Positions 1 through 64,000 of a stretch of 64,000 bases of DNA are shown piece by piece; the stretch's first letter is position 1; each line of letters opens with the position of its first letter. The notes under the pieces were generated by a model. The model saw only the letters and a list, made by a program, of their open reading frames with translations. It was not told the DNA's origin and searched no databases. The DNA is taken from contig JAHELJ010000018.1 in NCBI GenBank assembly GCA_024644235.1, positions 1 through 64,000 of the forward strand, read 5' to 3'. The position numbers were made by a program, and so were the translations under genes. This DNA comes from Lewinellaceae bacterium. Its GTDB lineage: Bacteria; Bacteroidota; Bacteroidia; Chitinophagales; Saprospiraceae.

Positions 1-460
1 CAGATCCTTCCGAATCCATGCCGTCGCCCACGCCGGTCATACCATATTTTGGCAGACAGCTTTTGACCAAATCTAATAGATCCTGTGCTTTCGGAAACCC
101 TTCTTCATGCTTCAGTAAATTCGCCTGAACTTGGCCATAGGCACGAATCACCCGGTTGATTGATTCGGGATTGACTTCCGTTCTCAACCAGCAAGATGTC
201 GTAGCAATCAGCCCCTTGATGTCAATTTGGTTTGCGTAGAGTAATAGCCGAACCAGTGATTGCGTATCATCCGGGTCAGCCTCAATATCTGTTAATATGA
301 TGACTCTATTTTTAAGATCAGGTTGTCCCGTCACTCTCTGAATGGGAAGGAGAAAGAGAAGAGAAAACCAAAGGACTCCCTTAGCTCTAAAACGCTTCAA
401 TCTTAAAAAAAATTCTAAGTCAAGAAATAGAGTTGTATTTGCTATGTATTTATTTTTCAT
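1..460 (-). CDS. DUF1593 nucleoside-hydrolase-like protein, N-terminal part (cut by window edge)
   Basis: About 153 residues are visible from the ATG at 460, and the frame stays open to base 1, so the C-terminal part lies outside the window. A short basic N-terminus is followed by a hydrophobic stretch (WFSLLFLLPI) that looks like a signal or anchor. Next comes the motif LTDIEADPDDTQSL, matching the Asp-rich metal/ribose site of the nucleoside-hydrolase fold used by DUF1593. The gene upstream at 589-1884 is a paralog on the same strand (STDIGGTDPDDNQS), so this is a tandem pair, probably co-transcribed across a 128-bp AT-rich gap. The substrate is unknown; the family is often found with carbohydrate-degradation genes. 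Confidence 0.8.
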   Translation of the reverse strand, partial: MKNKYIANTTLFLDLEFFLRLKRFRAKGVLWFSLLFLLPIQRVTGQPDLKNRVIILTDIEADPDDTQSLVRLLLYANQIDIKGLIATTSCWLRTEVNPESINRVIRAYGQVQANLLKHEEGFPKAQDLLDLVKSCLPKYGMTGVGDGMDSEGS

Positions 461-588
461 TGGAAATTATTTGTAGATATGGGATGATCGATCAAAAATG
501 TTCAGTCAGAAAAACTGAAATTTTCTTTTTTTTGAAAAATTATTTCTTGTTTAGAATATACGTGAATAATACTATGTCTTCCACTGGT

Positions 589-1884
589 CTATTCTTTTAA
601 CCAGTTCCAACGTTCTGCCCAATCCATCAGCGCCTCATTTTTCCATTTGCTGATGGTTTTTCCTCCTTGGATTTTTCCATCGTAGTAAGTGGCACCGGAT
701 TTATCGGAATACCATTGATTTCCCAATGGGTAGTCCGTAATATTCTTGCGTCCAGGCCAAAGGTTGTCGACAACAATTTGACCTTGCTGATCATTTATTG
801 CAGGCAGGGAAGAGGTGAACTTATAACTCAATATTTCTGCCTGCTTAGGTACATATCTTACGGCATATTGGTAATTACCGAGATAGTAGCCTGGCCATTT
901 TTGTACTGAGTTTGCTCCGTATGGTACTTCCAGAAGAAAACAGGATGAATCAGCAGATATATCGAGGTCCGGACCTTCCAAATGGAACTCGATGGTAGTA
1001 GCAAAAGCAAGGGTATCTTCAAGCGTAGACGGGCCCTCGAATATCATCCGGGGACTGTAAGTAATATTTTCAAAGCTGCCGCCCCAACTCTCCGCCAAAG
1101 GGTCATTGGGATCGCCATTCAATAAGTAAAGCAGCGAAGGCGTGTCACCCATTTTAATCTCACCTTTGTAATAATTTTTGAAATCTTTTCCTAAATAGCC
1201 GGCACCATCGATATACCTAGCATAATAGTCTGAATTTTTGACTACGTCGATAGCATCATTTTCGGAGAAAAAGCCGTAATAAGATGAGTTCACTTCAATA
1301 AACCAGAGATTTGGGAAATGCTCAGCGATATAAGCATAACTATTGGCACTCCACTTTTTATTGGGACCTCCGATCCAATATATTCTGATTTTATCCTGAA
1401 TTTCCGGGGCATCATGTAAGGCCTGGGCCAGGTCTTCCAGGCCGCCCCATACCAGGACCCAAAGCGGCTGAGTACTTTCCTTCTTGGCACATGCTATGAT
1501 CCAATCTGAACCCTCCGTGCTTTGCCGGTAACCTTGGTAAGGCGCGTTGCCCGACTGCCCTTGTTTGGTGATGGAACGCAGGTAGTCAGGCGCCGGAAAG
1601 TCTTCGCGGTTTTTTTTTAGTTTGGGAAGATCTTTTTCATACAAATCGATCATGCGGAGTATTTCGGCTTTACTTCCATTGCCGTAAGAGGGAGAAGAAA
1701 TCAATCCTTCAATATGTAGTTTATCGCTATACATGAGCAGGTGTGCCATGGATTGATTGTCATCCGGATCGGTACCGCCAATATCCGTGCTAATTAGTAT
1801 TCGTGGTTTTTCCGTTTGCTTGGTTTGGAAATGGAGAAATGATAAACCAGAGATAAGCAAGAAAATGATAAATTCATGATTCAT
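589..1884 (-). CDS. DUF1593 nucleoside-hydrolase-like secreted protein
   Basis: 431 residues, full length for the family. Residues 1-20 form a signal peptide (EFIIFLLISGLSFLHF). The Asp cluster ISTDIGGTDPDD (D34, D39, D41, D42) resembles the calcium/ribose-binding motif of inosine-uridine hydrolases. The central segment VLVWGGLEDLAQAL and the C-terminal half fit DUF1593, a family annotated as cellulose-binding or nucleoside-hydrolase-like. A second copy starts 128 bp downstream on the same strand. Probably a periplasmic or outer-surface glycosidase-like enzyme; the reaction cannot be named from sequence. Confidence 0.85.
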   Translation of the reverse strand: MNHEFIIFLLISGLSFLHFQTKQTEKPRILISTDIGGTDPDDNQSMAHLLMYSDKLHIEGLISSPSYGNGSKAEILRMIDLYEKDLPKLKKNREDFPAPDYLRSITKQGQSGNAPYQGYRQSTEGSDWIIACAKKESTQPLWVLVWGGLEDLAQALHDAPEIQDKIRIYWIGGPNKKWSANSYAYIAEHFPNLWFIEVNSSYYGFFSENDAIDVVKNSDYYARYIDGAGYLGKDFKNYYKGEIKMGDTPSLLYLLNGDPNDPLAESWGGSFENITYSPRMIFEGPSTLEDTLAFATTIEFHLEGPDLDISADSSCFLLEVPYGANSVQKWPGYYLGNYQYAVRYVPKQAEILSYKFTSSLPAINDQQGQIVVDNLWPGRKNITDYPLGNQWYSDKSGATYYDGKIQGGKTISKWKNEALMDWAERWNWLKE

Positions 1885-2128
1885 GGGCGGATTTCAATTA
1901 CCATTAACATGATGAGCCTAAATGAATTATCCAGCTCAGTGCATTCCATGTAGTTTCCATGGAGAAAATTAGCAAAAATTGCTTTTCTTAACCTGCAGGA
2001 CGTATCTTTCATTTGGATCGTTTGTGGAGATCCGCCTGGTCATTCGGGGACGAGGAATATTCCGTCGAATATAGATGTGATAGGAGCGAGGTACCAAGAA
2101 ATCTCGATTCAATGTTCTTGATTACATA

Positions 2129-4348
2129 ATGGAGAATGATTTGTCTTGCAGAAGAGCATTCCTTAGGGAACTAGGATACATAAGTGTAGGCTTTACACTA
2201 CTGGGCCTTTCTTGCCGAGAAGAACCGGGTTTTCCTGCTGCTAGTCGCACCGATTATGAGGGTGACCTACCCGGCAGTTTGACACGAGCCGATAAAGTTA
2301 GTGCTTGGCTTGAAGTGCTGGAGGATGGCAGGGTAAGGATTTTTTCGGGAAAAGTAGAATTGGGTCAGGGCATTCAGATCGCGATCCAACAAGTAGCTGC
2401 GGAAGAACTAGACATGGATCTGGAGAAAGTCGAGGTTCATCTGGCGGAAACGGGAGTGACACCGAATGAAGGGTACACAGCTGGAAGTGCATCCATCAAA
2501 AATAGTGCAATGTCGGTGCGGTATGCTGCAGCGACGGCAAGGACTACTTTATTGAAGCTGGCCAGTGAGCAGATGAATACACCTGTTGAGGAACTTCTCC
2601 TTTACAATGGCGAGGTCAAATCGAGAGCAGGAGATCAATCCATGACATTCTCCCAATTGCTTCGAGGCACCCAAATCGAAACGGAAGTAACGATTCCAGT
2701 GCCTGTGAAAAGCAAAAGTGATTATAAATATGTGGGTAAGTCTATTCAGCGAATGGACCTCCAAAAAATGGTTTCCGGAGAGTTCGTCTTCATACAAGAT
2801 TTGCAATTTCCCGGTATGCTGCATGCCCGGGTGGTCCATCCACCTAACTACAAATCAACCTTGCAAAATGTGGATGATTCGGAATTACAAAACATCGTCG
2901 ATGGGGTGATAGGGACTGTGGTAAATGGAAATTTAGTAGCAGTCATTGCAGAAAAGGAAACCCAGGCGATTAAGGCTGAAAGCTATTTGAAGGAACATTG
3001 TACCTGGGAGGTCCCTCAAATTTTTCCAAAGCAGGATGAGCTGTATGATCGCATTCGGAAAATCGCAGACGATCCGGTATCGGTCCGCGAAGAGGGTAAT
3101 GTAAGAGCGGTTTTTGCTAATAAGCAGACCCGTAAAGGAATCTACACCAAACCGTTAGTGAAACATGCGTCCCTGGGGCCAGCCTGTGCCGTAGCACTTT
3201 ATGACCAGGAAAAATTGCATATATGGTCGCATAGTCAAGGAATTTATCCCTTGCGGGAGGCGATTGCCAGCATGCTGAAAATGGATGAAGAAAAGATCCA
3301 TATCATATCGGTCCCGGGAGCTGGTTGTTTTGGACACAGTACTGCAGATGATGCAGCAGCGGAAGCGGCTTTAGTAGCTTTGGAATACCCTGGAAAGCAT
3401 ATACGCTTACAGTGGTCCCATGGGGACGACCTCGCCTGGGATCCATATGGATCGGCAATCATAGCGGAAGTGGAAGCCTCTCTGGATGATTCCGGTAAGA
3501 TTGCGGCATGGAAGTCTGACATCTGGACCGATTCACACAGCACCCGTCCGAACCGCGATGGTGGAACTTTAATGGTTGCCCGATATCTGGATGATCCGCT
3601 GACGATGCAGTCCAGGGGCTATCTTGGCGGAGGGCACCGGAACGCTGATCCCTATTACAACATCCCCAATCTAGAGCTCAAAGCACATTATTTTGAAGGT
3701 CCGTTGCGAGTGTCCTCCCTACGGAGTCTGGGTGCTTTTGCCAATATTTTTGCGATCGAGTCTCTCATGGATGAATTGGCAGAAATAGCGGGAAGGCATC
3801 CGCTGGATTTCCGGATTGAGCATCTGGACGATGAGCGAGCCATTGCGGTCATGCAAAAAATTGGTGATCTCACCGATTCCCGGCAATTGGCCGACGGAGA
3901 AGGGCTTGGATATGGCTTTATGCGGTATAAAAACTCGGATGCATATATCGCGGTCGCGGCGTGGTTGTCCGTGGATGAAATAAACGGCTCGGTAGATCTG
4001 AAAAAACTATGGGCAGCCATCGATGCAGGTGAGGTGATCAATCCGGATGGGTTGAAGAATCAAACGGAGGGAGGTATGTTGCAAGGAGCAAGCTGGACAT
4101 TGAAGGAGCAAGTGAAGTTTGATAAAAGCCATATTACCAGTACGGATTGGTCGAGGTATCCGGTACTAAGAATGGCTGATTCCCCTGATTTAGAGGTTGC
4201 GATCATCGATCGTCCGGATTTACCAGCTATGGGCGGCGGTGAGGCTGGAGTACCTCCCACAGCAGCAGCCATTGCCAATGCGATCTACCGGGCTTGCGGG
4301 AAGCGTATCTATGATTTACCTATCAGGCCCGAAAAAATTTTTGGTTGA
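2129..4348 (+). CDS. Xanthine dehydrogenase-family molybdopterin-binding subunit (IorB/NdhB-like), orphan
   Basis: 739 residues, the length of the large subunit of isoquinoline 1-oxidoreductase-type enzymes, which hydroxylate N-heterocycles or oxidise aldehydes with a molybdopterin cytosine dinucleotide cofactor. Visible signatures are GKVELGQGIQIAIQQVAAEE and TAGSASIKNSAMSVRYAAA near the N-terminus, LRSLGAFANIFAIESLMDEL in the middle, and GGGEAGVPPTAAAIANAI near the end. In the last, E705 corresponds to the catalytic Glu of xanthine oxidase. The N-terminus has a Tat-like RRAFLRELG at residues 8-16 followed by a lipobox-like LGLSC (Cys29), so export is likely. The [2Fe-2S] small subunit normally beside it is absent on both sides. 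Confidence 0.88.
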   Translation: MENDLSCRRAFLRELGYISVGFTLLGLSCREEPGFPAASRTDYEGDLPGSLTRADKVSAWLEVLEDGRVRIFSGKVELGQGIQIAIQQVAAEELDMDLEKVEVHLAETGVTPNEGYTAGSASIKNSAMSVRYAAATARTTLLKLASEQMNTPVEELLLYNGEVKSRAGDQSMTFSQLLRGTQIETEVTIPVPVKSKSDYKYVGKSIQRMDLQKMVSGEFVFIQDLQFPGMLHARVVHPPNYKSTLQNVDDSELQNIVDGVIGTVVNGNLVAVIAEKETQAIKAESYLKEHCTWEVPQIFPKQDELYDRIRKIADDPVSVREEGNVRAVFANKQTRKGIYTKPLVKHASLGPACAVALYDQEKLHIWSHSQGIYPLREAIASMLKMDEEKIHIISVPGAGCFGHSTADDAAAEAALVALEYPGKHIRLQWSHGDDLAWDPYGSAIIAEVEASLDDSGKIAAWKSDIWTDSHSTRPNRDGGTLMVARYLDDPLTMQSRGYLGGGHRNADPYYNIPNLELKAHYFEGPLRVSSLRSLGAFANIFAIESLMDELAEIAGRHPLDFRIEHLDDERAIAVMQKIGDLTDSRQLADGEGLGYGFMRYKNSDAYIAVAAWLSVDEINGSVDLKKLWAAIDAGEVINPDGLKNQTEGGMLQGASWTLKEQVKFDKSHITSTDWSRYPVLRMADSPDLEVAIIDRPDLPAMGGGEAGVPPTAAAIANAIYRACGKRIYDLPIRPEKIFG

Positions 4349-4432
4349 AAAGCCAGAGTTCTTGAATTAAGGAAAATCTTTTTTAATGCTACAAAGATGA
4401 CCCTTGCGAATTGTGTTGGGCAATCATAATTC

Positions 4433-4846
4433 TCAATTCGTCAACCTCTTTGCAATTTTAAGTTCAAGTACTGCCAAGGTCGCCACTAATGAAATCTCCA
4501 GCAGAATGTAAGTCCAGCCGAGAGAAGTGATCACAGCCCTGTGATATAGCGTCAGTGCAAATGATAAGCAACAATATGAAAGATTGGTAATCGCAACTAC
4601 CCTTAAGAAATATTGCAGATTGTCTTGGATTTTATAATAACAGTAAAAATCATAAACGGCAAAAGCACATGGTAATGAGGCAAGAAAATATAGGATTGCT
4701 TTGGGGATACCAAAAACAGGTTGAAACTTAACCAGGACAACTCCCAAAAGAAAGGCAGATAAAACAGCCCCAAATCCGTCGATTAAAAAAAGTTTTCTTG
4801 GATTTGAAAACCCCAATTTCGCAAGTTGGTTAATGGCATTAATCAA
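4433..4846 (-). CDS. Small integral membrane protein, unknown function
   Basis: 137 residues with about four hydrophobic segments: LIDGFGAVLSAFLLGVVLV, AILYFLASLPCAFAVYDFY, VVAITNLSYCCLSFALTLY and ILLEISLVATLAVLELKIA. No catalytic motif is visible. The frame opens with TTG and has no early ATG, so the start is uncertain. It stands alone between a convergent gene at 2129-4348 and the BNR-protein gene further along the same strand. Composition and topology support a real inner-membrane protein; I do not recognise a named family. Confidence 0.6.
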   Translation of the reverse strand: MINAINQLAKLGFSNPRKLFLIDGFGAVLSAFLLGVVLVKFQPVFGIPKAILYFLASLPCAFAVYDFYCYYKIQDNLQYFLRVVAITNLSYCCLSFALTLYHRAVITSLGWTYILLEISLVATLAVLELKIAKRLTN

Positions 4847-5082
4847 TTTAGATATATGAGATTTGGAAACGTTAAATCAAGACACCCTCAGTAATGATCA
4901 ATATGATCAAGTATCATTCCTACAATTTGGATTCGTTTGATTCAAACAGGAATACATCAGTATACTGCTCTGGTTGACTTTTCTTTTGACTGCTGGAGTC
5001 TTTCCCCTCTCTAATCCTTCAATTTCAGTCAAGCAGATTCCTCACCACCAGCCAGTAGGTCATCCAACTGCAGAATTTATTT

Positions 5083-8000
5083 TTAGTCTCCTCCTGACAC
5101 CATAACCGGCTTCACTCCGTGTTCTTCAAAGAGCCCCATCAATTCCTGTAACGGACCTGACCGAATCGCCTCAAATCTCTGCTGGTGACTATTTAATCTT
5201 TCCCTTAGCAAATTATATACCTCCAGATGCGAGTCTGCCGGAGGGAAATCACTGGTGGGCACGGTGGAGGCCAGGTAGCTAATCTTCTCCACCAGCATGG
5301 CCGGGTATCGGATCTGATCCTGGCCAGTACCAGTGATTTTTAGCTGAGTCACTTCACCTTCCAGTTCAATAAGATTGCTGTCAAGAGAAGAAATTGATTC
5401 CAATATCTCCGGATAACCTTTCTGCTCCTTTAAGGTCATTGCCAGATCAGAGATCTGCCTCCTTATTGATTCTATCTGATTGATCAGAGCAACCGCCTCA
5501 TTCATACCGCTATATAGTTTTTTCATAAGATCGGTTTGCGCTGCAATGTCAGACAATTCTCCTTCCGAATTAGGATCCTTCAAGACGCGGATGCTTGTCT
5601 TAAAATCTGAGCTGTCTAGTGTAGTACGTACGTAGTAATCACCCGGAGGTACCAGCATGGTGAATCGACCTACAGGTGATTTCCTTTTTCGCTCTTCACC
5701 CAATGGGACCCATTCGGCGTACCGCGGTTTGGTACGGAAAACGATCTGGTTGGTTGAGTCCGTACGGAGATTCCACCATACCCGGTTTAGTCCGGCTTTG
5801 CCCTTATGCTTAATGGTGCGAAGGGTATCATTTTCAGTATTTACAATTTGTATCAAAACAGGATCCTGGTCTTCAGCGAGCCAGTAATGGAGGCTACCCC
5901 CATAGGGTGGATCCTTTCCGGAAGAAGCTTCCGGGAAAAACTGCATATTCATGCTTACCGGCTGAAGGCGGTAAATAGGTTTTGGGTCAAAAAGATGCGC
6001 ATTTGATTCTGCAATCTGCTGAGACATCTGTTGGAATGGTGAGATATCGTCAAGTATCCAGATACCCCTGCCGTAGGTACCCACCACCATGTCATTGAAG
6101 TGCTCAGGAATGTCAATCCAATACATGGGAGAAGCCGGTAGATTGGTCATAAGCGACTGCCAGTTTTCACCATCATCCAGAGAAAAATAGAGTGCATTTT
6201 CTGTGCCGACATAAAGCAGTCCTTCTCGCACCGGATCTTCACGCACGCAACGTGCATAGTTGAGCATAGTACTATCAGTAATTCCATTTACAATCTTGGT
6301 CCAGGACTGTCCATAGTTCTTGGTCTTGTAGACATAGGGAGCAAAATCTCCCACTTGATGAAAATCGACCGTGAGATAAGCTGCACCTTCATTCCATTTC
6401 GAGGCATCAATATTTCGGACAGTACCTAATGGGGGAAGTCCGGGAATGTTGGCAGTCACATTTTGCCAGGTTTCACCGCCATCGCGACTTATGTGGACCA
6501 AGCCATCGTTTGTACCGGCCCAAAAGAGCCCTTCCCGGAGAGGAGATTCGTCGAAGGCATAGATTACGTTGGCATATTCTACAGCGATGTTATCCGGGGT
6601 CAGACCACCTGATGCCTTTTGTTTCGTAGAATCATTTAGGGTGAGATCGGGACTGACCAACTGCCAGCTCTGCCCCTGGTCGGTGGTGCGATGCACATGC
6701 TGACTGGTCACATAAACGGTGTTGTTGTCGTGGGGGGAGATCAGCAGGGGGAAGGTCCATTGAAAGCGATACTTCACATCCTTGGCGGCATGACCAGCCA
6801 GGAGTTCAGGCCATACTTCCACCTGTCGGTACTGTCTCGTTTTTTCATCGTAGCGAGTGACGATGCCTCCCAGGGGTCCATATCCCGAGGCACTGGACCA
6901 GATAATGTCAGGATCTGTCGGATCGGCAGTGGCAAAGCCGCTTTCCCCGCCTCCGATATCGTACCACACACCGGTGTGTATAACTCCACCTCCAAAGAGA
7001 CCGGAAACACCGCTGCGACTGGGTCCTTTCATAGAAGGCCCATCCTGGCGATTGGTCAGCACGTTGTACGGCACTTTCGTATCCGTAGTGACATGGTACA
7101 GCTGCGCTACCGGTAAATGCACCCGGTGCCACGAAGCTCCCCGGTTCATGGAGATAGACAAGCCGCCGTCGCCCACTACGATCATCCGGTTCCCATCGGT
7201 GGGGTCAATCCACATCTCATGATGGTCCCAGTTGGGTTGCTGGAGGAAGGGAGCAGAAGTTACTGTTTTCCCCCCATCAATGCTGGTACTATAGCTGGCA
7301 GCCAGAAAATAGATCTCATTAGGATTGTCAGGAGAAGCGGCGCAACGGGTGTAATAAGCTTGTCTTCCCCCCAGGTCACGGTTGGAGTTGATCAATTTCC
7401 AGGTTTTTCCCTTGTCGTCTGATCGCCAGAGTTCACCGCTTTCCGTCTCCTCTCCATCCCAGGGCACGCCATCACCCGTTTCAATTAAAGCATAAACACG
7501 ATCGGGCGCTGCCGGAGTCATTGCCAAAGCGATCTTTCCAACCGATTTTTTCGGAAGCTCACTTCCCTCGAGCCTCGACCAGGTTTCGCCGGCATCTTTC
7601 GACATGTATAAGCCACTACCCGGACCGCCACTTACCCGGATCCAGGTCTTTAGCTCCAGTTGCCACATACCCGCAAATAGGATGCGAGGATTATTGGGAT
7701 CCATCACGATGTCAGAAGCTCCCGTTTTTTCATCCACGAACAGAACGTGTTTCCAACTCATACCACCATCATTGCTCTTAAAGACACCCCTTTGCTTTTG
7801 AGGACTGTAACCGTGACCAACAGATGCCGCATATAGAATGTCTGCATCAGTAGGATGGACAACGATTCTACTGATTCTTCCGGTACTGTCCAGCCCCAGG
7901 TGTGACCAGGTTTCTCCTCCATCGGTTGATTTCCATACTCCGTTGCCAATCGAAACATTGGACCGGATAAAACTCTCACCGGTGCCGGCATAGATCACCT

Positions 8001-8316
8001 GAGGATCAGAAGGGGCAACAGCTAGTGCACCGATCGAATGCACAGGATATTTGTCAAAAACGGGCTTCCAATTTAAGCCTCCATCTCCTGTTTTCCAGAT
8101 TCCTCCGGTTGCCGCTCCCACGTAGTAGGTGAGGGGATCACCTGATATTCCTGATACCGAAATAATGCGGTTTCCAACCGGCCCGATGTGCCGAAACTTC
8201 AGCTGTTCAAGTTGGGATCTCTCAAAAGATTGAGCCGCGACTTTGGCGTGGGTTAAAAGGGTCAGTATAGCTAATAGAAAAGACAGTCTATGTCTTAGGA
8301 GAGCTTCTGAAGTCAT
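5083..8316 (-). CDS. VPS10/sortilin-like BNR beta-propeller secreted protein
   Basis: 1077 residues with an N-terminal signal peptide (SFLLAILTLLTHAKVAAQ). The body holds many Asp-box/BNR repeats of the form S-x-D-x-G-x-T-W: KTGDGGLNWKPV, STDGGETWSHL, SNDGGMSWKH, SKDAGETWSRL, SDDKGKTWKL, SRDGGETWQNV and SLDDGENWQSL. These build one or two large beta-propellers. The C-terminal 250 residues, after GRGIWILDDI, are an Ig-like and helical tail. Bacteroidota homologues are usually named glycosyl hydrolase, but no sialidase catalytic residues are evident, so a binding or scaffold role is equally possible. It starts with ATG at 8316 and ends 236 bp from the next gene. Confidence 0.85.
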   Translation of the reverse strand: MTSEALLRHRLSFLLAILTLLTHAKVAAQSFERSQLEQLKFRHIGPVGNRIISVSGISGDPLTYYVGAATGGIWKTGDGGLNWKPVFDKYPVHSIGALAVAPSDPQVIYAGTGESFIRSNVSIGNGVWKSTDGGETWSHLGLDSTGRISRIVVHPTDADILYAASVGHGYSPQKQRGVFKSNDGGMSWKHVLFVDEKTGASDIVMDPNNPRILFAGMWQLELKTWIRVSGGPGSGLYMSKDAGETWSRLEGSELPKKSVGKIALAMTPAAPDRVYALIETGDGVPWDGEETESGELWRSDDKGKTWKLINSNRDLGGRQAYYTRCAASPDNPNEIYFLAASYSTSIDGGKTVTSAPFLQQPNWDHHEMWIDPTDGNRMIVVGDGGLSISMNRGASWHRVHLPVAQLYHVTTDTKVPYNVLTNRQDGPSMKGPSRSGVSGLFGGGVIHTGVWYDIGGGESGFATADPTDPDIIWSSASGYGPLGGIVTRYDEKTRQYRQVEVWPELLAGHAAKDVKYRFQWTFPLLISPHDNNTVYVTSQHVHRTTDQGQSWQLVSPDLTLNDSTKQKASGGLTPDNIAVEYANVIYAFDESPLREGLFWAGTNDGLVHISRDGGETWQNVTANIPGLPPLGTVRNIDASKWNEGAAYLTVDFHQVGDFAPYVYKTKNYGQSWTKIVNGITDSTMLNYARCVREDPVREGLLYVGTENALYFSLDDGENWQSLMTNLPASPMYWIDIPEHFNDMVVGTYGRGIWILDDISPFQQMSQQIAESNAHLFDPKPIYRLQPVSMNMQFFPEASSGKDPPYGGSLHYWLAEDQDPVLIQIVNTENDTLRTIKHKGKAGLNRVWWNLRTDSTNQIVFRTKPRYAEWVPLGEERKRKSPVGRFTMLVPPGDYYVRTTLDSSDFKTSIRVLKDPNSEGELSDIAAQTDLMKKLYSGMNEAVALINQIESIRRQISDLAMTLKEQKGYPEILESISSLDSNLIELEGEVTQLKITGTGQDQIRYPAMLVEKISYLASTVPTSDFPPADSHLEVYNLLRERLNSHQQRFEAIRSGPLQELMGLFEEHGVKPVMVSGGD

Positions 8317-8642
8317 GATCTTCTATATTGGTCATGAGCCAAAATAGGGAGAATTTGAAAACACCCGGGAGGCAAATCGATCTTAACCATTGATAATAAT
8401 CCGGCATTTTGTAATTTCAGAAGTGTTCATGGAGAAGATGATCTCTGTTATCAATAACCTTAAAAGACCAAATTGAAGAAAACCACCACCCGAAGGCAGG
8501 TTGTCACCTGCCATTTACTGTCACATAGTTGTCTTAGATGCATGACACACTAAGCGTGTGTTAATCTCAGCAAATACCAGCTTGTATTCTATTTGTGTTT
8601 GGATCGAGCCGGCATGCTCGGCACTTGATCCGTAATAAAGAG
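8317..8642. other. Intergenic region with small hairpins, no gene seen
   Basis: No convincing reading frame. Upstream of the BNR gene the sequence is AT-rich and should hold its promoter. Bases 8496-8513 form a perfect 7-bp stem GGCAGGT/ACCTGCC with a TGTC loop. Around 8602-8631 there is a partly symmetric segment with outer arms GGATC/GATCC and inner arms GCCG/CGGC. These could be part of a structured 3' or 5' untranslated RNA; neither carries a clear T-tract. Confidence 0.5.
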
Positions 8643-8666
8643 AAGTCCCGGAGCAATCCGGGACTT
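8643..8666 (-). terminator. Rho-independent terminator of the fasciclin gene
   Basis: Perfect 10-bp inverted repeat AAGTCCCGGA/TCCGGGACTT with a 4-base loop, 50 bp past the stop of the fasciclin gene. On the minus strand it is followed by CTCTTTATTA, a weak T-rich tail. Confidence 0.75.
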
Positions 8667-8715
8667 CATTTACGGAAATAAATTAAATATCCGTACTCAC
8701 TGTCTCTTGCTTGAC

Positions 8716-9639
8716 TTACGGTAGTAGGACTTTGTTGAGGACGTGAATCACACCATTTGTGGCCTGCACATCAGTCAAAATGATTTGAGCAATATTACCA
8801 TTCGCATCAGTAATTTTTGCTCCATCGGATAGAGTTATGGTGAAAGGAGTTCCATTTACCGTCATTACTTCCATGTTCCCACTCAGATCAGTCGAACGGA
8901 CATTGGCCGCTCCTACTACATGGTAGGTAAGCACATTGGATAATTGATTAGCATCTAGTGTAGCTACTACATCTGAGATTTCGGCAAAGGCAGCATCAAC
9001 TGGAGCGAAAACAGTAAATGGACCGCTTCCACTCAATACCGTCACCAAATCGCCGGATGCAGCACCTAAAGCTCCAACTAGTTGTGTAAAATTCTCATTA
9101 GCTGCGGCATGCTCCACGATATTCATCGGCAGAAGAACTTGGTCGACTACGTGAATTACACCGTTGGAAGCATCCAAATCAGCAGTAGTGACAGTGGCTT
9201 TTCCGTTAATTATGACACCCTGTGACGATTTTTCAATGAGCATGCTGAGAGCAGCACCTTGTGGGCCGGATGTAGTGGCGGTAGATGCATATGTTTGACC
9301 TTCGGCGATGTCAGCCGCTTCGATTTGAGCTCCAATGACATGGTAGAGCAGAATATTGCTTAAATCTTCGTCACTGATTGTACTGAGGTCAACTCCCAGG
9401 GCGGTAAAGGCTTCATTGGTTGGAGCAAAAACGGTGAATGGGCCCGATCCTTGAAGCACTGCTACCAGATTAGTCCGAACCAGAGCCTGAGTCAGCGTAC
9501 TGAAATTAGCATCGCCTTGGGCAATATCGACGATTGTCTGAGGTTCACTGATAGGGTCTTCATTATTATTACAGGCTGCTAATGATACGGCGGCCATAGA
9601 GAAGATCAGGAACGATTGAAGAAATAATTTAATTTTCAT
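8716..9639 (-). CDS. Lipoprotein with two fasciclin (FAS1) domains
   Basis: 307 residues. The signal peptide ends in the lipobox SLAAC (Cys23). Two FAS1 domains follow, at about 35-168 and 173-307. Each has the H1 motif GPFTVFAPTNEAF or GPFTVFAPVDAAF, the YHV motif (LLYHVIGA, LTYHVVGA) and the H2 motif NGVIHVVDQVLLP or NGVIHVLNKVLLP. FAS1 domains mediate adhesion or surface protein contact, so this is likely an outer-membrane adhesion lipoprotein. It is divergent from the gene at 9796 across a 156-bp region with a striking palindrome, and it has its own terminator. Confidence 0.92.
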   Translation of the reverse strand: MKIKLFLQSFLIFSMAAVSLAACNNNEDPISEPQTIVDIAQGDANFSTLTQALVRTNLVAVLQGSGPFTVFAPTNEAFTALGVDLSTISDEDLSNILLYHVIGAQIEAADIAEGQTYASTATTSGPQGAALSMLIEKSSQGVIINGKATVTTADLDASNGVIHVVDQVLLPMNIVEHAAANENFTQLVGALGAASGDLVTVLSGSGPFTVFAPVDAAFAEISDVVATLDANQLSNVLTYHVVGAANVRSTDLSGNMEVMTVNGTPFTITLSDGAKITDANGNIAQIILTDVQATNGVIHVLNKVLLP

Positions 9640-9700
9640 TTTGTAAATTTTTGATGTGAGAATGAATTCAAAGAACAGAAACTATAACAGCAGCAATTAC

Positions 9701-9738
9701 ATTTTGTTTAATTTTTTATGAAAAAAATTAAACAAAAT
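9701..9738. promoter_or_regulatory. Perfect 17-bp AT-rich palindrome between divergent genes
   Basis: The arms ATTTTGTTTAATTTTTT (9701-9717) and AAAAAATTAAACAAAAT (9722-9738) are exact reverse complements around the 4-base centre ATGA. It lies 62 bp before the fasciclin start and 58 bp before the DUF5916 start, so it is nearly centred between two divergent genes. That position favours a shared operator or promoter element over a terminator, although T-runs on both strands also resemble a bidirectional terminator. Confidence 0.6.
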
Positions 9739-9795
9739 ATCTATCCAAGGCAATCGATCTAAGATGCAATCCCTTCGAAAAGAGAACTTTAGCAG

Positions 9796-11991
9796 GTGAT
9801 TCGGTTTATTTTCAAAAAAGTTTTTTCATTGCAGAATTTCCTGTTCCTAGCCTTAACAAGCTTTGTTGTAGTATCAGTTGAAGCTCAGGTGCCTGAGACT
9901 AAGAATCGACGGACTCACCGGATCCAAGTAGAGTCAATATCAGAGTCCTTGCAGATTGATGGACGACTTGATGAGGCAGTTTGGCAGATAGCTGAAAGGG
10001 CGGGTGATTTTATCAGAGTGCTGCCGATCGACACCGGACAGGCTGAGGCTCAAACTGATGTGATGGTGGCGAGGGATGCAACGCATTTTTACTTTGCAAT
10101 CATTTGTTATGACCCCACGCCGGGCAATCGGCCGGCTGAGTCACTCCGACGGGATTTTTCATTTGGACGCAATGACAACTTTCTCATCTTCATGGACACT
10201 TACAATGATCAGACTAACGGTTTCTCATTTGGCACTTCGGCGGCGGGTGCACAGTGGGACGGGCTGCAGGCAGATGGTGGATTTGTAAATCTCAACTGGG
10301 ATTGTAAGTGGCGATCGGCAGTGAGTAATGAACCTGACAAGTGGATAGCCGAGTATGCTATTCCGTTTCGCAGTATAAAATATCAGGAGGGTGCGACAGA
10401 GTGGGGAATCAATTTTAGCAGGTTGGATTTGAAGACCGGGGAGAAGTCAAGTTGGGCACCCGTTCCGAGACAATTTCAAACAGCTAACCTCGCATTCACC
10501 GGAGCCTTGGTATGGGATGCACCACCGCCCAAGTTGTCCACTCGATTCTCTGTGATTCCGTATCTATCCATGAGTGCAGCCGAAGAGGTGGAAGCGGGAG
10601 AATCTACAGATCTGTCGGGAGATGCGGGATTAGACATCAAAGCAACCATCGGTACGTCCCTGAGCCTTGATGTGACAGTAAATCCTGATTTCTCACAAGT
10701 AGAAGTCGATCAGCAAGTGACAAACCTGCAGCGGTTTGAGTTGTTTTTTCCTGAAAAACGTCAGTTTTTCTTGGACAACAGTGATCTTTTCGCCAGCCTA
10801 GGAAGTGAGGAATTGCGACCTTTTTTCTCCAGGAGAATCGGGTTGGAAAGCCCGGTACAAGCGGGTTTCAGGCTAAGTGGGAACCTGAACGAGAACTGGC
10901 GAGTGGGGTTGATGAATATGCAAACAGGGACAAAAGGTGACATCCCTGCCAGCAATTTTTCGGTTGTTACCCTGCAGCGAAGGGTGTTTGGCAGATCAAA
11001 TCTTAGCGGATTTTTTATCAACAAGAGCCTCACTGGAGATATCACGAGCGATCAGGATGCATTTCGATATAATCGCACTGCCGGGTTGGATTTTAATCTT
11101 GCCAGCAACGATGATACCTGGAGCGGAAAGGCATTTTACCATCATTCGTTCTATCCGGGATCGAAAGGAGATGCATTTACGTTGTCAACCAACCTCGAAT
11201 ACAACATCGAAACCTTTAGAGTAGCTTTTGAGCAAGCTACGGTAGGATCAGGATATCGCGCTGATGTCGGTTTCGTGCCTCGTACCGGATTTCATTTCTT
11301 CAAACCTGAGGTGGAGTATGCGTTTTTTCCTGAAAGTGAGAAACTGGCCAATCACGGCCCTTCGATCTCTCTGGATATTTTCTATGACAAAGGATGGCTA
11401 CTTACCGACAGGGAGGTAGAGCTTGAATATGCACTTTCATGGCTGGATCGCAGTGAATTCTCCGTGGCCGGCAGAGAGATCTTTGTCAGACTTGACGAGC
11501 CTTTTGACCCTACCAATAAGGATGGAGACACCTTAGCCACCGGGAGCACATTTTCTTGGTGGGAGTACGAGCTGGCTTATTCATCCAATGCCCGCAGGCT
11601 TTTCACCTATGACCTGAAGGCAGAATATGGAGGTTTTTTCAATGGAGACCGCATTGGCTTCAGCGGAACTATGAATTACCGGGTGCAGCCCTTTGGTAGC
11701 ATAGGTGTAGCAAGCGAATTTAACCGCCTGATCTTACCTTCACCTTTTGAGAATACCAACCTTTTCCTGATAGGACCGAGGCTGGACATCACATTTACTG
11801 ACAACCTTTTCCTGACCACTTTCGTCCAATGGAACAATCAGATCGACAACCTCAATGTGAACATTCGGTTTCAATGGCGATTTGCGCCGGTCTCTGATTT
11901 CTTCCTGGTATACACAGACAACTCTTACCCGGATAACTTCCGTACGAAGAATCGGCAACTAGTGGCCAAATTATCTTACTGGATCAATTGA
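9796..11991 (+). CDS. DUF5916 outer-membrane protein with CBM9-like N-terminal domain
   Basis: 731 residues with a GTG start at 9796. The signal peptide runs to about residue 30 (SFVVVSVEA|Q). Residues 45-235 form a CBM9-like sugar-binding sandwich, opening with LQIDGRLDEAVWQIAER and including FYFAIICYD. The rest is DUF5916, with many alternating beta-strands typical of an outer-membrane barrel and the conserved segment VNPDFSQVEVDQQVTNL; it ends KLSYWIN. Homologues are common in Bacteroidota, with no firm function; a surface glycan or peptide role is possible. The last 8 bases overlap the end of the convergent DUF3179 gene. Confidence 0.85.
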   Translation: MIRFIFKKVFSLQNFLFLALTSFVVVSVEAQVPETKNRRTHRIQVESISESLQIDGRLDEAVWQIAERAGDFIRVLPIDTGQAEAQTDVMVARDATHFYFAIICYDPTPGNRPAESLRRDFSFGRNDNFLIFMDTYNDQTNGFSFGTSAAGAQWDGLQADGGFVNLNWDCKWRSAVSNEPDKWIAEYAIPFRSIKYQEGATEWGINFSRLDLKTGEKSSWAPVPRQFQTANLAFTGALVWDAPPPKLSTRFSVIPYLSMSAAEEVEAGESTDLSGDAGLDIKATIGTSLSLDVTVNPDFSQVEVDQQVTNLQRFELFFPEKRQFFLDNSDLFASLGSEELRPFFSRRIGLESPVQAGFRLSGNLNENWRVGLMNMQTGTKGDIPASNFSVVTLQRRVFGRSNLSGFFINKSLTGDITSDQDAFRYNRTAGLDFNLASNDDTWSGKAFYHHSFYPGSKGDAFTLSTNLEYNIETFRVAFEQATVGSGYRADVGFVPRTGFHFFKPEVEYAFFPESEKLANHGPSISLDIFYDKGWLLTDREVELEYALSWLDRSEFSVAGREIFVRLDEPFDPTNKDGDTLATGSTFSWWEYELAYSSNARRLFTYDLKAEYGGFFNGDRIGFSGTMNYRVQPFGSIGVASEFNRLILPSPFENTNLFLIGPRLDITFTDNLFLTTFVQWNNQIDNLNVNIRFQWRFAPVSDFFLVYTDNSYPDNFRTKNRQLVAKLSYWIN

Positions 11992-12781
11992 TCTTCGCAT
12001 TTTCTCCCCACCGTGGCGCAATGGATGATCCCTTTGCTGCTTGGATGGCCTTCATCTGATACCTTTTCCATTTCTTGGGTCGATCAAAATCCTGATCAGA
12101 CTCCAATACCATGGCAGTGGGGTATTGCTTCCGGATCTCGCGCCAGGTCGTTTGCGACCACTTGCTTTCATCCAATACTTTCATTCTGGTGCCCAACATT
12201 GGTCCGGACACAGCTTGTCCGATGAGAGGCCACCACAGACTTTCAGTCTCCCGGTCCCACATCACAAAACCGTCCATTCCGTCCCAAACTGAGGGATCGA
12301 AGTAGGTATACCCACTCAGGGCAAATGTGAAAACACTGTCTGCTATTACCCGGTCGTAGATCGCTCCCAGATCTGCCAGAATGCAATAAGCAGCCATCAC
12401 TGGTTTGCCGGTTACCACATCGTTTACCACTTCATGCCTGGTGAGGTCCTTGATCGAATATGCCCGGATGTCGTTTCCAAGCTTCAGCAAGAGAAAACGA
12501 TCATCATCTTTCCAGATCTTCATGGCGTTCGTCACCGTTATGAATTTTGGTTCTATCAGAGCCGGGAAAGTCTCCCTGCCGATGCCATAATGGAATTGAC
12601 TATCCTTGAGGATGAGGGATGTAATATCGAAATGCCAGCTGCTGTCTTCGCCACCATATAAATATCGCTGGCCATCTTTTTCGAAGAATTTGTCGTTATC
12701 GACGGATACAGGTCTTTGCTTTTGGCCGTAAGCCAGCTGTGCACCTAGAATAAGAAATAAGAAGATTGAGTAGATTCTCAT
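11984..12781 (-). CDS. DUF3179 domain-containing secreted protein
   Basis: 265 residues from the ATG at 12781; a TTG five codons earlier is also in frame. A signal peptide (IYSIFLFLILGAQLAYG) precedes the DUF3179 region, recognisable from KPVMAAYCILADLGAIYDRV, SGYTYFDPSVWDGMDGFVMWDRETESLW and LIGQAVSGPMLGTRM, with the late TTWREIRKQYPTAMVL. Family members are periplasmic or lipoprotein-like, with no established activity. Convergent with the DUF5916 gene, overlapping its 3' end by 8 bp, so there is no room for separate terminators. Confidence 0.85.
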   Translation of the reverse strand: MRIYSIFLFLILGAQLAYGQKQRPVSVDNDKFFEKDGQRYLYGGEDSSWHFDITSLILKDSQFHYGIGRETFPALIEPKFITVTNAMKIWKDDDRFLLLKLGNDIRAYSIKDLTRHEVVNDVVTGKPVMAAYCILADLGAIYDRVIADSVFTFALSGYTYFDPSVWDGMDGFVMWDRETESLWWPLIGQAVSGPMLGTRMKVLDESKWSQTTWREIRKQYPTAMVLESDQDFDRPKKWKRYQMKAIQAAKGSSIAPRWGENAKIN

Positions 12782-12887
12782 CTGTGAAAAGTACAAAGTA
12801 CTGCCCTATGACGGAGTGGATCATGCGATAATTAAAGTGAAGTGTAAGCTGGCCTACAGAATGGCTGTCATTTAGGTGAAATCCAGA

Positions 12888-13277
12888 TCACCAATTGGCG
12901 CTGAGTCGGACAAAATCGAGCGAGCTGATCATACCAACAAGGTTGCCTTCTTCAAGTACGAGGAGGTGATGTGTTTTATGTTGCAGCATGAGTTTGGCTG
13001 CTTCCTGAGCGGTGTAATCGGAGTCTACCACATAGGTGCTTCGTTTCATAATCTGACTCACCTTCACGGTATCATCGAAAACGCCAACGATATCATTTTT
13101 GGTTACGATCCCTCTGATAAGAATGTTCTCACCTTTGATCTCCACAATGGGGATCGCACTGCAATTCTTTAAATTCATCAAATCCCGGATCCGGCCAACG
13201 TCGCTATCCAGCACCGCCGTGGCTACCGGACTTGTCATAAATTCTCTGACTTTGATTGTTTTCATACGATGAGTCAA
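12888..13277 (-). CDS. CBS-domain pair protein
   Basis: 129 residues made of two CBS domains only (about 8-62 and 70-126), a Bateman module. Typical strands are seen: VREFMTSPVATAVLDSDVGRI, CSAIPIVEIKGENILIRGIVTKNDIVG, then VSQIMKRSTYVVDSDYTAQEAAKLM and THHLLVLEEGNLVGMISSLDFVR. Such proteins bind adenine nucleotides and act as regulatory or redox-sensing partners. It stands alone on its strand; no partner enzyme is fused or adjacent. Confidence 0.88.
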   Translation of the reverse strand: MTHRMKTIKVREFMTSPVATAVLDSDVGRIRDLMNLKNCSAIPIVEIKGENILIRGIVTKNDIVGVFDDTVKVSQIMKRSTYVVDSDYTAQEAAKLMLQHKTHHLLVLEEGNLVGMISSLDFVRLSANW

Positions 13278-13386
13278 AACTCTAAATATAGCGAATCACT
13301 CGTACCGACTGAAATTGTTTGAATCATGGCGGAGATAAACTTACCAATGACTGACATTATCTATTTTAGATCAATCAAAATAGGTC

Positions 13387-15966
13387 ATGATGAAAAAGTT
13401 TTTCTCCCTCATTCTTTTGTGTGTGACTTGCCATCTGGATGCTCAGGATATTTTTCTCGAGGAGTTTGGCCCATATATCGATCAGGTTCCTTCCCCCGCT
13501 ACTTTCCTGGGTTACGAAATTGGTGATCACCATACACGTTATGACAGGATCGTATCGTACTTCGAAAAACTAGCTGCAGTTTCAGACCGTGCCAGCTTTC
13601 AGGTCTACGGTCGTACCTATGGTCATCGTGATTTGATCATGCTGACAGTAACGTCCGCTCAAAATCATCAGTCACTTGATCAGATCCAGGCCAATCACCT
13701 GAGGCGAAATGATCCAAGTGTCTCAACTTGGGCGGATTCTGATCCCGTCATCATACAGTTGGGTTACGGAGTGCACGGGAATGAGTCTTCATCGGCCGAA
13801 GCAGCCATGTTGACAGCCTATATACTTGTTGCATCGGAGCATCCTGATGTAATTCGCTACCTGAACGAGGCTGTGGTATTTATCGATCCGGTGATCAATC
13901 CTGATGGTCGTGACCGCCATACCCATTGGGTGAATATGCATAAGGGGAATGTCTTAGTGAAAGACCCTATTGACATCGAGCACAACGAAGGCTGGCCGCG
14001 GGGCAGGACCAATCACTATTGGTTTGATCTCAACCGGGATTGGTGGTTAGCCATCCATCCGGAAAGTAGGAGTAAGCTGGGGTGGTATCATCAGTGGTAT
14101 CCCAATGTCGTCACTGACTTTCATGAAATGGGAACAAACAGCACCTACTTCTTTGAGCCGATGAAGCCAAATGGATCGAAGAATCCTATCATGCCAAAGG
14201 ACAACTATACCACCCTGAACGATACATTTGCGAGATACTACGCTGAAGGGCTTGACGAAATTGGCTCATTGTATTTTACCAAGGAAGTATTTGATGGCAC
14301 CTATCCCGGTTATGGCTCCTCCTATCCGGATCTGCAAGGAGGATTGGGCATCCTCTTTGAGCAGGCGAGTTCCCGGGGGCATGTCCAGAAATCAGCGACA
14401 GGTGATCTCACTTTTGCTTTTACAATCAGAAATCAGCTGGTGACAAGCATGGCCACGGTAAAAGCCAGCGTAGAGCATAAAGCCATGTTGCTGGACTATC
14501 AAAGTCGATTTTTTGAATCAGCTTTAAGCAACGCAGCTAGTGATCCGGTCAAAGCCTATATCTTTCGAGAAACCTCCGACCAACATCGACTGAATGCCTT
14601 CCTAGATAAACTGTTGATTCACCAGGTGGAAGTTTTTGAACTTAATGAAGATGTGGCAATCGATGGCATCGGCTTTAAGGCGGGATCTGCCTATGTCGTG
14701 CCAACCGATCAGGTTCAATACCGTATGGTGCAGAGCACGTTCGAGACCTATGACACTTACAACGACAGTGTTTTTTATGATGCCTCTGCCTGGTCTTTAG
14801 CGAATACTTACAATGTGGAGTACAAAGGGGTAAAAAGACCAGTGTCGACAGGTACTCAGGTAAATCGGGATGGCCTATCCCGGAATGTTCCGGAGGTGCA
14901 ATCGTCTAGATACGCTTATCTCATTTCCTGGAAAGATTACCAAGTGCCCGCCCTGCTTTACCAATTGTTGAAAGACGAAGTGGTTGTGTATAGTGCGTTC
15001 AAGCCCTTTGAAGTGAGTGCAAATGGGACCACCAGAGCATTTGACTATGGATCGTTAATGATTCCGGTCCAGCAAGAAAAAGTTTCGGCTGAAAGACTAT
15101 TGGAGCTTCTCCGCAGGTGTTCTCAGCAGTACCACATTGAAGTGACTCCAATCGCTACCGGGTTGAATGCCGCCGGAGTTGATCTAGGCAGCCGCTATTT
15201 GCGACCGGTTCCGATACCGAAGGCAATGATGCTGGTGGGTGATGGTGTGGCGGGATATGAAGCTGGGGAAGTTTGGCACTTGTTGGACCAACGGATTCAT
15301 ATGCCGATCACCAAAGTAGAGACCAGAATGATCAACCGGCTGAAATGGGATGAGTACAATGTAATGGTTATGGTGTCGGGAAACTATCAAATGCTGGACT
15401 CATCATTTGTAGAGAATTTGAAGGACTGGATTTCGCAAGGGAATACACTAATCACGATCCGGGAGGGCACTGAATGGGCAATCAAGAACAAAGTGGTGAC
15501 AGAGGAGCTGCTGGATAGCGATAAGGAAAAGAGTGATTCCCAGCAGGCTGAAGTAAAACGACTCCCCTATGTTGACGCACCTGAGCACTACGGGAAAACA
15601 AGAGTAGGTGGGGCCATCTTTTCTGTTGATTTAGACCTGACTCATCCGGTGGCTTTTGGTTATGAGAAGGTCCGGTTGCCAGTGTATCGAAACAGCAATG
15701 TGTGGCTAAAACCTAGCTCAAATCCGTATAGTACGGTAGCAGCTTATAGCTCGGATCCTCATGTTGACGGCTATATTTCCAAAGAAAATCTGGAGGAAAA
15801 ACTAAAGAAATCTGCATCGGTGATTGTCAGCAAGTCAGGACAAGGAAGAGTAGTGCTCTTTGCCGATAATCCTAATTTTCGGGGCACCTGGTACGGTACA
15901 AATCGATTGTTCCTCAATGCATTGTTTTTGGGCCCTCATATCGGGGTGCCGAGGGTTGCTGATTAA
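13387..15966 (+). CDS. M14-family zinc carboxypeptidase, secreted
   Basis: 859 residues with a signal peptide (KFFSLILLCVTCHLDAQ). M14 motifs are clear: YGVHGNESSS supplies the first zinc ligands H130 and E133, FIDPVINPDGRDR is the substrate-binding NPDGR segment, VVTDFHEMGTNSTYF gives the second zinc His (H246), and GILFEQASSRG carries the likely catalytic Glu. The C-terminal half (about 400-859) has no obvious second enzyme and may be a glutamine-amidotransferase-like or Ig-like tail, as in large Bacteroidota M14 peptidases. Likely releases amino acids from peptides in the periplasm. Its last 4 bases overlap the convergent M23 gene. Confidence 0.92.
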   Translation: MMKKFFSLILLCVTCHLDAQDIFLEEFGPYIDQVPSPATFLGYEIGDHHTRYDRIVSYFEKLAAVSDRASFQVYGRTYGHRDLIMLTVTSAQNHQSLDQIQANHLRRNDPSVSTWADSDPVIIQLGYGVHGNESSSAEAAMLTAYILVASEHPDVIRYLNEAVVFIDPVINPDGRDRHTHWVNMHKGNVLVKDPIDIEHNEGWPRGRTNHYWFDLNRDWWLAIHPESRSKLGWYHQWYPNVVTDFHEMGTNSTYFFEPMKPNGSKNPIMPKDNYTTLNDTFARYYAEGLDEIGSLYFTKEVFDGTYPGYGSSYPDLQGGLGILFEQASSRGHVQKSATGDLTFAFTIRNQLVTSMATVKASVEHKAMLLDYQSRFFESALSNAASDPVKAYIFRETSDQHRLNAFLDKLLIHQVEVFELNEDVAIDGIGFKAGSAYVVPTDQVQYRMVQSTFETYDTYNDSVFYDASAWSLANTYNVEYKGVKRPVSTGTQVNRDGLSRNVPEVQSSRYAYLISWKDYQVPALLYQLLKDEVVVYSAFKPFEVSANGTTRAFDYGSLMIPVQQEKVSAERLLELLRRCSQQYHIEVTPIATGLNAAGVDLGSRYLRPVPIPKAMMLVGDGVAGYEAGEVWHLLDQRIHMPITKVETRMINRLKWDEYNVMVMVSGNYQMLDSSFVENLKDWISQGNTLITIREGTEWAIKNKVVTEELLDSDKEKSDSQQAEVKRLPYVDAPEHYGKTRVGGAIFSVDLDLTHPVAFGYEKVRLPVYRNSNVWLKPSSNPYSTVAAYSSDPHVDGYISKENLEEKLKKSASVIVSKSGQGRVVLFADNPNFRGTWYGTNRLFLNALFLGPHIGVPRVAD

Positions 15967-16787
15967 CGGCGGTCCCCACCCGTCGTTGCCTGATATTCCC
16001 TTCCTACTGCGAGCTCTGATAAAAGTCCTTGTTGGGTCAGAAATTGGACAGGAAAGGTTTTGCGTCCCTGGCTCTGCGGCAGATAGACTTCAAAGTGGAG
16101 GTGGGGAGCAGAACTCCATCCCGTATTACCACTCAGTCCAATGAGATCACCAGCTTTTACAGTGTCACCCGTACTGACCAGGCTACCTTGATATTGGAGG
16201 TGTGCATATGACGCAAAGCTGCCGTCTTTGTGCCAAATCAGGATATTATTGGCGTCCTTCATGCACTCTATTTGCGGACATCCATTTTTACTGTCTTCTT
16301 TGACAGTGACTACAATCCCATCTCTTGCTGCATGTACCGGAGAGCCTTCAAGCATACCGAAGTCATATGCATTCACACCCTGATGGCTAAACTTCCCATC
16401 AGGGCCCTGCATAAATTTCTTTGATATTCCCACCTCGTAGGGCAAGAGGTATAACTGTTCTTCGTCATGTTTACCAGACTTGAGATCTCCCATCTGGTAG
16501 CTATACTTAAACCGATAGGACCACTTTGCGTTTTTATCAGGTATAAGACTGGTCAAAACCTGGTGTTCCGCTTCAGGAAACACAGTGAATGTGGCGGGAA
16601 GAGGCACACGCGAACGCACGTTTGAAAGTTCGGCTTCCAGGGTAACAGTATAAGGACAATGTCCGGAGTTGAATGCAACAAGATCAATAGAACCATCAGG
16701 CTGATGTGCTTCGGTAATTTTAATGAGCCCGTCAATATTTTGAGTAAAGAGCGAAATGGATAAGATGATAAGAAGCTGCGTCAACAT
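15963..16787 (-). CDS. M23-family (LytM-type) metallopeptidase, secreted
   Basis: 274 residues with an N-terminal signal peptide (LLIILSISLFTQNIDG), then a beta-rich domain to about residue 130 and a LytM domain to the end. Zinc-binding motifs are SHQGVNAYDFG (H-x6-D) and APHLHFEVYLP (HxH), with the usual GSFASYAHLQYQGSLV between. Such enzymes cleave Gly- or DD-cross-bridge bonds in peptidoglycan or act as endolysin-like endopeptidases. It begins 5 bp after the nitrilase gene stops and so probably shares its transcript. Confidence 0.9.
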   Translation of the reverse strand: MLTQLLIILSISLFTQNIDGLIKITEAHQPDGSIDLVAFNSGHCPYTVTLEAELSNVRSRVPLPATFTVFPEAEHQVLTSLIPDKNAKWSYRFKYSYQMGDLKSGKHDEEQLYLLPYEVGISKKFMQGPDGKFSHQGVNAYDFGMLEGSPVHAARDGIVVTVKEDSKNGCPQIECMKDANNILIWHKDGSFASYAHLQYQGSLVSTGDTVKAGDLIGLSGNTGWSSAPHLHFEVYLPQSQGRKTFPVQFLTQQGLLSELAVGREYQATTGGDRR

Positions 16788-16792
16788 ATCTA

Positions 16793-17713
16793 TCAGGTCC
16801 TATTTTTCATATTAAAGGTGAATAGATCACCGCGTGCGTAATGGCCAACCGGATCAAAATCGAGCTTACTCCGGATCAGTAGCCCAAAATCCAACTCCAC
16901 CATAAGAATCTTTTCTTCGCCCCAGGCCGGACCAGCGATTACCTGACCCATGGGGTCGACCGCCATGCTACCACCTTGGCAAATTACTTCAGGCAAATCA
17001 GGTTCGAGGTATTTGTGAAACTTTTGATCATAATCTTTAGATCGAAAAAACTGATTACAACCGAGTACAAAGCATCTTCCTTCCAGTGCTATGTGCCTTA
17101 TGGTTGCTGTCCAGGTCTCCCTGCTGTCGGCAGTAGGAGCCAGATATATATCGATTCCGGAGGAGTATAGAGCCATGCGAGCCAAGGGCATGTAATTTTC
17201 CCAACAAATGAGTCCGCCAATTCTTCCTATGCTGGTCTGATGGGTGATCAGCGACCTACCGTCTCCTTCTGCCCAAATAATTCGTTCAGCTGCGGTTGGT
17301 TTGATCTTCCTGTGCTTGGCAATAATTCTTCCGCCAGGATCAAAAATCATAAAACTGCAGAAAAGACTACGGTTGATCTGATCTCGCTCAGTGACACCCA
17401 TGACCAGATAAACCGAGTACTCGATTGCGATCTGAGCGAGCCTTTTTACTTCGGGACCATCTTCTGCAATACTGTTCTCCCAAAATGCCTGCCAAATCTC
17501 CCGGCCAGATTCTGTCCGTTGCCCGACGCTGGTACCAAAGGTCATTGCCCGCGGATACCCTGGCAGAAAAGATTCGGGAAAGAGAATCAATTTAGCCCCT
17601 TGATCCACCGCAGACTTGGTCGCAGTGGCTACCTTATGAAGGGAGGCCTCATTGTCCAAAAAGACCGGGGTGAGTTGGGCAATAGCGACACAGTATTTTT
17701 GATCCTGGGCCAT
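16793..17713 (-). CDS. Nitrilase-family carbon-nitrogen hydrolase
   Basis: 306 residues from ATG 17713. A TTG nine codons upstream would overlap the MscS gene and is less likely. The Glu-Lys-Cys triad is visible: E47 in LILFPESFLPGYPRA, K136 in AKHRKIKPTAAER and C170 in GGLICWENYMPL. The ICWENYMPLAR context, the short RVYxG-less C-terminus and the length fit aliphatic/aryl nitrilases and cyanide hydratase relatives, which hydrolyse nitriles to acids. Cytoplasmic. It lies 4 bp downstream of the mscS-type gene and 5 bp upstream of the M23 gene, so the three are likely one operon without an obvious common function. Confidence 0.88.
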   Translation of the reverse strand: MAQDQKYCVAIAQLTPVFLDNEASLHKVATATKSAVDQGAKLILFPESFLPGYPRAMTFGTSVGQRTESGREIWQAFWENSIAEDGPEVKRLAQIAIEYSVYLVMGVTERDQINRSLFCSFMIFDPGGRIIAKHRKIKPTAAERIIWAEGDGRSLITHQTSIGRIGGLICWENYMPLARMALYSSGIDIYLAPTADSRETWTATIRHIALEGRCFVLGCNQFFRSKDYDQKFHKYLEPDLPEVICQGGSMAVDPMGQVIAGPAWGEEKILMVELDFGLLIRSKLDFDPVGHYARGDLFTFNMKNRT

Positions 17714-17717
17714 CTCC

Positions 17718-18590
17718 TTATGAATCTGCCTGAGCGGCAACAGATGATGCAGCAGCCTTGATATTCTCTAATACCCTTCGGGTGGTCTTCCGTTTAATCT
17801 CCCGCTCCAGGGAGCGGTTCACCTCCTTGAGTGTGTATTGAAACTTGAATTGTACCGTGTCTTTCTTGATTTCGACGATCCGTAATTTGAAACTCCCGGC
17901 GACAATCTTGTCGTGATACTCGCTTAGCTCGTCAATGAGATTCCTTTCAAACTCCTCCAACGTCGAGCCGAAGTTCCAATTGATCTCAAAACCGATAGAA
18001 ATCTTTCGGATGTCACTTTGGGTATAATTGATGATTTCCAGGCTATTGGCTTTATCGTTAGGGATATAGAGCAAATCATCGTCTTCATTTAATAGTGCCA
18101 CCTTGGTAAGTTTTAGATCCACAACTTTGCCTTTGTAATCGCCAATCTTCACATAATCTCCAATATTCAGCTCCCTTGACAAAGAGATTACAAAGCCGCC
18201 GATGATTGATGAAATAAATTCTCTCGATACGATGGCTATTGCTGCAGCCACGATACTTAAGCTGGTGAACAAGGTCTGAAAATCAATACCCCACAGACTG
18301 AGGACAAATAGGACGAATGCAAAACCAATGATCAAAATGTACAAGTTGTTCGTGCCTTGGGTTATATTATCTCGTGCATTGAGTTTCAATTTCTTACGGA
18401 GGCGGTATATCACCAACAATAAAGACAAGGTGACGTTGAGGCCAAAAGCAAACAGCAGGAAACGAATAGCCTTACTCATTGCATCCAAGGCTTGTTCATT
18501 GATGGGGTAATCGATGTGTGCTCGATATAACAAAAGCAGCAGCGCTAGGATGATGGTTTTAAGCAGAAGTCTTAAAATGTAACGATTCAT
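17718..18590 (-). CDS. MscS-family mechanosensitive channel
   Basis: 290 residues with an N-terminal helix (LLLKTIILALLLLLYRAHI), a second segment AIRFLLFAFGLNVTLSLLLVIY, a third NLYILIIGFAFVLFVLSLWG and the pore helix with small residues (TLFTSLSIVAAAIAIVSREFISSIIGGFVI). The conserved beta-domain follows, with IGDYVKIGDYKGKVVDLKLTK. It opens on membrane tension to release solutes under hypo-osmotic shock, or may be a signalling member of the family. First gene of a probable operon with the nitrilase and M23 peptidase. Confidence 0.92.
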   Translation of the reverse strand: MNRYILRLLLKTIILALLLLLYRAHIDYPINEQALDAMSKAIRFLLFAFGLNVTLSLLLVIYRLRKKLKLNARDNITQGTNNLYILIIGFAFVLFVLSLWGIDFQTLFTSLSIVAAAIAIVSREFISSIIGGFVISLSRELNIGDYVKIGDYKGKVVDLKLTKVALLNEDDDLLYIPNDKANSLEIINYTQSDIRKISIGFEINWNFGSTLEEFERNLIDELSEYHDKIVAGSFKLRIVEIKKDTVQFKFQYTLKEVNRSLEREIKRKTTRRVLENIKAAASSVAAQADS

Positions 18591-18639
18591 GCGATCTGTT
18601 CTAAATCAAATATACTGATAGCCTTTCTTCCGGAACGCT

Positions 18640-20163
18640 CTACAAAGGCTCAGTCAGTATACCCAGGTAGGTTTGAATTCCCTCGAGGTAGTTGCCAACT
18701 CGAACATTTTCGTTTGGGCTATGTTGATTATTGTCACGATTTACTACCGGTACGGTTACGGCGGGAATCCCCAGGGTCTGGACGAAGGGAGCTATGGGAA
18801 TAGATCCTCCAGAGGTTCTGATTCTGATGGGAGTTTGTCTGAAAGTCCTCTGTAGAGCTGAGGTGAGCCAAGAACCCACTTCTGTGTTGAAATCCGTTCT
18901 AAATGCTTGATACGCCACACGATAGCTCATAGACACCAGCCGAGGGTGCTTTTGTCTTTCCTCATCAGTAGGTTCGCCTTCACAAAAGTGATATCCCTGG
19001 TTTGCAATATGTTGGCGAACAAGTCTCACAAGCCTTTCGGGATCGCTTTCCTTAACGGTACGAATATCCAGATTAGCTACTGCTGCGTTGGGTATTATAG
19101 TCCGCACTTTGGATCCCACCCATGCCGATGACAGTCCTTGAATATTTAGAGATGGAAACTGGAGGGCTTCCTGGTAATTGTCTGCCACACGGTCAGGTGC
19201 GGCGATGCCTATTTTTCTCTGGATGTCTGCTTCATCATCGGGTACCTCTCTGAGTATTGCCCTTGTTTCATCATCGATTGTGATGCCGTCATAGAAGCCG
19301 GGAATGACGACCCTTCCATCTTCATCTTTCATGGATGCCAGGAGCTGAGAGAGACGAAGTGCAGGGTTAGGGGCATAGTTTCCATAGTGACCACTGTGCT
19401 GGGGAAATTGGGGACCGTAGGTAGTAATGCGCATGGTTGTGATTCCACGGGCACCGAATGTCAAAGTAGGTAGATTGGAAATGTGCCGGGGACCATCAAA
19501 AATAATAAGCATGTCAGCGGCTAGCTTGTCTCGATGGGTGCGCACTGCATCCGGAAGATTGGGTGACCCTAATTCCTCCTCGCTATCCATGATAATTTTA
19601 ATGTTGTAGTTGGACTGCCAACCGTTTTCCTGCATGATTTCTAGTGCGCTAAGGAAGGCACAAATGGGTCCTTTACTATCTGCAGTGGATCTGGCAAAGA
19701 TTCTCCATTCCGGATCCACATTGTTATCGATTTCGTTCCAGGATATGATCTCCCATTGATCATTTCCGTTCTTCTTCTTCAGAACCGGCTCAAAGGGATG
19801 GTCCTGGTCCCATTTTGTAGGATCTACGGGTTGACCATCGACTTGCAAATAGATGAGTAATGTTTTTTCCGTTCCTGGATAATTCTGAGAGGCAAGCAGG
19901 AGATCAAGGCCGGCAGTCGGTAGTCTCTCCACAGAGAAACCCAATGTACTAAATTGTCCTTCCAGCCAACTGATGTTTTCTTCCAGGTCGTCGGGAAAAT
20001 GCGCGTCGTTGGGTAAACCGAGAAAATACTTAAAACGGTGAAGAGAAGTATTAAGTGCAGACTTTGATAGCTCTGAGATCTTATCCTTTGAGACTAGCTG
20101 AGCAGGAAGAGGGTAGAGGAAGAGCGTTGTCAGAAAGATGAGGAGATTGAGTCGAAGTACCAT
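18640..20163 (-). CDS. M20-family metallohydrolase with a substituted metal ligand
   Basis: 507 residues with a signal peptide (LNLLIFLTTLFLYPLPAQ), so exported. M20 architecture: metal residues D162 in STADSKGP, E195-E197 in MDSEEELGS, the FDG segment, a dimerisation domain (RGITTMRITTYGPQFPQHSGHYG), and a late NQHSPNENV. The canonical first ligand motif H-x-D reads Q107-V108-D109 (YLQVDGQPV), so the metal-binding His is replaced by Gln. Probably an aminoacylase- or dipeptidase-like enzyme; activity with an altered centre is uncertain. It stands alone, separated by 49 bp from the mscS-type gene. Confidence 0.85.
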   Translation of the reverse strand: MVLRLNLLIFLTTLFLYPLPAQLVSKDKISELSKSALNTSLHRFKYFLGLPNDAHFPDDLEENISWLEGQFSTLGFSVERLPTAGLDLLLASQNYPGTEKTLLIYLQVDGQPVDPTKWDQDHPFEPVLKKKNGNDQWEIISWNEIDNNVDPEWRIFARSTADSKGPICAFLSALEIMQENGWQSNYNIKIIMDSEEELGSPNLPDAVRTHRDKLAADMLIIFDGPRHISNLPTLTFGARGITTMRITTYGPQFPQHSGHYGNYAPNPALRLSQLLASMKDEDGRVVIPGFYDGITIDDETRAILREVPDDEADIQRKIGIAAPDRVADNYQEALQFPSLNIQGLSSAWVGSKVRTIIPNAAVANLDIRTVKESDPERLVRLVRQHIANQGYHFCEGEPTDEERQKHPRLVSMSYRVAYQAFRTDFNTEVGSWLTSALQRTFRQTPIRIRTSGGSIPIAPFVQTLGIPAVTVPVVNRDNNQHSPNENVRVGNYLEGIQTYLGILTEPL

Positions 20164-20363
20164 CCTTTTCTTGTTTGGTTGAAGTTACACAATTGGGTAT
20201 TTAAGCGCGAATAGCTGGAATCATGGCGGTATTTCTAACCATGGATTACATATGTTAATCGATTTTAACCATTTCGTTAATCTTGGCTTAAAGTCGGGTT
20301 GATCCGAGCGAGCGGTGCAACTCTCCAATAAATTTAACAGTCGTATTAATAAACGATCAGTGT

Positions 20364-20813
20364 ATGCGTACAATCTTACTAATATTCGGACTAGCCCTGC
20401 TACTGGGGTCTTGCTCCAAGGAGTACCAGATACGGCACAAGGAAGATCGGATCATTGGAGCCTGGGAATTTGAGAAAGTATTTTACAAGAAAGATCACGC
20501 ACTTTTTCGGGATGATATCACTTACGAATACCGGCACGACATCGTCGAATTTTTTCCGGATTATACTGCCATTTATGATGACTATTCGCTTGGATCCATT
20601 TTTGATGGTGACTGGATCTTGATCGTGGATGATGACTATTATTACGATGAAGGTTCGGATCTGGAATTTTTCATAGATGCTGTTTTCTATGATTTTGTCA
20701 ATGGTGAGGACTTTAAGTTGTTTGGAAGTATTGATCGCCTAAACAGGCATAAGCTTCATCTGGAAGCCCACGACCGGAGAGGCAAATTTACTTTTAAGCT
20801 CAGAAGGCTTTAA
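20364..20813 (+). CDS. Small lipoprotein, lipocalin-like, unknown function
   Basis: 149 residues. The signal peptide ends in the lipobox LLLGSC (Cys17). The segment RIIGAWEFEKVFY resembles the GxW opening of lipocalin-like Bacteroidota lipoproteins, followed by beta-rich, strongly acidic sequence (DDDYYYDEGSDLEFF) and a basic end (FTFKLRRL). No enzyme motif. It is convergent with the T9SS-tail gene 13 bp away, and a 200-bp gap with AT-rich sequence precedes it. Confidence 0.7.
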   Translation: MRTILLIFGLALLLGSCSKEYQIRHKEDRIIGAWEFEKVFYKKDHALFRDDITYEYRHDIVEFFPDYTAIYDDYSLGSIFDGDWILIVDDDYYYDEGSDLEFFIDAVFYDFVNGEDFKLFGSIDRLNRHKLHLEAHDRRGKFTFKLRRL

Positions 20814-20826
20814 GTGAAAGCAAGAT

Positions 20827-21567
20827 TTAGCGGACAACCAGAAAGGAATGGTCTGTAGCAATCTCGTTGGCAAAAGCTCTTAAGTAGTACATGCCGGGGG
20901 GCAGATCTGAGACTGATATGCTCATTGAAGTGGCATCTTCTTCCCTGATCTGACTTGATAAAACGTGTTGGCCCATGGCATTGACAATGAGAATGTTGGT
21001 GCCGGACAGAACAGATCGATCATTGTATGCCAACGTGATTGATTCAGAGGCTGGATTGGGATATATGGTGAAGGTTTTGGTTTCAAAACCACAATGCAAA
21101 AGTCTGCGAAATTGTTGGATTGAGAGTCTTTCAACACCACGTGAAATGGCTCCCGTCACGTTATCGCCTTTCACCTTTAGTGGTGGTGGCTGACAAGAGC
21201 TAATTGAACCAAGAATTTCGGTCGAGTCCATAGACAGCCAGAGGTGGAGTACCAGTTCTTCTCCAATGTCGTAATCGTGCACAGGCCTGGTACAACTGAT
21301 TCCGCTGCCATCGAGTACCCTTACAGTTTTCAAATTCATCGGGTTGTAAAAGGATTCCGTAATCTCGAAAATCATATCTGTACGATAATCATCTACGGGC
21401 ACATCTTTCACCTTTACGCCTCGAATAGCCATAGTCATTTGAGGACTCCACTCCTTACCGCGATTGACGGCCTCACAGAAAGACTCAATCAAGATACAGC
21501 TGCATGCAATTAGCGGCAAATGCATCAGAATGACTACTATCGAGGCGAGAAATCTACGCAAGCACAT
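20827..21567 (-). CDS. Secreted protein with NTR/TIMP-like N-terminus and T9SS sorting domain
   Basis: 246 residues from ATG 21567, chosen because it begins directly with a signal peptide (RRFLASIVVILMHLPLIAC); a frame extending to 21612 adds 15 non-signal residues. The mature part begins CSC and contains scattered Cys and beta-strands (MTMAIRGVKVKDV, LVLHLWLSMDS), reminiscent of netrin/TIMP-like domains. The last 75 residues are a type A T9SS C-terminal domain: FTIYPNPASESITLAY, LIVNAMGQHV, SVSDLPPGMYYLRAF. This sends the protein through the T9SS to the cell surface. Substrate unknown. Confidence 0.8.
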   Translation of the reverse strand: MCLRRFLASIVVILMHLPLIACSCILIESFCEAVNRGKEWSPQMTMAIRGVKVKDVPVDDYRTDMIFEITESFYNPMNLKTVRVLDGSGISCTRPVHDYDIGEELVLHLWLSMDSTEILGSISSCQPPPLKVKGDNVTGAISRGVERLSIQQFRRLLHCGFETKTFTIYPNPASESITLAYNDRSVLSGTNILIVNAMGQHVLSSQIREEDATSMSISVSDLPPGMYYLRAFANEIATDHSFLVVR

Positions 21568-21719
21568 GACTTTCCATTTTCTGAAATAATAGACATGATC
21601 ATAAACGCACAAGGTTGGTGGTGGAGACTATTTTTTTATTGAATGTCACCTTCGCAGTTTGAAAATGTACGTTTGTCGGTAATTGAATATGTTTTGTATA
21701 GTATTGTGGTTAAAACAGG

Positions 21720-21738
21720 TACTATGTATTGCATAGTA
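21720..21738. promoter_or_regulatory. Putative PadR operator
   Basis: TACTATG-TATTG-CATAGTA, a perfect 7-bp inverted repeat with 5-bp spacer, 25 bp before the padR-type start codon. Autoregulation through a dyad in this position is usual for PadR-type regulators. Confidence 0.65.
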
Positions 21739-21763
21739 ATAGGTTAAAGACTATATTTGAGAG

Positions 21764-22105
21764 ATGAAGTTAGAAAACACGAAGGCACAGATGCGAAAAG
21801 GGGTTTTAGAACTCTGCATCTTATCCATTATATCGGAAGAGGAGGCCTATCCGTCTGACATTATTGAAAAGTTGAAGAACTTTGAATTAATTGTAGTTGA
21901 GGGCACGATGTACCCCTTGCTGACCAGGTTAAAGAACGCAGGTCTGCTTGGCTATAATTGGAGGGAGTCCACCAGTGGTCCTCCGAGAAAGTACTACCAT
22001 CTCACAGATGATGGAAAAGCATTTTTATCTGAACTGATGACCACTTGGCACCACTTAGTAAGTGTAGTGGATCAATCAACAAAAAACCTAATAGGAAATG
22101 AATAG
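21764..22105 (+). CDS. PadR-family transcriptional regulator
   Basis: 113 residues, a single winged-helix domain: LKNFELIVVEGTMYPLLTRLKNAGLLGYNWRES-type recognition and wing, then GPPRKYYHLTDDGKAFLSEL. It belongs to the short PadR-s2 class. The gene overlaps the PspC-domain gene by 8 bp; this PadR-PspC pairing recurs in Bacteroidota and suggests an envelope-stress role. A TATATTTG resembling the Bacteroidota -7 element lies at 21752-21759, only 5 bp before the start codon, so that would give an almost leaderless mRNA; this is weak evidence. Confidence 0.9.
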   Translation: MKLENTKAQMRKGVLELCILSIISEEEAYPSDIIEKLKNFELIVVEGTMYPLLTRLKNAGLLGYNWRESTSGPPRKYYHLTDDGKAFLSELMTTWHHLVSVVDQSTKNLIGNE

Positions 22106-22763
22106 AACAGAGAATATCAATTTGGGTGGATATCCTTTCACCATCGATGTGGATGCGTTTGCTAACCTCGAAGATTATTTAAACAAGATCCAGGCTCATT
22201 TTGCTGGAACTGAGGGATTTGAAGAAATCCAGGATGATATCGAAATGCGAATGGCTGAGCTTCTACAATCCAGGTTGAAAAGCAAGTCGATCGTAAATAA
22301 TGATGACGTCCAATATGCCATTTCGGTCATGGGTTCACCAGAAGACTTTGGTATGGACGAAGCCATGGAAAAGGCCTTTCAACGCAAGCAAGGCAGCAAC
22401 TATAAGACAGGCAAGCGTTTGTTTCGAGATCCGGAAGACAAGGTAATAGGGGGGGTATGCTCAGGACTAGCATCGTATTTCGGCGTAGCCGAACCATTAT
22501 GGATCAGAATCGGATTTGCGCTGGTGGGAATTTTCGGTGGCATAGGATTGCCTTTGTACTTGCTCATGTGGGCTTTAGTGCCTGAAGCCAAGACACCAAA
22601 GGATTTCCTGGCGATGCGTGGAGAACCAATAAACGTGAATAATATTGCAAAGATCGTAGAGGAGCAAGTGGAACAGATCTCTGATCATCTCAGTGAGATC
22701 GGCCAGGACTGGAAGGAACGAAGACGAAAAAAAAAGTCGTGGAAGAAGAGGCGGAAGTATTGA
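22098..22763 (+). CDS. PspC-domain membrane protein
   Basis: 221 residues. Residues 1-90 are an acidic helical cytoplasmic part (GYPFTIDVDAFANLEDYLNK, EEIQDDIEMRMAELLQ) of the kind fused to PspC in Bacteroidota. The PspC domain follows at about 104-165 with DKVIGGVCSGLASYFGVAEP and IGFALVGIFGGIGLPLYLLMWAL, and the tail is strongly basic (WKERRRKKKSWKKRRKY). PspC proteins sense membrane stress. Translationally coupled to the PadR gene through an 8-bp overlap, and followed by a strong terminator. Confidence 0.9.
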   Translation: MNRTENINLGGYPFTIDVDAFANLEDYLNKIQAHFAGTEGFEEIQDDIEMRMAELLQSRLKSKSIVNNDDVQYAISVMGSPEDFGMDEAMEKAFQRKQGSNYKTGKRLFRDPEDKVIGGVCSGLASYFGVAEPLWIRIGFALVGIFGGIGLPLYLLMWALVPEAKTPKDFLAMRGEPINVNNIAKIVEEQVEQISDHLSEIGQDWKERRRKKKSWKKRRKY

Positions 22764-22850
22764 TCAAACGACCTTACCGGTCAGGCTTCCTACTTTGATT
22801 CCCAAGGAATAATACAGTTGCTTTTACTCCCTGTTCTTACAGATTTCTAT

Positions 22851-22882
22851 GACCTGTTCAATAATTTGAACAGGTCTTTTTT
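22851..22882 (+). terminator. Rho-independent terminator after padR-pspC
   Basis: Perfect 11-bp stem GACCTGTTCAA/TTGAACAGGTC with a TAAT loop, followed by TTTTTT. It lies 88 bp beyond the PspC stop and just before the convergent pirin gene ends. Confidence 0.92.
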
Positions 22883-22898
22883 GATTATTGAAAAATCT

Positions 22899-23774
22899 TC
22901 AAGAGAAATCTTCAATAAGTACACCCATCTTACCCGTTTGATAATCCTTCATGGCATGAAGTATACCACTCTGGTCGTTCATCACAAAAGGACCGTAGGA
23001 AGATACCGGTTCGCTCAAAGGTAATCCGGCAAGAAGAATCGCCCGGGTGTTTTCGTTGACCCGAAACTTCACCTGTCCTGGCTCCTTTTCGAAAATCAGC
23101 AGACTTTTGGCTTCTACTGCCTGATCATTTACTTGCAGCGAACCATCAAGGGTGTATAGGAGGGCATTGTAATCCTTCGGTATTTCAAGGTTGAATTGAT
23201 CAGATGTCATTAGATCGAATCGCAAGATCAGAAGAGGGCTCTCAGTTTTGATTGGTCCCTTTACATCATGAAATATTCCAGCCACCACGCCAGCTGAGGA
23301 GTCTTTGGATCCGAGTTTTACACTTGGTGTCTGTTGATGAGACAAAGGCTGATATGAGGGCTGGATCATTTTTCTTTTTTCAGGAACATTTACCCAAAAC
23401 TGAATGATCTCGAAATCACCGCCTTTAAGGGCAAGTTCTTTTGAAGGCCGTTCACTATGAATAATTCCCATTCCACTATGCATCCATTGGGTGCCACCTG
23501 CATAGATAACCTGATCGTTGCCGCGTGAGTCCCGGTGATGTAGTCCACCCTCGAAAATAAAAGTCACCGGCGAGAATCCCCGGTGAGGGTGTGGTCCCAC
23601 CCCTATTTCTCTTTGCTGTTGGCCTCCGGGGAACCTCGTCTTCCAATGGTGAATGAGCAAGAATGGATCCACTTGTTCAACATCATCAATGGGAAGAGCC
23701 TGGTCTAACCAAATGTCACCCATACTTACCTTCTTGGCTGGGACTATTCGCTCGATACTTTGTTGTTGTTTCAT
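22899..23774 (-). CDS. Pirin family protein
   Basis: 291 residues from the ATG at 23774, chosen because the 18 upstream in-frame residues lack family similarity. Two cupin-like domains. The iron-binding site is visible in GVGPHPHRGFSPVTFIFEGG and LHHRDSRGND (HxH, His and Glu), with the DPFLLIHHW opening and the GPFVMN motif near the end typical of pirins. Some pirins have quercetinase activity and others are redox-responsive regulators; which applies here cannot be told. Monocistronic, convergent with the PspC operon. Confidence 0.92.
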   Translation of the reverse strand: MKQQQSIERIVPAKKVSMGDIWLDQALPIDDVEQVDPFLLIHHWKTRFPGGQQQREIGVGPHPHRGFSPVTFIFEGGLHHRDSRGNDQVIYAGGTQWMHSGMGIIHSERPSKELALKGGDFEIIQFWVNVPEKRKMIQPSYQPLSHQQTPSVKLGSKDSSAGVVAGIFHDVKGPIKTESPLLILRFDLMTSDQFNLEIPKDYNALLYTLDGSLQVNDQAVEAKSLLIFEKEPGQVKFRVNENTRAILLAGLPLSEPVSSYGPFVMNDQSGILHAMKDYQTGKMGVLIEDFS

Positions 23775-24158
23775 ATAGTTTTTTTGGATCGTTCTACACT
23801 GAAACGGCAATGATGCCCGAATGTTCACAACCAGGCCTTAAAAAAAAGTGGTTAACCCGTTGGGGCTGAGTATGACCCTCTTACCAAGAAAGGAAGCCCT
23901 CGAAGACATTGGGAAATAGGCTTTTCCATGCCCTGATGAAGATCATTTTCATTGCTGATACCACTCATGTAAATCATCACCGTGAAGAAAAAAATTGTTT
24001 CGATATTATTGAAGTTCTAAAAGTAGAGACTCTTTTTTTTGAAATGAAGTTTTAGGTTAATCTGATTGTCGAGGCCTGTTATCGCTGGATCGACCTTGTT
24101 GGGAACCCCTTGGTACTTAGATGGCCATATAATTGTGCCTATTAAATCATGAGCAATT
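23775..24158. other. Divergent intergenic region before the first Fe-S/NrfD module
   Basis: No gene seen. AT-rich, with a run of eight T at about 24031-24038. A weak match to the Bacteroidota -7 element is TATAATTG near 24127-24134, which would serve the Fe-S gene at 24159; no convincing -33 partner is obvious. The pirin promoter must also lie here. Confidence 0.4.
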
Positions 24159-25061
24159 ATGGAGAAAAAGGAACGAAGAGCATTTCTCAAGTCGGGGCTC
24201 GCGGCCGGGGCAATAACCCTCGCCACTATCAGCAGTTGTACCGGTCCTAATATTAGTGAAGAAGAAGAGGAATTGGTAAACGTTCTGACACCTGATGGGA
24301 GATTGGTTCAAATACCAAAATCCATGGCAGCTGCAGACAGCTATGTTCCAGTGGGCCCCAAGGAAGCCCGGATTGGTATACCAAACAAGAAATTTGTGAT
24401 GGTGGTTGATCTGTCACGATGCACTAACGAGCGCAAATGCATTGATGCTTGTGACCATCATCATCATCTTACGCCGGATCGTCCATATATCAAGGTGTTG
24501 AGAATGCAGGATAATGAGGACTCATCACCTTACTGGATGCCTAAGAAATGTTTCCAATGCGATAATCCACCATGTGTCAAGGTCTGTCCGGTTTCTGCCA
24601 CCTATAAGCGATCGGACGGGATCGTATTGATCGATAACGAGCGTTGCATTGGATGCCGGTTCTGTATGTCCGCCTGTCCCTATTCTGCCCGGGTCTTCAA
24701 CTGGGGGCAGCCCCCCGAATCTATGGAGGAAGGATATGATGAAATACCTTATTCACCAGAGACAAGCGTACCCAGCAGAATAGGGACCGTAGGAAAGTGT
24801 GACTTCTGCCCGGATATGCTCAGGCAGGATAAAGTACCTCATTGCATTACCGCCTGCCCAAACGGTGCGCTATACTTCGGCGACAAGTTATCAGATACCG
24901 TGACCAATGGTGGAGAAACAGTACGGTTGAGTCAACTGCTTCGGGAGAAGGCAGGATACCGCTACCTTGAAGAACTGGGAACAGAGCCCAATGTCTATTA
25001 TTTACCTCCTGTAAATCGGGCTGTACCCTTTGAAGAAACTCTAAGTGACCAGGAAAGTTGA
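24159..25061 (+). CDS. Tat-exported four-cluster ferredoxin subunit (NrfC/DmsB-like), copy 1
   Basis: 300 residues. The Tat signal RRAFLKSG (residues 6-13) is followed by a Cys-containing hydrophobic stretch. Cys groups for clusters: C88-x2-E91-x2-C94-x3-C98 (second Cys of the usual CxxC replaced by Glu), CFQCDNPPCVKVCP, CIGCRFCMSACP, and CDFC...HCITACP. Three look like full [4Fe-4S] sites; the first has three Cys and may be [3Fe-4S]. It passes electrons between an NrfD quinone-binding subunit and a cytochrome or catalytic partner. Residues 38-55 (VLTPDGRLVQIPKS) match the 85-residue mini-protein and the second copy. Followed immediately by the NrfD gene. Confidence 0.92.
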   Translation: MEKKERRAFLKSGLAAGAITLATISSCTGPNISEEEEELVNVLTPDGRLVQIPKSMAAADSYVPVGPKEARIGIPNKKFVMVVDLSRCTNERKCIDACDHHHHLTPDRPYIKVLRMQDNEDSSPYWMPKKCFQCDNPPCVKVCPVSATYKRSDGIVLIDNERCIGCRFCMSACPYSARVFNWGQPPESMEEGYDEIPYSPETSVPSRIGTVGKCDFCPDMLRQDKVPHCITACPNGALYFGDKLSDTVTNGGETVRLSQLLREKAGYRYLEELGTEPNVYYLPPVNRAVPFEETLSDQES

Positions 25062-25065
25062 TCCA

Positions 25066-26397
25066 ATGGACCTAGTCGATAATCCAGACAGCACAAGAGA
25101 AGTAGGGAAATCCCGCCAGCAGATCGAACAGGATTTGCTTCGTCACGTCACCAAGTGGACAAAAAATGACAAACTCTGGTTGCTGTTTCTGGGTGTCGTT
25201 ATTTTGATCGGTGTTTTTGCCTATTACCGGCAACTGCGTTACGGCCTGCTCGTCACGGCTATGCGGGACTATACATCCTGGGGAATTTACATTTCCAATT
25301 TTGTCTTTTTTGTCGCAATCAGTCTAGTGGGATCTCTGGTAAGTTCCATCTTGAAATTGTCGAATGCTACCTGGTCAACGCCACTCACCCGGATCTCTGA
25401 GATCATAGCAATTGCTGCTATCATTTGCGCCAGTATAATTATTATCGTGGATATGGGTCGGCCCGACCGATTCATCTATGTTATCATATTTGGACGGATA
25501 CAGTCTCCGATTATCTGGGATGTCATCATTATTGTGACCTATCTAGCCATTAGTATCTTGTTGCTATACATATCGCTTATCCCTGACCTGGCTTTATGCC
25601 GTGACAAATTGCACGATGTACCGCGCTGGCAGAAGAAATTGTATGAGGTCTTTGCTTTGAATTGGAAAGGGGAGAAGAGACAGTATCAGATCATCCATAA
25701 GACTTCATCCATTCTCTGCATCATGGTGATTCCGGTTGCTTTTGCTATCCATACGGTCACTTCGTGGTTGTTTTCCACAACCTGGAGGCCAGGATGGGAT
25801 AGCACCAATTTAGGTCCGTATTTCGTGTCTGGAGCACTGATGGCTGGGGCAGCCGTGATCATTATAGCGATGTACTTTATCAGAAATTCCCTGCGATTGA
25901 AAGAGTACATTACCGAATTACACTTTGACCACATGGGTAAATTGCTGGTCTTACTCTCGGCCGTTTACTTGTATTTCAATATAAATGAGTACCTCGGGCC
26001 GTCCTTTAAAATGGTAGGAGTGGAGGGAGAGCATATAACCGAATTATTTTTTGGCAAGTATGCTTATATGTATTGGTTGGTTCAAATCTTTGGCTTGATC
26101 TTACCTATAGTAGCGCTCATTTATAAACCCCTCAGAGCTCCGTTTCCGATCATGGTGATTTCCTTCCTGGTCATCATTGGTGCCTGGGTGAAACGATTTT
26201 TGATTGTGATCCCGTCTCTCCAGCATCCCTATTTGCCGATCCAGGATGTCGACGAATCCTACTTGCATTATATCCCTACGTGGGAAGAATGGGCCATCAC
26301 TTTCGCTTCATTTGCAGGGGTTCTTTTGATTGTCACTTTAATCATCAAGCTGGTCCCGGTAATACCCGTGTGGGAATTAACTGATAACAAGGAATAG
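25066..26397 (+). CDS. NrfD-family membrane subunit, copy 1
   Basis: 443 residues from the ATG at 25066, preceded by AGGAAAG; a GTG at 25045 inside the Fe-S gene is also possible. About ten hydrophobic helices follow, with LWLLFLGVVILIGVFAYYRQL, NFVFFVAISLVGSLVSSIL, IIAIAAIICASIIIIVDMGR and others. The helices with RPDRF, W and His residues fit the quinone site of NrfD/PsrC. It is expected to oxidise or reduce quinol and exchange electrons with the Fe-S subunit. Second gene of a three-gene operon with an unnamed membrane-anchored protein 10 bp downstream. Confidence 0.92.
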   Translation: MDLVDNPDSTREVGKSRQQIEQDLLRHVTKWTKNDKLWLLFLGVVILIGVFAYYRQLRYGLLVTAMRDYTSWGIYISNFVFFVAISLVGSLVSSILKLSNATWSTPLTRISEIIAIAAIICASIIIIVDMGRPDRFIYVIIFGRIQSPIIWDVIIIVTYLAISILLLYISLIPDLALCRDKLHDVPRWQKKLYEVFALNWKGEKRQYQIIHKTSSILCIMVIPVAFAIHTVTSWLFSTTWRPGWDSTNLGPYFVSGALMAGAAVIIIAMYFIRNSLRLKEYITELHFDHMGKLLVLLSAVYLYFNINEYLGPSFKMVGVEGEHITELFFGKYAYMYWLVQIFGLILPIVALIYKPLRAPFPIMVISFLVIIGAWVKRFLIVIPSLQHPYLPIQDVDESYLHYIPTWEEWAITFASFAGVLLIVTLIIKLVPVIPVWELTDNKE

Positions 26398-26407
26398 TAC
26401 GTTAATT

Positions 26408-27277
26408 ATGAAAGGAGTGTGGAAATGTTTCGCTGTTGTCGCAGGGCTTGTCCTAAGTGCTGCTATTCAAGGACATGCCGCTCAGCAGGATCAGAAAAGT
26501 CGGGCCCGACTTTACCTCACCTATTTCAAATACTCCCCCACCGATCGTTATCTAAATATCAAGGTGATTACCAGAAAGGAACGACGAAATGTGCCGGTGG
26601 AAGATGTTAAAATTGAGTTTTATCTGGGTGAGAAGTCGAGTGCCGGTTACCTGGGCAGCATAATGACCGACAGGGAGGGACAGGGTTCTTTACTCCTTCC
26701 TCTGAGTTTCTATGCAGCTGCCGATACCTTGCTCAGCTATCTCTTTGTTGCAACCCTCACGGATAATTCTGAATACCTGGACACGGATATGGAATTGGAA
26801 ATTATTGACGCAAGTATTGAACTGCACGGTATTGTACAAGATAGCCAGAGGACTGTCCAAGCAATCGTTCGCGTCAGGGACTCGACTCTTGCCCTGGTAA
26901 CGGTACCGGATGTGCCTTTGAATTTCTTAGTTGAGCGGCCATTAAGCCTCTTGCCAATATCTGATCTTAAGCGCACCGGGGACAAGGGCATAGCCATGTC
27001 ACAATTTCCCAGTGATCTTCCTGGTGATCGGGAAGGTTATGTGACAGTAGTGGTTAAGATTGATGATCATGATCCATACGGAACCGTGTTGCAGCGGGAG
27101 ACACTTCGTTGGGGCATCCCCACCTCCTTCGATGACAAATCGCAAAAGCGTTCACTCTGGTCGGCACGGGCAAATACACCGATCCCCCTTTTATTATTGG
27201 TCAATGGCCTGATCCTGGTTACCTGGGGAATTATGATTTATATTGTCCGTGAACTCCTGCAGATAAAACACATATGA
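26408..27277 (+). CDS. Membrane-anchored periplasmic protein, partner of NrfD module 1, unknown function
   Basis: 289 residues. The signal peptide (CFAVVAGLVLSAAIQGHA) is followed by about 220 residues of beta-rich, Ig-like sequence and one C-terminal transmembrane helix (PLLLLVNGLILVTWGIMIYIV) with a short basic tail. It shares with the protein at 33441-34322 the segments FPSDLPGDREG (FPSDFSGDRDG), DDHD (EDHD), LRWG (LEWG) and LWS, so the two are paralogs despite low overall similarity. No cofactor motif. Co-transcribed after NrfD, 10 bp away; it likely assembles or shields the periplasmic Fe-S/cytochrome contact. I know no named family. Confidence 0.75.
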   Translation: MKGVWKCFAVVAGLVLSAAIQGHAAQQDQKSRARLYLTYFKYSPTDRYLNIKVITRKERRNVPVEDVKIEFYLGEKSSAGYLGSIMTDREGQGSLLLPLSFYAAADTLLSYLFVATLTDNSEYLDTDMELEIIDASIELHGIVQDSQRTVQAIVRVRDSTLALVTVPDVPLNFLVERPLSLLPISDLKRTGDKGIAMSQFPSDLPGDREGYVTVVVKIDDHDPYGTVLQRETLRWGIPTSFDDKSQKRSLWSARANTPIPLLLLVNGLILVTWGIMIYIVRELLQIKHI

Positions 27278-27911
27278 TTGATTAGGGGTAGTATGGAGAT
27301 GTGCTAAATATTCCCCTTCTAAACGTCTTCCACACCAAGTTTTTTTAGACATAGTAGCCAAAATTTACGTCCTCTCTTGCTATAGGAATTCCATGCGATA
27401 ATATCATGCTAGACCCATTATCAAAAGCAAGCCCTTGGGTGGGACCTCGTATTTACATACTCTGCAGAAATAGTAACGTGCAGAAAGGTGCAATCAACGA
27501 TTGATCTCGGCATTCACTTTATTCTCGGCTCCGGCAGATTATCATGTTTAACAAGAAGGCCATGAATGGATAAAAGCTGGCAATATTGACCCGGGGTGAC
27601 TCGTGGTCTGGGGTCTTCTGTGCGGATAGCTGAGTATCGATGTAATTACCTGTAATCAGATTCAGGAATAGTTGGCATTGACATAAGTAATTTCCCAATA
27701 GGAAAAGTAGTCATCCATCACGTTGGCTTTCGAAGAATCATCGATAATCCGTTGCATTGACTCATTCAAATGAGAGAAGTCCATCAATGGCATCAAGATA
27801 GCCATGAGATTGAAGCCTATCGATGACCTTGACTGGTGGCTCAATAGTCAGATCCCAGGCTATGAATCGGTAGTTGTAAGCTTGCCAGTCTGTAATTTTC
27901 TAATTATTGGC
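27278..27911. other. 634-bp intergenic region, no confident gene
   Basis: Lies between the module 1 end and the terminator of the hexaheme gene. One short minus-strand frame (27662-27805, 47 residues, MAILMPLMDFSHLNES...) has no recognised family or clear start signal and could be a gene remnant or chance. No repeats, tRNA or mobile-element ends were seen. Confidence 0.4.
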
Positions 27912-27943
27912 AAAAAAAAAGCGCATCTGAGCAGATGCGCTTT
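27912..27943 (-). terminator. Strong rho-independent terminator of the hexaheme cytochrome gene
   Basis: Stem AAAGCGCATCTG/CAGATGCGCTTT (12 bp with a 2-base centre, effective 4-base loop) followed on the minus strand by TTTTTTTTT. It sits 20 bp after the hexaheme stop codon. Confidence 0.93.
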
Positions 27944-27963
27944 ACCGGAAAGGTGTTTCCAGA

Positions 27964-29073
27964 TTATTCGTTCAAGGCTTTCAAGGACTCTTCCAGAAGT
28001 GCCCTCGCATATTTTGCATTGTGCACACCAAAGGTCATGTCTTCGTAAACGAATAGGGCGTTATACAAAGCACCTACATGAGCTGATGGAAACGTATCTT
28101 GAACAGATCTCCAGGCCCGGTTGCCTGTGGTGTCATCGATCATTCCTAATTCCAATAGTTTGCCACCAACCTCATAAAGCATGGCTCTTACTTCTGCTTG
28201 GGTTTCCGCCACAAGCATTTCCGCCTCATCGGCCGTGTGGCAATCAATACATCCAGCGGTATTCAGATCTCCGTCTTCGTTGATCACACCAAACTGGTGA
28301 CCACCCAGATCGGCTCCGGCATCATATTCCGCCATGTGGCACTGGATACAGGTTTCTCCAGTAGCAGAGAGCAAGGTAAAGTGGTTTGAGGATGGGAAAT
28401 CCACATCAGATCGTTCGGCTCCACCAGTAGCAGCAAACATCAGGCCTTGAGAGCCGTGGTGCGGTCCATATCGAGAAGAATTTACATAGATCATGGTGTC
28501 ACTATCCAATGGAGGAGGCATCGGATCCCAGGGAACATCAAGTTCACGCACTCGGGACTGGTGGCAACCTACGCATTGGTTACCCTTACCCAGATCGATA
28601 ATTTCGCCGTTGACCCAGAAAGGTACAGCATCTGTTTTGGTATTCGCCCAGTCGTCGGTGGTGTAAGTCTGGTGAATTTTGTGGCAAGTGTAACAGTTCG
28701 GTGGCAAAGGACCGACAATTCCTTCAGCAGTGCTCATGCCTCCAAACTCATTCACTTCAAGGAAGCCTTGACTTGAGTGGCAGGGTGCACAGGATGCGCT
28801 CTCACCACGTACATAACGTCCACCGGTGTAGTGCGTTGATCTTTCATATTGGAAGACCTTTTCAGCAATGTTCTGTCCTACGTGGCACATTGCGCAGTTG
28901 GTCGTACCGGCGATACCTTCAGGTCCGGCAGGTCCGGCCGCTCCAGCCGCCCCAGCAGCTCCCGTAGGTCCTGCGGGTCCCGTGGGTCCTTCAGGTCCTT
29001 CACAGGACATCATACCACCAATCAGAATAAAAGCAAAAATAGAGAGTGCGGTTAGCAATGATCGATTTTTCAT
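27964..29073 (-). CDS. Hexaheme cytochrome c lipoprotein with collagen-like Gly-X-Y stalk
   Basis: 369 residues. The signal peptide ends in a lipobox-like MMSC (Cys24). Residues 26-55 are ten uninterrupted Gly-X-Y triplets (GPE GPT GPA GPT GAA GAA GAA GPA GPE GIA), a collagen-like stalk. Six CxxCH heme motifs follow: CAMCH (C60), CAPCH, CYTCH, CVGCH, CIQCH and CIDCH. The last ~100 residues are helical and lack hemes. A surface or periplasmic electron carrier, with the stalk lifting the heme head from the membrane. Its gene has its own terminator and is divergent from the CX4CH cytochrome/beta-barrel operon, inside the Fe-S/NrfD gene region. Confidence 0.92.
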   Translation of the reverse strand: MKNRSLLTALSIFAFILIGGMMSCEGPEGPTGPAGPTGAAGAAGAAGPAGPEGIAGTTNCAMCHVGQNIAEKVFQYERSTHYTGGRYVRGESASCAPCHSSQGFLEVNEFGGMSTAEGIVGPLPPNCYTCHKIHQTYTTDDWANTKTDAVPFWVNGEIIDLGKGNQCVGCHQSRVRELDVPWDPMPPPLDSDTMIYVNSSRYGPHHGSQGLMFAATGGAERSDVDFPSSNHFTLLSATGETCIQCHMAEYDAGADLGGHQFGVINEDGDLNTAGCIDCHTADEAEMLVAETQAEVRAMLYEVGGKLLELGMIDDTTGNRAWRSVQDTFPSAHVGALYNALFVYEDMTFGVHNAKYARALLEESLKALNE

Positions 29074-29402
29074 GGGCTAAGTTTTTTTTAGCAATAGAAG
29101 ATGATCTGGTTATTCAATCAAATGCTGCGGTGTTGTCGGATTGCCACTTCCATAATTTTACATTTCCATGACAATGACGACAATATAGGAATTCAAGTTG
29201 AGCCGATACAATGATCTTAATCATCCCAATAAATGACTAGGTAGTATCTCATTATTTAGCAAGGTTATTAATCTTATTATGTTGAAAATCAACAAATTAA
29301 ATTTTATAGATAATTATTGCTTTGGGGAATTTACACGGGCAGCTATACCATTCCCGCTGGTTAGCAGAATTAGAAATCCGGAATAGCTACTAAATGCACT
29401 CA
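29074..29402. other. Divergent intergenic region of the cytochrome cluster, AT-rich
   Basis: No gene seen. The segment 29230-29330 is strongly AT-rich (TTATTAATCTTATTATGTTG and neighbours) and should hold the promoter of the hexaheme gene and perhaps others. Operator-like repeats follow at 29403-29455. Confidence 0.4.
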
Positions 29403-29455
29403 AGAGTCCTAATCGAGTCTAACCGGGGTGAGGGCAGAGTCCTAATTAGAATTAG
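29403..29455. promoter_or_regulatory. Direct repeats and palindrome upstream of the cytochrome/barrel operon
   Basis: The 11-mer AGAGTCCTAAT occurs at 29403-29413 and again at 29436-29446, 33 bp apart, about three helical turns. The second copy runs into a perfect palindrome CTAATT-AG-AATTAG (29442-29455). It lies about 50 bp before the start at 29507. A regulator-binding site is plausible but untested. Confidence 0.4.
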
Positions 29456-29506
29456 TATCAGAAATGATCAGCATCATCTTCATGGTCTTCGGGATGCCTC
29501 AATTTT

Positions 29507-29950
29507 ATGCCCAGTTTATTTCAATTTCAGCGAAGAATGAAATCACAGCATCTCAGATTAACCCTTCTGGTTTTAGTTTCACTACTGGTACTGCTTGGAG
29601 TATTCACCTCTTGCGAGTATGAGGAGATCTTACCTCCTGATGATGAGATTCCTATCGATACTACGGCACCGCCAGTGAGTTTTAGCCTCGACATTATTCC
29701 TCTATTCAATTCGAGTTGCAATACCAGTGGCTGCCATAGCCTGGGTGGCGTGGAGCCAGATCTCTCTCCGAATAATGCTTATGGCGAGCTTACGACAAAG
29801 GGCTATCTCAATCTGGATGATCCCGTGCAGAGTGAATTTTACCAATGGATTGCCGGAAATCGGCGGATCCCTATGCCGATTGCCGGTCCTGATCCTGAAA
29901 TTAACCGGCTAGTACTTACCTGGATAACACAAGGTGCTCCCGATAATTAA
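29507..29950 (+). CDS. CX4CH monoheme cytochrome-like lipoprotein
   Basis: 147 residues; an alternative ATG is at 29537, right before the hydrophobic signal. The signal ends in the lipobox GVFTSC (Cys36). The heme-type motif C71-NTSG-C76-H77 has four residues between the Cys instead of two; this CX4CH form with SFSLDIIPLFNSSC before it and MPIAGPDPEINRLVLTWI after it is widespread in Bacteroidota lipoproteins annotated as cytochrome-c-like. Followed one base after its stop by the DUF5777 beta-barrel gene, so the two are one operon. Likely carries electrons at the outer membrane if heme is attached. Confidence 0.8.
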   Translation: MPSLFQFQRRMKSQHLRLTLLVLVSLLVLLGVFTSCEYEEILPPDDEIPIDTTAPPVSFSLDIIPLFNSSCNTSGCHSLGGVEPDLSPNNAYGELTTKGYLNLDDPVQSEFYQWIAGNRRIPMPIAGPDPEINRLVLTWITQGAPDN

Positions 29951-29951
29951 A

Positions 29952-30860
29952 ATGATTAGACCTATGAATTTCAACATCTCTATTCGTAAAACTGTTGCCT
30001 TTGGGCTTGCCATCATGGTGTTGATGAGTTTGTCCTTGAATATATCGGCTCAGGAGGAACCACCTGAGCGAGATGACCGGCCGGTACGATCTACGTTTTC
30101 ATCGGTTTGGCTGATGGACAATCAAACCGTAGAAGTACCCTTCAAAGGCACCTTTGAATTTGATATTCAACATCGCTTTGGAGTAATAAATAATGGCTAC
30201 CGGGATTTCTTTGGATTATACGCGCCATCAAATATTCGATTGGGGTTTGCATATTCACCGGTTAATAAATTGAGTGTTGGCTTCGGTCTCACCAAGCTCA
30301 ATCTGACCTGGGACTTCAATGCCAAATATTCCCTACTCGCTCAGACCCGATCCGGATCAGTGCCGGTAAGTATAGTTTATTACGTCAATATGGCTATTGA
30401 TACACGCGAAAAGGAAAGGACGCTCTATGATGATTTTTCCAATCGTATTTCTTACTTCCACCAGGTATTGATTGGCCGTCGGTTCTCACCAAAGTTTAGT
30501 ATGCAGGTGGCTCCAAGTATTTCTCACTTCAATTTAGTGGAGGCATACCGGGTAACTAGTGAGACCATTGAAGGCACTAAAAGGAATGACCATTTGGCCA
30601 TCGCCATTGGGGCCCGGTTGAAGATTTCGGATCAAACCTCCGTTATGTTTAACTATGATATCCCTATCACCGATCATCCATTGGAAGATCCAGAGCCGAA
30701 TCTGAGTTTTGGCATTGAGCTGACTTCCAGTTCACATGCCTTTCAGATCTTCCTGGGAAACTTTTATGACATTATTCCGCAACGAAACAACTTCAATAAT
30801 CGCAACGAACCAGGCGATATGTTGATTGGATTTAACATCACCCGTCTTTGGAACTTTTAA
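29952..30860 (+). CDS. DUF5777 family beta-barrel protein
   Basis: 302 residues from ATG 29952; an alternative ATG is at 29964. Signal peptide (FGLAIMVLMSLSLNISAQ), then amphipathic beta-strand sequence through to a C-terminal aromatic (ITRLWNF), typical of an outer-membrane barrel. Conserved DUF5777 pieces are VEVPFKGTFEFDIQHRFG, FFGLYAPSNIRLGFAYSP and DHLAIAIGARL. Families of this type sit beside cytochrome genes in Bacteroidota. Here it follows the CX4CH lipoprotein by one base and precedes the second Fe-S/NrfD module by 10 bp to the Tat mini-protein, so it could be the barrel of an outer-membrane electron conduit; that role is inference. Confidence 0.85.
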   Translation: MIRPMNFNISIRKTVAFGLAIMVLMSLSLNISAQEEPPERDDRPVRSTFSSVWLMDNQTVEVPFKGTFEFDIQHRFGVINNGYRDFFGLYAPSNIRLGFAYSPVNKLSVGFGLTKLNLTWDFNAKYSLLAQTRSGSVPVSIVYYVNMAIDTREKERTLYDDFSNRISYFHQVLIGRRFSPKFSMQVAPSISHFNLVEAYRVTSETIEGTKRNDHLAIAIGARLKISDQTSVMFNYDIPITDHPLEDPEPNLSFGIELTSSSHAFQIFLGNFYDIIPQRNNFNNRNEPGDMLIGFNITRLWNF

Positions 30861-30870
30861 TTGGTACTTC

Positions 30871-31128
30871 ATGAAAAAAGAACAAAATCGACGCAGGACT
30901 TTCCTCGGTAAGCTGGGACTCAGTTTGCTTTCAATACCTGTAATCACAAGGTCTTCAGAATTGCATCATACTGACGATTCCAAGGAAACCCAGTTCATGT
31001 TGACGCCAGACGGGAAGCTTGTGGAAATTCCCAAGAATATTTATCGGAATGCTACTAGTCGATCAGATGTCAGGAAAAGAAAAAAACTCTGGATGTGGTT
31101 GACAAATAGCAAAAACCAGATCAAATAA
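30871..31128 (+). CDS. 85-residue Tat-signal mini-protein resembling the N-terminus of the Fe-S subunits
   Basis: From ATG 30871. A Tat motif NRRRTFLGKLG (residues 6-16) and hydrophobic segment (LSLLSIPVITRSS) are followed by FMLTPDGKLVEIPKNIYRN. The LTPDGKLVEIP block matches VLTPDGRLVQIP in the Fe-S protein at 24159 and LSPEGEVIEVP in the one at 31146. No Cys and no ferredoxin domain follow; it ends with a basic stretch (RKRKKLWMWLTN). It sits 10 bp after the barrel gene and 17 bp before the second Fe-S gene, so it is co-transcribed with them. Either a truncated paralog or a real small subunit or chaperone; intact frame and spacing favour a working gene. Confidence 0.75.
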   Translation: MKKEQNRRRTFLGKLGLSLLSIPVITRSSELHHTDDSKETQFMLTPDGKLVEIPKNIYRNATSRSDVRKRKKLWMWLTNSKNQIK

Positions 31129-31145
31129 GCCATTAATCTCAGCTC

Positions 31146-32105
31146 ATGGAAAATAGGAAACAGACCGAATCAAGGGATCAAAGCGCACGCCGCGATTTCA
31201 TAAAAATTGGCCTGGGAACTCTGGCTGCTGCTTCCTGCGGTGGTGGTCTCTGTTCGTGTAAGGGAAAGCAAGAAAAGGATACCATCGAACTTCTGTCCCC
31301 GGAGGGCGAAGTTATTGAGGTGCCTGCTCACCACGTGAAACACGTGCACAAGACGGTAGGTGTATCCCGGGAAGAGGCACGAAAAGGAATTCCGGGCAGG
31401 AAGTTTGTCATGGTGATAGACCTTGGCCGGTGTAAGAACGCCAGGAACTGCATCACGGCATGCCAGAAAATGCACCACCTGCCAGAAGACAAGGAGTGGA
31501 TCTCTGTTCTTCTTATGAAAGACAGTGAAGAAGCCAGTCCTTATTGGTTTCCTAAGACGTGCTTCCATTGTGATAATCCTCCCTGCGTAAAAGTATGTCC
31601 AGTGGATGCGACCTTCAAGCGAAGTGATGGTTTAGTACTCATCGATACCGAGCGTTGCATTGGATGTAAATTTTGCATGGCAGCTTGCCCTTATTCTACG
31701 AGGGTCTTTAACTGGGATGAGCCCGAGCAACCGGAAGAAATTCAAGCACTGGACTATTCTCCGGAAACGAGCGTGCCCAGCAAGATCGGGACGGTAGAAA
31801 AATGTGATTTCTGTCCGGATATGGCCAGGATGGGTAAGTTGCCCGACTGTGTGACGGCTTGTCCTAATGGTGTATTTTATTTCGGCGATGAAAATGAAGA
31901 TGTGGTCACTAACGGTTCTGAGACCGTCAGGTTTAGCGAGTTAATCCGGGATAAAAGTGGGTATAGATATATGGAAGATCTGGGAACAGAGCCAAGGGTC
32001 TACTACTTACCCCCACGAGACCGCCTGTTTCCTTGGGAGCGGGGATTGGATGATCTATCCGATGACATAAAAGATCGATTTAAAGACGTCCTTGAAGATA
32101 TTTAA
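31146..32105 (+). CDS. Tat-exported four-cluster ferredoxin subunit (NrfC/DmsB-like), copy 2
   Basis: 319 residues, paralog of the protein at 24159. Tat signal ARRDFIKIG (residues 14-22) with Cys-rich SCGGGLCSCKG after it. Cys groups: C96-x2-A99-x2-C102-x3-C106 (one Cys missing, as in copy 1 but with Ala), CFHCDNPPCVKVCP, CIGCKFCMAACP, CDFC...DCVTACP. The tail YLPPRDRLFPWERGL parallels copy 1 (YLPPVNRAVPFEETL). Expected to link an NrfD subunit to periplasmic cytochromes. Downstream NrfD starts one base after its stop codon, so the pair is tightly coupled. Confidence 0.92.
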   Translation: MENRKQTESRDQSARRDFIKIGLGTLAAASCGGGLCSCKGKQEKDTIELLSPEGEVIEVPAHHVKHVHKTVGVSREEARKGIPGRKFVMVIDLGRCKNARNCITACQKMHHLPEDKEWISVLLMKDSEEASPYWFPKTCFHCDNPPCVKVCPVDATFKRSDGLVLIDTERCIGCKFCMAACPYSTRVFNWDEPEQPEEIQALDYSPETSVPSKIGTVEKCDFCPDMARMGKLPDCVTACPNGVFYFGDENEDVVTNGSETVRFSELIRDKSGYRYMEDLGTEPRVYYLPPRDRLFPWERGLDDLSDDIKDRFKDVLEDI

Positions 32106-32106
32106 C

Positions 32107-33444
32107 ATGACAATTTCAGATAAGGCAAAAACACTATTGTCCGAATTTTCAGGACCATTAGAAAAATCAACTACCATTTCGAAGATTTGGATCTTCTTTT
32201 TGGTCCTTTTGATCGCCTGGGGAATGGTCGGGCTTTATTACCAGGTACGATATGGTCATGTGGTGACGGGTATGCGGGACCATGTGGTCTGGGGAATATT
32301 CATAGCTAACTTTATTTTCTTCATCGGTATCAGCTATGCAGGGGCGGTGATCTCAGGTGTTCTCCACCTGCTAAAGATCGAATGGAGAAAGCCATTTATT
32401 CGAATTGCTGAGCTTATCACAGTCATTGCTACCATCATAGGCCCTGTATTTATTCTATTGTGTGTAGGCCGGCTCGACAGGTTGCACCACCTAATTATTT
32501 ATCCTCGTCTGCAATCTCCCATCACCTGGGATGTTCTGGCGATATCTACCTATCTGATGGGTAGTATTCTTTTGTTGTACCTGGCGTTGATCAGGGATTT
32601 CGCCATCTACCGGGATAGTCCCGAACTAAAGGTGCCCAATTGGCAAAGGAAATGGTATCGATGGCTTGCTTTGGGTTTCCGTAATACCCCTGAGCAAAAT
32701 CGTCGAATCGAGATCTCGATGCAGCTCTTGGCAATCATGATCATACCCCTTGCGATCATCGTACATTCCGTGCTGTCTTGGATTTTTGGTATGACGTTAA
32801 GGCCGGGATGGCATAGTACCATTTTTGGACCATACTTCGTTCTTGCTGCTATCTACTCTGGCACCGGAGTTTTGATTATTGCGATGTGGGTCTTTAGAAA
32901 GATCTACAAGCTGGATGAGTACATACAAGACAAGCATTTCACATACGTGGGTTATATGCTCCTTGTTCTCGCCGCTGGTTATGGGTATTTTACATTTTCG
33001 GAGTATTTGACTCATTGGTACGGGTCAGAGCACTGGGATATGGAAGTCCTCCATAAGCTATTTAACTGGGAGGAGTATGGCGGACTATTCCTCTTCGCCA
33101 ATCTTGGGGGCATTGTTCTGCCGATGCTGATCGTTGCGATCCCATCACTGCGCAAACCGGGCTGGATCACTTTCGGCTCAGCCGTAATGGTGCTGGCTAT
33201 GTGGGTGAAAAGATATTTGATCATCGTTCCAACTCTTGAAACACCACTTCTGCCGATTCAGGACACTCGAGTGGAATTTGTGTACTATTCGATCACTTGG
33301 GTAGAATGGTCTCTCACGATAGGGGGATTGGCTACGTTCCTTCTATTGTTTACGCTGGCATCAAAGTTTGTAACAATAATACCAGTGGCTGAGATGAGTG
33401 AGACGAAAGCTGAGAGTGTTCACTTAAAAATGGAAACCACATGA
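32107..33444 (+). CDS. NrfD-family membrane subunit, copy 2
   Basis: 445 residues from ATG 32107; a TTG at 32092 lies inside the Fe-S gene and is unlikely. Ten or so transmembrane helices, e.g. IWIFFLVLLIAWGMVGLYYQV, NFIFFIGISYAGAVISGVL, ELITVIATIIGPVFILLCVGR. Clearly paralogous to the protein at 25066 (shared WGIxI-NFxFF and R-x-KPxxR patterns). A quinone-interacting membrane component. Overlaps the next gene by 4 bp (ATGA), so translation is coupled. Confidence 0.92.
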   Translation: MTISDKAKTLLSEFSGPLEKSTTISKIWIFFLVLLIAWGMVGLYYQVRYGHVVTGMRDHVVWGIFIANFIFFIGISYAGAVISGVLHLLKIEWRKPFIRIAELITVIATIIGPVFILLCVGRLDRLHHLIIYPRLQSPITWDVLAISTYLMGSILLLYLALIRDFAIYRDSPELKVPNWQRKWYRWLALGFRNTPEQNRRIEISMQLLAIMIIPLAIIVHSVLSWIFGMTLRPGWHSTIFGPYFVLAAIYSGTGVLIIAMWVFRKIYKLDEYIQDKHFTYVGYMLLVLAAGYGYFTFSEYLTHWYGSEHWDMEVLHKLFNWEEYGGLFLFANLGGIVLPMLIVAIPSLRKPGWITFGSAVMVLAMWVKRYLIIVPTLETPLLPIQDTRVEFVYYSITWVEWSLTIGGLATFLLLFTLASKFVTIIPVAEMSETKAESVHLKMETT

Positions 33445-34322
33445 GATCCAAGTTCATATATCGATATATCGTGCTGTTAGGTTGTCTGGTTTTAAGTCTG
33501 ACATTTCTGAAATCTCAGGATGAGGGGGTCGAGATGATGAGGTCCAGACTGAGTCTTACCGTCATACAGAAAGATGATAACAAGATCGACCTACAGGCTG
33601 ATTTCAGGGTACGAAAAGAAAGATCTTATGAGCGAATGGCCGGCGTACCTGTAATATTTCTGATTTCAAGAGATTCAATCAACGAGGAGATTGGGGAGGC
33701 ATTGACCAACGAAGACGGTGCAGCCATTCTCGAAATTGAAGCAGCCGATTGGATAGCCGTGGATACTCAGACGATTACATTTATTGCAACCTATGAAGGC
33801 AATGATAGCATATCGCCATCAGATCGCGATGCGACGGTTATGAGAGCCAATCTCGCCCTTGAGGGGTTGGAGTTGGACTCTGCGCAAAAGCAGGTCCAAC
33901 TGACACTGATTGGTACTGAAGATGGTACGATGAAGCCGGTGGCCAGTGCAGAAGTCAATCTCTACCTAAAACGGCTCTTCAGCAACTACAAAGTGGGTTC
34001 TGCCGAAACCGATGATGACGGAATAGCACTGGTAGATTTTCCATCGGATTTCAGCGGTGATCGAGACGGTAATCTCGACCTGATTGCCATGGTTGAGGAT
34101 CATGATCTATTTAGTACGGTCAGAACCGCGAGGAAACTTGAATGGGGTCAGAAAATTGAGGAAGGGGAACAAGAACTGCCACCGGGTTTATGGAGTACTG
34201 ATGCTCCCATGTGGATGTTGATAACTTTTATCGTATTAATGGGAACTGTTTGGGGGCATTATATAGTTATTGTGCTGAATCTATTCAAGATTAAAAAAGA
34301 GGGAAAAATTTTAACATCCTAG
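33441..34322 (+). CDS. Membrane-anchored periplasmic protein, partner of NrfD module 2, unknown function
   Basis: 293 residues, with a signal peptide (IVLLGCLVLSLTFLKSQ), a roughly 220-residue periplasmic part rich in acidic residues, and a C-terminal transmembrane helix (WMLITFIVLMGTVWGHYIVIVL) with a lysine-rich tail. It shares FPSDFSGDRDG, EDHD, LEWG and LWS with the protein at 26408. It overlaps NrfD by 4 bp and is followed 18 bp later by a class I cytochrome c. Conserved position after NrfD in both modules suggests it is a fixed subunit. Confidence 0.75.
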   Translation: MRSKFIYRYIVLLGCLVLSLTFLKSQDEGVEMMRSRLSLTVIQKDDNKIDLQADFRVRKERSYERMAGVPVIFLISRDSINEEIGEALTNEDGAAILEIEAADWIAVDTQTITFIATYEGNDSISPSDRDATVMRANLALEGLELDSAQKQVQLTLIGTEDGTMKPVASAEVNLYLKRLFSNYKVGSAETDDDGIALVDFPSDFSGDRDGNLDLIAMVEDHDLFSTVRTARKLEWGQKIEEGEQELPPGLWSTDAPMWMLITFIVLMGTVWGHYIVIVLNLFKIKKEGKILTS

Positions 34323-34340
34323 CAATAAATCAGAAGTAAT

Positions 34341-34742
34341 ATGAAAAATGGAATATTGAAGTTCATGGTATTGACTGGATTAACCATTGGACTATTTGCA
34401 TTTGTCGAAACTCAGACCGACCCCTGGGAAGTACCCGATAAATATAAGAGTATGAAGAACCCGGTAGCCAGTGACAGCGAGTCTATTTCAATTGGGAAGA
34501 CGCTTTACAACCAGCATTGCAAGTCTTGTCATGGCAAGGAAGGTCTGGGAGATGGACCTAAAGCCGCGCAGTTGGATACACCGGCTGGAGATTTTTCAGC
34601 TCCGGAATTTCATGCTCAGAGTGATGGAGCTCTATTCTATAAATCATGGATAGGCCGGGACGAAATGCCCAATTTTGAGAAGAAGATCCCGGATGAAGAA
34701 GATGTTTGGCATCTTGTTAATTTTATGAGGACACTGGAATAG
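34341..34742 (+). CDS. Class I cytochrome c, soluble monoheme
   Basis: 133 residues with an N-terminal signal (LKFMVLTGLTIGLFAFVET). The heme motif C60-KS-C63-H64 and the downstream distal Met in RDEMPNFEKKIPDEED fit a small class I cytochrome c. The helix DVWHLVNFMRTLE closes the fold. Last gene of the second module, 18 bp after the membrane-anchored protein. Likely receives or delivers electrons for the NrfD/Fe-S complex. Confidence 0.92.
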   Translation: MKNGILKFMVLTGLTIGLFAFVETQTDPWEVPDKYKSMKNPVASDSESISIGKTLYNQHCKSCHGKEGLGDGPKAAQLDTPAGDFSAPEFHAQSDGALFYKSWIGRDEMPNFEKKIPDEEDVWHLVNFMRTLE

Positions 34743-34850
34743 AATGAAAAAGGGTTTGCAGCAGCTCTAGCTCATTAGACACGACGGCTGCTTGGCGGCA
34801 AAGAATTTAGAAGCCTTTAACTGCTACAAACACTATTTCGAACTTTTATG

Positions 34851-34889
34851 GCGTCTTTAAGAGGATGATTAGTCATCCATTAAAGACGC
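34851..34889 (+). promoter_or_regulatory. Hairpin enclosing the start codon of the sensor kinase, with a small upstream frame
   Basis: Outer arms GCGTCTTTAA (34851-34860) and TTAAAGACGC (34880-34889) are exact reverse complements, and inner arms GGATGA (34863-34868) and TCATCC (34873-34878) pair around TTAG. The start ATG at 34865 lies inside the inner arm. A six-codon frame begins at ATG 34848 (MASLRG) and its TGA (34866-34868) overlaps the start codon as ATGA. The structure could hide the start site until the short frame is translated, or it could be a DNA operator. It has no T-tract and is unlikely to be only a terminator. Confidence 0.55.
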
Positions 34890-37786
34890 TTCTTTGTTTG
34901 TGGCTTCTGACAACTTCCCTGGAAGCATGGAACCAGGTTTACCATTTTGACCGCTTCGGCGTCGAAGAAGGTCTTTCCTCCTCATTCCTCAGTGATCTTG
35001 CAATCGACAGTCAGGGATACATTTGGATTGCTTCATGGGGAGGAGGCACAATGCGCTTTGACGGTGTCACGTTCGAGCCAGTAGAATCATGTGGTTCTTC
35101 ACGGTACGTTTCCTCCATTCATCTAGAAAAAGACAAGAGGATCTGGATTGGAGCAGCTAGTGAACTAATCCGATTGCATCGCAGATCAAAAGCGTGTGAT
35201 GTGATCAACCTCGAGGCAAGTGTACTGGACATTCTGGTTTTTGATAAATCTTTAGTCGTGGCTACGGAGAACGGCTTTTTTGAAATCGACAAAGAAGAGA
35301 TGAGCATTTCGCGCCATCTGCTAGAAGGCATTGCGGTCTACGAGCTAGTCAAGTCCGGTAATGAAATTTATGCTGGAACACAGCAGGGGTTAGTTAAGAT
35401 CACAGACAAATCCTGGCAAAGGGAGGTGGTAGACATCACGATATCAGAAGTTAGAGCCCTATCTCTGGATCAACAGGGTACCCTTTGGGAAGCTGGCATG
35501 GAGGGTATCAAGACCCTTTCAACTAGTACGACTGTTATTGATTGGCCTGGTCCCTTAGCTCTTTCCCCAACTTTTATCACTCCCGGGTCTTTGGGTAGTT
35601 TGTTTATTGGTACCAGCACCCATGGCATTTTTATTTGGCAAAGCATCGACTCTTCTTGGCAGCAAATCGACGAGTCGCAACTTGGATTTGATCATGTCAC
35701 GCAAATGATATTCGATGATTGGGGTAATGCCTGGATCGCTTCTTTTGGAGGAGGGCTGATCAGATATGGAGCTCAATTATTACGATGGCATTCCCAGGAA
35801 ACAGGATTAGGGGGAAGATTCGTTCGTCAAGTACGGCCAGATAGCCAATCCGGGATAAATGTTTTGTATAACAATGGAAAAGTGGATCGAATCGATAATA
35901 GACAAATAATCAATTTTGAGCCTGACTGGGCAACAAATCGAGAGTATACCGCTCTTCCTGTTTCAGAAAATTTTAGCAACTGGATGGCTACCGAAGAAGG
36001 AATATTGAAGTTGTGGCGAGAAGCAGTTTACCAGGTGCAGTCTGATACAGGCTGGCAGCAGCCGATTTCATCATTTGCAGTTATGGATAGTAGTCGGATT
36101 ATTCTCTGTACAGATGATGGGATGTGGCAGGTCTCGACTGCTGCACCAGAGGTTGATTCTTCTGCTTTGATTTTTAAAATTAAGCGAATACATCCGGGTC
36201 CGTTGAGACATCTTTTTCTCGACAAATTTTCAAACGTTTGGTCATGGGGTCCAAACAATCTAATCTGCATGTCTGATTCGATTTATCAAGTTGATCTCAG
36301 GTTTTATGAAAGACAAATTTACCCCACTACCATTGCGGAAACGATGAATGGGGAGATAGTCATCGGATCCCGGGATGCAGGCATTTTTTTTGTGAGGAGA
36401 AGAGGTGGAGAAATGGTTCTCGAAGCCTTGCAGAAGTCAGAGGATTTACCAACTAAGCAAATCAGAACGATTCTCATCGATGGGGATCAAATGTGGATTG
36501 GAACGAACGATGGCATCGCGGTTGGTAAGATCCAGCCAGGTCCGGTTTTTCAATTGGAGACATGGCTGGATAGGAGTTCAGGTTTGATGAATCCGGATAT
36601 CAATGAGCATGCAGGGATAGTTGCAGATAATCAACACATATACTTTGGGACATCAAGCGGACTCCTAGAATTCTACCCCAGCACTAATGCTGCTCGTGGT
36701 TATGGACCCCGACTTAGTATTGAATCCGTTCTAATCAACGATGAAGAAATCGAGTTGTTAGATGAACAGCCTCTTCGACTGATTGGTGAGAATCCGCATT
36801 TTTCTATTGTTTCGAATGCCATAGACTTGGGCCTTCCTTTGGGAATAAAATATTATTGGAGGCTGAATGGCCACGATGCAGAGTGGCGACTTTCGTCTTC
36901 GGGAGGCCATATTGACCTATGGACTGTGCCCTATGGGAGCTATAACTTAGAACTGAAAGCAGTGAATCTCAAGGGCATCGAAAGCAACATTTTGGCCTTG
37001 CCCCTGGATGCATTGCCTCCGATATGGAAAAGACCCTGGTTTACAGTATTAGGAATAGTAATGACTCTTTCAAGCCTGTACGTCATCTACCGGATCAGAC
37101 TCAAAAAATTGTTAAGGCAATCTGCTCGAAAGGCGAGAGATCTTGAGATCCAAAATAATTTGCTAAAGCTTGAGCAGCAGGCTCTCCGGTTGCAGATGAA
37201 TCCACATTTCATATTTAATGCATTGCAGTCAATTCAGACGGTGATGCGGGAAGGTAAAATAGCAGAAGCAGAAGTGCATCTGAGAAAATTTGGTGATTTG
37301 ATGAGAAGATTATTGGATCAGAGTAGGCGGGATTCAATTTCGCTTGATGACGAAATTCAGAGTCTGAATGCATATTTAGAAATAGAGCGATCAATTCGAA
37401 GTGAGAGATTTGATTTTTCAATTGCCATTCATTCAGATGTGGACCTCTCTTTTTATCATATTCCTCCCATGGTGATTCAACCATTTGTGGAGAACGCAGT
37501 TAAGCACGGTCTTCCTGTGAATGGTATTAAAGGGGATATACAGATCAGTATGAAGTTGAAAGGAAGATATTTGGAATGCACTATTGAAGACAATGGACCA
37601 GGTATCGTAAAACCTAAGCAGCCTGGACATCGATCGGCCGGTATCCAGGTCACCTCGGATCGATTAAGATCGTTAAGCTCATCCGGCGGGTTGGATCCTG
37701 TGCGGATTGAAACACTGAGGAAGGACGAGAGGGTAAGCGGGACGATGGTGACTTTATTCATACCTATTATCGAGGAAGAAGCATGA
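34865..37786 (+). CDS. Two-component sensor: Reg_prop beta-propeller, Y_Y_Y domain, LytS-type histidine kinase
   Basis: 973 residues. Signal peptide (LKTLLCLWLLTTSLEA), then about 600 residues of Reg_prop repeats (LAIDSQGYIWIASWGGGTMRF, WIGAASELIRL, GTNDGIAVG), a Y_Y_Y domain (YYWRLNGHDAEWRLSS, GSYNLELKAVNLKG), one transmembrane helix near 725 (PWFTVLGIVMTLSSLYVIYRI), and a LytS/HisKA_5 kinase with MNPHFIFNALQSIQ (phospho-acceptor H781) and the ATPase motifs FVENAVKHGLP and IEDNGPGI. Senses an extracellular or periplasmic ligand and phosphorylates the LytTR regulator, whose start overlaps its stop by 4 bp. It follows the electron-transfer cluster by 122 bp. Confidence 0.92.
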   Translation: MISHPLKTLLCLWLLTTSLEAWNQVYHFDRFGVEEGLSSSFLSDLAIDSQGYIWIASWGGGTMRFDGVTFEPVESCGSSRYVSSIHLEKDKRIWIGAASELIRLHRRSKACDVINLEASVLDILVFDKSLVVATENGFFEIDKEEMSISRHLLEGIAVYELVKSGNEIYAGTQQGLVKITDKSWQREVVDITISEVRALSLDQQGTLWEAGMEGIKTLSTSTTVIDWPGPLALSPTFITPGSLGSLFIGTSTHGIFIWQSIDSSWQQIDESQLGFDHVTQMIFDDWGNAWIASFGGGLIRYGAQLLRWHSQETGLGGRFVRQVRPDSQSGINVLYNNGKVDRIDNRQIINFEPDWATNREYTALPVSENFSNWMATEEGILKLWREAVYQVQSDTGWQQPISSFAVMDSSRIILCTDDGMWQVSTAAPEVDSSALIFKIKRIHPGPLRHLFLDKFSNVWSWGPNNLICMSDSIYQVDLRFYERQIYPTTIAETMNGEIVIGSRDAGIFFVRRRGGEMVLEALQKSEDLPTKQIRTILIDGDQMWIGTNDGIAVGKIQPGPVFQLETWLDRSSGLMNPDINEHAGIVADNQHIYFGTSSGLLEFYPSTNAARGYGPRLSIESVLINDEEIELLDEQPLRLIGENPHFSIVSNAIDLGLPLGIKYYWRLNGHDAEWRLSSSGGHIDLWTVPYGSYNLELKAVNLKGIESNILALPLDALPPIWKRPWFTVLGIVMTLSSLYVIYRIRLKKLLRQSARKARDLEIQNNLLKLEQQALRLQMNPHFIFNALQSIQTVMREGKIAEAEVHLRKFGDLMRRLLDQSRRDSISLDDEIQSLNAYLEIERSIRSERFDFSIAIHSDVDLSFYHIPPMVIQPFVENAVKHGLPVNGIKGDIQISMKLKGRYLECTIEDNGPGIVKPKQPGHRSAGIQVTSDRLRSLSSSGGLDPVRIETLRKDERVSGTMVTLFIPIIEEEA

Positions 37787-38523
37787 TTAAGGCAATCATA
37801 GTTGAAGATAATGCAGATTCACTGCGGCATTTGAAAAGCATTTTGAGCGAATTTTGTCCGCAAGTGGAGGTAACTGGTACTACATCAGGAGTTGTTGCTG
37901 CGGCAAAGATTATCAAACAAGACCCTCCCGATCTCATCTTTCTTGACATAGAATTAGAGGATGGAAGTGGATTTGATCTATTGGAAATTCTTACAGACAT
38001 TCATTTCAAGGTGATTTTCATAACGGGATCAGATCAACATGCCATACGGGCTTTTCGTTTTTCGGCCATTGATTATTTGCTAAAGCCGGTGAAAGAGGAA
38101 GAACTTGTAGAGGCGGTAGAAAAGGTTCACCTGCGAGATTCCGCCGATAATGTTGAAGTTTTGCTGGAGGCGTGGCAAGAGAACCATCGGATACCTCGGA
38201 TCACGTTGAGAAATAGTGATGAGATCAAGATTATATCGGTCGATCAGATCGTCAGGTGTGAGTCAGATAGTAGTTATACAACTTTTCACTTCATCGACGG
38301 ATCCCGCTTTCTGGTTTCCAAAACACTGAAATCCTATTCTTCGTTGCTGCTCCCATTTCAGTTCATGCGAGTGCATCAATCTCACCTGGTGAATCTCAAT
38401 CAAGTCCAGTCATACATGAAAGCTGACGGGGGATATCTTTTGATGAGTGACGGTAGTGAGATTCCGGTGGCTATCCGTAAACGCGCACAGCTATCCAGGT
38501 GGTTGGCACGAGGTGAAGTGTGA
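37783..38523 (+). CDS. LytTR-family response regulator
   Basis: 246 residues. A receiver domain at 1-115 with acidic residues E8-D9, phospho-acceptor D55 in LIFLDIELEDGSG, and K at VKPVKEE (LLKPVKEEELVEAV). A LytTR DNA-binding domain occupies the last ~100 residues: RCESDSSYTTFHFIDGS, FMRVHQSHLVNLNQV, YLLMSDGSEIPVAIRKRAQL. Starts inside the sensor stop (4-bp overlap). Target genes are not shown; the adjacent cytochrome cluster is an obvious candidate. Confidence 0.93.
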   Translation: MIKAIIVEDNADSLRHLKSILSEFCPQVEVTGTTSGVVAAAKIIKQDPPDLIFLDIELEDGSGFDLLEILTDIHFKVIFITGSDQHAIRAFRFSAIDYLLKPVKEEELVEAVEKVHLRDSADNVEVLLEAWQENHRIPRITLRNSDEIKIISVDQIVRCESDSSYTTFHFIDGSRFLVSKTLKSYSSLLLPFQFMRVHQSHLVNLNQVQSYMKADGGYLLMSDGSEIPVAIRKRAQLSRWLARGEV

Positions 38524-38530
38524 TCAAATC

Positions 38531-38567
38531 AAAAAAGCCCACCCTTCGAGAACTCGCCGGGCGGGCT
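38531..38567 (-). terminator. Terminator between convergent genes, read from the minus strand
   Basis: Arms AGCCCACC and GGCGGGCT (one mismatch) with an inner CGAG/CTCG pairing, followed on the minus strand by TTTTTT. It ends the SH3 gene and may act on the regulator gene in the other direction too. Confidence 0.7.
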
Positions 38568-38577
38568 CATGAAAAGA

Positions 38578-39297
38578 TCAGCATCCTGTGTATCCCTTTG
38601 CTTTGACCAGGATTTTTCCGTTTGGCATCTTGCGAATGTCCACCGGATCTCCCAGATTCACTTTGATTTGATCTATTTCTCCTCGGCTATTTTCAATAAA
38701 GAGGAGTGATTTTTCAAATGTGGTACGAGTACGCCGATCAGGAACCATACTGCGCATCAAGTTCAGGATTTCACTGATTTTCATTCCGTCAATCTGCATT
38801 TCAATCGTCCAATAATTATCCGAAACCGAGCGCTTTACCTTCGAGCCATTTGACAAAAGGTAGGTCAGAGAATATTCGGAAGAGTCGACTACCTGAGTGG
38901 TTGGGTAGTGTTGGTCAAGGTAATGGCCGAGAGTATAGGCATAGGAGTAACCATCACTACAAATTTCGTCTTCAGATGCAGGAAAGGGCAGGGGAGAAAG
39001 GTAGCCGTCAAAGAGATAGCCAGTAACACCCTCATAGTCTACCAGGATCCAATGGCCATCGATCCAATCGATTCGATCCAAATGGTCATCGCAGTAGTCA
39101 AACGTATTGAGAATTTTTACTTGATCAGCATATCGTACTATATCCAGCACTTCAGAATTTTGATTTGGTAGAGCTCTCAGTTTCATTCCGCTGGGAGCAA
39201 AGACATTTACATAAGTGCCCTCTAACCACGGATCCGTGTGGCTAGTAGCTTGAATTGTAGTGGCTAGTGCGAGGAGGATGACGATTGTGAATTTCAT
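38578..39297 (-). CDS. SH3-domain secreted protein
   Basis: 239 residues, with a signal peptide (IVILLALATTIQATS). Residues 25-100 form a bacterial SH3 domain (TYVNVFAPSGMKLRALPNQNSEVLDIVRYADQV is the opening, in shortened form NVFAPSGMKLRALPN; then GHWILVDYEGVTGYLFDGYL). The C-terminal half has no named domain and contains acidic Ser/Asp residues. SH3b domains often bind cell-wall peptides. Convergent with the regulator gene, with a terminator between; it is followed 25 bp on by the SPFH gene upstream on the same strand, so both may share one transcript. Confidence 0.8.
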   Translation of the reverse strand: MKFTIVILLALATTIQATSHTDPWLEGTYVNVFAPSGMKLRALPNQNSEVLDIVRYADQVKILNTFDYCDDHLDRIDWIDGHWILVDYEGVTGYLFDGYLSPLPFPASEDEICSDGYSYAYTLGHYLDQHYPTTQVVDSSEYSLTYLLSNGSKVKRSVSDNYWTIEMQIDGMKISEILNLMRSMVPDRRTRTTFEKSLLFIENSRGEIDQIKVNLGDPVDIRKMPNGKILVKAKGYTGC

Positions 39298-39322
39298 GAT
39301 GTTTATTTTTTTAGGTGAAGAA

Positions 39323-40318
39323 TTACCGGGTTATGGCCGGCATTGATTGATTGATAAGGTTGCCAAAGACACTGGGATCAGTCCCTGTGGGGAGGACGGC
39401 GATTTCTACTTTGCCCGCTAGCTCTTTATTGACTAGAAAACTGGCGTAAACAGGATTTGAGGTACAGAGCTCAGCAAGCTTTATCTGAGTTTGGTGTTCG
39501 AGATCTGCAATCTTTCGCTGGTTCTCCAATGCCAACATATCGATGTCTTTTCGTTTTTCGATTTCCAGGTCTTTGAGATCGCGAAGTTTATCCAGCTCAG
39601 CTTTGGCCAGGAGTCTTTTTTCTTCAATTGCAGAGTTAGTTTTCAATCGATCAACCTGGGCTTGGGTTTCGGCCCTTGCCAGTTCAATAGCACGCCGGTC
39701 TTTTTCAGTTTCAGCTTGGATTTTTTGCAATCTACCATCAGATTCTGCCTGCGTGATTTGAATCTTACCTTGAGCCTCCGTTCTCTTGCGGTCGGCTTCA
39801 GCCTGGCTGAGGTCAATTCTACTTTGCTCCCGGATAAATTCGAGCTCCTGCACTTTCAGCCCGATCTCCTCTTTTGCCGTTGCATACAGGGGAGGAAAGT
39901 CGATAGCTGATACAATGATTTTATGGATCAGTATAGAGGGTTCGCCCAATTGCGTAGAGAGGTTTGCTCTCAGATCTTCGATGTATAACTTTCGTTGAGC
40001 AGCAAAAACAGAATCGACACTCTTGTAATTATGTGAGACAAGATTAGCTATTTCGATAGCGGCTGGGACCAAGATGGAATGATTGAATGAATCTGGGTGT
40101 TCGTAGGCTTTAGCAAAGAGTTTGGGCTGGGAAATACTCCATTGCCAGGTGACGTCAAGATGGAGTGGAACTCCATCTCCCAAGCGGATATCATGGAGAA
40201 TATTTCGATGTACCTGAGTTTTGGATAATTCTTCGGGGACCCACTTTTGGCTATTGCAAGAGATGAGGAGGGGCATGAGTAGGAGCAGCGATCCGATAAA
40301 CAGATGATCAAATTTCAT
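39323..40318 (-). CDS. SPFH/band 7-like lipoprotein with long coiled coil
   Basis: 331 residues. The signal peptide ends in MPLLISC (Cys21), so a lipoprotein rather than the usual N-terminal transmembrane anchor. Residues 45-150 show SPFH sequence (VPLHLDVTWQWSISQPKLF, VDSVFAAQRKLYIEDLRANLS), then a charged coiled coil (about 155-270) rich in Glu/Ala/Lys (QAEADRKRTEAQGKIQITQ), ending in a globular tail (KLAELCTSNPVYASFLVN, VAVLPTG-type). SPFH proteins form oligomeric rings at membranes. Lies 25 bp upstream of the SH3 gene on the same strand. Confidence 0.8.
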   Translation of the reverse strand: MKFDHLFIGSLLLLMPLLISCNSQKWVPEELSKTQVHRNILHDIRLGDGVPLHLDVTWQWSISQPKLFAKAYEHPDSFNHSILVPAAIEIANLVSHNYKSVDSVFAAQRKLYIEDLRANLSTQLGEPSILIHKIIVSAIDFPPLYATAKEEIGLKVQELEFIREQSRIDLSQAEADRKRTEAQGKIQITQAESDGRLQKIQAETEKDRRAIELARAETQAQVDRLKTNSAIEEKRLLAKAELDKLRDLKDLEIEKRKDIDMLALENQRKIADLEHQTQIKLAELCTSNPVYASFLVNKELAGKVEIAVLPTGTDPSVFGNLINQSMPAITR

Positions 40319-40524
40319 GATGATGGATTGTTTAGATTGATAAATACTTTATCCAAAGTAGAAGTGAATTGGCGAGAGATGCTCAGGGATTTGGAATCTG
40401 ATGGGTGGGGGTTAGAATTCGTTTAGGAATGGACAGAATTCGTGATTTGGGGAAAGGAGGGATGGCTAAAGAATCGATTCGTAGCGGGTTGTGGGCTACG
40501 GGCCCGAAGGAACTAACCGTCAAC

Positions 40525-40619
40525 AACGGTTATATACGTATGTAACGGTAATATACGTATGTAACGGTTATATCCGTATCTTACGGTAATATTCGAATAC
40601 TACGATTATTGATGTTTAC
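40525..40619. repeat. Five tandem 19-bp iteron-like repeats with central dyads
   Basis: Units: AACGGTTATATACGTATGT (40525), AACGGTAATATACGTATGT (40544), AACGGTTATATCCGTATCT (40563), TACGGTAATATTCGAATAC (40582) and a degenerate TACGATTATTGATGTTTAC (40601). Position 7 alternates T, A, T, A, T. Bases 10-17 of copies 1, 2 and 4 are perfect 8-bp palindromes (ATACGTAT twice, then ATTCGAAT with both halves changed together). An inverted copy AACCGT lies just upstream at 40515-40520. The array ends 28 bp before the zinc-ribbon gene at 40648. The rest of the 40319-40524 stretch holds no gene. An operator or initiator-binding array is plausible. Confidence 0.8.
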
Positions 40620-40647
40620 CTAAAAAATCTCGCGCCAGCTTCAGAAC

Positions 40648-41028
40648 ATGCCTCTACCTCGACCAGTAGCCCACTGCCCAATATGCGGCGACAAAGTCAT
40701 AGGACGGAAAGACAAAATCTTTTGCTCTCCGAATTGTAAGGCTGAATATCACTACAGAAGAAAAAAACAACGAGTCCCTGTGTCCGAACCAATCGATTCG
40801 ATCCTCCATCGCAATTGGGTGATTCTTACTGAGCTATATGAGGAGATTGGTAAAAAGAAATTTTTCGTTTCCCGGGCAAAACTCAATAAATCGGGGTTTC
40901 ATACCAGATATTTTACCAGCTATGAACTCAACTCTAAAGGGAAGGCCTATCGATACATCTACGACTTTGGATGGATGGAGTTTAGTGATAAAGAACTCAT
41001 GGTGATCAAGTTGGCAAAACCCAAATAG
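40648..41028 (+). CDS. Small zinc-ribbon protein (DUF2116-like)
   Basis: 126 residues with C10-PI-C13 and C26-SPN-C30 forming a zinc ribbon (HCPICGDKVI, IFCSPNCKAEYHYRRKK), then a basic helix and a C-terminal alpha/beta domain (KFFVSRAKLNKSGFHTRYF, YIYDFGWMEF). The CxxC...CSxxC arrangement with Tyr-His-Tyr-Arg-Arg after it is common in Bacteroidota DUF2116-like proteins, possibly nucleic-acid binding. The iteron-like array upstream is the striking context. It ends directly adjacent to the convergent sulfatase. Confidence 0.85.
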   Translation: MPLPRPVAHCPICGDKVIGRKDKIFCSPNCKAEYHYRRKKQRVPVSEPIDSILHRNWVILTELYEEIGKKKFFVSRAKLNKSGFHTRYFTSYELNSKGKAYRYIYDFGWMEFSDKELMVIKLAKPK

Positions 41029-42573
41029 TCAGTTCCAGGCGGAGGAAATAATCTCCATCATTGTCGGGTCTTGTACATCAGCATCTTGCCATTGTTCTCT
41101 TAACTGCTTAAGCTCACGTTTTAAAGTGTCTATAATCCCGGAATATTGACTCACCTTGTATTGATTCTCATTCTCTCCTGGATCTGCTAGTAGATCAAAG
41201 AACTCCCAACCCGGGGTAGTCGGAGCAGCTATCGCTCCATTCATATCCAAAGGATTACCATAAAAGAAAGCCAATTTGTACCGGTCGGTACGAATCCCAA
41301 AATGAGCTGGTCTCTCTTTGCGATGTAACCAATAGCGATAATACATCGATTTCCTCCAGGAAGGATCGATGCCACCAGTGAGTAAATGTCGAAAAGACTT
41401 TCCTCGGACAAAAGGAAGCTCTGGTAGTCCGGCATAGTCCGCAAATAAAGCTGGAAAATCAATATTTAGAATGATTTCATCGATCCGTTGACTTGCCTTT
41501 ACTTCGGGAGGGTATCTGATGACAAATGGCATGCGGATAGCCTCCTCGTAAATCATGCGTTTGTCAAAAAAACCGTGTTCCCCTAAGAAATAACCTTGAT
41601 CGGCGGTGTAAATTACAATGGTATTTTCAGCTAGATCATTATCATCTAGATACCCTAGCAGTTTTCCGATATTTTCATCGATGGACGCACCGCATCGTAA
41701 GAAATCACGAATGAATTTTTGATAAATTTTTTTTCGCGCGGACACACTGTCTAAGCCCTCTAGCGAAAAAGGTAGACCGGGATATCGCCTTTGTTCGGCA
41801 GATAGGGTACTGTTGTCGATCCATCTCTGGCCAAGTATTTCCAGTTGCTGGCCTTCAAATGTGCGACCACTTAGATCCGGCGAAAATTCAAGCAGAGAGG
41901 CCGGTTCAGGAAATATGGTAGACTCATGCAGGTCTGCTAATCGATCCGGATAGTCAAATGGCTCATGGGTAGCTTTGAAGTGAGTCATCAGGAAAAATGG
42001 TTTTTCCTTATCTCGTTTATCCAGCCAGTTAAGGGATTCTTCTGCAATTACATCAGAAGAAAACCCTTTGTAATGTGTCCCACCTTCCCGGCCCTCAGCC
42101 CAGGTTTCTTCGTTCTTTAAAATAGGATTCCGGTACATCCCCTGACCAGGCAATACCAGAAAATAATCGAAGCCGGCTGGTTTTGATTTGAGATGCCACT
42201 TCCCCACCACTGCGGTTTGATATCCGTGTTTTCTTAACTCTTTGGCGATGTTTGGATGATCCGATGATAGTTCATCTGCCAGAGTGTACACGTTATTTTC
42301 ATGACTATACTGCCCGGTGAGGATAGATGCCCGGCTTGGCACGCAAATAGAATTGGTGCAAAAAGCATTATTTAACACAGAGCCTTCTTCAGCCAAACGT
42401 CTGATATTGGGATTGGAAATCAGACTGTCAAGGATACCACCATAGATTCCCCAAGCCTGGGAAGTATGATCATCCGACATGATGAAGAGGATGTTGGGTC
42501 GATTGTCTATATCCTTTTTGCAAGCAGAGAAAGATAGCGCTGTGGCCAAACCGAGATAAAGGACAATCCTCAT
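41029..42573 (-). CDS. Cys-type sulfatase lipoprotein
   Basis: 514 residues from ATG 42573. Lipobox LSFSAC (Cys18). Formylglycine motif C77-V-P-S-R in CTNSICVPSRASILTGQ, metal residues DD in FIMSDDHTSQAWG, and late FDKRMIYEEAIRMP and YTADQGYFLGEHG, as in S1 sulfatases (iduronate-2-sulfatase-like). It removes sulfate from a glycan once Cys is converted to formylglycine. Its start overlaps the stop of the other sulfatase as TGATG, so both are one operon. Ends next to the zinc-ribbon gene without a spacer. Confidence 0.93.
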   Translation of the reverse strand: MRIVLYLGLATALSFSACKKDIDNRPNILFIMSDDHTSQAWGIYGGILDSLISNPNIRRLAEEGSVLNNAFCTNSICVPSRASILTGQYSHENNVYTLADELSSDHPNIAKELRKHGYQTAVVGKWHLKSKPAGFDYFLVLPGQGMYRNPILKNEETWAEGREGGTHYKGFSSDVIAEESLNWLDKRDKEKPFFLMTHFKATHEPFDYPDRLADLHESTIFPEPASLLEFSPDLSGRTFEGQQLEILGQRWIDNSTLSAEQRRYPGLPFSLEGLDSVSARKKIYQKFIRDFLRCGASIDENIGKLLGYLDDNDLAENTIVIYTADQGYFLGEHGFFDKRMIYEEAIRMPFVIRYPPEVKASQRIDEIILNIDFPALFADYAGLPELPFVRGKSFRHLLTGGIDPSWRKSMYYRYWLHRKERPAHFGIRTDRYKLAFFYGNPLDMNGAIAAPTTPGWEFFDLLADPGENENQYKVSQYSGIIDTLKRELKQLREQWQDADVQDPTMMEIISSAWN

Positions 42574-44093
42574 CACTGATATAGTTCCGGGTTTAAAAAA
42601 ACATCTCCATGATTTTGCTGAGCCGGACCAGGTGTACTTCGACCAGCCGAAATGTACTTTTCCATGAGCGAAGTCAGCTCTTCAACTACGATAGTACTAT
42701 CACTTGCCAGGTTATCTACTTCACCAACGTCTTGATCCAGGTCGTAAAGCTGAAGAGGAGGAAGGTTTTGACTTTTTGCTTCCTCCGGTCTGGGTTCACT
42801 CCATCCGCCTGATCCTGGACAGAAGATCATTTTCCAATTCTTTTCTCTGATGGCAAAAGAACCATTAACCGAATGATGCACTGTGGCTTCTCTGAAGGGA
42901 AATTCCTTTTGATCATTGAGAAAAAGAGGCGTCATATCATAGCTATCTTCTCCTTCATTGGCTTCGAGGGTGTCACCAACGATGGAGGCACATGTGGCCA
43001 ATAGATCTGTAAGACAAATTGTCTCATCCACCACCTTCCCTCCCGCTATTTTGTCCGGCCAGTGAGCGATGAATGGTACACGATGTCCACCTTCATATAT
43101 ATCTGCCTTATGGCCGCGGTATATGTGACTCGGATTATGATCAAAGCTAGCCAACTCCTCAAAATCTGCCATCGGTGAACATCCGTTGTCAGAAGTGAAA
43201 ATTAAGAGGGTGTTGTCAAGTATCTCATGCTCGTCAAGTTTGCTCATAATCTGTCCCACTACGTCATCTACCATTATCACAAAATCTCCATAGGAATTGG
43301 TCTGGCTTTTCCCCTTAAAATCATCAGTGGGTAGAATCGGTGTATGAGGCGCAGGCAGGGGAAAGTAGATGAACATTGGGGCAGTTCCGTTCGCATGGTT
43401 ATCGATATATTCTAAAGCCTTTTCTGTCAGCATTGGCAGGACCTCCTCGTGGCGAAAATCGTGTCCAATCTGCCCTTCCCTCCAAAACTCTTTGCCTAGC
43501 CGTTCTTCAATGGTGTCAATTTGTTGACTGGTAGATCGATCATTTTCGATGTATATATAGGGTGGAATATCAAGAGATGCGGCAATACCAAAAAAGTAAT
43601 CAAACCCCAACTCCAATGGTCCTCCTGAAATTGGAGCAGTAAGTTCGACATTCCCCATAGTATCTCGTGACCAGCCCAGACCAAGGTGCCACTTACCAAT
43701 GCAAGCTGTTTCATACCCCTCAGACTTGAGGAAAGATGCGACGGTCGTTCTGCCAGTCGAAATAATAGGCTCGTCCCAACTCCAGGTGACTCCCTTCTTC
43801 AATGAACTGCGCCATGCATATCTTCCTGTCAGGATACCATAGCGGGTCGGAGTACACACTGATGATCCACTATGGGCGTCTGTAAACATCATGCCATCAG
43901 CAGCCAGTTTATCTAGATGAGTGGTGTATAGCTTCCCGTTTGGATTGAAAGCAGAGACATCACCATATCCCAGATCATCAGCCAGGATATAGATGATGTT
44001 AGGGAGATTCCGATCTGTACTGGTTCCGACAGTCTTATTACAACCTGTTGCAAAAGTGACTACGATGATAAGAAAATATATGTCAGACATCAT
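42573..44093 (-). CDS. Cys-type arylsulfatase lipoprotein
   Basis: 506 residues from ATG 44093; an upstream in-frame TTG at 44105 is unlikely. Lipobox FATGC (Cys18). Formylglycine motif C80-T-P-T-R in GSSVCTPTRYGILTGRYAW, ILADDLGYGD metal motif, and FTSDNGCSP, GHKADIYEGGHRVPFIAHW, typical of arylsulfatase A. Paired with the second sulfatase downstream and divergent from a GH65 glycosidase, which points to degradation of a sulfated glycan. Confidence 0.93.
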   Translation of the reverse strand: MMSDIYFLIIVVTFATGCNKTVGTSTDRNLPNIIYILADDLGYGDVSAFNPNGKLYTTHLDKLAADGMMFTDAHSGSSVCTPTRYGILTGRYAWRSSLKKGVTWSWDEPIISTGRTTVASFLKSEGYETACIGKWHLGLGWSRDTMGNVELTAPISGGPLELGFDYFFGIAASLDIPPYIYIENDRSTSQQIDTIEERLGKEFWREGQIGHDFRHEEVLPMLTEKALEYIDNHANGTAPMFIYFPLPAPHTPILPTDDFKGKSQTNSYGDFVIMVDDVVGQIMSKLDEHEILDNTLLIFTSDNGCSPMADFEELASFDHNPSHIYRGHKADIYEGGHRVPFIAHWPDKIAGGKVVDETICLTDLLATCASIVGDTLEANEGEDSYDMTPLFLNDQKEFPFREATVHHSVNGSFAIREKNWKMIFCPGSGGWSEPRPEEAKSQNLPPLQLYDLDQDVGEVDNLASDSTIVVEELTSLMEKYISAGRSTPGPAQQNHGDVFLNPELYQ

Positions 44094-44212
44094 ATTTCCG
44101 ATCAATTACAAGATTTAGTTCAAACATCTTCGATTGAAGCTATAAGTTATGAAACCAGTCTGAGACTCCACTTTTGCCCAATTCATTATTTTAAATGGAA
44201 ATTCACTGATCT

Positions 44213-46237
44213 ATGCGAAACCTGCTTATTCTATTGCTCTTTACAAGCTCCCTGCTTCATGGTCAATCGGAATCCCCTTGGCACATTGTAGCTGAAGAGA
44301 TCGATCCATCAAACTATTATGGGGTAACTGTGGCTAATGGAATGATCGGCCTGGTCTCATCACCCGATCCATTACGGGTGAAAGATGTTGTCCTTAATGG
44401 TGTATTTGATTACTATTTACGGGGCCGGGTATCAAACATCCTCAAGAGTTTTAATTTCCTCAACATGAATCTTGATATCGATGGTCATCGGATTTCGAGA
44501 TCTGACATTTCGAACTATGAGCAAGTAGTCGATATGAAGAAAGCTGTGCTGACCACCCGGTTTGATGTCGGTGAAAAGGCCTCAGTTAGTTCGAACATGA
44601 TGGCATTAAGGAATCTTCCATTCACCGCTCTTATCGAGGTTGAGGTTGTCGCCAAAGCTGACATTGAAATAACCGCAATGAGTGTAATTGAAGCACCTGA
44701 GATCTTGCAGGAGGTTCGAAATTATTATGCCGAGATTGATCGGCCTCATGTCCTAATTCCTTTGTTGACTTCAGTTGCTAAGAGCCCGACCGGTAAACAT
44801 GTTGTTGCGGCATCGACCAGTTTTGTTTTTTCAGAAAGGCATGGTGAAGAACCCCGATTGATTCACGAGGACTGGGACTATAATATGCATCTGGCAAAAT
44901 TTCGGAAGAAGATCAAGGCTGGCGACAGCTATCGGTTTGCAATAGTTGGTTCTACCTGCTCATCAGAACATTATGCCGACGCTCACAATGAGGCTGAGCG
45001 GCTAACCATTTTCGCAAGACTGGAAGGAATTGAAAAGCTCAAACAATCTCATTACGACGCATGGGATGCACTGTGGCAAAGCGATATGGAGATCCAGGGC
45101 AATCTACGGATGCAGAAAGCAGTCCGTTTTGCGATCTATCACCTTTATTCTTTTGCCAGGGAAGGCACTGCCTACAGTCTTTCACCGATGGGTTTGAGTG
45201 GTCTGGGATACAACGGTCATGTTTTTTGGGATACAGAATTGTGGATGTATCCTCCTCTACTTCTCTTGCAACCGGATATTGCCAGGTCGCTACTTGAATA
45301 CAGATATGAACGACTGGAAGCAGCCAAGCAGAATGCATTCAGTCATGGTTTTCAGGGAGCTATGTACCCTTGGGAGTCGGATGACAGTGGACAAGAAGCG
45401 ACACCAGTATGGGCCCTTACCGGGCCGTTTCAACACCATATTTCCGGATGCGTGGGCTGGGCTTTTTGGAAGTACTACCAGGTAACCGGTGATCAAGAGT
45501 GGTTGCGACAACGAGGATACCCGGTGCTGAAAGAAGTCGCAGACTTTTGGACTAGCAGAGTCGAGCGGGAGGGAGAAGGCCGGTATAATATCAATAACGT
45601 CATTGGAGCGAATGAGTGGGAAGAAAACATCGATAATAATGCTTTTACAAATGGCATGGCCAAGACTGTCTTAAAGTACGCCACGGAGGCAGCAAAAGAG
45701 TTAGGGATTGAAGCTGACCCGGATTGGATGCAGGTGGCAGAGAACATACCGATCCTCACTTTTCCAGATGGCGTCACCAGAGAGAACCGAACCTACGACG
45801 GCGTGGAAATTAAGCAGGCGGATGTTAACCTTTTGGCTTATCCGATAGGCTTAATTACCGAAAGAGAACAAATCGAGAAAGATCTAAATTACTATGAACC
45901 ACGAATGTCTCCGCTCGGACCGGCAATGGGTTTTTCCGTATTGTCTACTCTGCATAGCCGGCTCGGAAATATTGAAAAAGCCTATAATATTTTTAACAAG
46001 AGCTATCAACCTAATGAGGTGCCTCCTTTTGGAGTGATTGCCGAGACAGCGGGAGGTACAAACCCTTACTTCGCAACAGGTGCGGGAGGAATGTTGCAAG
46101 CGGTGCTGGCTGGATTTGGAGGTTTTGAGATTACCTCAGATGGTGTGATTCAGCTTGAATCAGGCCTTCCACAGGCGATCCAATCAATTCGCTTCAAAGG
46201 GATCGGAAAAGATGAAGAGACCTTCGAAGTCAACTAG
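44213..46237 (+). CDS. Glycoside hydrolase family 65 protein, secreted
   Basis: 674 residues with a signal peptide (NLLILLLFTSSLLHGQ), so extracytoplasmic. GH65 motifs: FWDTELWMYPPLLLLQPD, ARSLLEYRYERLEAAKQNA, GAMYPWESDDSGQEATP and the general-acid segment GANEWEENIDNNAFTN with E468. Other members are phosphorolytic maltose/trehalose/kojibiose enzymes, or hydrolytic ones such as the collagen-disaccharide glucosidase; with export and without phosphate-site evidence I cannot say which. Divergent from the two-sulfatase operon (120 bp gap). Confidence 0.9.
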   Translation: MRNLLILLLFTSSLLHGQSESPWHIVAEEIDPSNYYGVTVANGMIGLVSSPDPLRVKDVVLNGVFDYYLRGRVSNILKSFNFLNMNLDIDGHRISRSDISNYEQVVDMKKAVLTTRFDVGEKASVSSNMMALRNLPFTALIEVEVVAKADIEITAMSVIEAPEILQEVRNYYAEIDRPHVLIPLLTSVAKSPTGKHVVAASTSFVFSERHGEEPRLIHEDWDYNMHLAKFRKKIKAGDSYRFAIVGSTCSSEHYADAHNEAERLTIFARLEGIEKLKQSHYDAWDALWQSDMEIQGNLRMQKAVRFAIYHLYSFAREGTAYSLSPMGLSGLGYNGHVFWDTELWMYPPLLLLQPDIARSLLEYRYERLEAAKQNAFSHGFQGAMYPWESDDSGQEATPVWALTGPFQHHISGCVGWAFWKYYQVTGDQEWLRQRGYPVLKEVADFWTSRVEREGEGRYNINNVIGANEWEENIDNNAFTNGMAKTVLKYATEAAKELGIEADPDWMQVAENIPILTFPDGVTRENRTYDGVEIKQADVNLLAYPIGLITEREQIEKDLNYYEPRMSPLGPAMGFSVLSTLHSRLGNIEKAYNIFNKSYQPNEVPPFGVIAETAGGTNPYFATGAGGMLQAVLAGFGGFEITSDGVIQLESGLPQAIQSIRFKGIGKDEETFEVN

Positions 46238-46293
46238 AGTTTTTACGGACCTGGTGATTTTCATAAATTAAGAGTGCTAACAAAACAAACGAA

Positions 46294-46713
46294 ATGAAAG
46301 AACTTAAAATCAACCATGTGGCGGTATGGGTAGGAGTCGTTCTCCTTTCTGTTTTAGGCTTTGCTTGGTATGGTCCTATATTCGGAGACCAGTGGATGAG
46401 CTTGGAGGGATTGGATCCTGCGGTGATCGAAGCCAATCCACCAGGGGCTTCGGTGTGGATCACTAACGTGATTGCTACTGTGGTTCCACTTTATGCACTT
46501 GCCTGGCTCTTTACTCGGTTGAATGTGAGCTCTGCTGTCGAAGGAGCTGGAATTGGTTTGCTAATTGGCTTCAGTTTCGTGTTTCTAAGCCGAATGACCA
46601 ATGACATGTTTGCTCAGAATCCTTATGGATTATCCTGGATCGTCGGAGGTTTCAATGTGCTCTCACTGATAGTTGGTGGTGCACTCCTTGGTGGTTGGCG
46701 AAAGTATCGTTGA
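46294..46713 (+). CDS. DUF1761 membrane protein
   Basis: 139 residues with four transmembrane segments and the DUF1761 opening AVWVGVVLLSVLGFAWYGPIF, followed by WMSLEGLDP, VIATVVPLYALAWLF, GAGIGLLIGFSFVFLSRMTND and WIVGGFNVLSLIVGGALLGGW. Function unknown. Lies 56 bp after the GH65 gene and may be co-transcribed. Convergent with the following gene with 5 bp between. Confidence 0.88.
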   Translation: MKELKINHVAVWVGVVLLSVLGFAWYGPIFGDQWMSLEGLDPAVIEANPPGASVWITNVIATVVPLYALAWLFTRLNVSSAVEGAGIGLLIGFSFVFLSRMTNDMFAQNPYGLSWIVGGFNVLSLIVGGALLGGWRKYR

Positions 46714-46718
46714 TCTTA

Positions 46719-48419
46719 CTACTTTCGAAAAGCTGGTTCAAGTCCTGACATATCGATTAGAGCTTCTTCTATTCTCAGTACTTCTATGGTGCTAAAGTAT
46801 TGCCCTGGATTTCTCTGATCAGGCACTTTAGCAAAAAAGGCAGCTAAGGGAACAGAAGGGTCATAGTAGATCTGTCGGGAAACCGGCCGTGCTTCATTCG
46901 CATCGATCACACGGATTTTCTCATCTACATTGACCAATATGGGATGAGTTCCACTTGAAGTAGTCTCGTTGAAGTAAAAAGAGATGCCAAAATTGTTATG
47001 AGAGATTTTGCTTAGATCGATGGAGGCCTGAGGGGCAGCATCTTTAGGCCGTTGATAGTATACGCTTGCCATTGGCTGCCCATGGTTATCTAACGAGTAG
47101 AGGAGCACGCCGTGAGTGAGAAAAGGTGTTGCTCTACCTCTGTAGTTATCGTTCTGGTGACCAATGCTAATGTCTTCCTGCACTTTGAAAGTATAGAACC
47201 AATGCCCAGCACTAGTCTGAAGAGGATTATGCTGCAACTTAAGGGTGATTGGCTTATGATGATCACTTCGTTGTTGAATCAAAGCCTCCAGGTTGGGGAC
47301 CCCGGCTAAGGCATCTCTAACAGTGTATTGTCCTGTATAAGTCAGGTGCGAGACCGATATCTTATCTTCATGCTTGTGCCACCAGGTGATTCCATTTTCC
47401 AACCAATCATAGTGTATGGGTTGGAATACAGCCATAGGCTCATCATGCTTGGCAACTCCGTTGCTCAGTAATTTGCCGGAAGAATCAAAAACAAAAAAAT
47501 AGAGGGCCTGTTTGTCAACTTTTGGATTGATTTCTGCTTCCACATCACGGTGTCGAAACATCAAAATTACATTTTCAAGACCGATCGAAAGGTCGCTGTT
47601 GTTTTCAAAGACATGGACCAATTCCATGGGGTAATCAAAGATTAGATCATGATGATTTATTTCCGTTCCGAGTGAATCGAAAGTGGCAAAGCGAAGAAGT
47701 CTAGAAGGCGCAAATTTGTCCAGTTTCTTGTCTTTTCGGCCCATAAGCAGATGCGATGTGCCACTAACGGTATTCGAAAATGCCTCAATCAGCGGCATCC
47801 AATATATCTTCTTTGTTGCGGAGTCATATTCTATGAGATTCGTCGCCTTTTTCTCAATGACTTCTACTTCCTCATTTTCTAGTTCTTGGTACTTTAATAA
47901 GTGGATTGCACTGAGTTGACCGGTTTGCGGATCGGTTTCCACCGCGGCCTCAAACCGTATCCGGTTATCAAGGCTCTTTGGTGATTTCTTTTCACCTTGG
48001 ATATCCAGCCATGGTAGATTTTTGTAATCCTCCTCGGATATGAAGGTCAATCTCGCCTCTAACTTTTGATATTGCTGGTCTCCTAAACCAAATACATGGC
48101 AATCAGCCGGAAGGGTTCCGGTCTGCAAATATCTTTTCTGCTCTGCCACTAGAGCCCCTTTGTGGTCAAACTGTAATTCAAAGATGCCTCTGAGTCTGGT
48201 TCTGATTCCGTTTGTTTGCTTATTGGGAACATGTGACGCCAAAACTCGCCCTTCTTTTTCAAATTCAAGAATGACCTTAACTCCCAATTCATATTCCGAA
48301 ATATGCCGAATGGCGCACCGGTCTGGTCTAAGTTCATCCATCGATTGCGGGAGTAAGCAAGATTGACTGCTAAGAGTCAAATTGAAGAAGAAGCCAAGGA
48401 AAAGCAATAGTAATCTCAT
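46719..48419 (-). CDS. Large secreted protein, unknown function
   Basis: 566 residues from ATG 48419; a GTG at 48428 is also in frame. Signal peptide (LLLLFLGFFFNLTLSSQ). Beta-rich sequence with repeated Leu/Val/Phe patterns and DKQALYFFVFDSSGKLLSNG, LTYTGQYTVRDALAGVP, QPMASVYYQRPKDAAPQA. It resembles secreted Bacteroidota proteins of unknown fold; no T9SS tail, lipobox or catalytic motif is evident. Convergent with DUF1761. Confidence 0.75.
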   Translation of the reverse strand: MRLLLLFLGFFFNLTLSSQSCLLPQSMDELRPDRCAIRHISEYELGVKVILEFEKEGRVLASHVPNKQTNGIRTRLRGIFELQFDHKGALVAEQKRYLQTGTLPADCHVFGLGDQQYQKLEARLTFISEEDYKNLPWLDIQGEKKSPKSLDNRIRFEAAVETDPQTGQLSAIHLLKYQELENEEVEVIEKKATNLIEYDSATKKIYWMPLIEAFSNTVSGTSHLLMGRKDKKLDKFAPSRLLRFATFDSLGTEINHHDLIFDYPMELVHVFENNSDLSIGLENVILMFRHRDVEAEINPKVDKQALYFFVFDSSGKLLSNGVAKHDEPMAVFQPIHYDWLENGITWWHKHEDKISVSHLTYTGQYTVRDALAGVPNLEALIQQRSDHHKPITLKLQHNPLQTSAGHWFYTFKVQEDISIGHQNDNYRGRATPFLTHGVLLYSLDNHGQPMASVYYQRPKDAAPQASIDLSKISHNNFGISFYFNETTSSGTHPILVNVDEKIRVIDANEARPVSRQIYYDPSVPLAAFFAKVPDQRNPGQYFSTIEVLRIEEALIDMSGLEPAFRK

Positions 48420-49165
48420 AGTATTCACGGTTTCGTGTAGACCGGAAACACTATGATGTTCGAGAGAAAGACGACCGACAGAATCAAAAACACGTCAAAA
48501 ACTGACGATCATACCATTTGCGGCACAATTCATGCCATAATTTATCAAATCATGTTCTTGATTATCATCGGCAGTAGATTGGTCTGTCAACCATTTTGTC
48601 GAAGCATTCTCGACATACGTCAGCAAGTTTTATGCCTTGGTCTCCTTATCCAAATTGAAGCGAACTAATTTCCTCCAATTGGTATTGAACTTATTGTTTA
48701 AGCTACTGTATTAAAATCACTGAGTCATGAATCATGTTCTGCTTCTACTGAAAGTTTTGTGCTCATTTACCCCTTTTCAACTAACACCCATTCCATCCCA
48801 CCTTCTCAGAATGAAAACCCAAGCAAAGTATCTTAGCCCCATGAGCGGGCGACGGATCCTCTGACCGTTTGGATTTCAACCTTCTTTGGATAAACTGAAC
48901 TAAGAGATTTTACGATTACTGATTTCTATCAGTACAGTATTTAATACTTCTCTGATAGAATTCTGACGAATCGAACCTTGAGATGTATGTCGAACGGATT
49001 ATTCTCTTTTCATGCTTGCCAAAGACAGATCAGTAAACCTTTCTTGCCCCGCTTGAAATCAAGTATCCTGTATAACCCCTTAAGTACGATTTTGCGGGGC
49101 AGGTTTCTGATCCAGGTAGATTGCACAACCACTGGAGGCCAAGTGGAAAATCGTCCGCAATTCTT
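48420..49165. other. 746-bp intergenic region, no confident gene
   Basis: Short plus-strand frames at 48453-48668 and 48978-49169 lack family similarity. At 49045-49102 the segments GCCCCGC and GCGGGGC are complementary around a small CTTGA/TCAAG hairpin, so a structured RNA is possible but weak. It contains the promoter region of the minus-strand secreted protein. Confidence 0.4.
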
Positions 49166-49906
49166 CTAGTCCAGTTCCCTCACCCAGATATTGCGAAAGG
49201 CAACCGGATTTCCGTGATCCTGAAGCATGATTGATGACTTCCCGTGTTTAGCAACCTTGGGTGGTCCGATGAATTCTGTGGTTCCGAGGATCTTCACGTG
49301 ATCTTGAATGAGTACACCATTATGCAAGACCGTTACATACGGATGCTGAGCATAGGTGCCTTCATCTTCAAAGGAAGGTGCGTGATAGATAATGTCATAG
49401 CTCTGCCATTCACCGGGAGGTCTCATTGGGTTGGCAAGTGGTATGCTCTGCTTATATATCGATCCTGCCTGACCGTTGGAATAAGTTCGATTGTTATAGC
49501 TATCCAGGATCTGGACTTCGTATCTTTCCTGCAAGAACAAGCCGCTGTTACCTCTTCCCTGGCCCTCACCCTCAATTTCCTGTGGTGTCCGCCACTCAAT
49601 ATGAAGTTGGATACTGCCAAATGCCTCTTTTGTTCTAATATCACCAGTCCCCTTTTTCACCACTACAATTCCATTTTCCAAATCCCACTCAACTGGTCTT
49701 CCATCATTATGCTGCCACTGATCGAGATCATCCCCGGAAAAAAGGACAATTGCATCGGATGGCGGATCTGAACTACTAACGCCCGGAACCACTACTTCAG
49801 GTTCGGGTTCCCATATTTCGGTATCCTTGGGATTGAGATTTTGACAGATGATCAGAGTGGCAACAAGCAGTAAGCTGATGCCAACAATAAGGGTACGTCT
49901 CTTCAT
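49166..49906 (-). CDS. DUF1080 (3-keto-disaccharide hydrolase-like) secreted protein
   Basis: 246 residues; an N-terminal hydrophobic segment (TLIVGISLLLVATLIICQ) is followed by a DUF1080 jelly-roll: IVLFSGDDLDQWQHNDGRPVEWDLENG in pieces, FGSIQLHIEWRTPQ, GNSGLFLQERYEVQILDSY, WQSYDIIYHAPSF, GTTEFIGPP, IMLQDHGNPVAFRNIWVREL. Related domains hydrolyse 3-keto-glycosides made by oxidoreductases, so pairing with the Gfo/Idh/MocA gene 19 bp upstream fits one catabolic pathway. Confidence 0.9.
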   Translation of the reverse strand: MKRRTLIVGISLLLVATLIICQNLNPKDTEIWEPEPEVVVPGVSSSDPPSDAIVLFSGDDLDQWQHNDGRPVEWDLENGIVVVKKGTGDIRTKEAFGSIQLHIEWRTPQEIEGEGQGRGNSGLFLQERYEVQILDSYNNRTYSNGQAGSIYKQSIPLANPMRPPGEWQSYDIIYHAPSFEDEGTYAQHPYVTVLHNGVLIQDHVKILGTTEFIGPPKVAKHGKSSIMLQDHGNPVAFRNIWVRELD

Positions 49907-49925
49907 AGCAGGCTGTAAATTTCAG

Positions 49926-51356
49926 TTAGAAATTAATACCAGTAAAATAGGCGGGACGTTTAGCCATCGGTTCTAGGTCGGTAACTTCAGAGATTTTCAC
50001 CGGTCGATTCATTTCGATGCTCTTTCTGGCCGCAATTCCAATTAAAATCGACATAGCACCATCGCGGCTGCCAGCAGAATGCTTTAAAGGGTCGGCTTCC
50101 TCGCGGTTTCTGAATATTCTATCTTGCAACCTTCTGTCGCCACCGCCGTGACCACCACGTGGTTTATCCACCCGGGCCATTTCGTAGTCTTCGGCAAAAT
50201 TATCCATGATCATGATCTCCTCGAAGTCCTCAAATTCCTGGGCATCTGACTGATTCATCTCAGCGGCATGTAATTGGGCTTGTGCAGTCAATTCCTTCTT
50301 GCGCCAGGGGATATCCTGCCATGATTCGATTCTTCCCGACATTCCATTAAATGCAATGCGCCAACCTTCATAGGGAGAATATGTGGTAAGAGAGTAATTC
50401 ACGATTACTCCGTTAGCATATTTTATTTGTGCAGACATTTTGTCGTAAATGTCGATCTCAGACCTCCATAAGCAATTATCACGGATATACCCGTCGTACT
50501 TCTCATTTTCCACATATAGCTTCATATACATGTTGCTCTTGGTAATATCATAGTAGAATTTGCAATCATCTGTATAGGCACAATTCCGGCAATTTGGTCC
50601 GCGAAATTTATGATTGGCTCCATAATGCTCCAATGCACCATATGCACTGACCTCTATGGGGTCAGAATCGAGCCACCAGTTCAGAAGGTCAAAATGATGG
50701 GTGGACTTGTGCACCCAGAGAGATCCGCCCCGCTCCATGATCCCATGCCATCGTCGGAAATAAGAAGCTCCGTGGTAAACGTTCAGATACCAGTGGAAAT
50801 CCACAGAACTAATATCTCCCACTCGCTTTTGCTCCAGCAATTCCTTTAAGCGGGTTGCATGAGGAGACCATCGATAATTAAATCCTACTATCACTTGCTT
50901 GCCGGATTCCTTCTCAGCCTTCAAGATCTCCCGGCACTTCCAATCTTCGGTAGTGAGAGGCTTTTCAGTAATTACATTAATCCCGGCCTTCAATCCTTTG
51001 ATGATAAACTCATGATGTGTAGAGTCTACCGTTGTCACGATTAAAAGATCTGGTTTTACCTCCTCCAGCATCCTGTCAAAGTCAGTAAACACGGGACAGT
51101 CCACTCCGATGTGGTTTCGTGCAAACTCCAACCGGCCTGGATTTATATCACAAAGGGCCGCGAAAGTAAGAACATCACTATACTGCTCCTGCAGATTCTT
51201 TCCCCAAAAGTTGACTCCTCTGATTCCAGTTCCCACAAGTGCTATCCGAAGCGGGTTTGGCGTCGTATTCTTTAAAGTTGAATTCCAGGCGGCTGGTATC
51301 ATGCTTGTCGTGGCCGCCATTAATCCCGAGTTTTTTACAAAAGTTCTTCTTTTCAT
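49926..51356 (-). CDS. Gfo/Idh/MocA oxidoreductase with Tat signal and Cys cluster
   Basis: 476 residues. Tat-type MKRRTFVKNSG. Rossmann NAD-binding region RIALVGTGIRGVNFWG, the VITEKPLTTEDWK catalytic segment and the substrate-domain YRWSPHA. An extra group C256-x2-C259-x5-C265 plus C295 suggests a metal or Fe-S site, as in some secreted members. The likely reaction is NAD-dependent oxidation of a sugar or glycoside hydroxyl, feeding the DUF1080 hydrolase. Start ATG at 51356; the gene lies 19 bp upstream of DUF1080 on the same strand. Confidence 0.92.
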   Translation of the reverse strand: MKRRTFVKNSGLMAATTSMIPAAWNSTLKNTTPNPLRIALVGTGIRGVNFWGKNLQEQYSDVLTFAALCDINPGRLEFARNHIGVDCPVFTDFDRMLEEVKPDLLIVTTVDSTHHEFIIKGLKAGINVITEKPLTTEDWKCREILKAEKESGKQVIVGFNYRWSPHATRLKELLEQKRVGDISSVDFHWYLNVYHGASYFRRWHGIMERGGSLWVHKSTHHFDLLNWWLDSDPIEVSAYGALEHYGANHKFRGPNCRNCAYTDDCKFYYDITKSNMYMKLYVENEKYDGYIRDNCLWRSEIDIYDKMSAQIKYANGVIVNYSLTTYSPYEGWRIAFNGMSGRIESWQDIPWRKKELTAQAQLHAAEMNQSDAQEFEDFEEIMIMDNFAEDYEMARVDKPRGGHGGGDRRLQDRIFRNREEADPLKHSAGSRDGAMSILIGIAARKSIEMNRPVKISEVTDLEPMAKRPAYFTGINF

Positions 51357-51466
51357 GATTCAGTAATTACTTCGTTTAAATTTAAGCAATTTTAATTCGA
51401 TTCCTTCTGATGAATCCTTACCTTCCTTTCCTTCGACCGTATAGAAATAAATTGTCCACATATTGA

Positions 51467-54564
<3,098 letters not shown>

Positions 54565-54698
54565 CTATACTCATACGTTTGGTATCGTATTTGCTGACTT
54601 GAATGTGAAAAATATTGTCAGATACTTATTATCTTCGACTCCACGTTGATCGAATCCTTCTAAAGATCTGACAATTAGGGAGTTAACAAACGGGTGAA

Positions 54699-55214
54699 TT
54701 GACCAAAGTAGGACTGGATACCAAGAGCTATCGTAAATTGTTTGATGAGTATTATAATCTCATCTGCAATTACCTCAATTCTCAGACTCGTGATTGGGAA
54801 CTAAGTCAGGAGATTGCTCAGAAAACTTTCGTCAAACTTTGGGAAAAAAGAGAGGACATCTCATTTACGACTTCCGCAAAGAGCTATCTGTTTCAGTCTG
54901 CTCGCAATACCCTTATAGACCACTTCCGGGCACGAAAGAACTTTACTACCCATTCAGAAGCTTACACGGAGCAAATGGAGCAGGTAACGGAAATCTCTGT
55001 TGCTGATGATGGAGGCATGGCTGTTACTGAGAGGATTTCGTGGGCAGTGGATCAGCTCAAGCCCAAGACAAGAGAAATATTCCTGCTCAACAAGCAGGAA
55101 GGCCTGACATATGAGGAGATTGCTGACTATATGAAGATTTCCAAGCGTACTGTGGAATATAACATGAAGAATGCATTGATAAGGTTAAGAGAACTACTGA
55201 AGGACAAAATTTGA
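54699..55214 (+). CDS. ECF-type RNA polymerase sigma factor
   Basis: 171 residues, apparently starting with TTG at 54699 as no ATG occurs in the early frame. Region 2 (FDEYYNLICNYLNSQTRD, EIAQKTFVKLWEKREDI) and region 4 (LKPKTREIFLLNKQEGLTYEEIADYMKISKRTVEYNMKNALIRLRELL) are intact. It is the FecI/RpoE class paired with FecR in Bacteroidota. The anti-sigma gene starts 84 bp downstream. Confidence 0.94.
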   Translation: MTKVGLDTKSYRKLFDEYYNLICNYLNSQTRDWELSQEIAQKTFVKLWEKREDISFTTSAKSYLFQSARNTLIDHFRARKNFTTHSEAYTEQMEQVTEISVADDGGMAVTERISWAVDQLKPKTREIFLLNKQEGLTYEEIADYMKISKRTVEYNMKNALIRLRELLKDKI

Positions 55215-55298
55215 TGGTATTAAATGAAGAAAATAATGTCTTACAATCTTGCGGCAACTGTTTCGCCAGCCGTCTTAAGAGTGTAAGTTCGTAGCAAA

Positions 55299-56414
55299 AT
55301 GTCAAGATTAGAGGATAAAATATTGGATTTTATCGTATCAGGTAGGTCTGTCCGGTCCGAGCCACTGGAGAAAGACATCCTGAACGATCCAGCCTTTGAT
55401 CAGGACCTATTCAATGATTATCAGAAGATTTGGGACCTGGCCGATGGTCTCAAAGAACATAAACAAGCCAATCTGGATGAAGCCTGGCAGGCTATTGCTG
55501 AAGAAGCTGGCATAGCCGAGGAAGAAGAGGAGGATGAAGAAGGCGAGGCGAAAAGAGTGCCTTTGTGGCGGCGTCTGAGTATTGCTGCCTCCTTCCTGGT
55601 GCTCGTTGGTGCCGCGCTATACTTCTTCTGGCCTCGGGATCCTTATATTATAACACCGATGGCGGATGTCAGTAGTGAGATCAACCTCCCAGACGGAAGT
55701 GTCGCCACATTAGAAGCAGGTTCGAGCATCCGCTACCTGAAAGACGCCCGCTTCTTGGAAGATACTGCCAGACTGGTGTACCTGACCGGTGAGGCCATCT
55801 TCAATGTCGAATATGATCCGGATAAACCCTTCAGAGTGGAAACGGAGCTAACTTCGATCGATGTGCTGGGCACGAGATTTCGCTATAAAGTAGAAGGTCG
55901 GTATTCCGAAGCAGAGAATATGAATGGCCAAGTGGAATTTGGCGTAAAGGCGGACGGACAAAAACAGGTCATGAATCCTGGAGATGTCGTCAAATATCCT
56001 GGTGAGGGTAAAATTGAATTCATCGAATGGACGCCACCACCACCTCCGCCACCTACCAACAATATTCGCGTTGATGATCTTATGCACATACTATCCGAAC
56101 GATTTCAGGAATATTTCATTCCAGCGACTAGTCTTACAAGGCGAAACCAAACCGTTCTCAGGGTGAATCTGAATCTAAAGGATTTAGAATCCATTTTGCA
56201 AGATCTCAATGCAAATGAAGATGTCAATGTTAATTACAGTCTTTATCGTGGTCGAAATGGCTATTTCCAAGTTAATAGCATCGAGGCCAAGGATATTGGT
56301 TTAATGCCTGACTATACCTACAATGATTTCTTGGCTGGTTTAAAATACAAGACACAGGAAGAAATTAACAATGAAACCGGTTACGTTGAGGGCAAGGGTT
56401 ATATCAACGAGTAG
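55299..56414 (+). CDS. FecR-family anti-sigma factor
   Basis: 371 residues. An N-terminal cytoplasmic part with an acidic block (EEEEEDEEGEA), a transmembrane helix (WRRLSIAASFLVLVGAALYFFW), the FecR domain (DVSSEINLPDGSVATLEAGSSIRYL, TGEAIFNVEYDPDKPFRVETE, IDVLGTRFRYK), then a linker of seven prolines (TPPPPPPPTN) and a C-terminal domain with a STN/DUF4974-like segment. It controls the preceding sigma factor in response to a periplasmic signal, normally from a TonB receptor. None follows here. Confidence 0.92.
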   Translation: MSRLEDKILDFIVSGRSVRSEPLEKDILNDPAFDQDLFNDYQKIWDLADGLKEHKQANLDEAWQAIAEEAGIAEEEEEDEEGEAKRVPLWRRLSIAASFLVLVGAALYFFWPRDPYIITPMADVSSEINLPDGSVATLEAGSSIRYLKDARFLEDTARLVYLTGEAIFNVEYDPDKPFRVETELTSIDVLGTRFRYKVEGRYSEAENMNGQVEFGVKADGQKQVMNPGDVVKYPGEGKIEFIEWTPPPPPPPTNNIRVDDLMHILSERFQEYFIPATSLTRRNQTVLRVNLNLKDLESILQDLNANEDVNVNYSLYRGRNGYFQVNSIEAKDIGLMPDYTYNDFLAGLKYKTQEEINNETGYVEGKGYINE

Positions 56415-56472
56415 AATATCTACCCAACCTTACTGCCTGGATTTATAACTGAAAATATTTGCTTTACAATAG

Positions 56473-56496
56473 GGCACGATCTGAGGAGGTCGTGCC
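56473..56496 (+). terminator. Terminator after the FecR gene
   Basis: Stem GGCACGATCT/AGGTCGTGCC, 10 bp with one G-T wobble and a GAGG loop, followed by TTTACCTTTT; 58 bp after the FecR stop. Confidence 0.75.
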
Positions 56497-56523
56497 TTTA
56501 CCTTTTAAACATCCTCAAACAAA

Positions 56524-56551
56524 AAAAGGCCAGCGAAACCGATGGCCTTTT
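56524..56551. terminator. Bidirectional terminator hairpin
   Basis: AAAAGGCCA/TGGCCTTTT with a 10-base loop; a further A-run makes T-tracts on both strands. Suits the end of the DUF1501 gene on the minus strand and of readthrough from FecR. Confidence 0.7.
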
Positions 56552-56573
56552 CTCAATACAAACTAAATATCTA

Positions 56574-58139
56574 CTAAAAATGCAACAAAGATTGGGTTTT
56601 TGAAAAATCACCATTTACGAACTGATAATAGTAGGTTCCAGGTGGTATATCGGGCACCTTGTATTCGATAGTATATTCTCCTGGTGCATAGTTTTCATCG
56701 GCCAGCACGGCAACCCGCTGCCCAGAGGCGTCTATAAGGTTGATCTGTGCTGGACCTCCAGGTGTTTTGAATTGAACGGTAAGATTATCCAGGAATGGAT
56801 TTGGGAAAGCTCTGACTGAAACTGCAGTTTCTACTGGAAGTTCAGTTGTTGGGGTAGTACTGCAAGCGGTGACGATGGGTAGCTTTGTAAAAACATTAGA
56901 AAATATACTTTGTACGGTTGTTTCAGAAGCTCCCAACCAATCGATTAGAATACTTCCAAATACATTTCGAAAATCGACTTTCATTTCCACGCCCTCGGAT
57001 GGATCTACATTGCTGCCAATGGTTGGATTTTCGCCATACATTCCTGGATTGACACATGATCCGAAAACAAGTAGGGGTGCAGCGTTTCCGTGATCGGTAC
57101 CAAAGCTTCCGTTGCTCACAATTTTGCGACCAAATTCTGACCTGGTCGCGGCAATCACTCTTTGATCCAATCCCTGTCTCTGCAGATCATCCATAAAAGC
57201 GTGAACAGCCTGCGATAGATCTGTAAGTAGATTTGCATGTATTCCTACCGTAGAGTTGCTAGCAGATGTTTGATTGGCATGGGTGTCAAAGCCGTTGATG
57301 TTTACTATATAGATTCTCGTCTGCAGACCTCCTGATATCAATTGAGCCACCGTACGTAACTGGTCAGCCAGGCGATTTACTCCTTGTTCTGGATAAAGAG
57401 GTGATAGATTGGTCCCCATTTCTGCCACACCGCTCAGTATTTCTGCATATTCATTCGTTTGCGATAGAATTTGACGCAGGAAAGTCAATTCACGTCCATA
57501 GGGGTTATCGGGTAGTTCTTGCCCCTCTGTGCCTGGTATCATTGACAGAGAAGTCGGATCATTAATAGCCAGGGAGAAGTTGGCTGCGATCCCTTGACAG
57601 GTTTCGGAAACCGTGGGACCGAGTGTGATTGCCACCGGATGAGGAAAGTCGCTGTTAGGGTAATCTTCCGGAAAACCTGAATGGATGGAGTCGAGGTAAC
57701 GTCCAATCCATCCCGTGGCCAGTACTTCCTGTGCTGCCGAACCGGTATTCCAGATATCAGTCGATCGAAAGTGGGATCGATTTTGATTTGGGTATCCTAC
57801 ACTTTGGATAATATTGAGCATGCCCTGATCATACAGCTCCTTAACACCTGTCATTACCGGATGCAGTCCTGTTTGTTCTGTCAGCTTTATGATACGATTC
57901 TCGGGGATGAGAATGTCACTCCGGGCATTAGCAAGATTGTCGTATTGGTCAATGGGTATGATTGTATTCAACCCGTCATTCCCTCCATTTTGTTGGATGA
58001 GGACAAATACCCGGTCGTTGTTTGGATCAATTATTTCCTCAAAAATCGTTTGGGAAAACACGCCTACTTTTACACCGTTTAATGCTAGTGGTAGTGAAAG
58101 GATCGATCCCGACCTCAAGAATGATCTTCTTTTCATCAT
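56574..58139 (-). CDS. DUF1501 protein with Tat-like signal and T9SS sorting domain
   Basis: 521 residues. N-terminal KRRSFLRSGSILSLPLAL (Tat-like) and DUF1501 sequence (VLIQQNGGNDGLNTIIPI, IYIVNINGFDTHANQ, ATRSEFGRK, GTDHGNAAPLLVFG), a sulfatase-like fold of unknown reaction. The end carries a T9SS domain: RAFPNPFLDNLTVQF, INLIDASGQRVAVL, IPPGTYYYQFVNG. Sixteen bp downstream of the DUF1800 gene on the same strand; DUF1501/DUF1800 pairs are typical and likely work together at the cell surface. Confidence 0.92.
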   Translation of the reverse strand: MMKRRSFLRSGSILSLPLALNGVKVGVFSQTIFEEIIDPNNDRVFVLIQQNGGNDGLNTIIPIDQYDNLANARSDILIPENRIIKLTEQTGLHPVMTGVKELYDQGMLNIIQSVGYPNQNRSHFRSTDIWNTGSAAQEVLATGWIGRYLDSIHSGFPEDYPNSDFPHPVAITLGPTVSETCQGIAANFSLAINDPTSLSMIPGTEGQELPDNPYGRELTFLRQILSQTNEYAEILSGVAEMGTNLSPLYPEQGVNRLADQLRTVAQLISGGLQTRIYIVNINGFDTHANQTSASNSTVGIHANLLTDLSQAVHAFMDDLQRQGLDQRVIAATRSEFGRKIVSNGSFGTDHGNAAPLLVFGSCVNPGMYGENPTIGSNVDPSEGVEMKVDFRNVFGSILIDWLGASETTVQSIFSNVFTKLPIVTACSTTPTTELPVETAVSVRAFPNPFLDNLTVQFKTPGGPAQINLIDASGQRVAVLADENYAPGEYTIEYKVPDIPPGTYYYQFVNGDFSKTQSLLHF

Positions 58140-58155
58140 TTGTTGATTTCAGTGA

Positions 58156-59757
58156 TTAACTTAATTGATACTCAGGCAGACTCATCATTCCGGCAATCAT
58201 TCCCCGTAGGCGGTTTTCTACCGCAGTCTTCAGTTCACGATTGTTCGGATTTGCCAAATACTCATTGTATTCAACGGTCCATTCGTAGTCTGGCAAGCCT
58301 GGTAGTAGGATCGACTTTAAATAGGATTTCTGATCATCAGTGATCTCTTCGGGTAAAACTAACGCAGCCAGTTGATCTATTAGGACTATGGGATCATCGG
58401 CTCCTTCAATTTTTTCTATCATTCCCAGCACATCCGCTCCAATCCGGATGTCTTCAGCTTCTACTCCATTGATAAGTAAATTAGTCAGCTGAAATCGGAG
58501 ACTAAGGGTGGTTGAATTAATCCAGGTGCGATAGTAAAGGGGTTCTTGATAGTAGGCTTTCCACCCAGCAACATTGGGCGGTGTGAAATAGGACATTTGC
58601 AATAGTTCCGAGAGATTGCCTATACGCAACCACAACTGATATTTTCTTCGCATGTCCGTGCCTAAGTCAATCTCTAGCTGCTTTATTGTACCCACTAAGA
58701 AATCCAGGGGATTCTTGATGAGGCTACCAATCGCGTAGCTATCGTAGAAGTGCTGACTCTTCAGAAGTGCCTCCACCATGGGATACATTTCATAGTCATT
58801 TTCACGAAGGATTTCCGACATGGGATATATGACGTTTTTCTCAATCACGTCGTCAATATCATAGTACACAAACCACCGGTAGATCTTCCGTGCTATGAAT
58901 CTGGACACTTCCTCTTGCTCGAAAATGATGTCAATAAGGTGGCTATACTCTTGTTCCCCCATGTTGGGAATTTCGATTTCACCAAACCGGCGACTCAATT
59001 TCTTAGTGGTCGTGTCATGCCTCCATGAAGTGAAGAAAGATCCTGGTAGTTCGCCTCCCTCCCGGTACAGATAGCCCTTGTCTCGCCATCCGGTAAGCAC
59101 TTTGGCAATCTCGGCCACGTCATGTTCGGTATAGTTCGTGTAATCCCCTTCACCGACAGTTGGACCTTTGCCAATAGTAAAGAGCTCGAGAAGCTCTCTG
59201 GCATAATTCTCGTTTGGTTTGAATCGTGTGTTTTGGTTGCCATTGAGGTAACGTAACATAGACGGGTCAATCGTGGTTTGCTTGGTGAGCTCACGGAAGT
59301 TCCCCAGGAAATTCTGCCGGTAGAGGGTGATGTTTTTATGAATGAAGTTGGGATCGCGCTCGTCACCTGTGACAAAGTGATTATGCCAGAACAGGGTCAT
59401 TTTTTCACGAATTGAGACTCCTTCCTCTAAAGCCAATCCCATCGTCCAAGCAGAAATTGACCTTACCCGGGCTCGCCGGATCTGATTGGTGTTGTCAGCC
59501 CGGGGCATGGGTTTGTTCACCCAACTCTCGCCAATGGGAGTGAAGGGATCCCCATCATAATAAAAATTGACAGGAAGGTCCGGAAGCAAATTACCTTGAA
59601 GTAATCTGGAAACAATGTTGTCTAATCCCTCTGCCGCTGCATCCGCAATGTCATCCTTTGAAGGAGAATACATTGTTCGACGAAGCAGATGGGATGCCTC
59701 TCGGGTCGTCCAGACACCTTCATAGGGGTCCAGACTGAAATTGGAGAATCCAGCCAT
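58156..59757 (-). CDS. DUF1800 protein
   Basis: 533 residues from ATG 59757 (a TTG at 59766 is an alternative). Conserved segments are ASHLLRRTMYSPS, FWHNHFVTGDERD, NENYARELLELFTIG, EIAKVLTGWRDKGY, ISRFIARKIYRWFVYYDID-like VSRFIARKIYRWF, and NVAGWKAYYQEPLYYRTW. No signal peptide is visible. Lies directly upstream of its DUF1501 partner. Family has no biochemically settled role; it may accompany export or surface assembly. Confidence 0.92.
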   Translation of the reverse strand: MAGFSNFSLDPYEGVWTTREASHLLRRTMYSPSKDDIADAAAEGLDNIVSRLLQGNLLPDLPVNFYYDGDPFTPIGESWVNKPMPRADNTNQIRRARVRSISAWTMGLALEEGVSIREKMTLFWHNHFVTGDERDPNFIHKNITLYRQNFLGNFRELTKQTTIDPSMLRYLNGNQNTRFKPNENYARELLELFTIGKGPTVGEGDYTNYTEHDVAEIAKVLTGWRDKGYLYREGGELPGSFFTSWRHDTTTKKLSRRFGEIEIPNMGEQEYSHLIDIIFEQEEVSRFIARKIYRWFVYYDIDDVIEKNVIYPMSEILRENDYEMYPMVEALLKSQHFYDSYAIGSLIKNPLDFLVGTIKQLEIDLGTDMRRKYQLWLRIGNLSELLQMSYFTPPNVAGWKAYYQEPLYYRTWINSTTLSLRFQLTNLLINGVEAEDIRIGADVLGMIEKIEGADDPIVLIDQLAALVLPEEITDDQKSYLKSILLPGLPDYEWTVEYNEYLANPNNRELKTAVENRLRGMIAGMMSLPEYQLS

Positions 59758-59867
59758 AGAATACAAATTTTACTAAGCTTAAAATGTAGCTCGCCCGAAA
59801 GGTTTCGAGAGCATACACGTTCAAAACAAGCCGGAGGTTGGGTCGGCTCCAAAAAAAAATGATTTTT

Positions 59868-61364
59868 CTATTCTTTCAAACTCAGAAATACCCCATTGGT
59901 CCATCCAAACCCATCCTGAACAGGGTACTCTCCACCGCCTGCCTCTAAAGAGACATCATCTACATTGTATTTCTCCAACATTTTCCCGGTAGACTTAAAT
60001 ACTCTTTCATTGAGATGTAGCCAACGATCTTTTACTTTAGTTGCCAGATCACGCGCGCCGTATCGCTCCAATGCTTTCACCGTAATCCATTGCAATGGGG
60101 CCCATCCATTCGGTGCGTCCCACTGCTGGCCGGAGTGAATGGTTGTGGTGCGGACTCCTCCCGCCGCCAGAAGTTTTTCTTCAATCATTTGTATACAATG
60201 CCTGGCTTGGATTTCATCAGCTAATCCAGCAAAAAGAGGGAAGATTCCAGCGGCATGAATGCTTTTTGCCGGTTCTTCAAGAACGAAGTCATAGTCTGTG
60301 TAATAATTAACGCGATCATTCCAGCAATAGTGGTTGATACTCATTCTTCGAATCTGACTTCTTTCCGTCATTTGATCGGACAGGTCGTGATCCCCCTTCG
60401 CCTCGTATGCCTCTTTCAATGTTTCTTCAAGGATGTAAAGCAATACATTTAGATCAATCGGTACTAGTTCAGTTGTTCGAATGGAGGATAGGTCACTCTC
60501 ATCAGCAAACCATCTACTGCTGAAGTCCCAACCTGATTCACAGGCTGCTCTCAGATTGCGATAAAGTTCGATCGGATCACTCCCCGCTCTTTTTTGAAGC
60601 AGATAATCTTCCTGAAAGCTTTCTTGTCTAGGAATTGGAAGATCATCAAAGTAGCGATTCATGACCGATCCGTCCGGTACCTGAACGACTCTCCTGTACA
60701 CCCGCATATTCGGGTTCAGCTTATGCGAACCATTCATCCAAAAGGCGTATTCTTTTTCTAGCACTGACAGGTATCGTAGCAGGATTTTTGGACCCCTTTC
60801 ATCAGCGAGTAGTTGCACCATCAATGCAAAAAATGGAGGTTGGGATCTGCTTAGAAAGTAGGTTCTGTTTCCATTTGGAATATGTCCAAATTCACGGATT
60901 AGATAAGAGAAGTTTTCAATCATCGACTCCACGACTTTCCATCGGCCTGACCTGGCCAAACCCAACATTGTGAAATAAGAGTCCCAATAGTAGATTTCGC
61001 GAAATCTGCCACCTGGTACGATGTAAGGCTTGGGCAGTGGAATCAAGGAGCTCCCCTTTTGTACTTCATCTTGGTCGCGGAGTAGGTTATCCCATAGAGC
61101 TTTGATGTGCTCCGATGCTGATTTTGTCCGGTCAGACTGGTAGGCATCCTGGCTTGTTCCGGGTACTTCAAAAAAACGCCGAACAAAAGTCTGTAAATCG
61201 AAACCGGGTAATGATCGTTCGCGCTCGTATGCTGCCATTATCTGGGCAGGATCGCGAAGAGGAATGCAATCTACGAAGGTCTTTGAATCCTCAAAGATGC
61301 CGGAAAGTTGTACCTCTTCGAAGAGCCTTCCATAAACAATATCCGGGGTTGAAATAAAGTCCAT
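59868..61364 (-). CDS. Glycoside hydrolase family 37 trehalase, cytoplasmic
   Basis: 498 residues. GH37 signatures PGGRFREIYYWDSYFTMLGL and QWDAPNGWAPLQW are both present, with the catalytic Asp in SGWDFSSRW and the general base Glu in MLEKYNV. No signal peptide, so cytoplasmic (TreF-like) rather than periplasmic. It splits trehalose into two glucose. Divergent from the MFS transporter at 61467 (102 bp), which may bring its substrate into the cell. Confidence 0.95.
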   Translation of the reverse strand: MDFISTPDIVYGRLFEEVQLSGIFEDSKTFVDCIPLRDPAQIMAAYERERSLPGFDLQTFVRRFFEVPGTSQDAYQSDRTKSASEHIKALWDNLLRDQDEVQKGSSLIPLPKPYIVPGGRFREIYYWDSYFTMLGLARSGRWKVVESMIENFSYLIREFGHIPNGNRTYFLSRSQPPFFALMVQLLADERGPKILLRYLSVLEKEYAFWMNGSHKLNPNMRVYRRVVQVPDGSVMNRYFDDLPIPRQESFQEDYLLQKRAGSDPIELYRNLRAACESGWDFSSRWFADESDLSSIRTTELVPIDLNVLLYILEETLKEAYEAKGDHDLSDQMTERSQIRRMSINHYCWNDRVNYYTDYDFVLEEPAKSIHAAGIFPLFAGLADEIQARHCIQMIEEKLLAAGGVRTTTIHSGQQWDAPNGWAPLQWITVKALERYGARDLATKVKDRWLHLNERVFKSTGKMLEKYNVDDVSLEAGGGEYPVQDGFGWTNGVFLSLKE

Positions 61365-61466
61365 TCGCCTTAAGCCCTTTTCTGCGAATATATCAAAGCC
61401 TCCTTCACAAATTCTCTATTTTTAGCCCACCCTGAAAATTTCTGAACCCAGACTGGAAACATACCT

Positions 61467-62708
61467 ATGACCAATTGGAGAATCAAGCTTTCAATATTCA
61501 TCAATTATTTTGTTTTCGCTATCCTGCTCAACAGTGTAGGCACTGTGATTCTGCAGGTGCAGAATAACTACGGTATCAGTGAATCTTCAGCCAGTGTCCT
61601 GGAGGCATTTAAGGACTTAAGTATTGCCATCACATCCTTTCTGATCGCATCTTATATCGCCAGGATCGGATATAAACGATCCATGCTGATAGGTTTGGCG
61701 TTCATCGGAGGAGTTTGTCTATTCATGCCGGTGATGCCATCATTTTGGATGACTAAACTTCTCTTTGCTGCCACTGGGATCTCGTTCGCTCTGATTAAGG
61801 TCTCTGCCTTTGCCACGTTAGGTATTATTACCAAAGACAAGAAGGAACACGTCAGTTTGATGAACTTTCTGGAGTCATTCTTTATGATTGGTGTACTTTC
61901 CGGCTATTTCATTTTTACCCTCTATGTCGAGGATTCCGATCTAAGATCTACAAGCTGGTTGAAGGTTTACTACCTGCTGGCAGGAATGACCTTCCTGGCT
62001 TTTCTTCTTTTATGGACCACTCCTCTCGATGAATCGAAAGTAGTGAAGGAATCCTCCAAATCATTTTCGGATGAGTTCTTAGATATGGTGCGATTAGTCT
62101 GGAAGCCCATGGTCCTACTTTTTGTGATCAGTGCTTTCCTTTATGTATTGATAGAGCAAGGTATAATGACCTGGTTACCTACTTTCAACAGCAGAATTCT
62201 CAATCTCCCAACCACGTTAAGTATTCAAATGGCCAGTATTCTTGCTGCCTCCACTGCCGTTGGCCGTTTTGCAGCCGGGTTTATCCTGCGGAAAGTCCCA
62301 TGGCTACCAATGTTGAGTATTTGCCTCCTCCTTTCCGCTGTGCTGGTTGTATTCAGCATTCCTCTTGCTTCCAATGCAACTGTGGAAGGCATAACGAGTT
62401 GGACGAATGCTCCCTTGGCTGCGTACATATTCCCATTGATCGGCCTTTGCCTGGCGCCAATATATCCGGCCATCAATTCCGTAATTCTTTCAGCTTTACC
62501 AATCGAAAAACATGCTCCAATGTCAGGATTAATTGTAGTCTTTTCGGCATTGGGAGGCACTACCGGGTCCATCATCACTGGCAATCTCTTTGAAATTGTA
62601 GGAGGCCAGCAGGCATTCTACCTTTCTCTCGTACCCATTACGATTATCCTGGTAGCCCTTTACTTTTTCAAGAAAGCCACTGATCGGGCTGCAACAGGTA
62701 GCGCTTAG
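61467..62708 (+). CDS. MFS transporter, sugar-permease-like
   Basis: 413 residues with about 12 transmembrane helices (FVFAILLNSVGTVILQVQ, ISSSAS-type ESSASVLEAFKDLSIAITSF, GVLSGYFIFTLYV, IFPLIGLCLAPIYPAINSVIL). The pattern IGYKRSMLIGLAFIGG after helix 2 and the APIYPAINS helix resemble fucose/glucose permeases of the FHS type. Divergent from trehalase, so a trehalose or glucose importer is plausible. Its last 4 bases overlap the convergent haloperoxidase-like gene. Confidence 0.9.
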   Translation: MTNWRIKLSIFINYFVFAILLNSVGTVILQVQNNYGISESSASVLEAFKDLSIAITSFLIASYIARIGYKRSMLIGLAFIGGVCLFMPVMPSFWMTKLLFAATGISFALIKVSAFATLGIITKDKKEHVSLMNFLESFFMIGVLSGYFIFTLYVEDSDLRSTSWLKVYYLLAGMTFLAFLLLWTTPLDESKVVKESSKSFSDEFLDMVRLVWKPMVLLFVISAFLYVLIEQGIMTWLPTFNSRILNLPTTLSIQMASILAASTAVGRFAAGFILRKVPWLPMLSICLLLSAVLVVFSIPLASNATVEGITSWTNAPLAAYIFPLIGLCLAPIYPAINSVILSALPIEKHAPMSGLIVVFSALGGTTGSIITGNLFEIVGGQQAFYLSLVPITIILVALYFFKKATDRAATGSA

Positions 62709-64000
62709 TTTAGATTAAGTTTTTCGACTATGAATCTCCCCATTTCTTGCCCCTGGGCAACGCCATTGTCAATTGCTGGCATATAATGAATGCCACCATA
62801 CAGGCGGCTGATAGCGGCCTCTGAAGATGCATCCAGGAAGGAATCAAATGACCTGACTGGCAAACCGTAAGGTACTTCTACCGTATCGTCGAATGCAAAA
62901 TCATCTCCATAAATACTGGTGAGCATGATAGCAGCAGCAGAAGAAATCACGCTGTGGCCACTTGTGTATTCCGGGAATGGAGGTGTCTGCAAGAGAGGCA
63001 ACCAGTCCTCATCAATGTGCTGATTAATCACCGTTTCGGGTCTGATAAGGTTGCTCCGATACTTTTCGTCCCAGCAGATGACGAAAGCATCGAATAAAGC
63101 GATGGAGGTCAACGCGTAGGTCTTTGCCGACTTCAGAAAATCAGCGCTATCCTTCTTGGCGGCTAGCTGGGCGATTCCCATCCAATGTCCGCCGGGAGTG
63201 ATCTTTTTGGTGGCAAACATCACATGCCCCTTATGATGAGATACATAAGGATTGCAATCCCAAAATTTGGCGATCTCAGTTTGTTCCTCATCAAGGTTGT
63301 TAACGGTCTCATAAACTTCCACCACCTCTTTATAAAAAGTGGAGTTTTGATCCATATCATATTCTGTTGGAAGGGCAGGGGTAAACTGCTGAGCAGAATC
63401 AATCACAAATGTTCGCATTTCACGCCAGTGTGGTTCGATGCCTTCCATATAATCCGGTGGAGTGGGCTGCCAGCGCCCGGGTTCATCCCTGATTTCGAAT
63501 TTGGGAAAGGTCCGAGATTGCTTATAGTTGTCACCTCCAGCCCATTGAAGGATGTGGCTGGCAACTGTTTCTCCGTAAGCCAATGATTGATTCAGTACTC
63601 TTTTCGGCACCCCAAGATCACGGAATTCTTGTTGATGTTCCATCATGAATTCGTCCATACGCTCCTCGGAGAATATCAAGGCCTTTCCTACTGTTGTGAA
63701 AGCATGAAAGGCTGCGACAGGGTAGGCGATTTCAACATTTTCCGGAGGGGATGGAATTGGATTCAACTCGTGCAATTGCCCAGCTAAACTGGGATGGTCA
63801 GGGTATGCCTGCCTGATCACCTCGTAGGCGGCAATACTCGGATAGGCATAATTCCGGCTGGCTACCGGGGGTGAAAAGATATCATATACTATGATATCTG
63901 TCAGTTTTGAAAGGGCCCGGTGTAGATATTCCGGATTATCAATTGCTTGCTGATAATCCTTGTTTTGCTGGCACGAAAAAAGCACAGCTATTAGACTTAT
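62705..64000 (-). CDS. Vanadium haloperoxidase/PAP2-type phosphatase lipoprotein (5' end outside window)
   Basis: About 432 residues visible. The frame stays open past the window end (ISLIAVLFSC before QQNKD), so the GTG at 63985 is not the true start; the upstream residues are the rest of a signal peptide with a lipobox FSC. Active-site motifs: KYRSNLIRPETVINQ, YTSGHSVISSAAA and SRLYGGIHYMPAIDNG, the set that binds vanadate or phosphate. Could be a haloperoxidase or acid phosphatase. Convergent with the MFS gene, sharing 4 bp. Confidence 0.9.
   Translation of the reverse strand: MSLIAVLFSCQQNKDYQQAIDNPEYLHRALSKLTDIIVYDIFSPPVASRNYAYPSIAAYEVIRQAYPDHPSLAGQLHELNPIPSPPENVEIAYPVAAFHAFTTVGKALIFSEERMDEFMMEHQQEFRDLGVPKRVLNQSLAYGETVASHILQWAGGDNYKQSRTFPKFEIRDEPGRWQPTPPDYMEGIEPHWREMRTFVIDSAQQFTPALPTEYDMDQNSTFYKEVVEVYETVNNLDEEQTEIAKFWDCNPYVSHHKGHVMFATKKITPGGHWMGIAQLAAKKDSADFLKSAKTYALTSIALFDAFVICWDEKYRSNLIRPETVINQHIDEDWLPLLQTPPFPEYTSGHSVISSAAAIMLTSIYGDDFAFDDTVEVPYGLPVRSFDSFLDASSEAAISRLYGGIHYMPAIDNGVAQGQEMGRFIVEKLNLN

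Follow-up and report, generated by a model that had tools for sequence, protein, structure and literature searches.

The locus studied here lies within a 64,000-nucleotide stretch of DNA from a Lewinellaceae bacterium, referred to as the window. It comprises eleven genes, every one of which was assigned, and all genes named in a preliminary description of this DNA were recovered at or near the positions given there. The features, with their coordinates in the window, are:

24159-25061, plus strand: FeS1, a four-cluster, Tat-exported, DsrO/NrfC-like Fe-S subunit of a D-type module, with the second cysteine gone from motif I
25045-26397, plus strand: NrfD1, a D-type NrfD/ActC-like membrane subunit with Asp at the ActC His139 position and both the Ser164 and the Asp169 equivalents kept
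26408-27277, plus strand: partner 1, with a signal peptide, two Ig-like domains and a C-terminal membrane helix, assigned from the model of its homologue, partner 2
27918-27943, minus strand: strong terminator-like hairpin of the intrinsic type after the hexaheme gene, with an 11-pair stem and a T run
27964-29073, minus strand: hexaheme lipoprotein with six CXXCH motifs, a collagen-like G-X-Y stalk and similarity to MtrC/MtrF domain II/IV (PF22113)
29507-29950, plus strand: CX4CH lipoprotein, a PSCyt1-like monoheme cytochrome
29934-30860, plus strand: DUF5777 outer-membrane barrel (PF19089, E 7e-77), 12 strands predicted
30871-31128, plus strand: Tat mini-protein of about 85 aa, a conserved family
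31146-32105, plus strand: FeS2, the Fe-S subunit of a C-type module
32092-33444, plus strand: NrfD2, a C-type membrane subunit with Cys at the ActC His139 position
33441-34322, plus strand: partner 2, with two Ig-like domains and a C-terminal helix (residues 257-292) in a model of pLDDT 92
34341-34742, plus strand: class I monoheme cytochrome c, with CXXCH and Met109 invariant in the family

Strand and spacing divide the locus into three or more transcription units: FeS1-NrfD1-partner 1, the hexaheme gene on the minus strand, and the run from the CX4CH lipoprotein to cytochrome c. The true start of NrfD2 is likely the ATG at 32107 rather than 32092. As the preliminary description had proposed, the two FeS-NrfD-partner triads around the cytochrome and barrel genes are true paralogues, with 57% identity between the FeS subunits (E 5e-129), 41% between the NrfD subunits (E 8e-98) and 28% between the partners (E 3e-29). 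The triads represent two ancient module types, D and C, which split alike in the FeS, NrfD and partner trees. Partner 1 matched no Pfam family, and structure searches with the partner returned nothing beyond general Ig-like matches, with a query TM-score of about 0.3 or less. The Tat mini-protein, first noted as unusual, is present but is not a one-off, its family being found in 27 loci. It has an L-x-x-DGKLVEV segment in common with the FeS N-terminus; a broken FeS copy is ruled out, as the family recurs intact ahead of FeS genes.

FeS1 (300 aa) and FeS2 (319 aa) are both stand-alone Fe-S proteins, and the FeS and NrfD subunits match PF13247 and PF03916, respectively, above cut-off. Motif I has lost its second cysteine in 102 of 104 aligned FeS rows, with the other three cysteines kept in every row. 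When the NrfD profile was compared with known structures, the best matches were to ActC (6f0k_C, E 5e-82; 6btm_C, E 2e-76), ActF matched weakly and PsrC fell outside the threshold. The quinone site of ActC includes Ser164 and Asp169 (PMC8076601). The serine equivalent is kept in 114 of 115 NrfD rows, both copies here included, and the aspartate equivalent in 113. To our knowledge, the quinone-site serine is conserved in all quinone-reactive NrfD proteins. In ACIII, the second NrfD-like subunit, ActF, has no quinone site. NrfD2, with its cysteine at the His139 position, retains both equivalents but lacks the TMH2 acidic or histidine residue; in QrcD, a D120A variant is still active (PMC13059093).

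Nine members of the CX4CH family carry CXXCH in the same alignment columns, which rules out a non-heme motif. In the operon cytochrome c family, CXXCH and a methionine are invariant, and His/Met ligation is expected from the sequence. EB_dh heme domains (PF09459, E 6e-21) occur in relatives.

The combination of FeS, NrfD, partner and cytochrome c with CX4CH and DUF5777 recurs across Bacteroidota, and its FeS-NrfD-partner-cytochrome c part was also found in one Calditrichota MAG. For 69 FeS genes the full context was available: NrfD was present at all of them, the partner gene followed NrfD at 62, cytochrome c lay within 6 kb at 60, and CX4CH and DUF5777 were found at 59 and 58. Because this gene order is repeated in dozens of genomes, the gene set is far beyond chance. 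The hexaheme protein was found at only 5 of the 69.

Among the known systems that come closest to the locus is alternative complex III (ACIII; ActABCDEF; 6f0k, 6btm). ActC is the nearest sequence to the NrfD subunits, the FeS subunits resemble the C-terminal part of ActB, a monoheme cytochrome c is encoded in the operon, and the quinol-site Ser and Asp are retained. Unlike ACIII, the locus has neither the pentaheme ActA nor ActD (PF11821), has no molybdopterin-like ActB domain fused to the Fe-S domain, adds the Ig-domain anchored partner, and has lost a cysteine from motif I rather than motif III. The genome has its own ACIII genes elsewhere (L143), with an ActB of 1070 aa on another contig; at L101 an ACIII operon, recognised by ActD, immediately precedes the gene set described here. 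The CISM molybdoenzymes (PSR, DMSO reductase, TTR and ARR) differ in having a linked molybdopterin catalytic subunit. In agreement with the preliminary description, no such subunit is encoded in the locus; the assembly as a whole gave a single PF00384 match, on an unlinked contig (C192).

An NrfC-like Fe-S protein and an NrfD-like protein with no PF00384 nearby fit the composition of stand-alone NrfCD pairs. Such a pair (Mros1571-1572) in Melioribacter roseus likewise lacks a catalytic subunit and was put forward as an electron donor for c-type cytochromes, and NrfCD pairs have been published as possible quinol donors to multihaem cytochromes (PMC3534657). That description mentions no anchored partner, Tat mini-protein, CX4CH-DUF5777 pair or paired module types, which sets it apart. 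Our literature searches found no paper mentioning DUF5777, nothing on YceI with NrfD, and no description of the FeS-NrfD-partner-cytochrome-DUF5777 combination. The parts are related to known ones and the combination itself is uncharacterised, but to call it an undescribed system, as was first done, overstates the case, since lone NrfCD pairs and their possible quinol-donor role are in print.

We consider it somewhat probable that the locus encodes two copies, long diverged, of a minimal menaquinol:cytochrome c oxidoreductase resembling ACIII, which supplies electrons to cytochromes. This reading draws on the genes present and their linkage, on the conservation of the set and of individual residues, on the module trees and on the nosZ association; the direction of electron flow, the cluster type, the partner's role, the final acceptor and the function of the barrel we infer. 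NrfD would oxidize menaquinol near the periplasmic face, and electrons would pass through the four clusters of the Tat-exported FeS subunit, the outermost of which is probably a [3Fe-4S] cluster. The anchored Ig-domain partner may hold the complex together or dock the acceptor. The operon class I cytochrome c (His/Met) would receive electrons from the FeS subunit and could pass them to periplasmic or outer-membrane cytochrome lipoproteins (CX4CH, EB_dh in other genomes, the hexaheme protein here), to high-potential terminal reductases such as NosZ, or to both. Its invariant CXXCH and methionine point to a high-potential type, for which flow from menaquinol would be downhill. The quinone-linked cytochrome module first proposed is supported by its conserved FeS and NrfD subunits, quinone-site signature and cytochrome linkage. 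Several points weigh on the other side: with ACIII already in the genome, another quinol:cytochrome c enzyme would need a reason, NrfD2 is without the TMH2 residue noted above, and a plain quinol:cytochrome c role leaves the barrel and lipoproteins unaccounted for.

Co-occurrence with nosZ favours this reading, though it is incomplete in the order. There, nosZ was present in 13 of 19 carriers and 58 of 180 other genomes (Fisher p 0.004, kinship ignored); across the phylum, the figures were 7 of 7 carriers and 92 of 289 others (p 0.0004, kinship ignored, three genomes shared with the order set). L028 lies next to nosZ together with genes for Rrf2, a RIC-like protein and a cytochrome c, and L148 next to a norC/norB-like pair, each a single locus. 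A link to nitrite is not clear: NrfA (PF02335) was found in none of the 199 genomes of the order, the present genome included, at E 1e-60, NirS in one, and NirK above cut-off in 5 of 19 carriers against 28 of 199 overall.

Less probable, in our view, is that the Asp-type and Cys-type modules act jointly, as ActC and ActF do, to drive a unit of outer-membrane cytochrome and 12-strand barrel, forming a distinct Bacteroidota respiratory complex. C-type and D-type modules occur together in seven of ten multi-module loci counted, but L116 (C+C), L118 and L119 (both S+C) and an eleventh locus, L147 (D+D), rule out an obligatory pairing, which is frequent only. The two-module state is one configuration, and single-module loci are commoner.

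It is rather unlikely that the locus is an outer-membrane conduit, in which quinol electrons would pass through the hexaheme and CX4CH lipoproteins, held by DUF5777, and leave the cell for an acceptor outside it, for instance Fe(III). As in MtrCAB conduits, a barrel gene sits beside a cytochrome gene: the gene directly upstream of DUF5777 encodes a cytochrome in 86 of 87 testable cases (CX4CH-type 80, hexaheme 4, EB_dh 2). The stalked hexaheme lipoprotein also matches an MtrC/MtrF domain family (PF22113, 42.6 bits against a cut-off of 30), although it scores 15.8 against 209 for the OmcA/MtrC model TIGR03507, and the role proposed for Melioribacter NrfCD is comparable. Against this, there is no MtrA, and the DUF5777 model (pLDDT 91) has 12 strands, with FapF and NanC as best structural matches and a clear bore that geometry puts at roughly 10 Å. 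The MtrB barrel is far larger. The predicted barrel would therefore be too narrow to sheath a multiheme protein in the manner of MtrB. Furthermore, few relatives have the hexaheme protein, the usual partners have a single heme and in most cases a conserved Met-Pro, an uncommon type for low-potential conduits, and of 296 Bacteroidota genomes 115 have DUF5777, most of them lacking the partner protein. The passage of electrons to the outer membrane, suggested preliminarily, is weakened by these observations, but the MtrC-like hexaheme protein leaves room for it in the variant found here.

More doubtful still is the reverse flow, in which lipoprotein cytochromes would gather periplasmic or extracellular electrons and FeS/NrfD would reduce menaquinone. 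QrcABCD and NhcABCD resemble the present set in having an FeS/NrfD pair that trades electrons with c-type cytochromes and no working molybdenum site, and QrcCD runs in the menaquinone-reducing direction (PMC13059093), which by analogy may argue against quinol oxidation. However, QrcA and QrcB are absent here, and scores fall well short of cut-off (QrcC 122-128 against 400; QrcD 69 against 570). The EB_dh family includes a substrate-oxidising dehydrogenase subunit, yet no EB_dh protein was found in the present genome, and none of 100 neighbourhoods tested held a relative of its molybdenum protein. Electron flow would also be uphill, as His/Met monohemes are expected above the menaquinone potential.

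A diverged DsrOP or Nrf relative with a hidden catalytic subunit, such as a CX4CH or EB_dh lipoprotein reducing a nitrogen or sulfur compound, is very unlikely: although DsrO and DsrP rank first in NCBIfam and NrfD1 shares the TMH2 Asp of DsrP, Dsr membership is ruled out by scores below curated cut-offs (DsrO 170.5 and 180.8 for the two FeS subunits against 200; DsrP 138.9 against 350 for NrfD1) and by the absence of DsrM, DsrK and DsrJ from the locus, while the NrfC model scores only 117-122 against 377.6, NrfA is missing, and the hexaheme protein has no CXXCK active-site motif. In composition, the locus is thus unlike ACIII, Qrc, Nrf, Dsr and PSR.

Activated sludge, soils and marine particles commonly harbour Bacteroidota, many of which carry nosZ, and in the usual view it is ACIII that connects their quinol pool to periplasmic reductases. 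If the menaquinol:cytochrome c oxidoreductase reading is true, a second, simpler and nosZ-enriched quinol:cytochrome c route across the phylum would change models of Bacteroidota electron transport. Its minimal subunit set would offer a clean test of energy conservation by NrfD, and the cytochrome-DUF5777 pairing provides a lead on the function of this barrel family, which more than a third of the sampled Bacteroidota genomes encode.

The window belongs to contig C123 in a 5.63-Mb, 97% complete assembly whose relatives are Bacteroidota. ORF and domain searches recovered every gene named in the preliminary description, and strand and spacing divide the locus into three units:

Unit 1 (by spacing and strand), 24159-27277: triad 1, comprising the Fe-S subunit FeS1, the membrane subunit NrfD1 and anchored partner 1
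Unit 2, minus strand: the hexaheme lipoprotein gene, with a strong terminator-like hairpin
Unit 3 (by spacing and strand): CX4CH lipoprotein, DUF5777 barrel, Tat mini-protein, triad 2 (FeS2, NrfD2 and partner 2; 31146-34322) and class I cytochrome c

The triads are paralogous, as had been proposed, with identities of 57% (FeS), 41% (NrfD) and 28% (partner). The locus does lack a molybdenum catalytic subunit: the one molybdopterin oxidoreductase that turned up in the genome is not linked to it, and a search with that protein found relatives in none of the 100 neighbourhoods examined. Directly after the cytochrome c gene (34865-38523) we noted by eye a large two-component-type sensor, with β-propeller-like repeats at its N-terminus, and a LytTR-like response regulator, possibly regulating the set.

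By partner profile search, the partner occurs in 19 of 199 genomes of the order and, at E below 1e-40, in 7 of 296 of the phylum, where two further weak matches look like chance. In a GTDB scan with the FeS alignment, the best 80 FeS loci among the matches listed fell in Saprospirales, Chitinophagales, Cyclobacteriaceae, Sphingobacteriales, Flavobacteriales, Bacteroidales and one Calditrichota MAG. Neighbours were counted for the 69 FeS genes that had 6 kb or more of sequence upstream and 4 kb or more downstream, all close relatives being kept. NrfD is the next gene in all 69, followed by the partner in 62 (somewhat inflated, since some loci were fetched via the partner), with cytochrome c (60), the CX4CH family (59) and DUF5777 (58) nearby, so that these genes recur together across genomes. 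The Tat mini-protein accompanies at least 33 of the FeS genes; 25 have an EB_dh (PF09459) lipoprotein, 15 a second FeS gene and 5 the hexaheme. The EB_dh lipoproteins (e.g. neighbourhood L034:3685-5022) have CX3CH, a spacing rare for heme attachment, in place of CXXCH. In some loci, for example at L029:4261-6546 and L036:4220-6469, DUF5777 and FeS are separated by genes for an RND-like membrane protein (cluster c17) and a small lipoprotein (cluster c16), each cluster being present in five loci. A CRISPR-like array (SYQRSVLVADSQ, repeat read in frame) lies at 1-2000 of L149 (G279:C10), about 3 kb upstream of the set.

The modules are of two types, distinguished in our alignment by the NrfD TMH2 residue at the ActC His139 position: Asp in 32 rows, Cys in 74 and, rarely, Ser. 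D- and C-type NrfD form separate parts of the tree, and the FeS and partner trees split likewise, indicating that each triad evolved as a unit. Multi-module loci are less common than single-module ones. The window carries one module of each type, a pairing seen in 7 of 10 multi-module loci counted, among them loci from Cyclobacteriaceae and the Calditrichota MAG. L147, an eleventh locus, carries two D-type modules, with hexaheme, EB_dh-like, CX4CH-family, barrel and mini genes and both triads in a single gene run.

By sequence, NrfD is nearest to ActC (6f0k_C, E 5e-82). Both NrfD1 and NrfD2 retain the equivalent of Asp169 and the quinone-site Ser, which is reported to be conserved in quinone-reactive NrfD proteins (PMC8076601). 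The Cys of NrfD2 is no proof of a dead site, because QrcD is reported to tolerate replacement of its TMH2 Asp, with growth and activity kept (PMC13059093). Fifteen cluster cysteines are retained in the FeS subunit; another residue stands in place of the second Cys of motif I in 102 of 104 sequences. In NarGHI, motif I and the last Cys of motif IV bind FS1, which of all the clusters lies farthest from the membrane, and a cluster motif that loses its second Cys usually holds a [3Fe-4S] cluster. From these points we infer that FeS carries an unusual outer cluster, sited where electrons would leave. The partner is predicted (pLDDT 92) to consist of a pair of Ig-like domains plus a single membrane helix, and it has no cofactor motif.

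The heme motif and Met of the cytochrome c are invariant, which marks it as a probable high-potential type. Menaquinol oxidation would then be downhill, and on this basis we read the module as a putative quinol:cytochrome c oxidoreductase, in which electrons would pass from menaquinol through NrfD/FeS to cytochrome c. The CX4CH lipoprotein is, by homology, also a heme protein, as nine family members have CXXCH in the same columns.

The further proposal, that electrons may pass to the outer membrane, is to us the less likely route, though it may still apply. The hexaheme does have a domain like that of MtrC, and its collagen-like stalk is conserved within its family, but the DUF5777 model is a barrel of 12 strands, too narrow to sheathe it, with FapF and NanC as the best structural matches. 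DUF5777 is not confined to the set: 115 of 296 phylum genomes have it, and in the set's loci a cytochrome gene lies directly upstream of it in 86 of 87 testable cases. Two more DUF5777 genes in the window's genome (L140, G000:C178; L141, G000:C223) are without FeS/NrfD genes; one follows a YceI-like gene and the other directly follows a CX4CH lipoprotein, so the cytochrome-barrel pair also stands alone.

Compared with known systems, the set matched the full membership of none of ACIII, Dsr, Nrf, Qrc, CISM or MtrCAB. In L101:1-14000, genes for the hexaheme, a CX4CH-family protein, DUF5777, FeS, NrfD and the partner follow immediately on an ACIII operon, in which ActD was confirmed. The system had been called undescribed, which is true only in part: an NrfCD pair without a catalytic subunit had already been described in Melioribacter, with cytochromes suggested as acceptors (PMC3534657), and other NrfD clusters are reported to match no described complex (PMC10732223). 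What seems new, within the open-access literature, is the composition: the anchored Ig partner, Tat mini-protein, cytochrome-DUF5777 unit and two module types.

Several observations bear on the electron acceptor. Kinship ignored, nosZ is commoner in genomes with the partner, both in the order (13/19 vs 58/180, p 0.004) and in the phylum (7/7 vs 92/289, p 0.0004). It adjoins the set in L028, and a norC/norB-like pair, assigned by eye from the sequences, adjoins it downstream in L148 (13161-14907); a pair of small outer-membrane-like proteins lies between. The window's own genome has nosZ (L142) but lacks NrfA and any above-threshold match to NirK or NirS, and Crp/Fnr-type regulators lie near the set in 13 loci. 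For these reasons, we favour a high-potential acceptor for the electrons.
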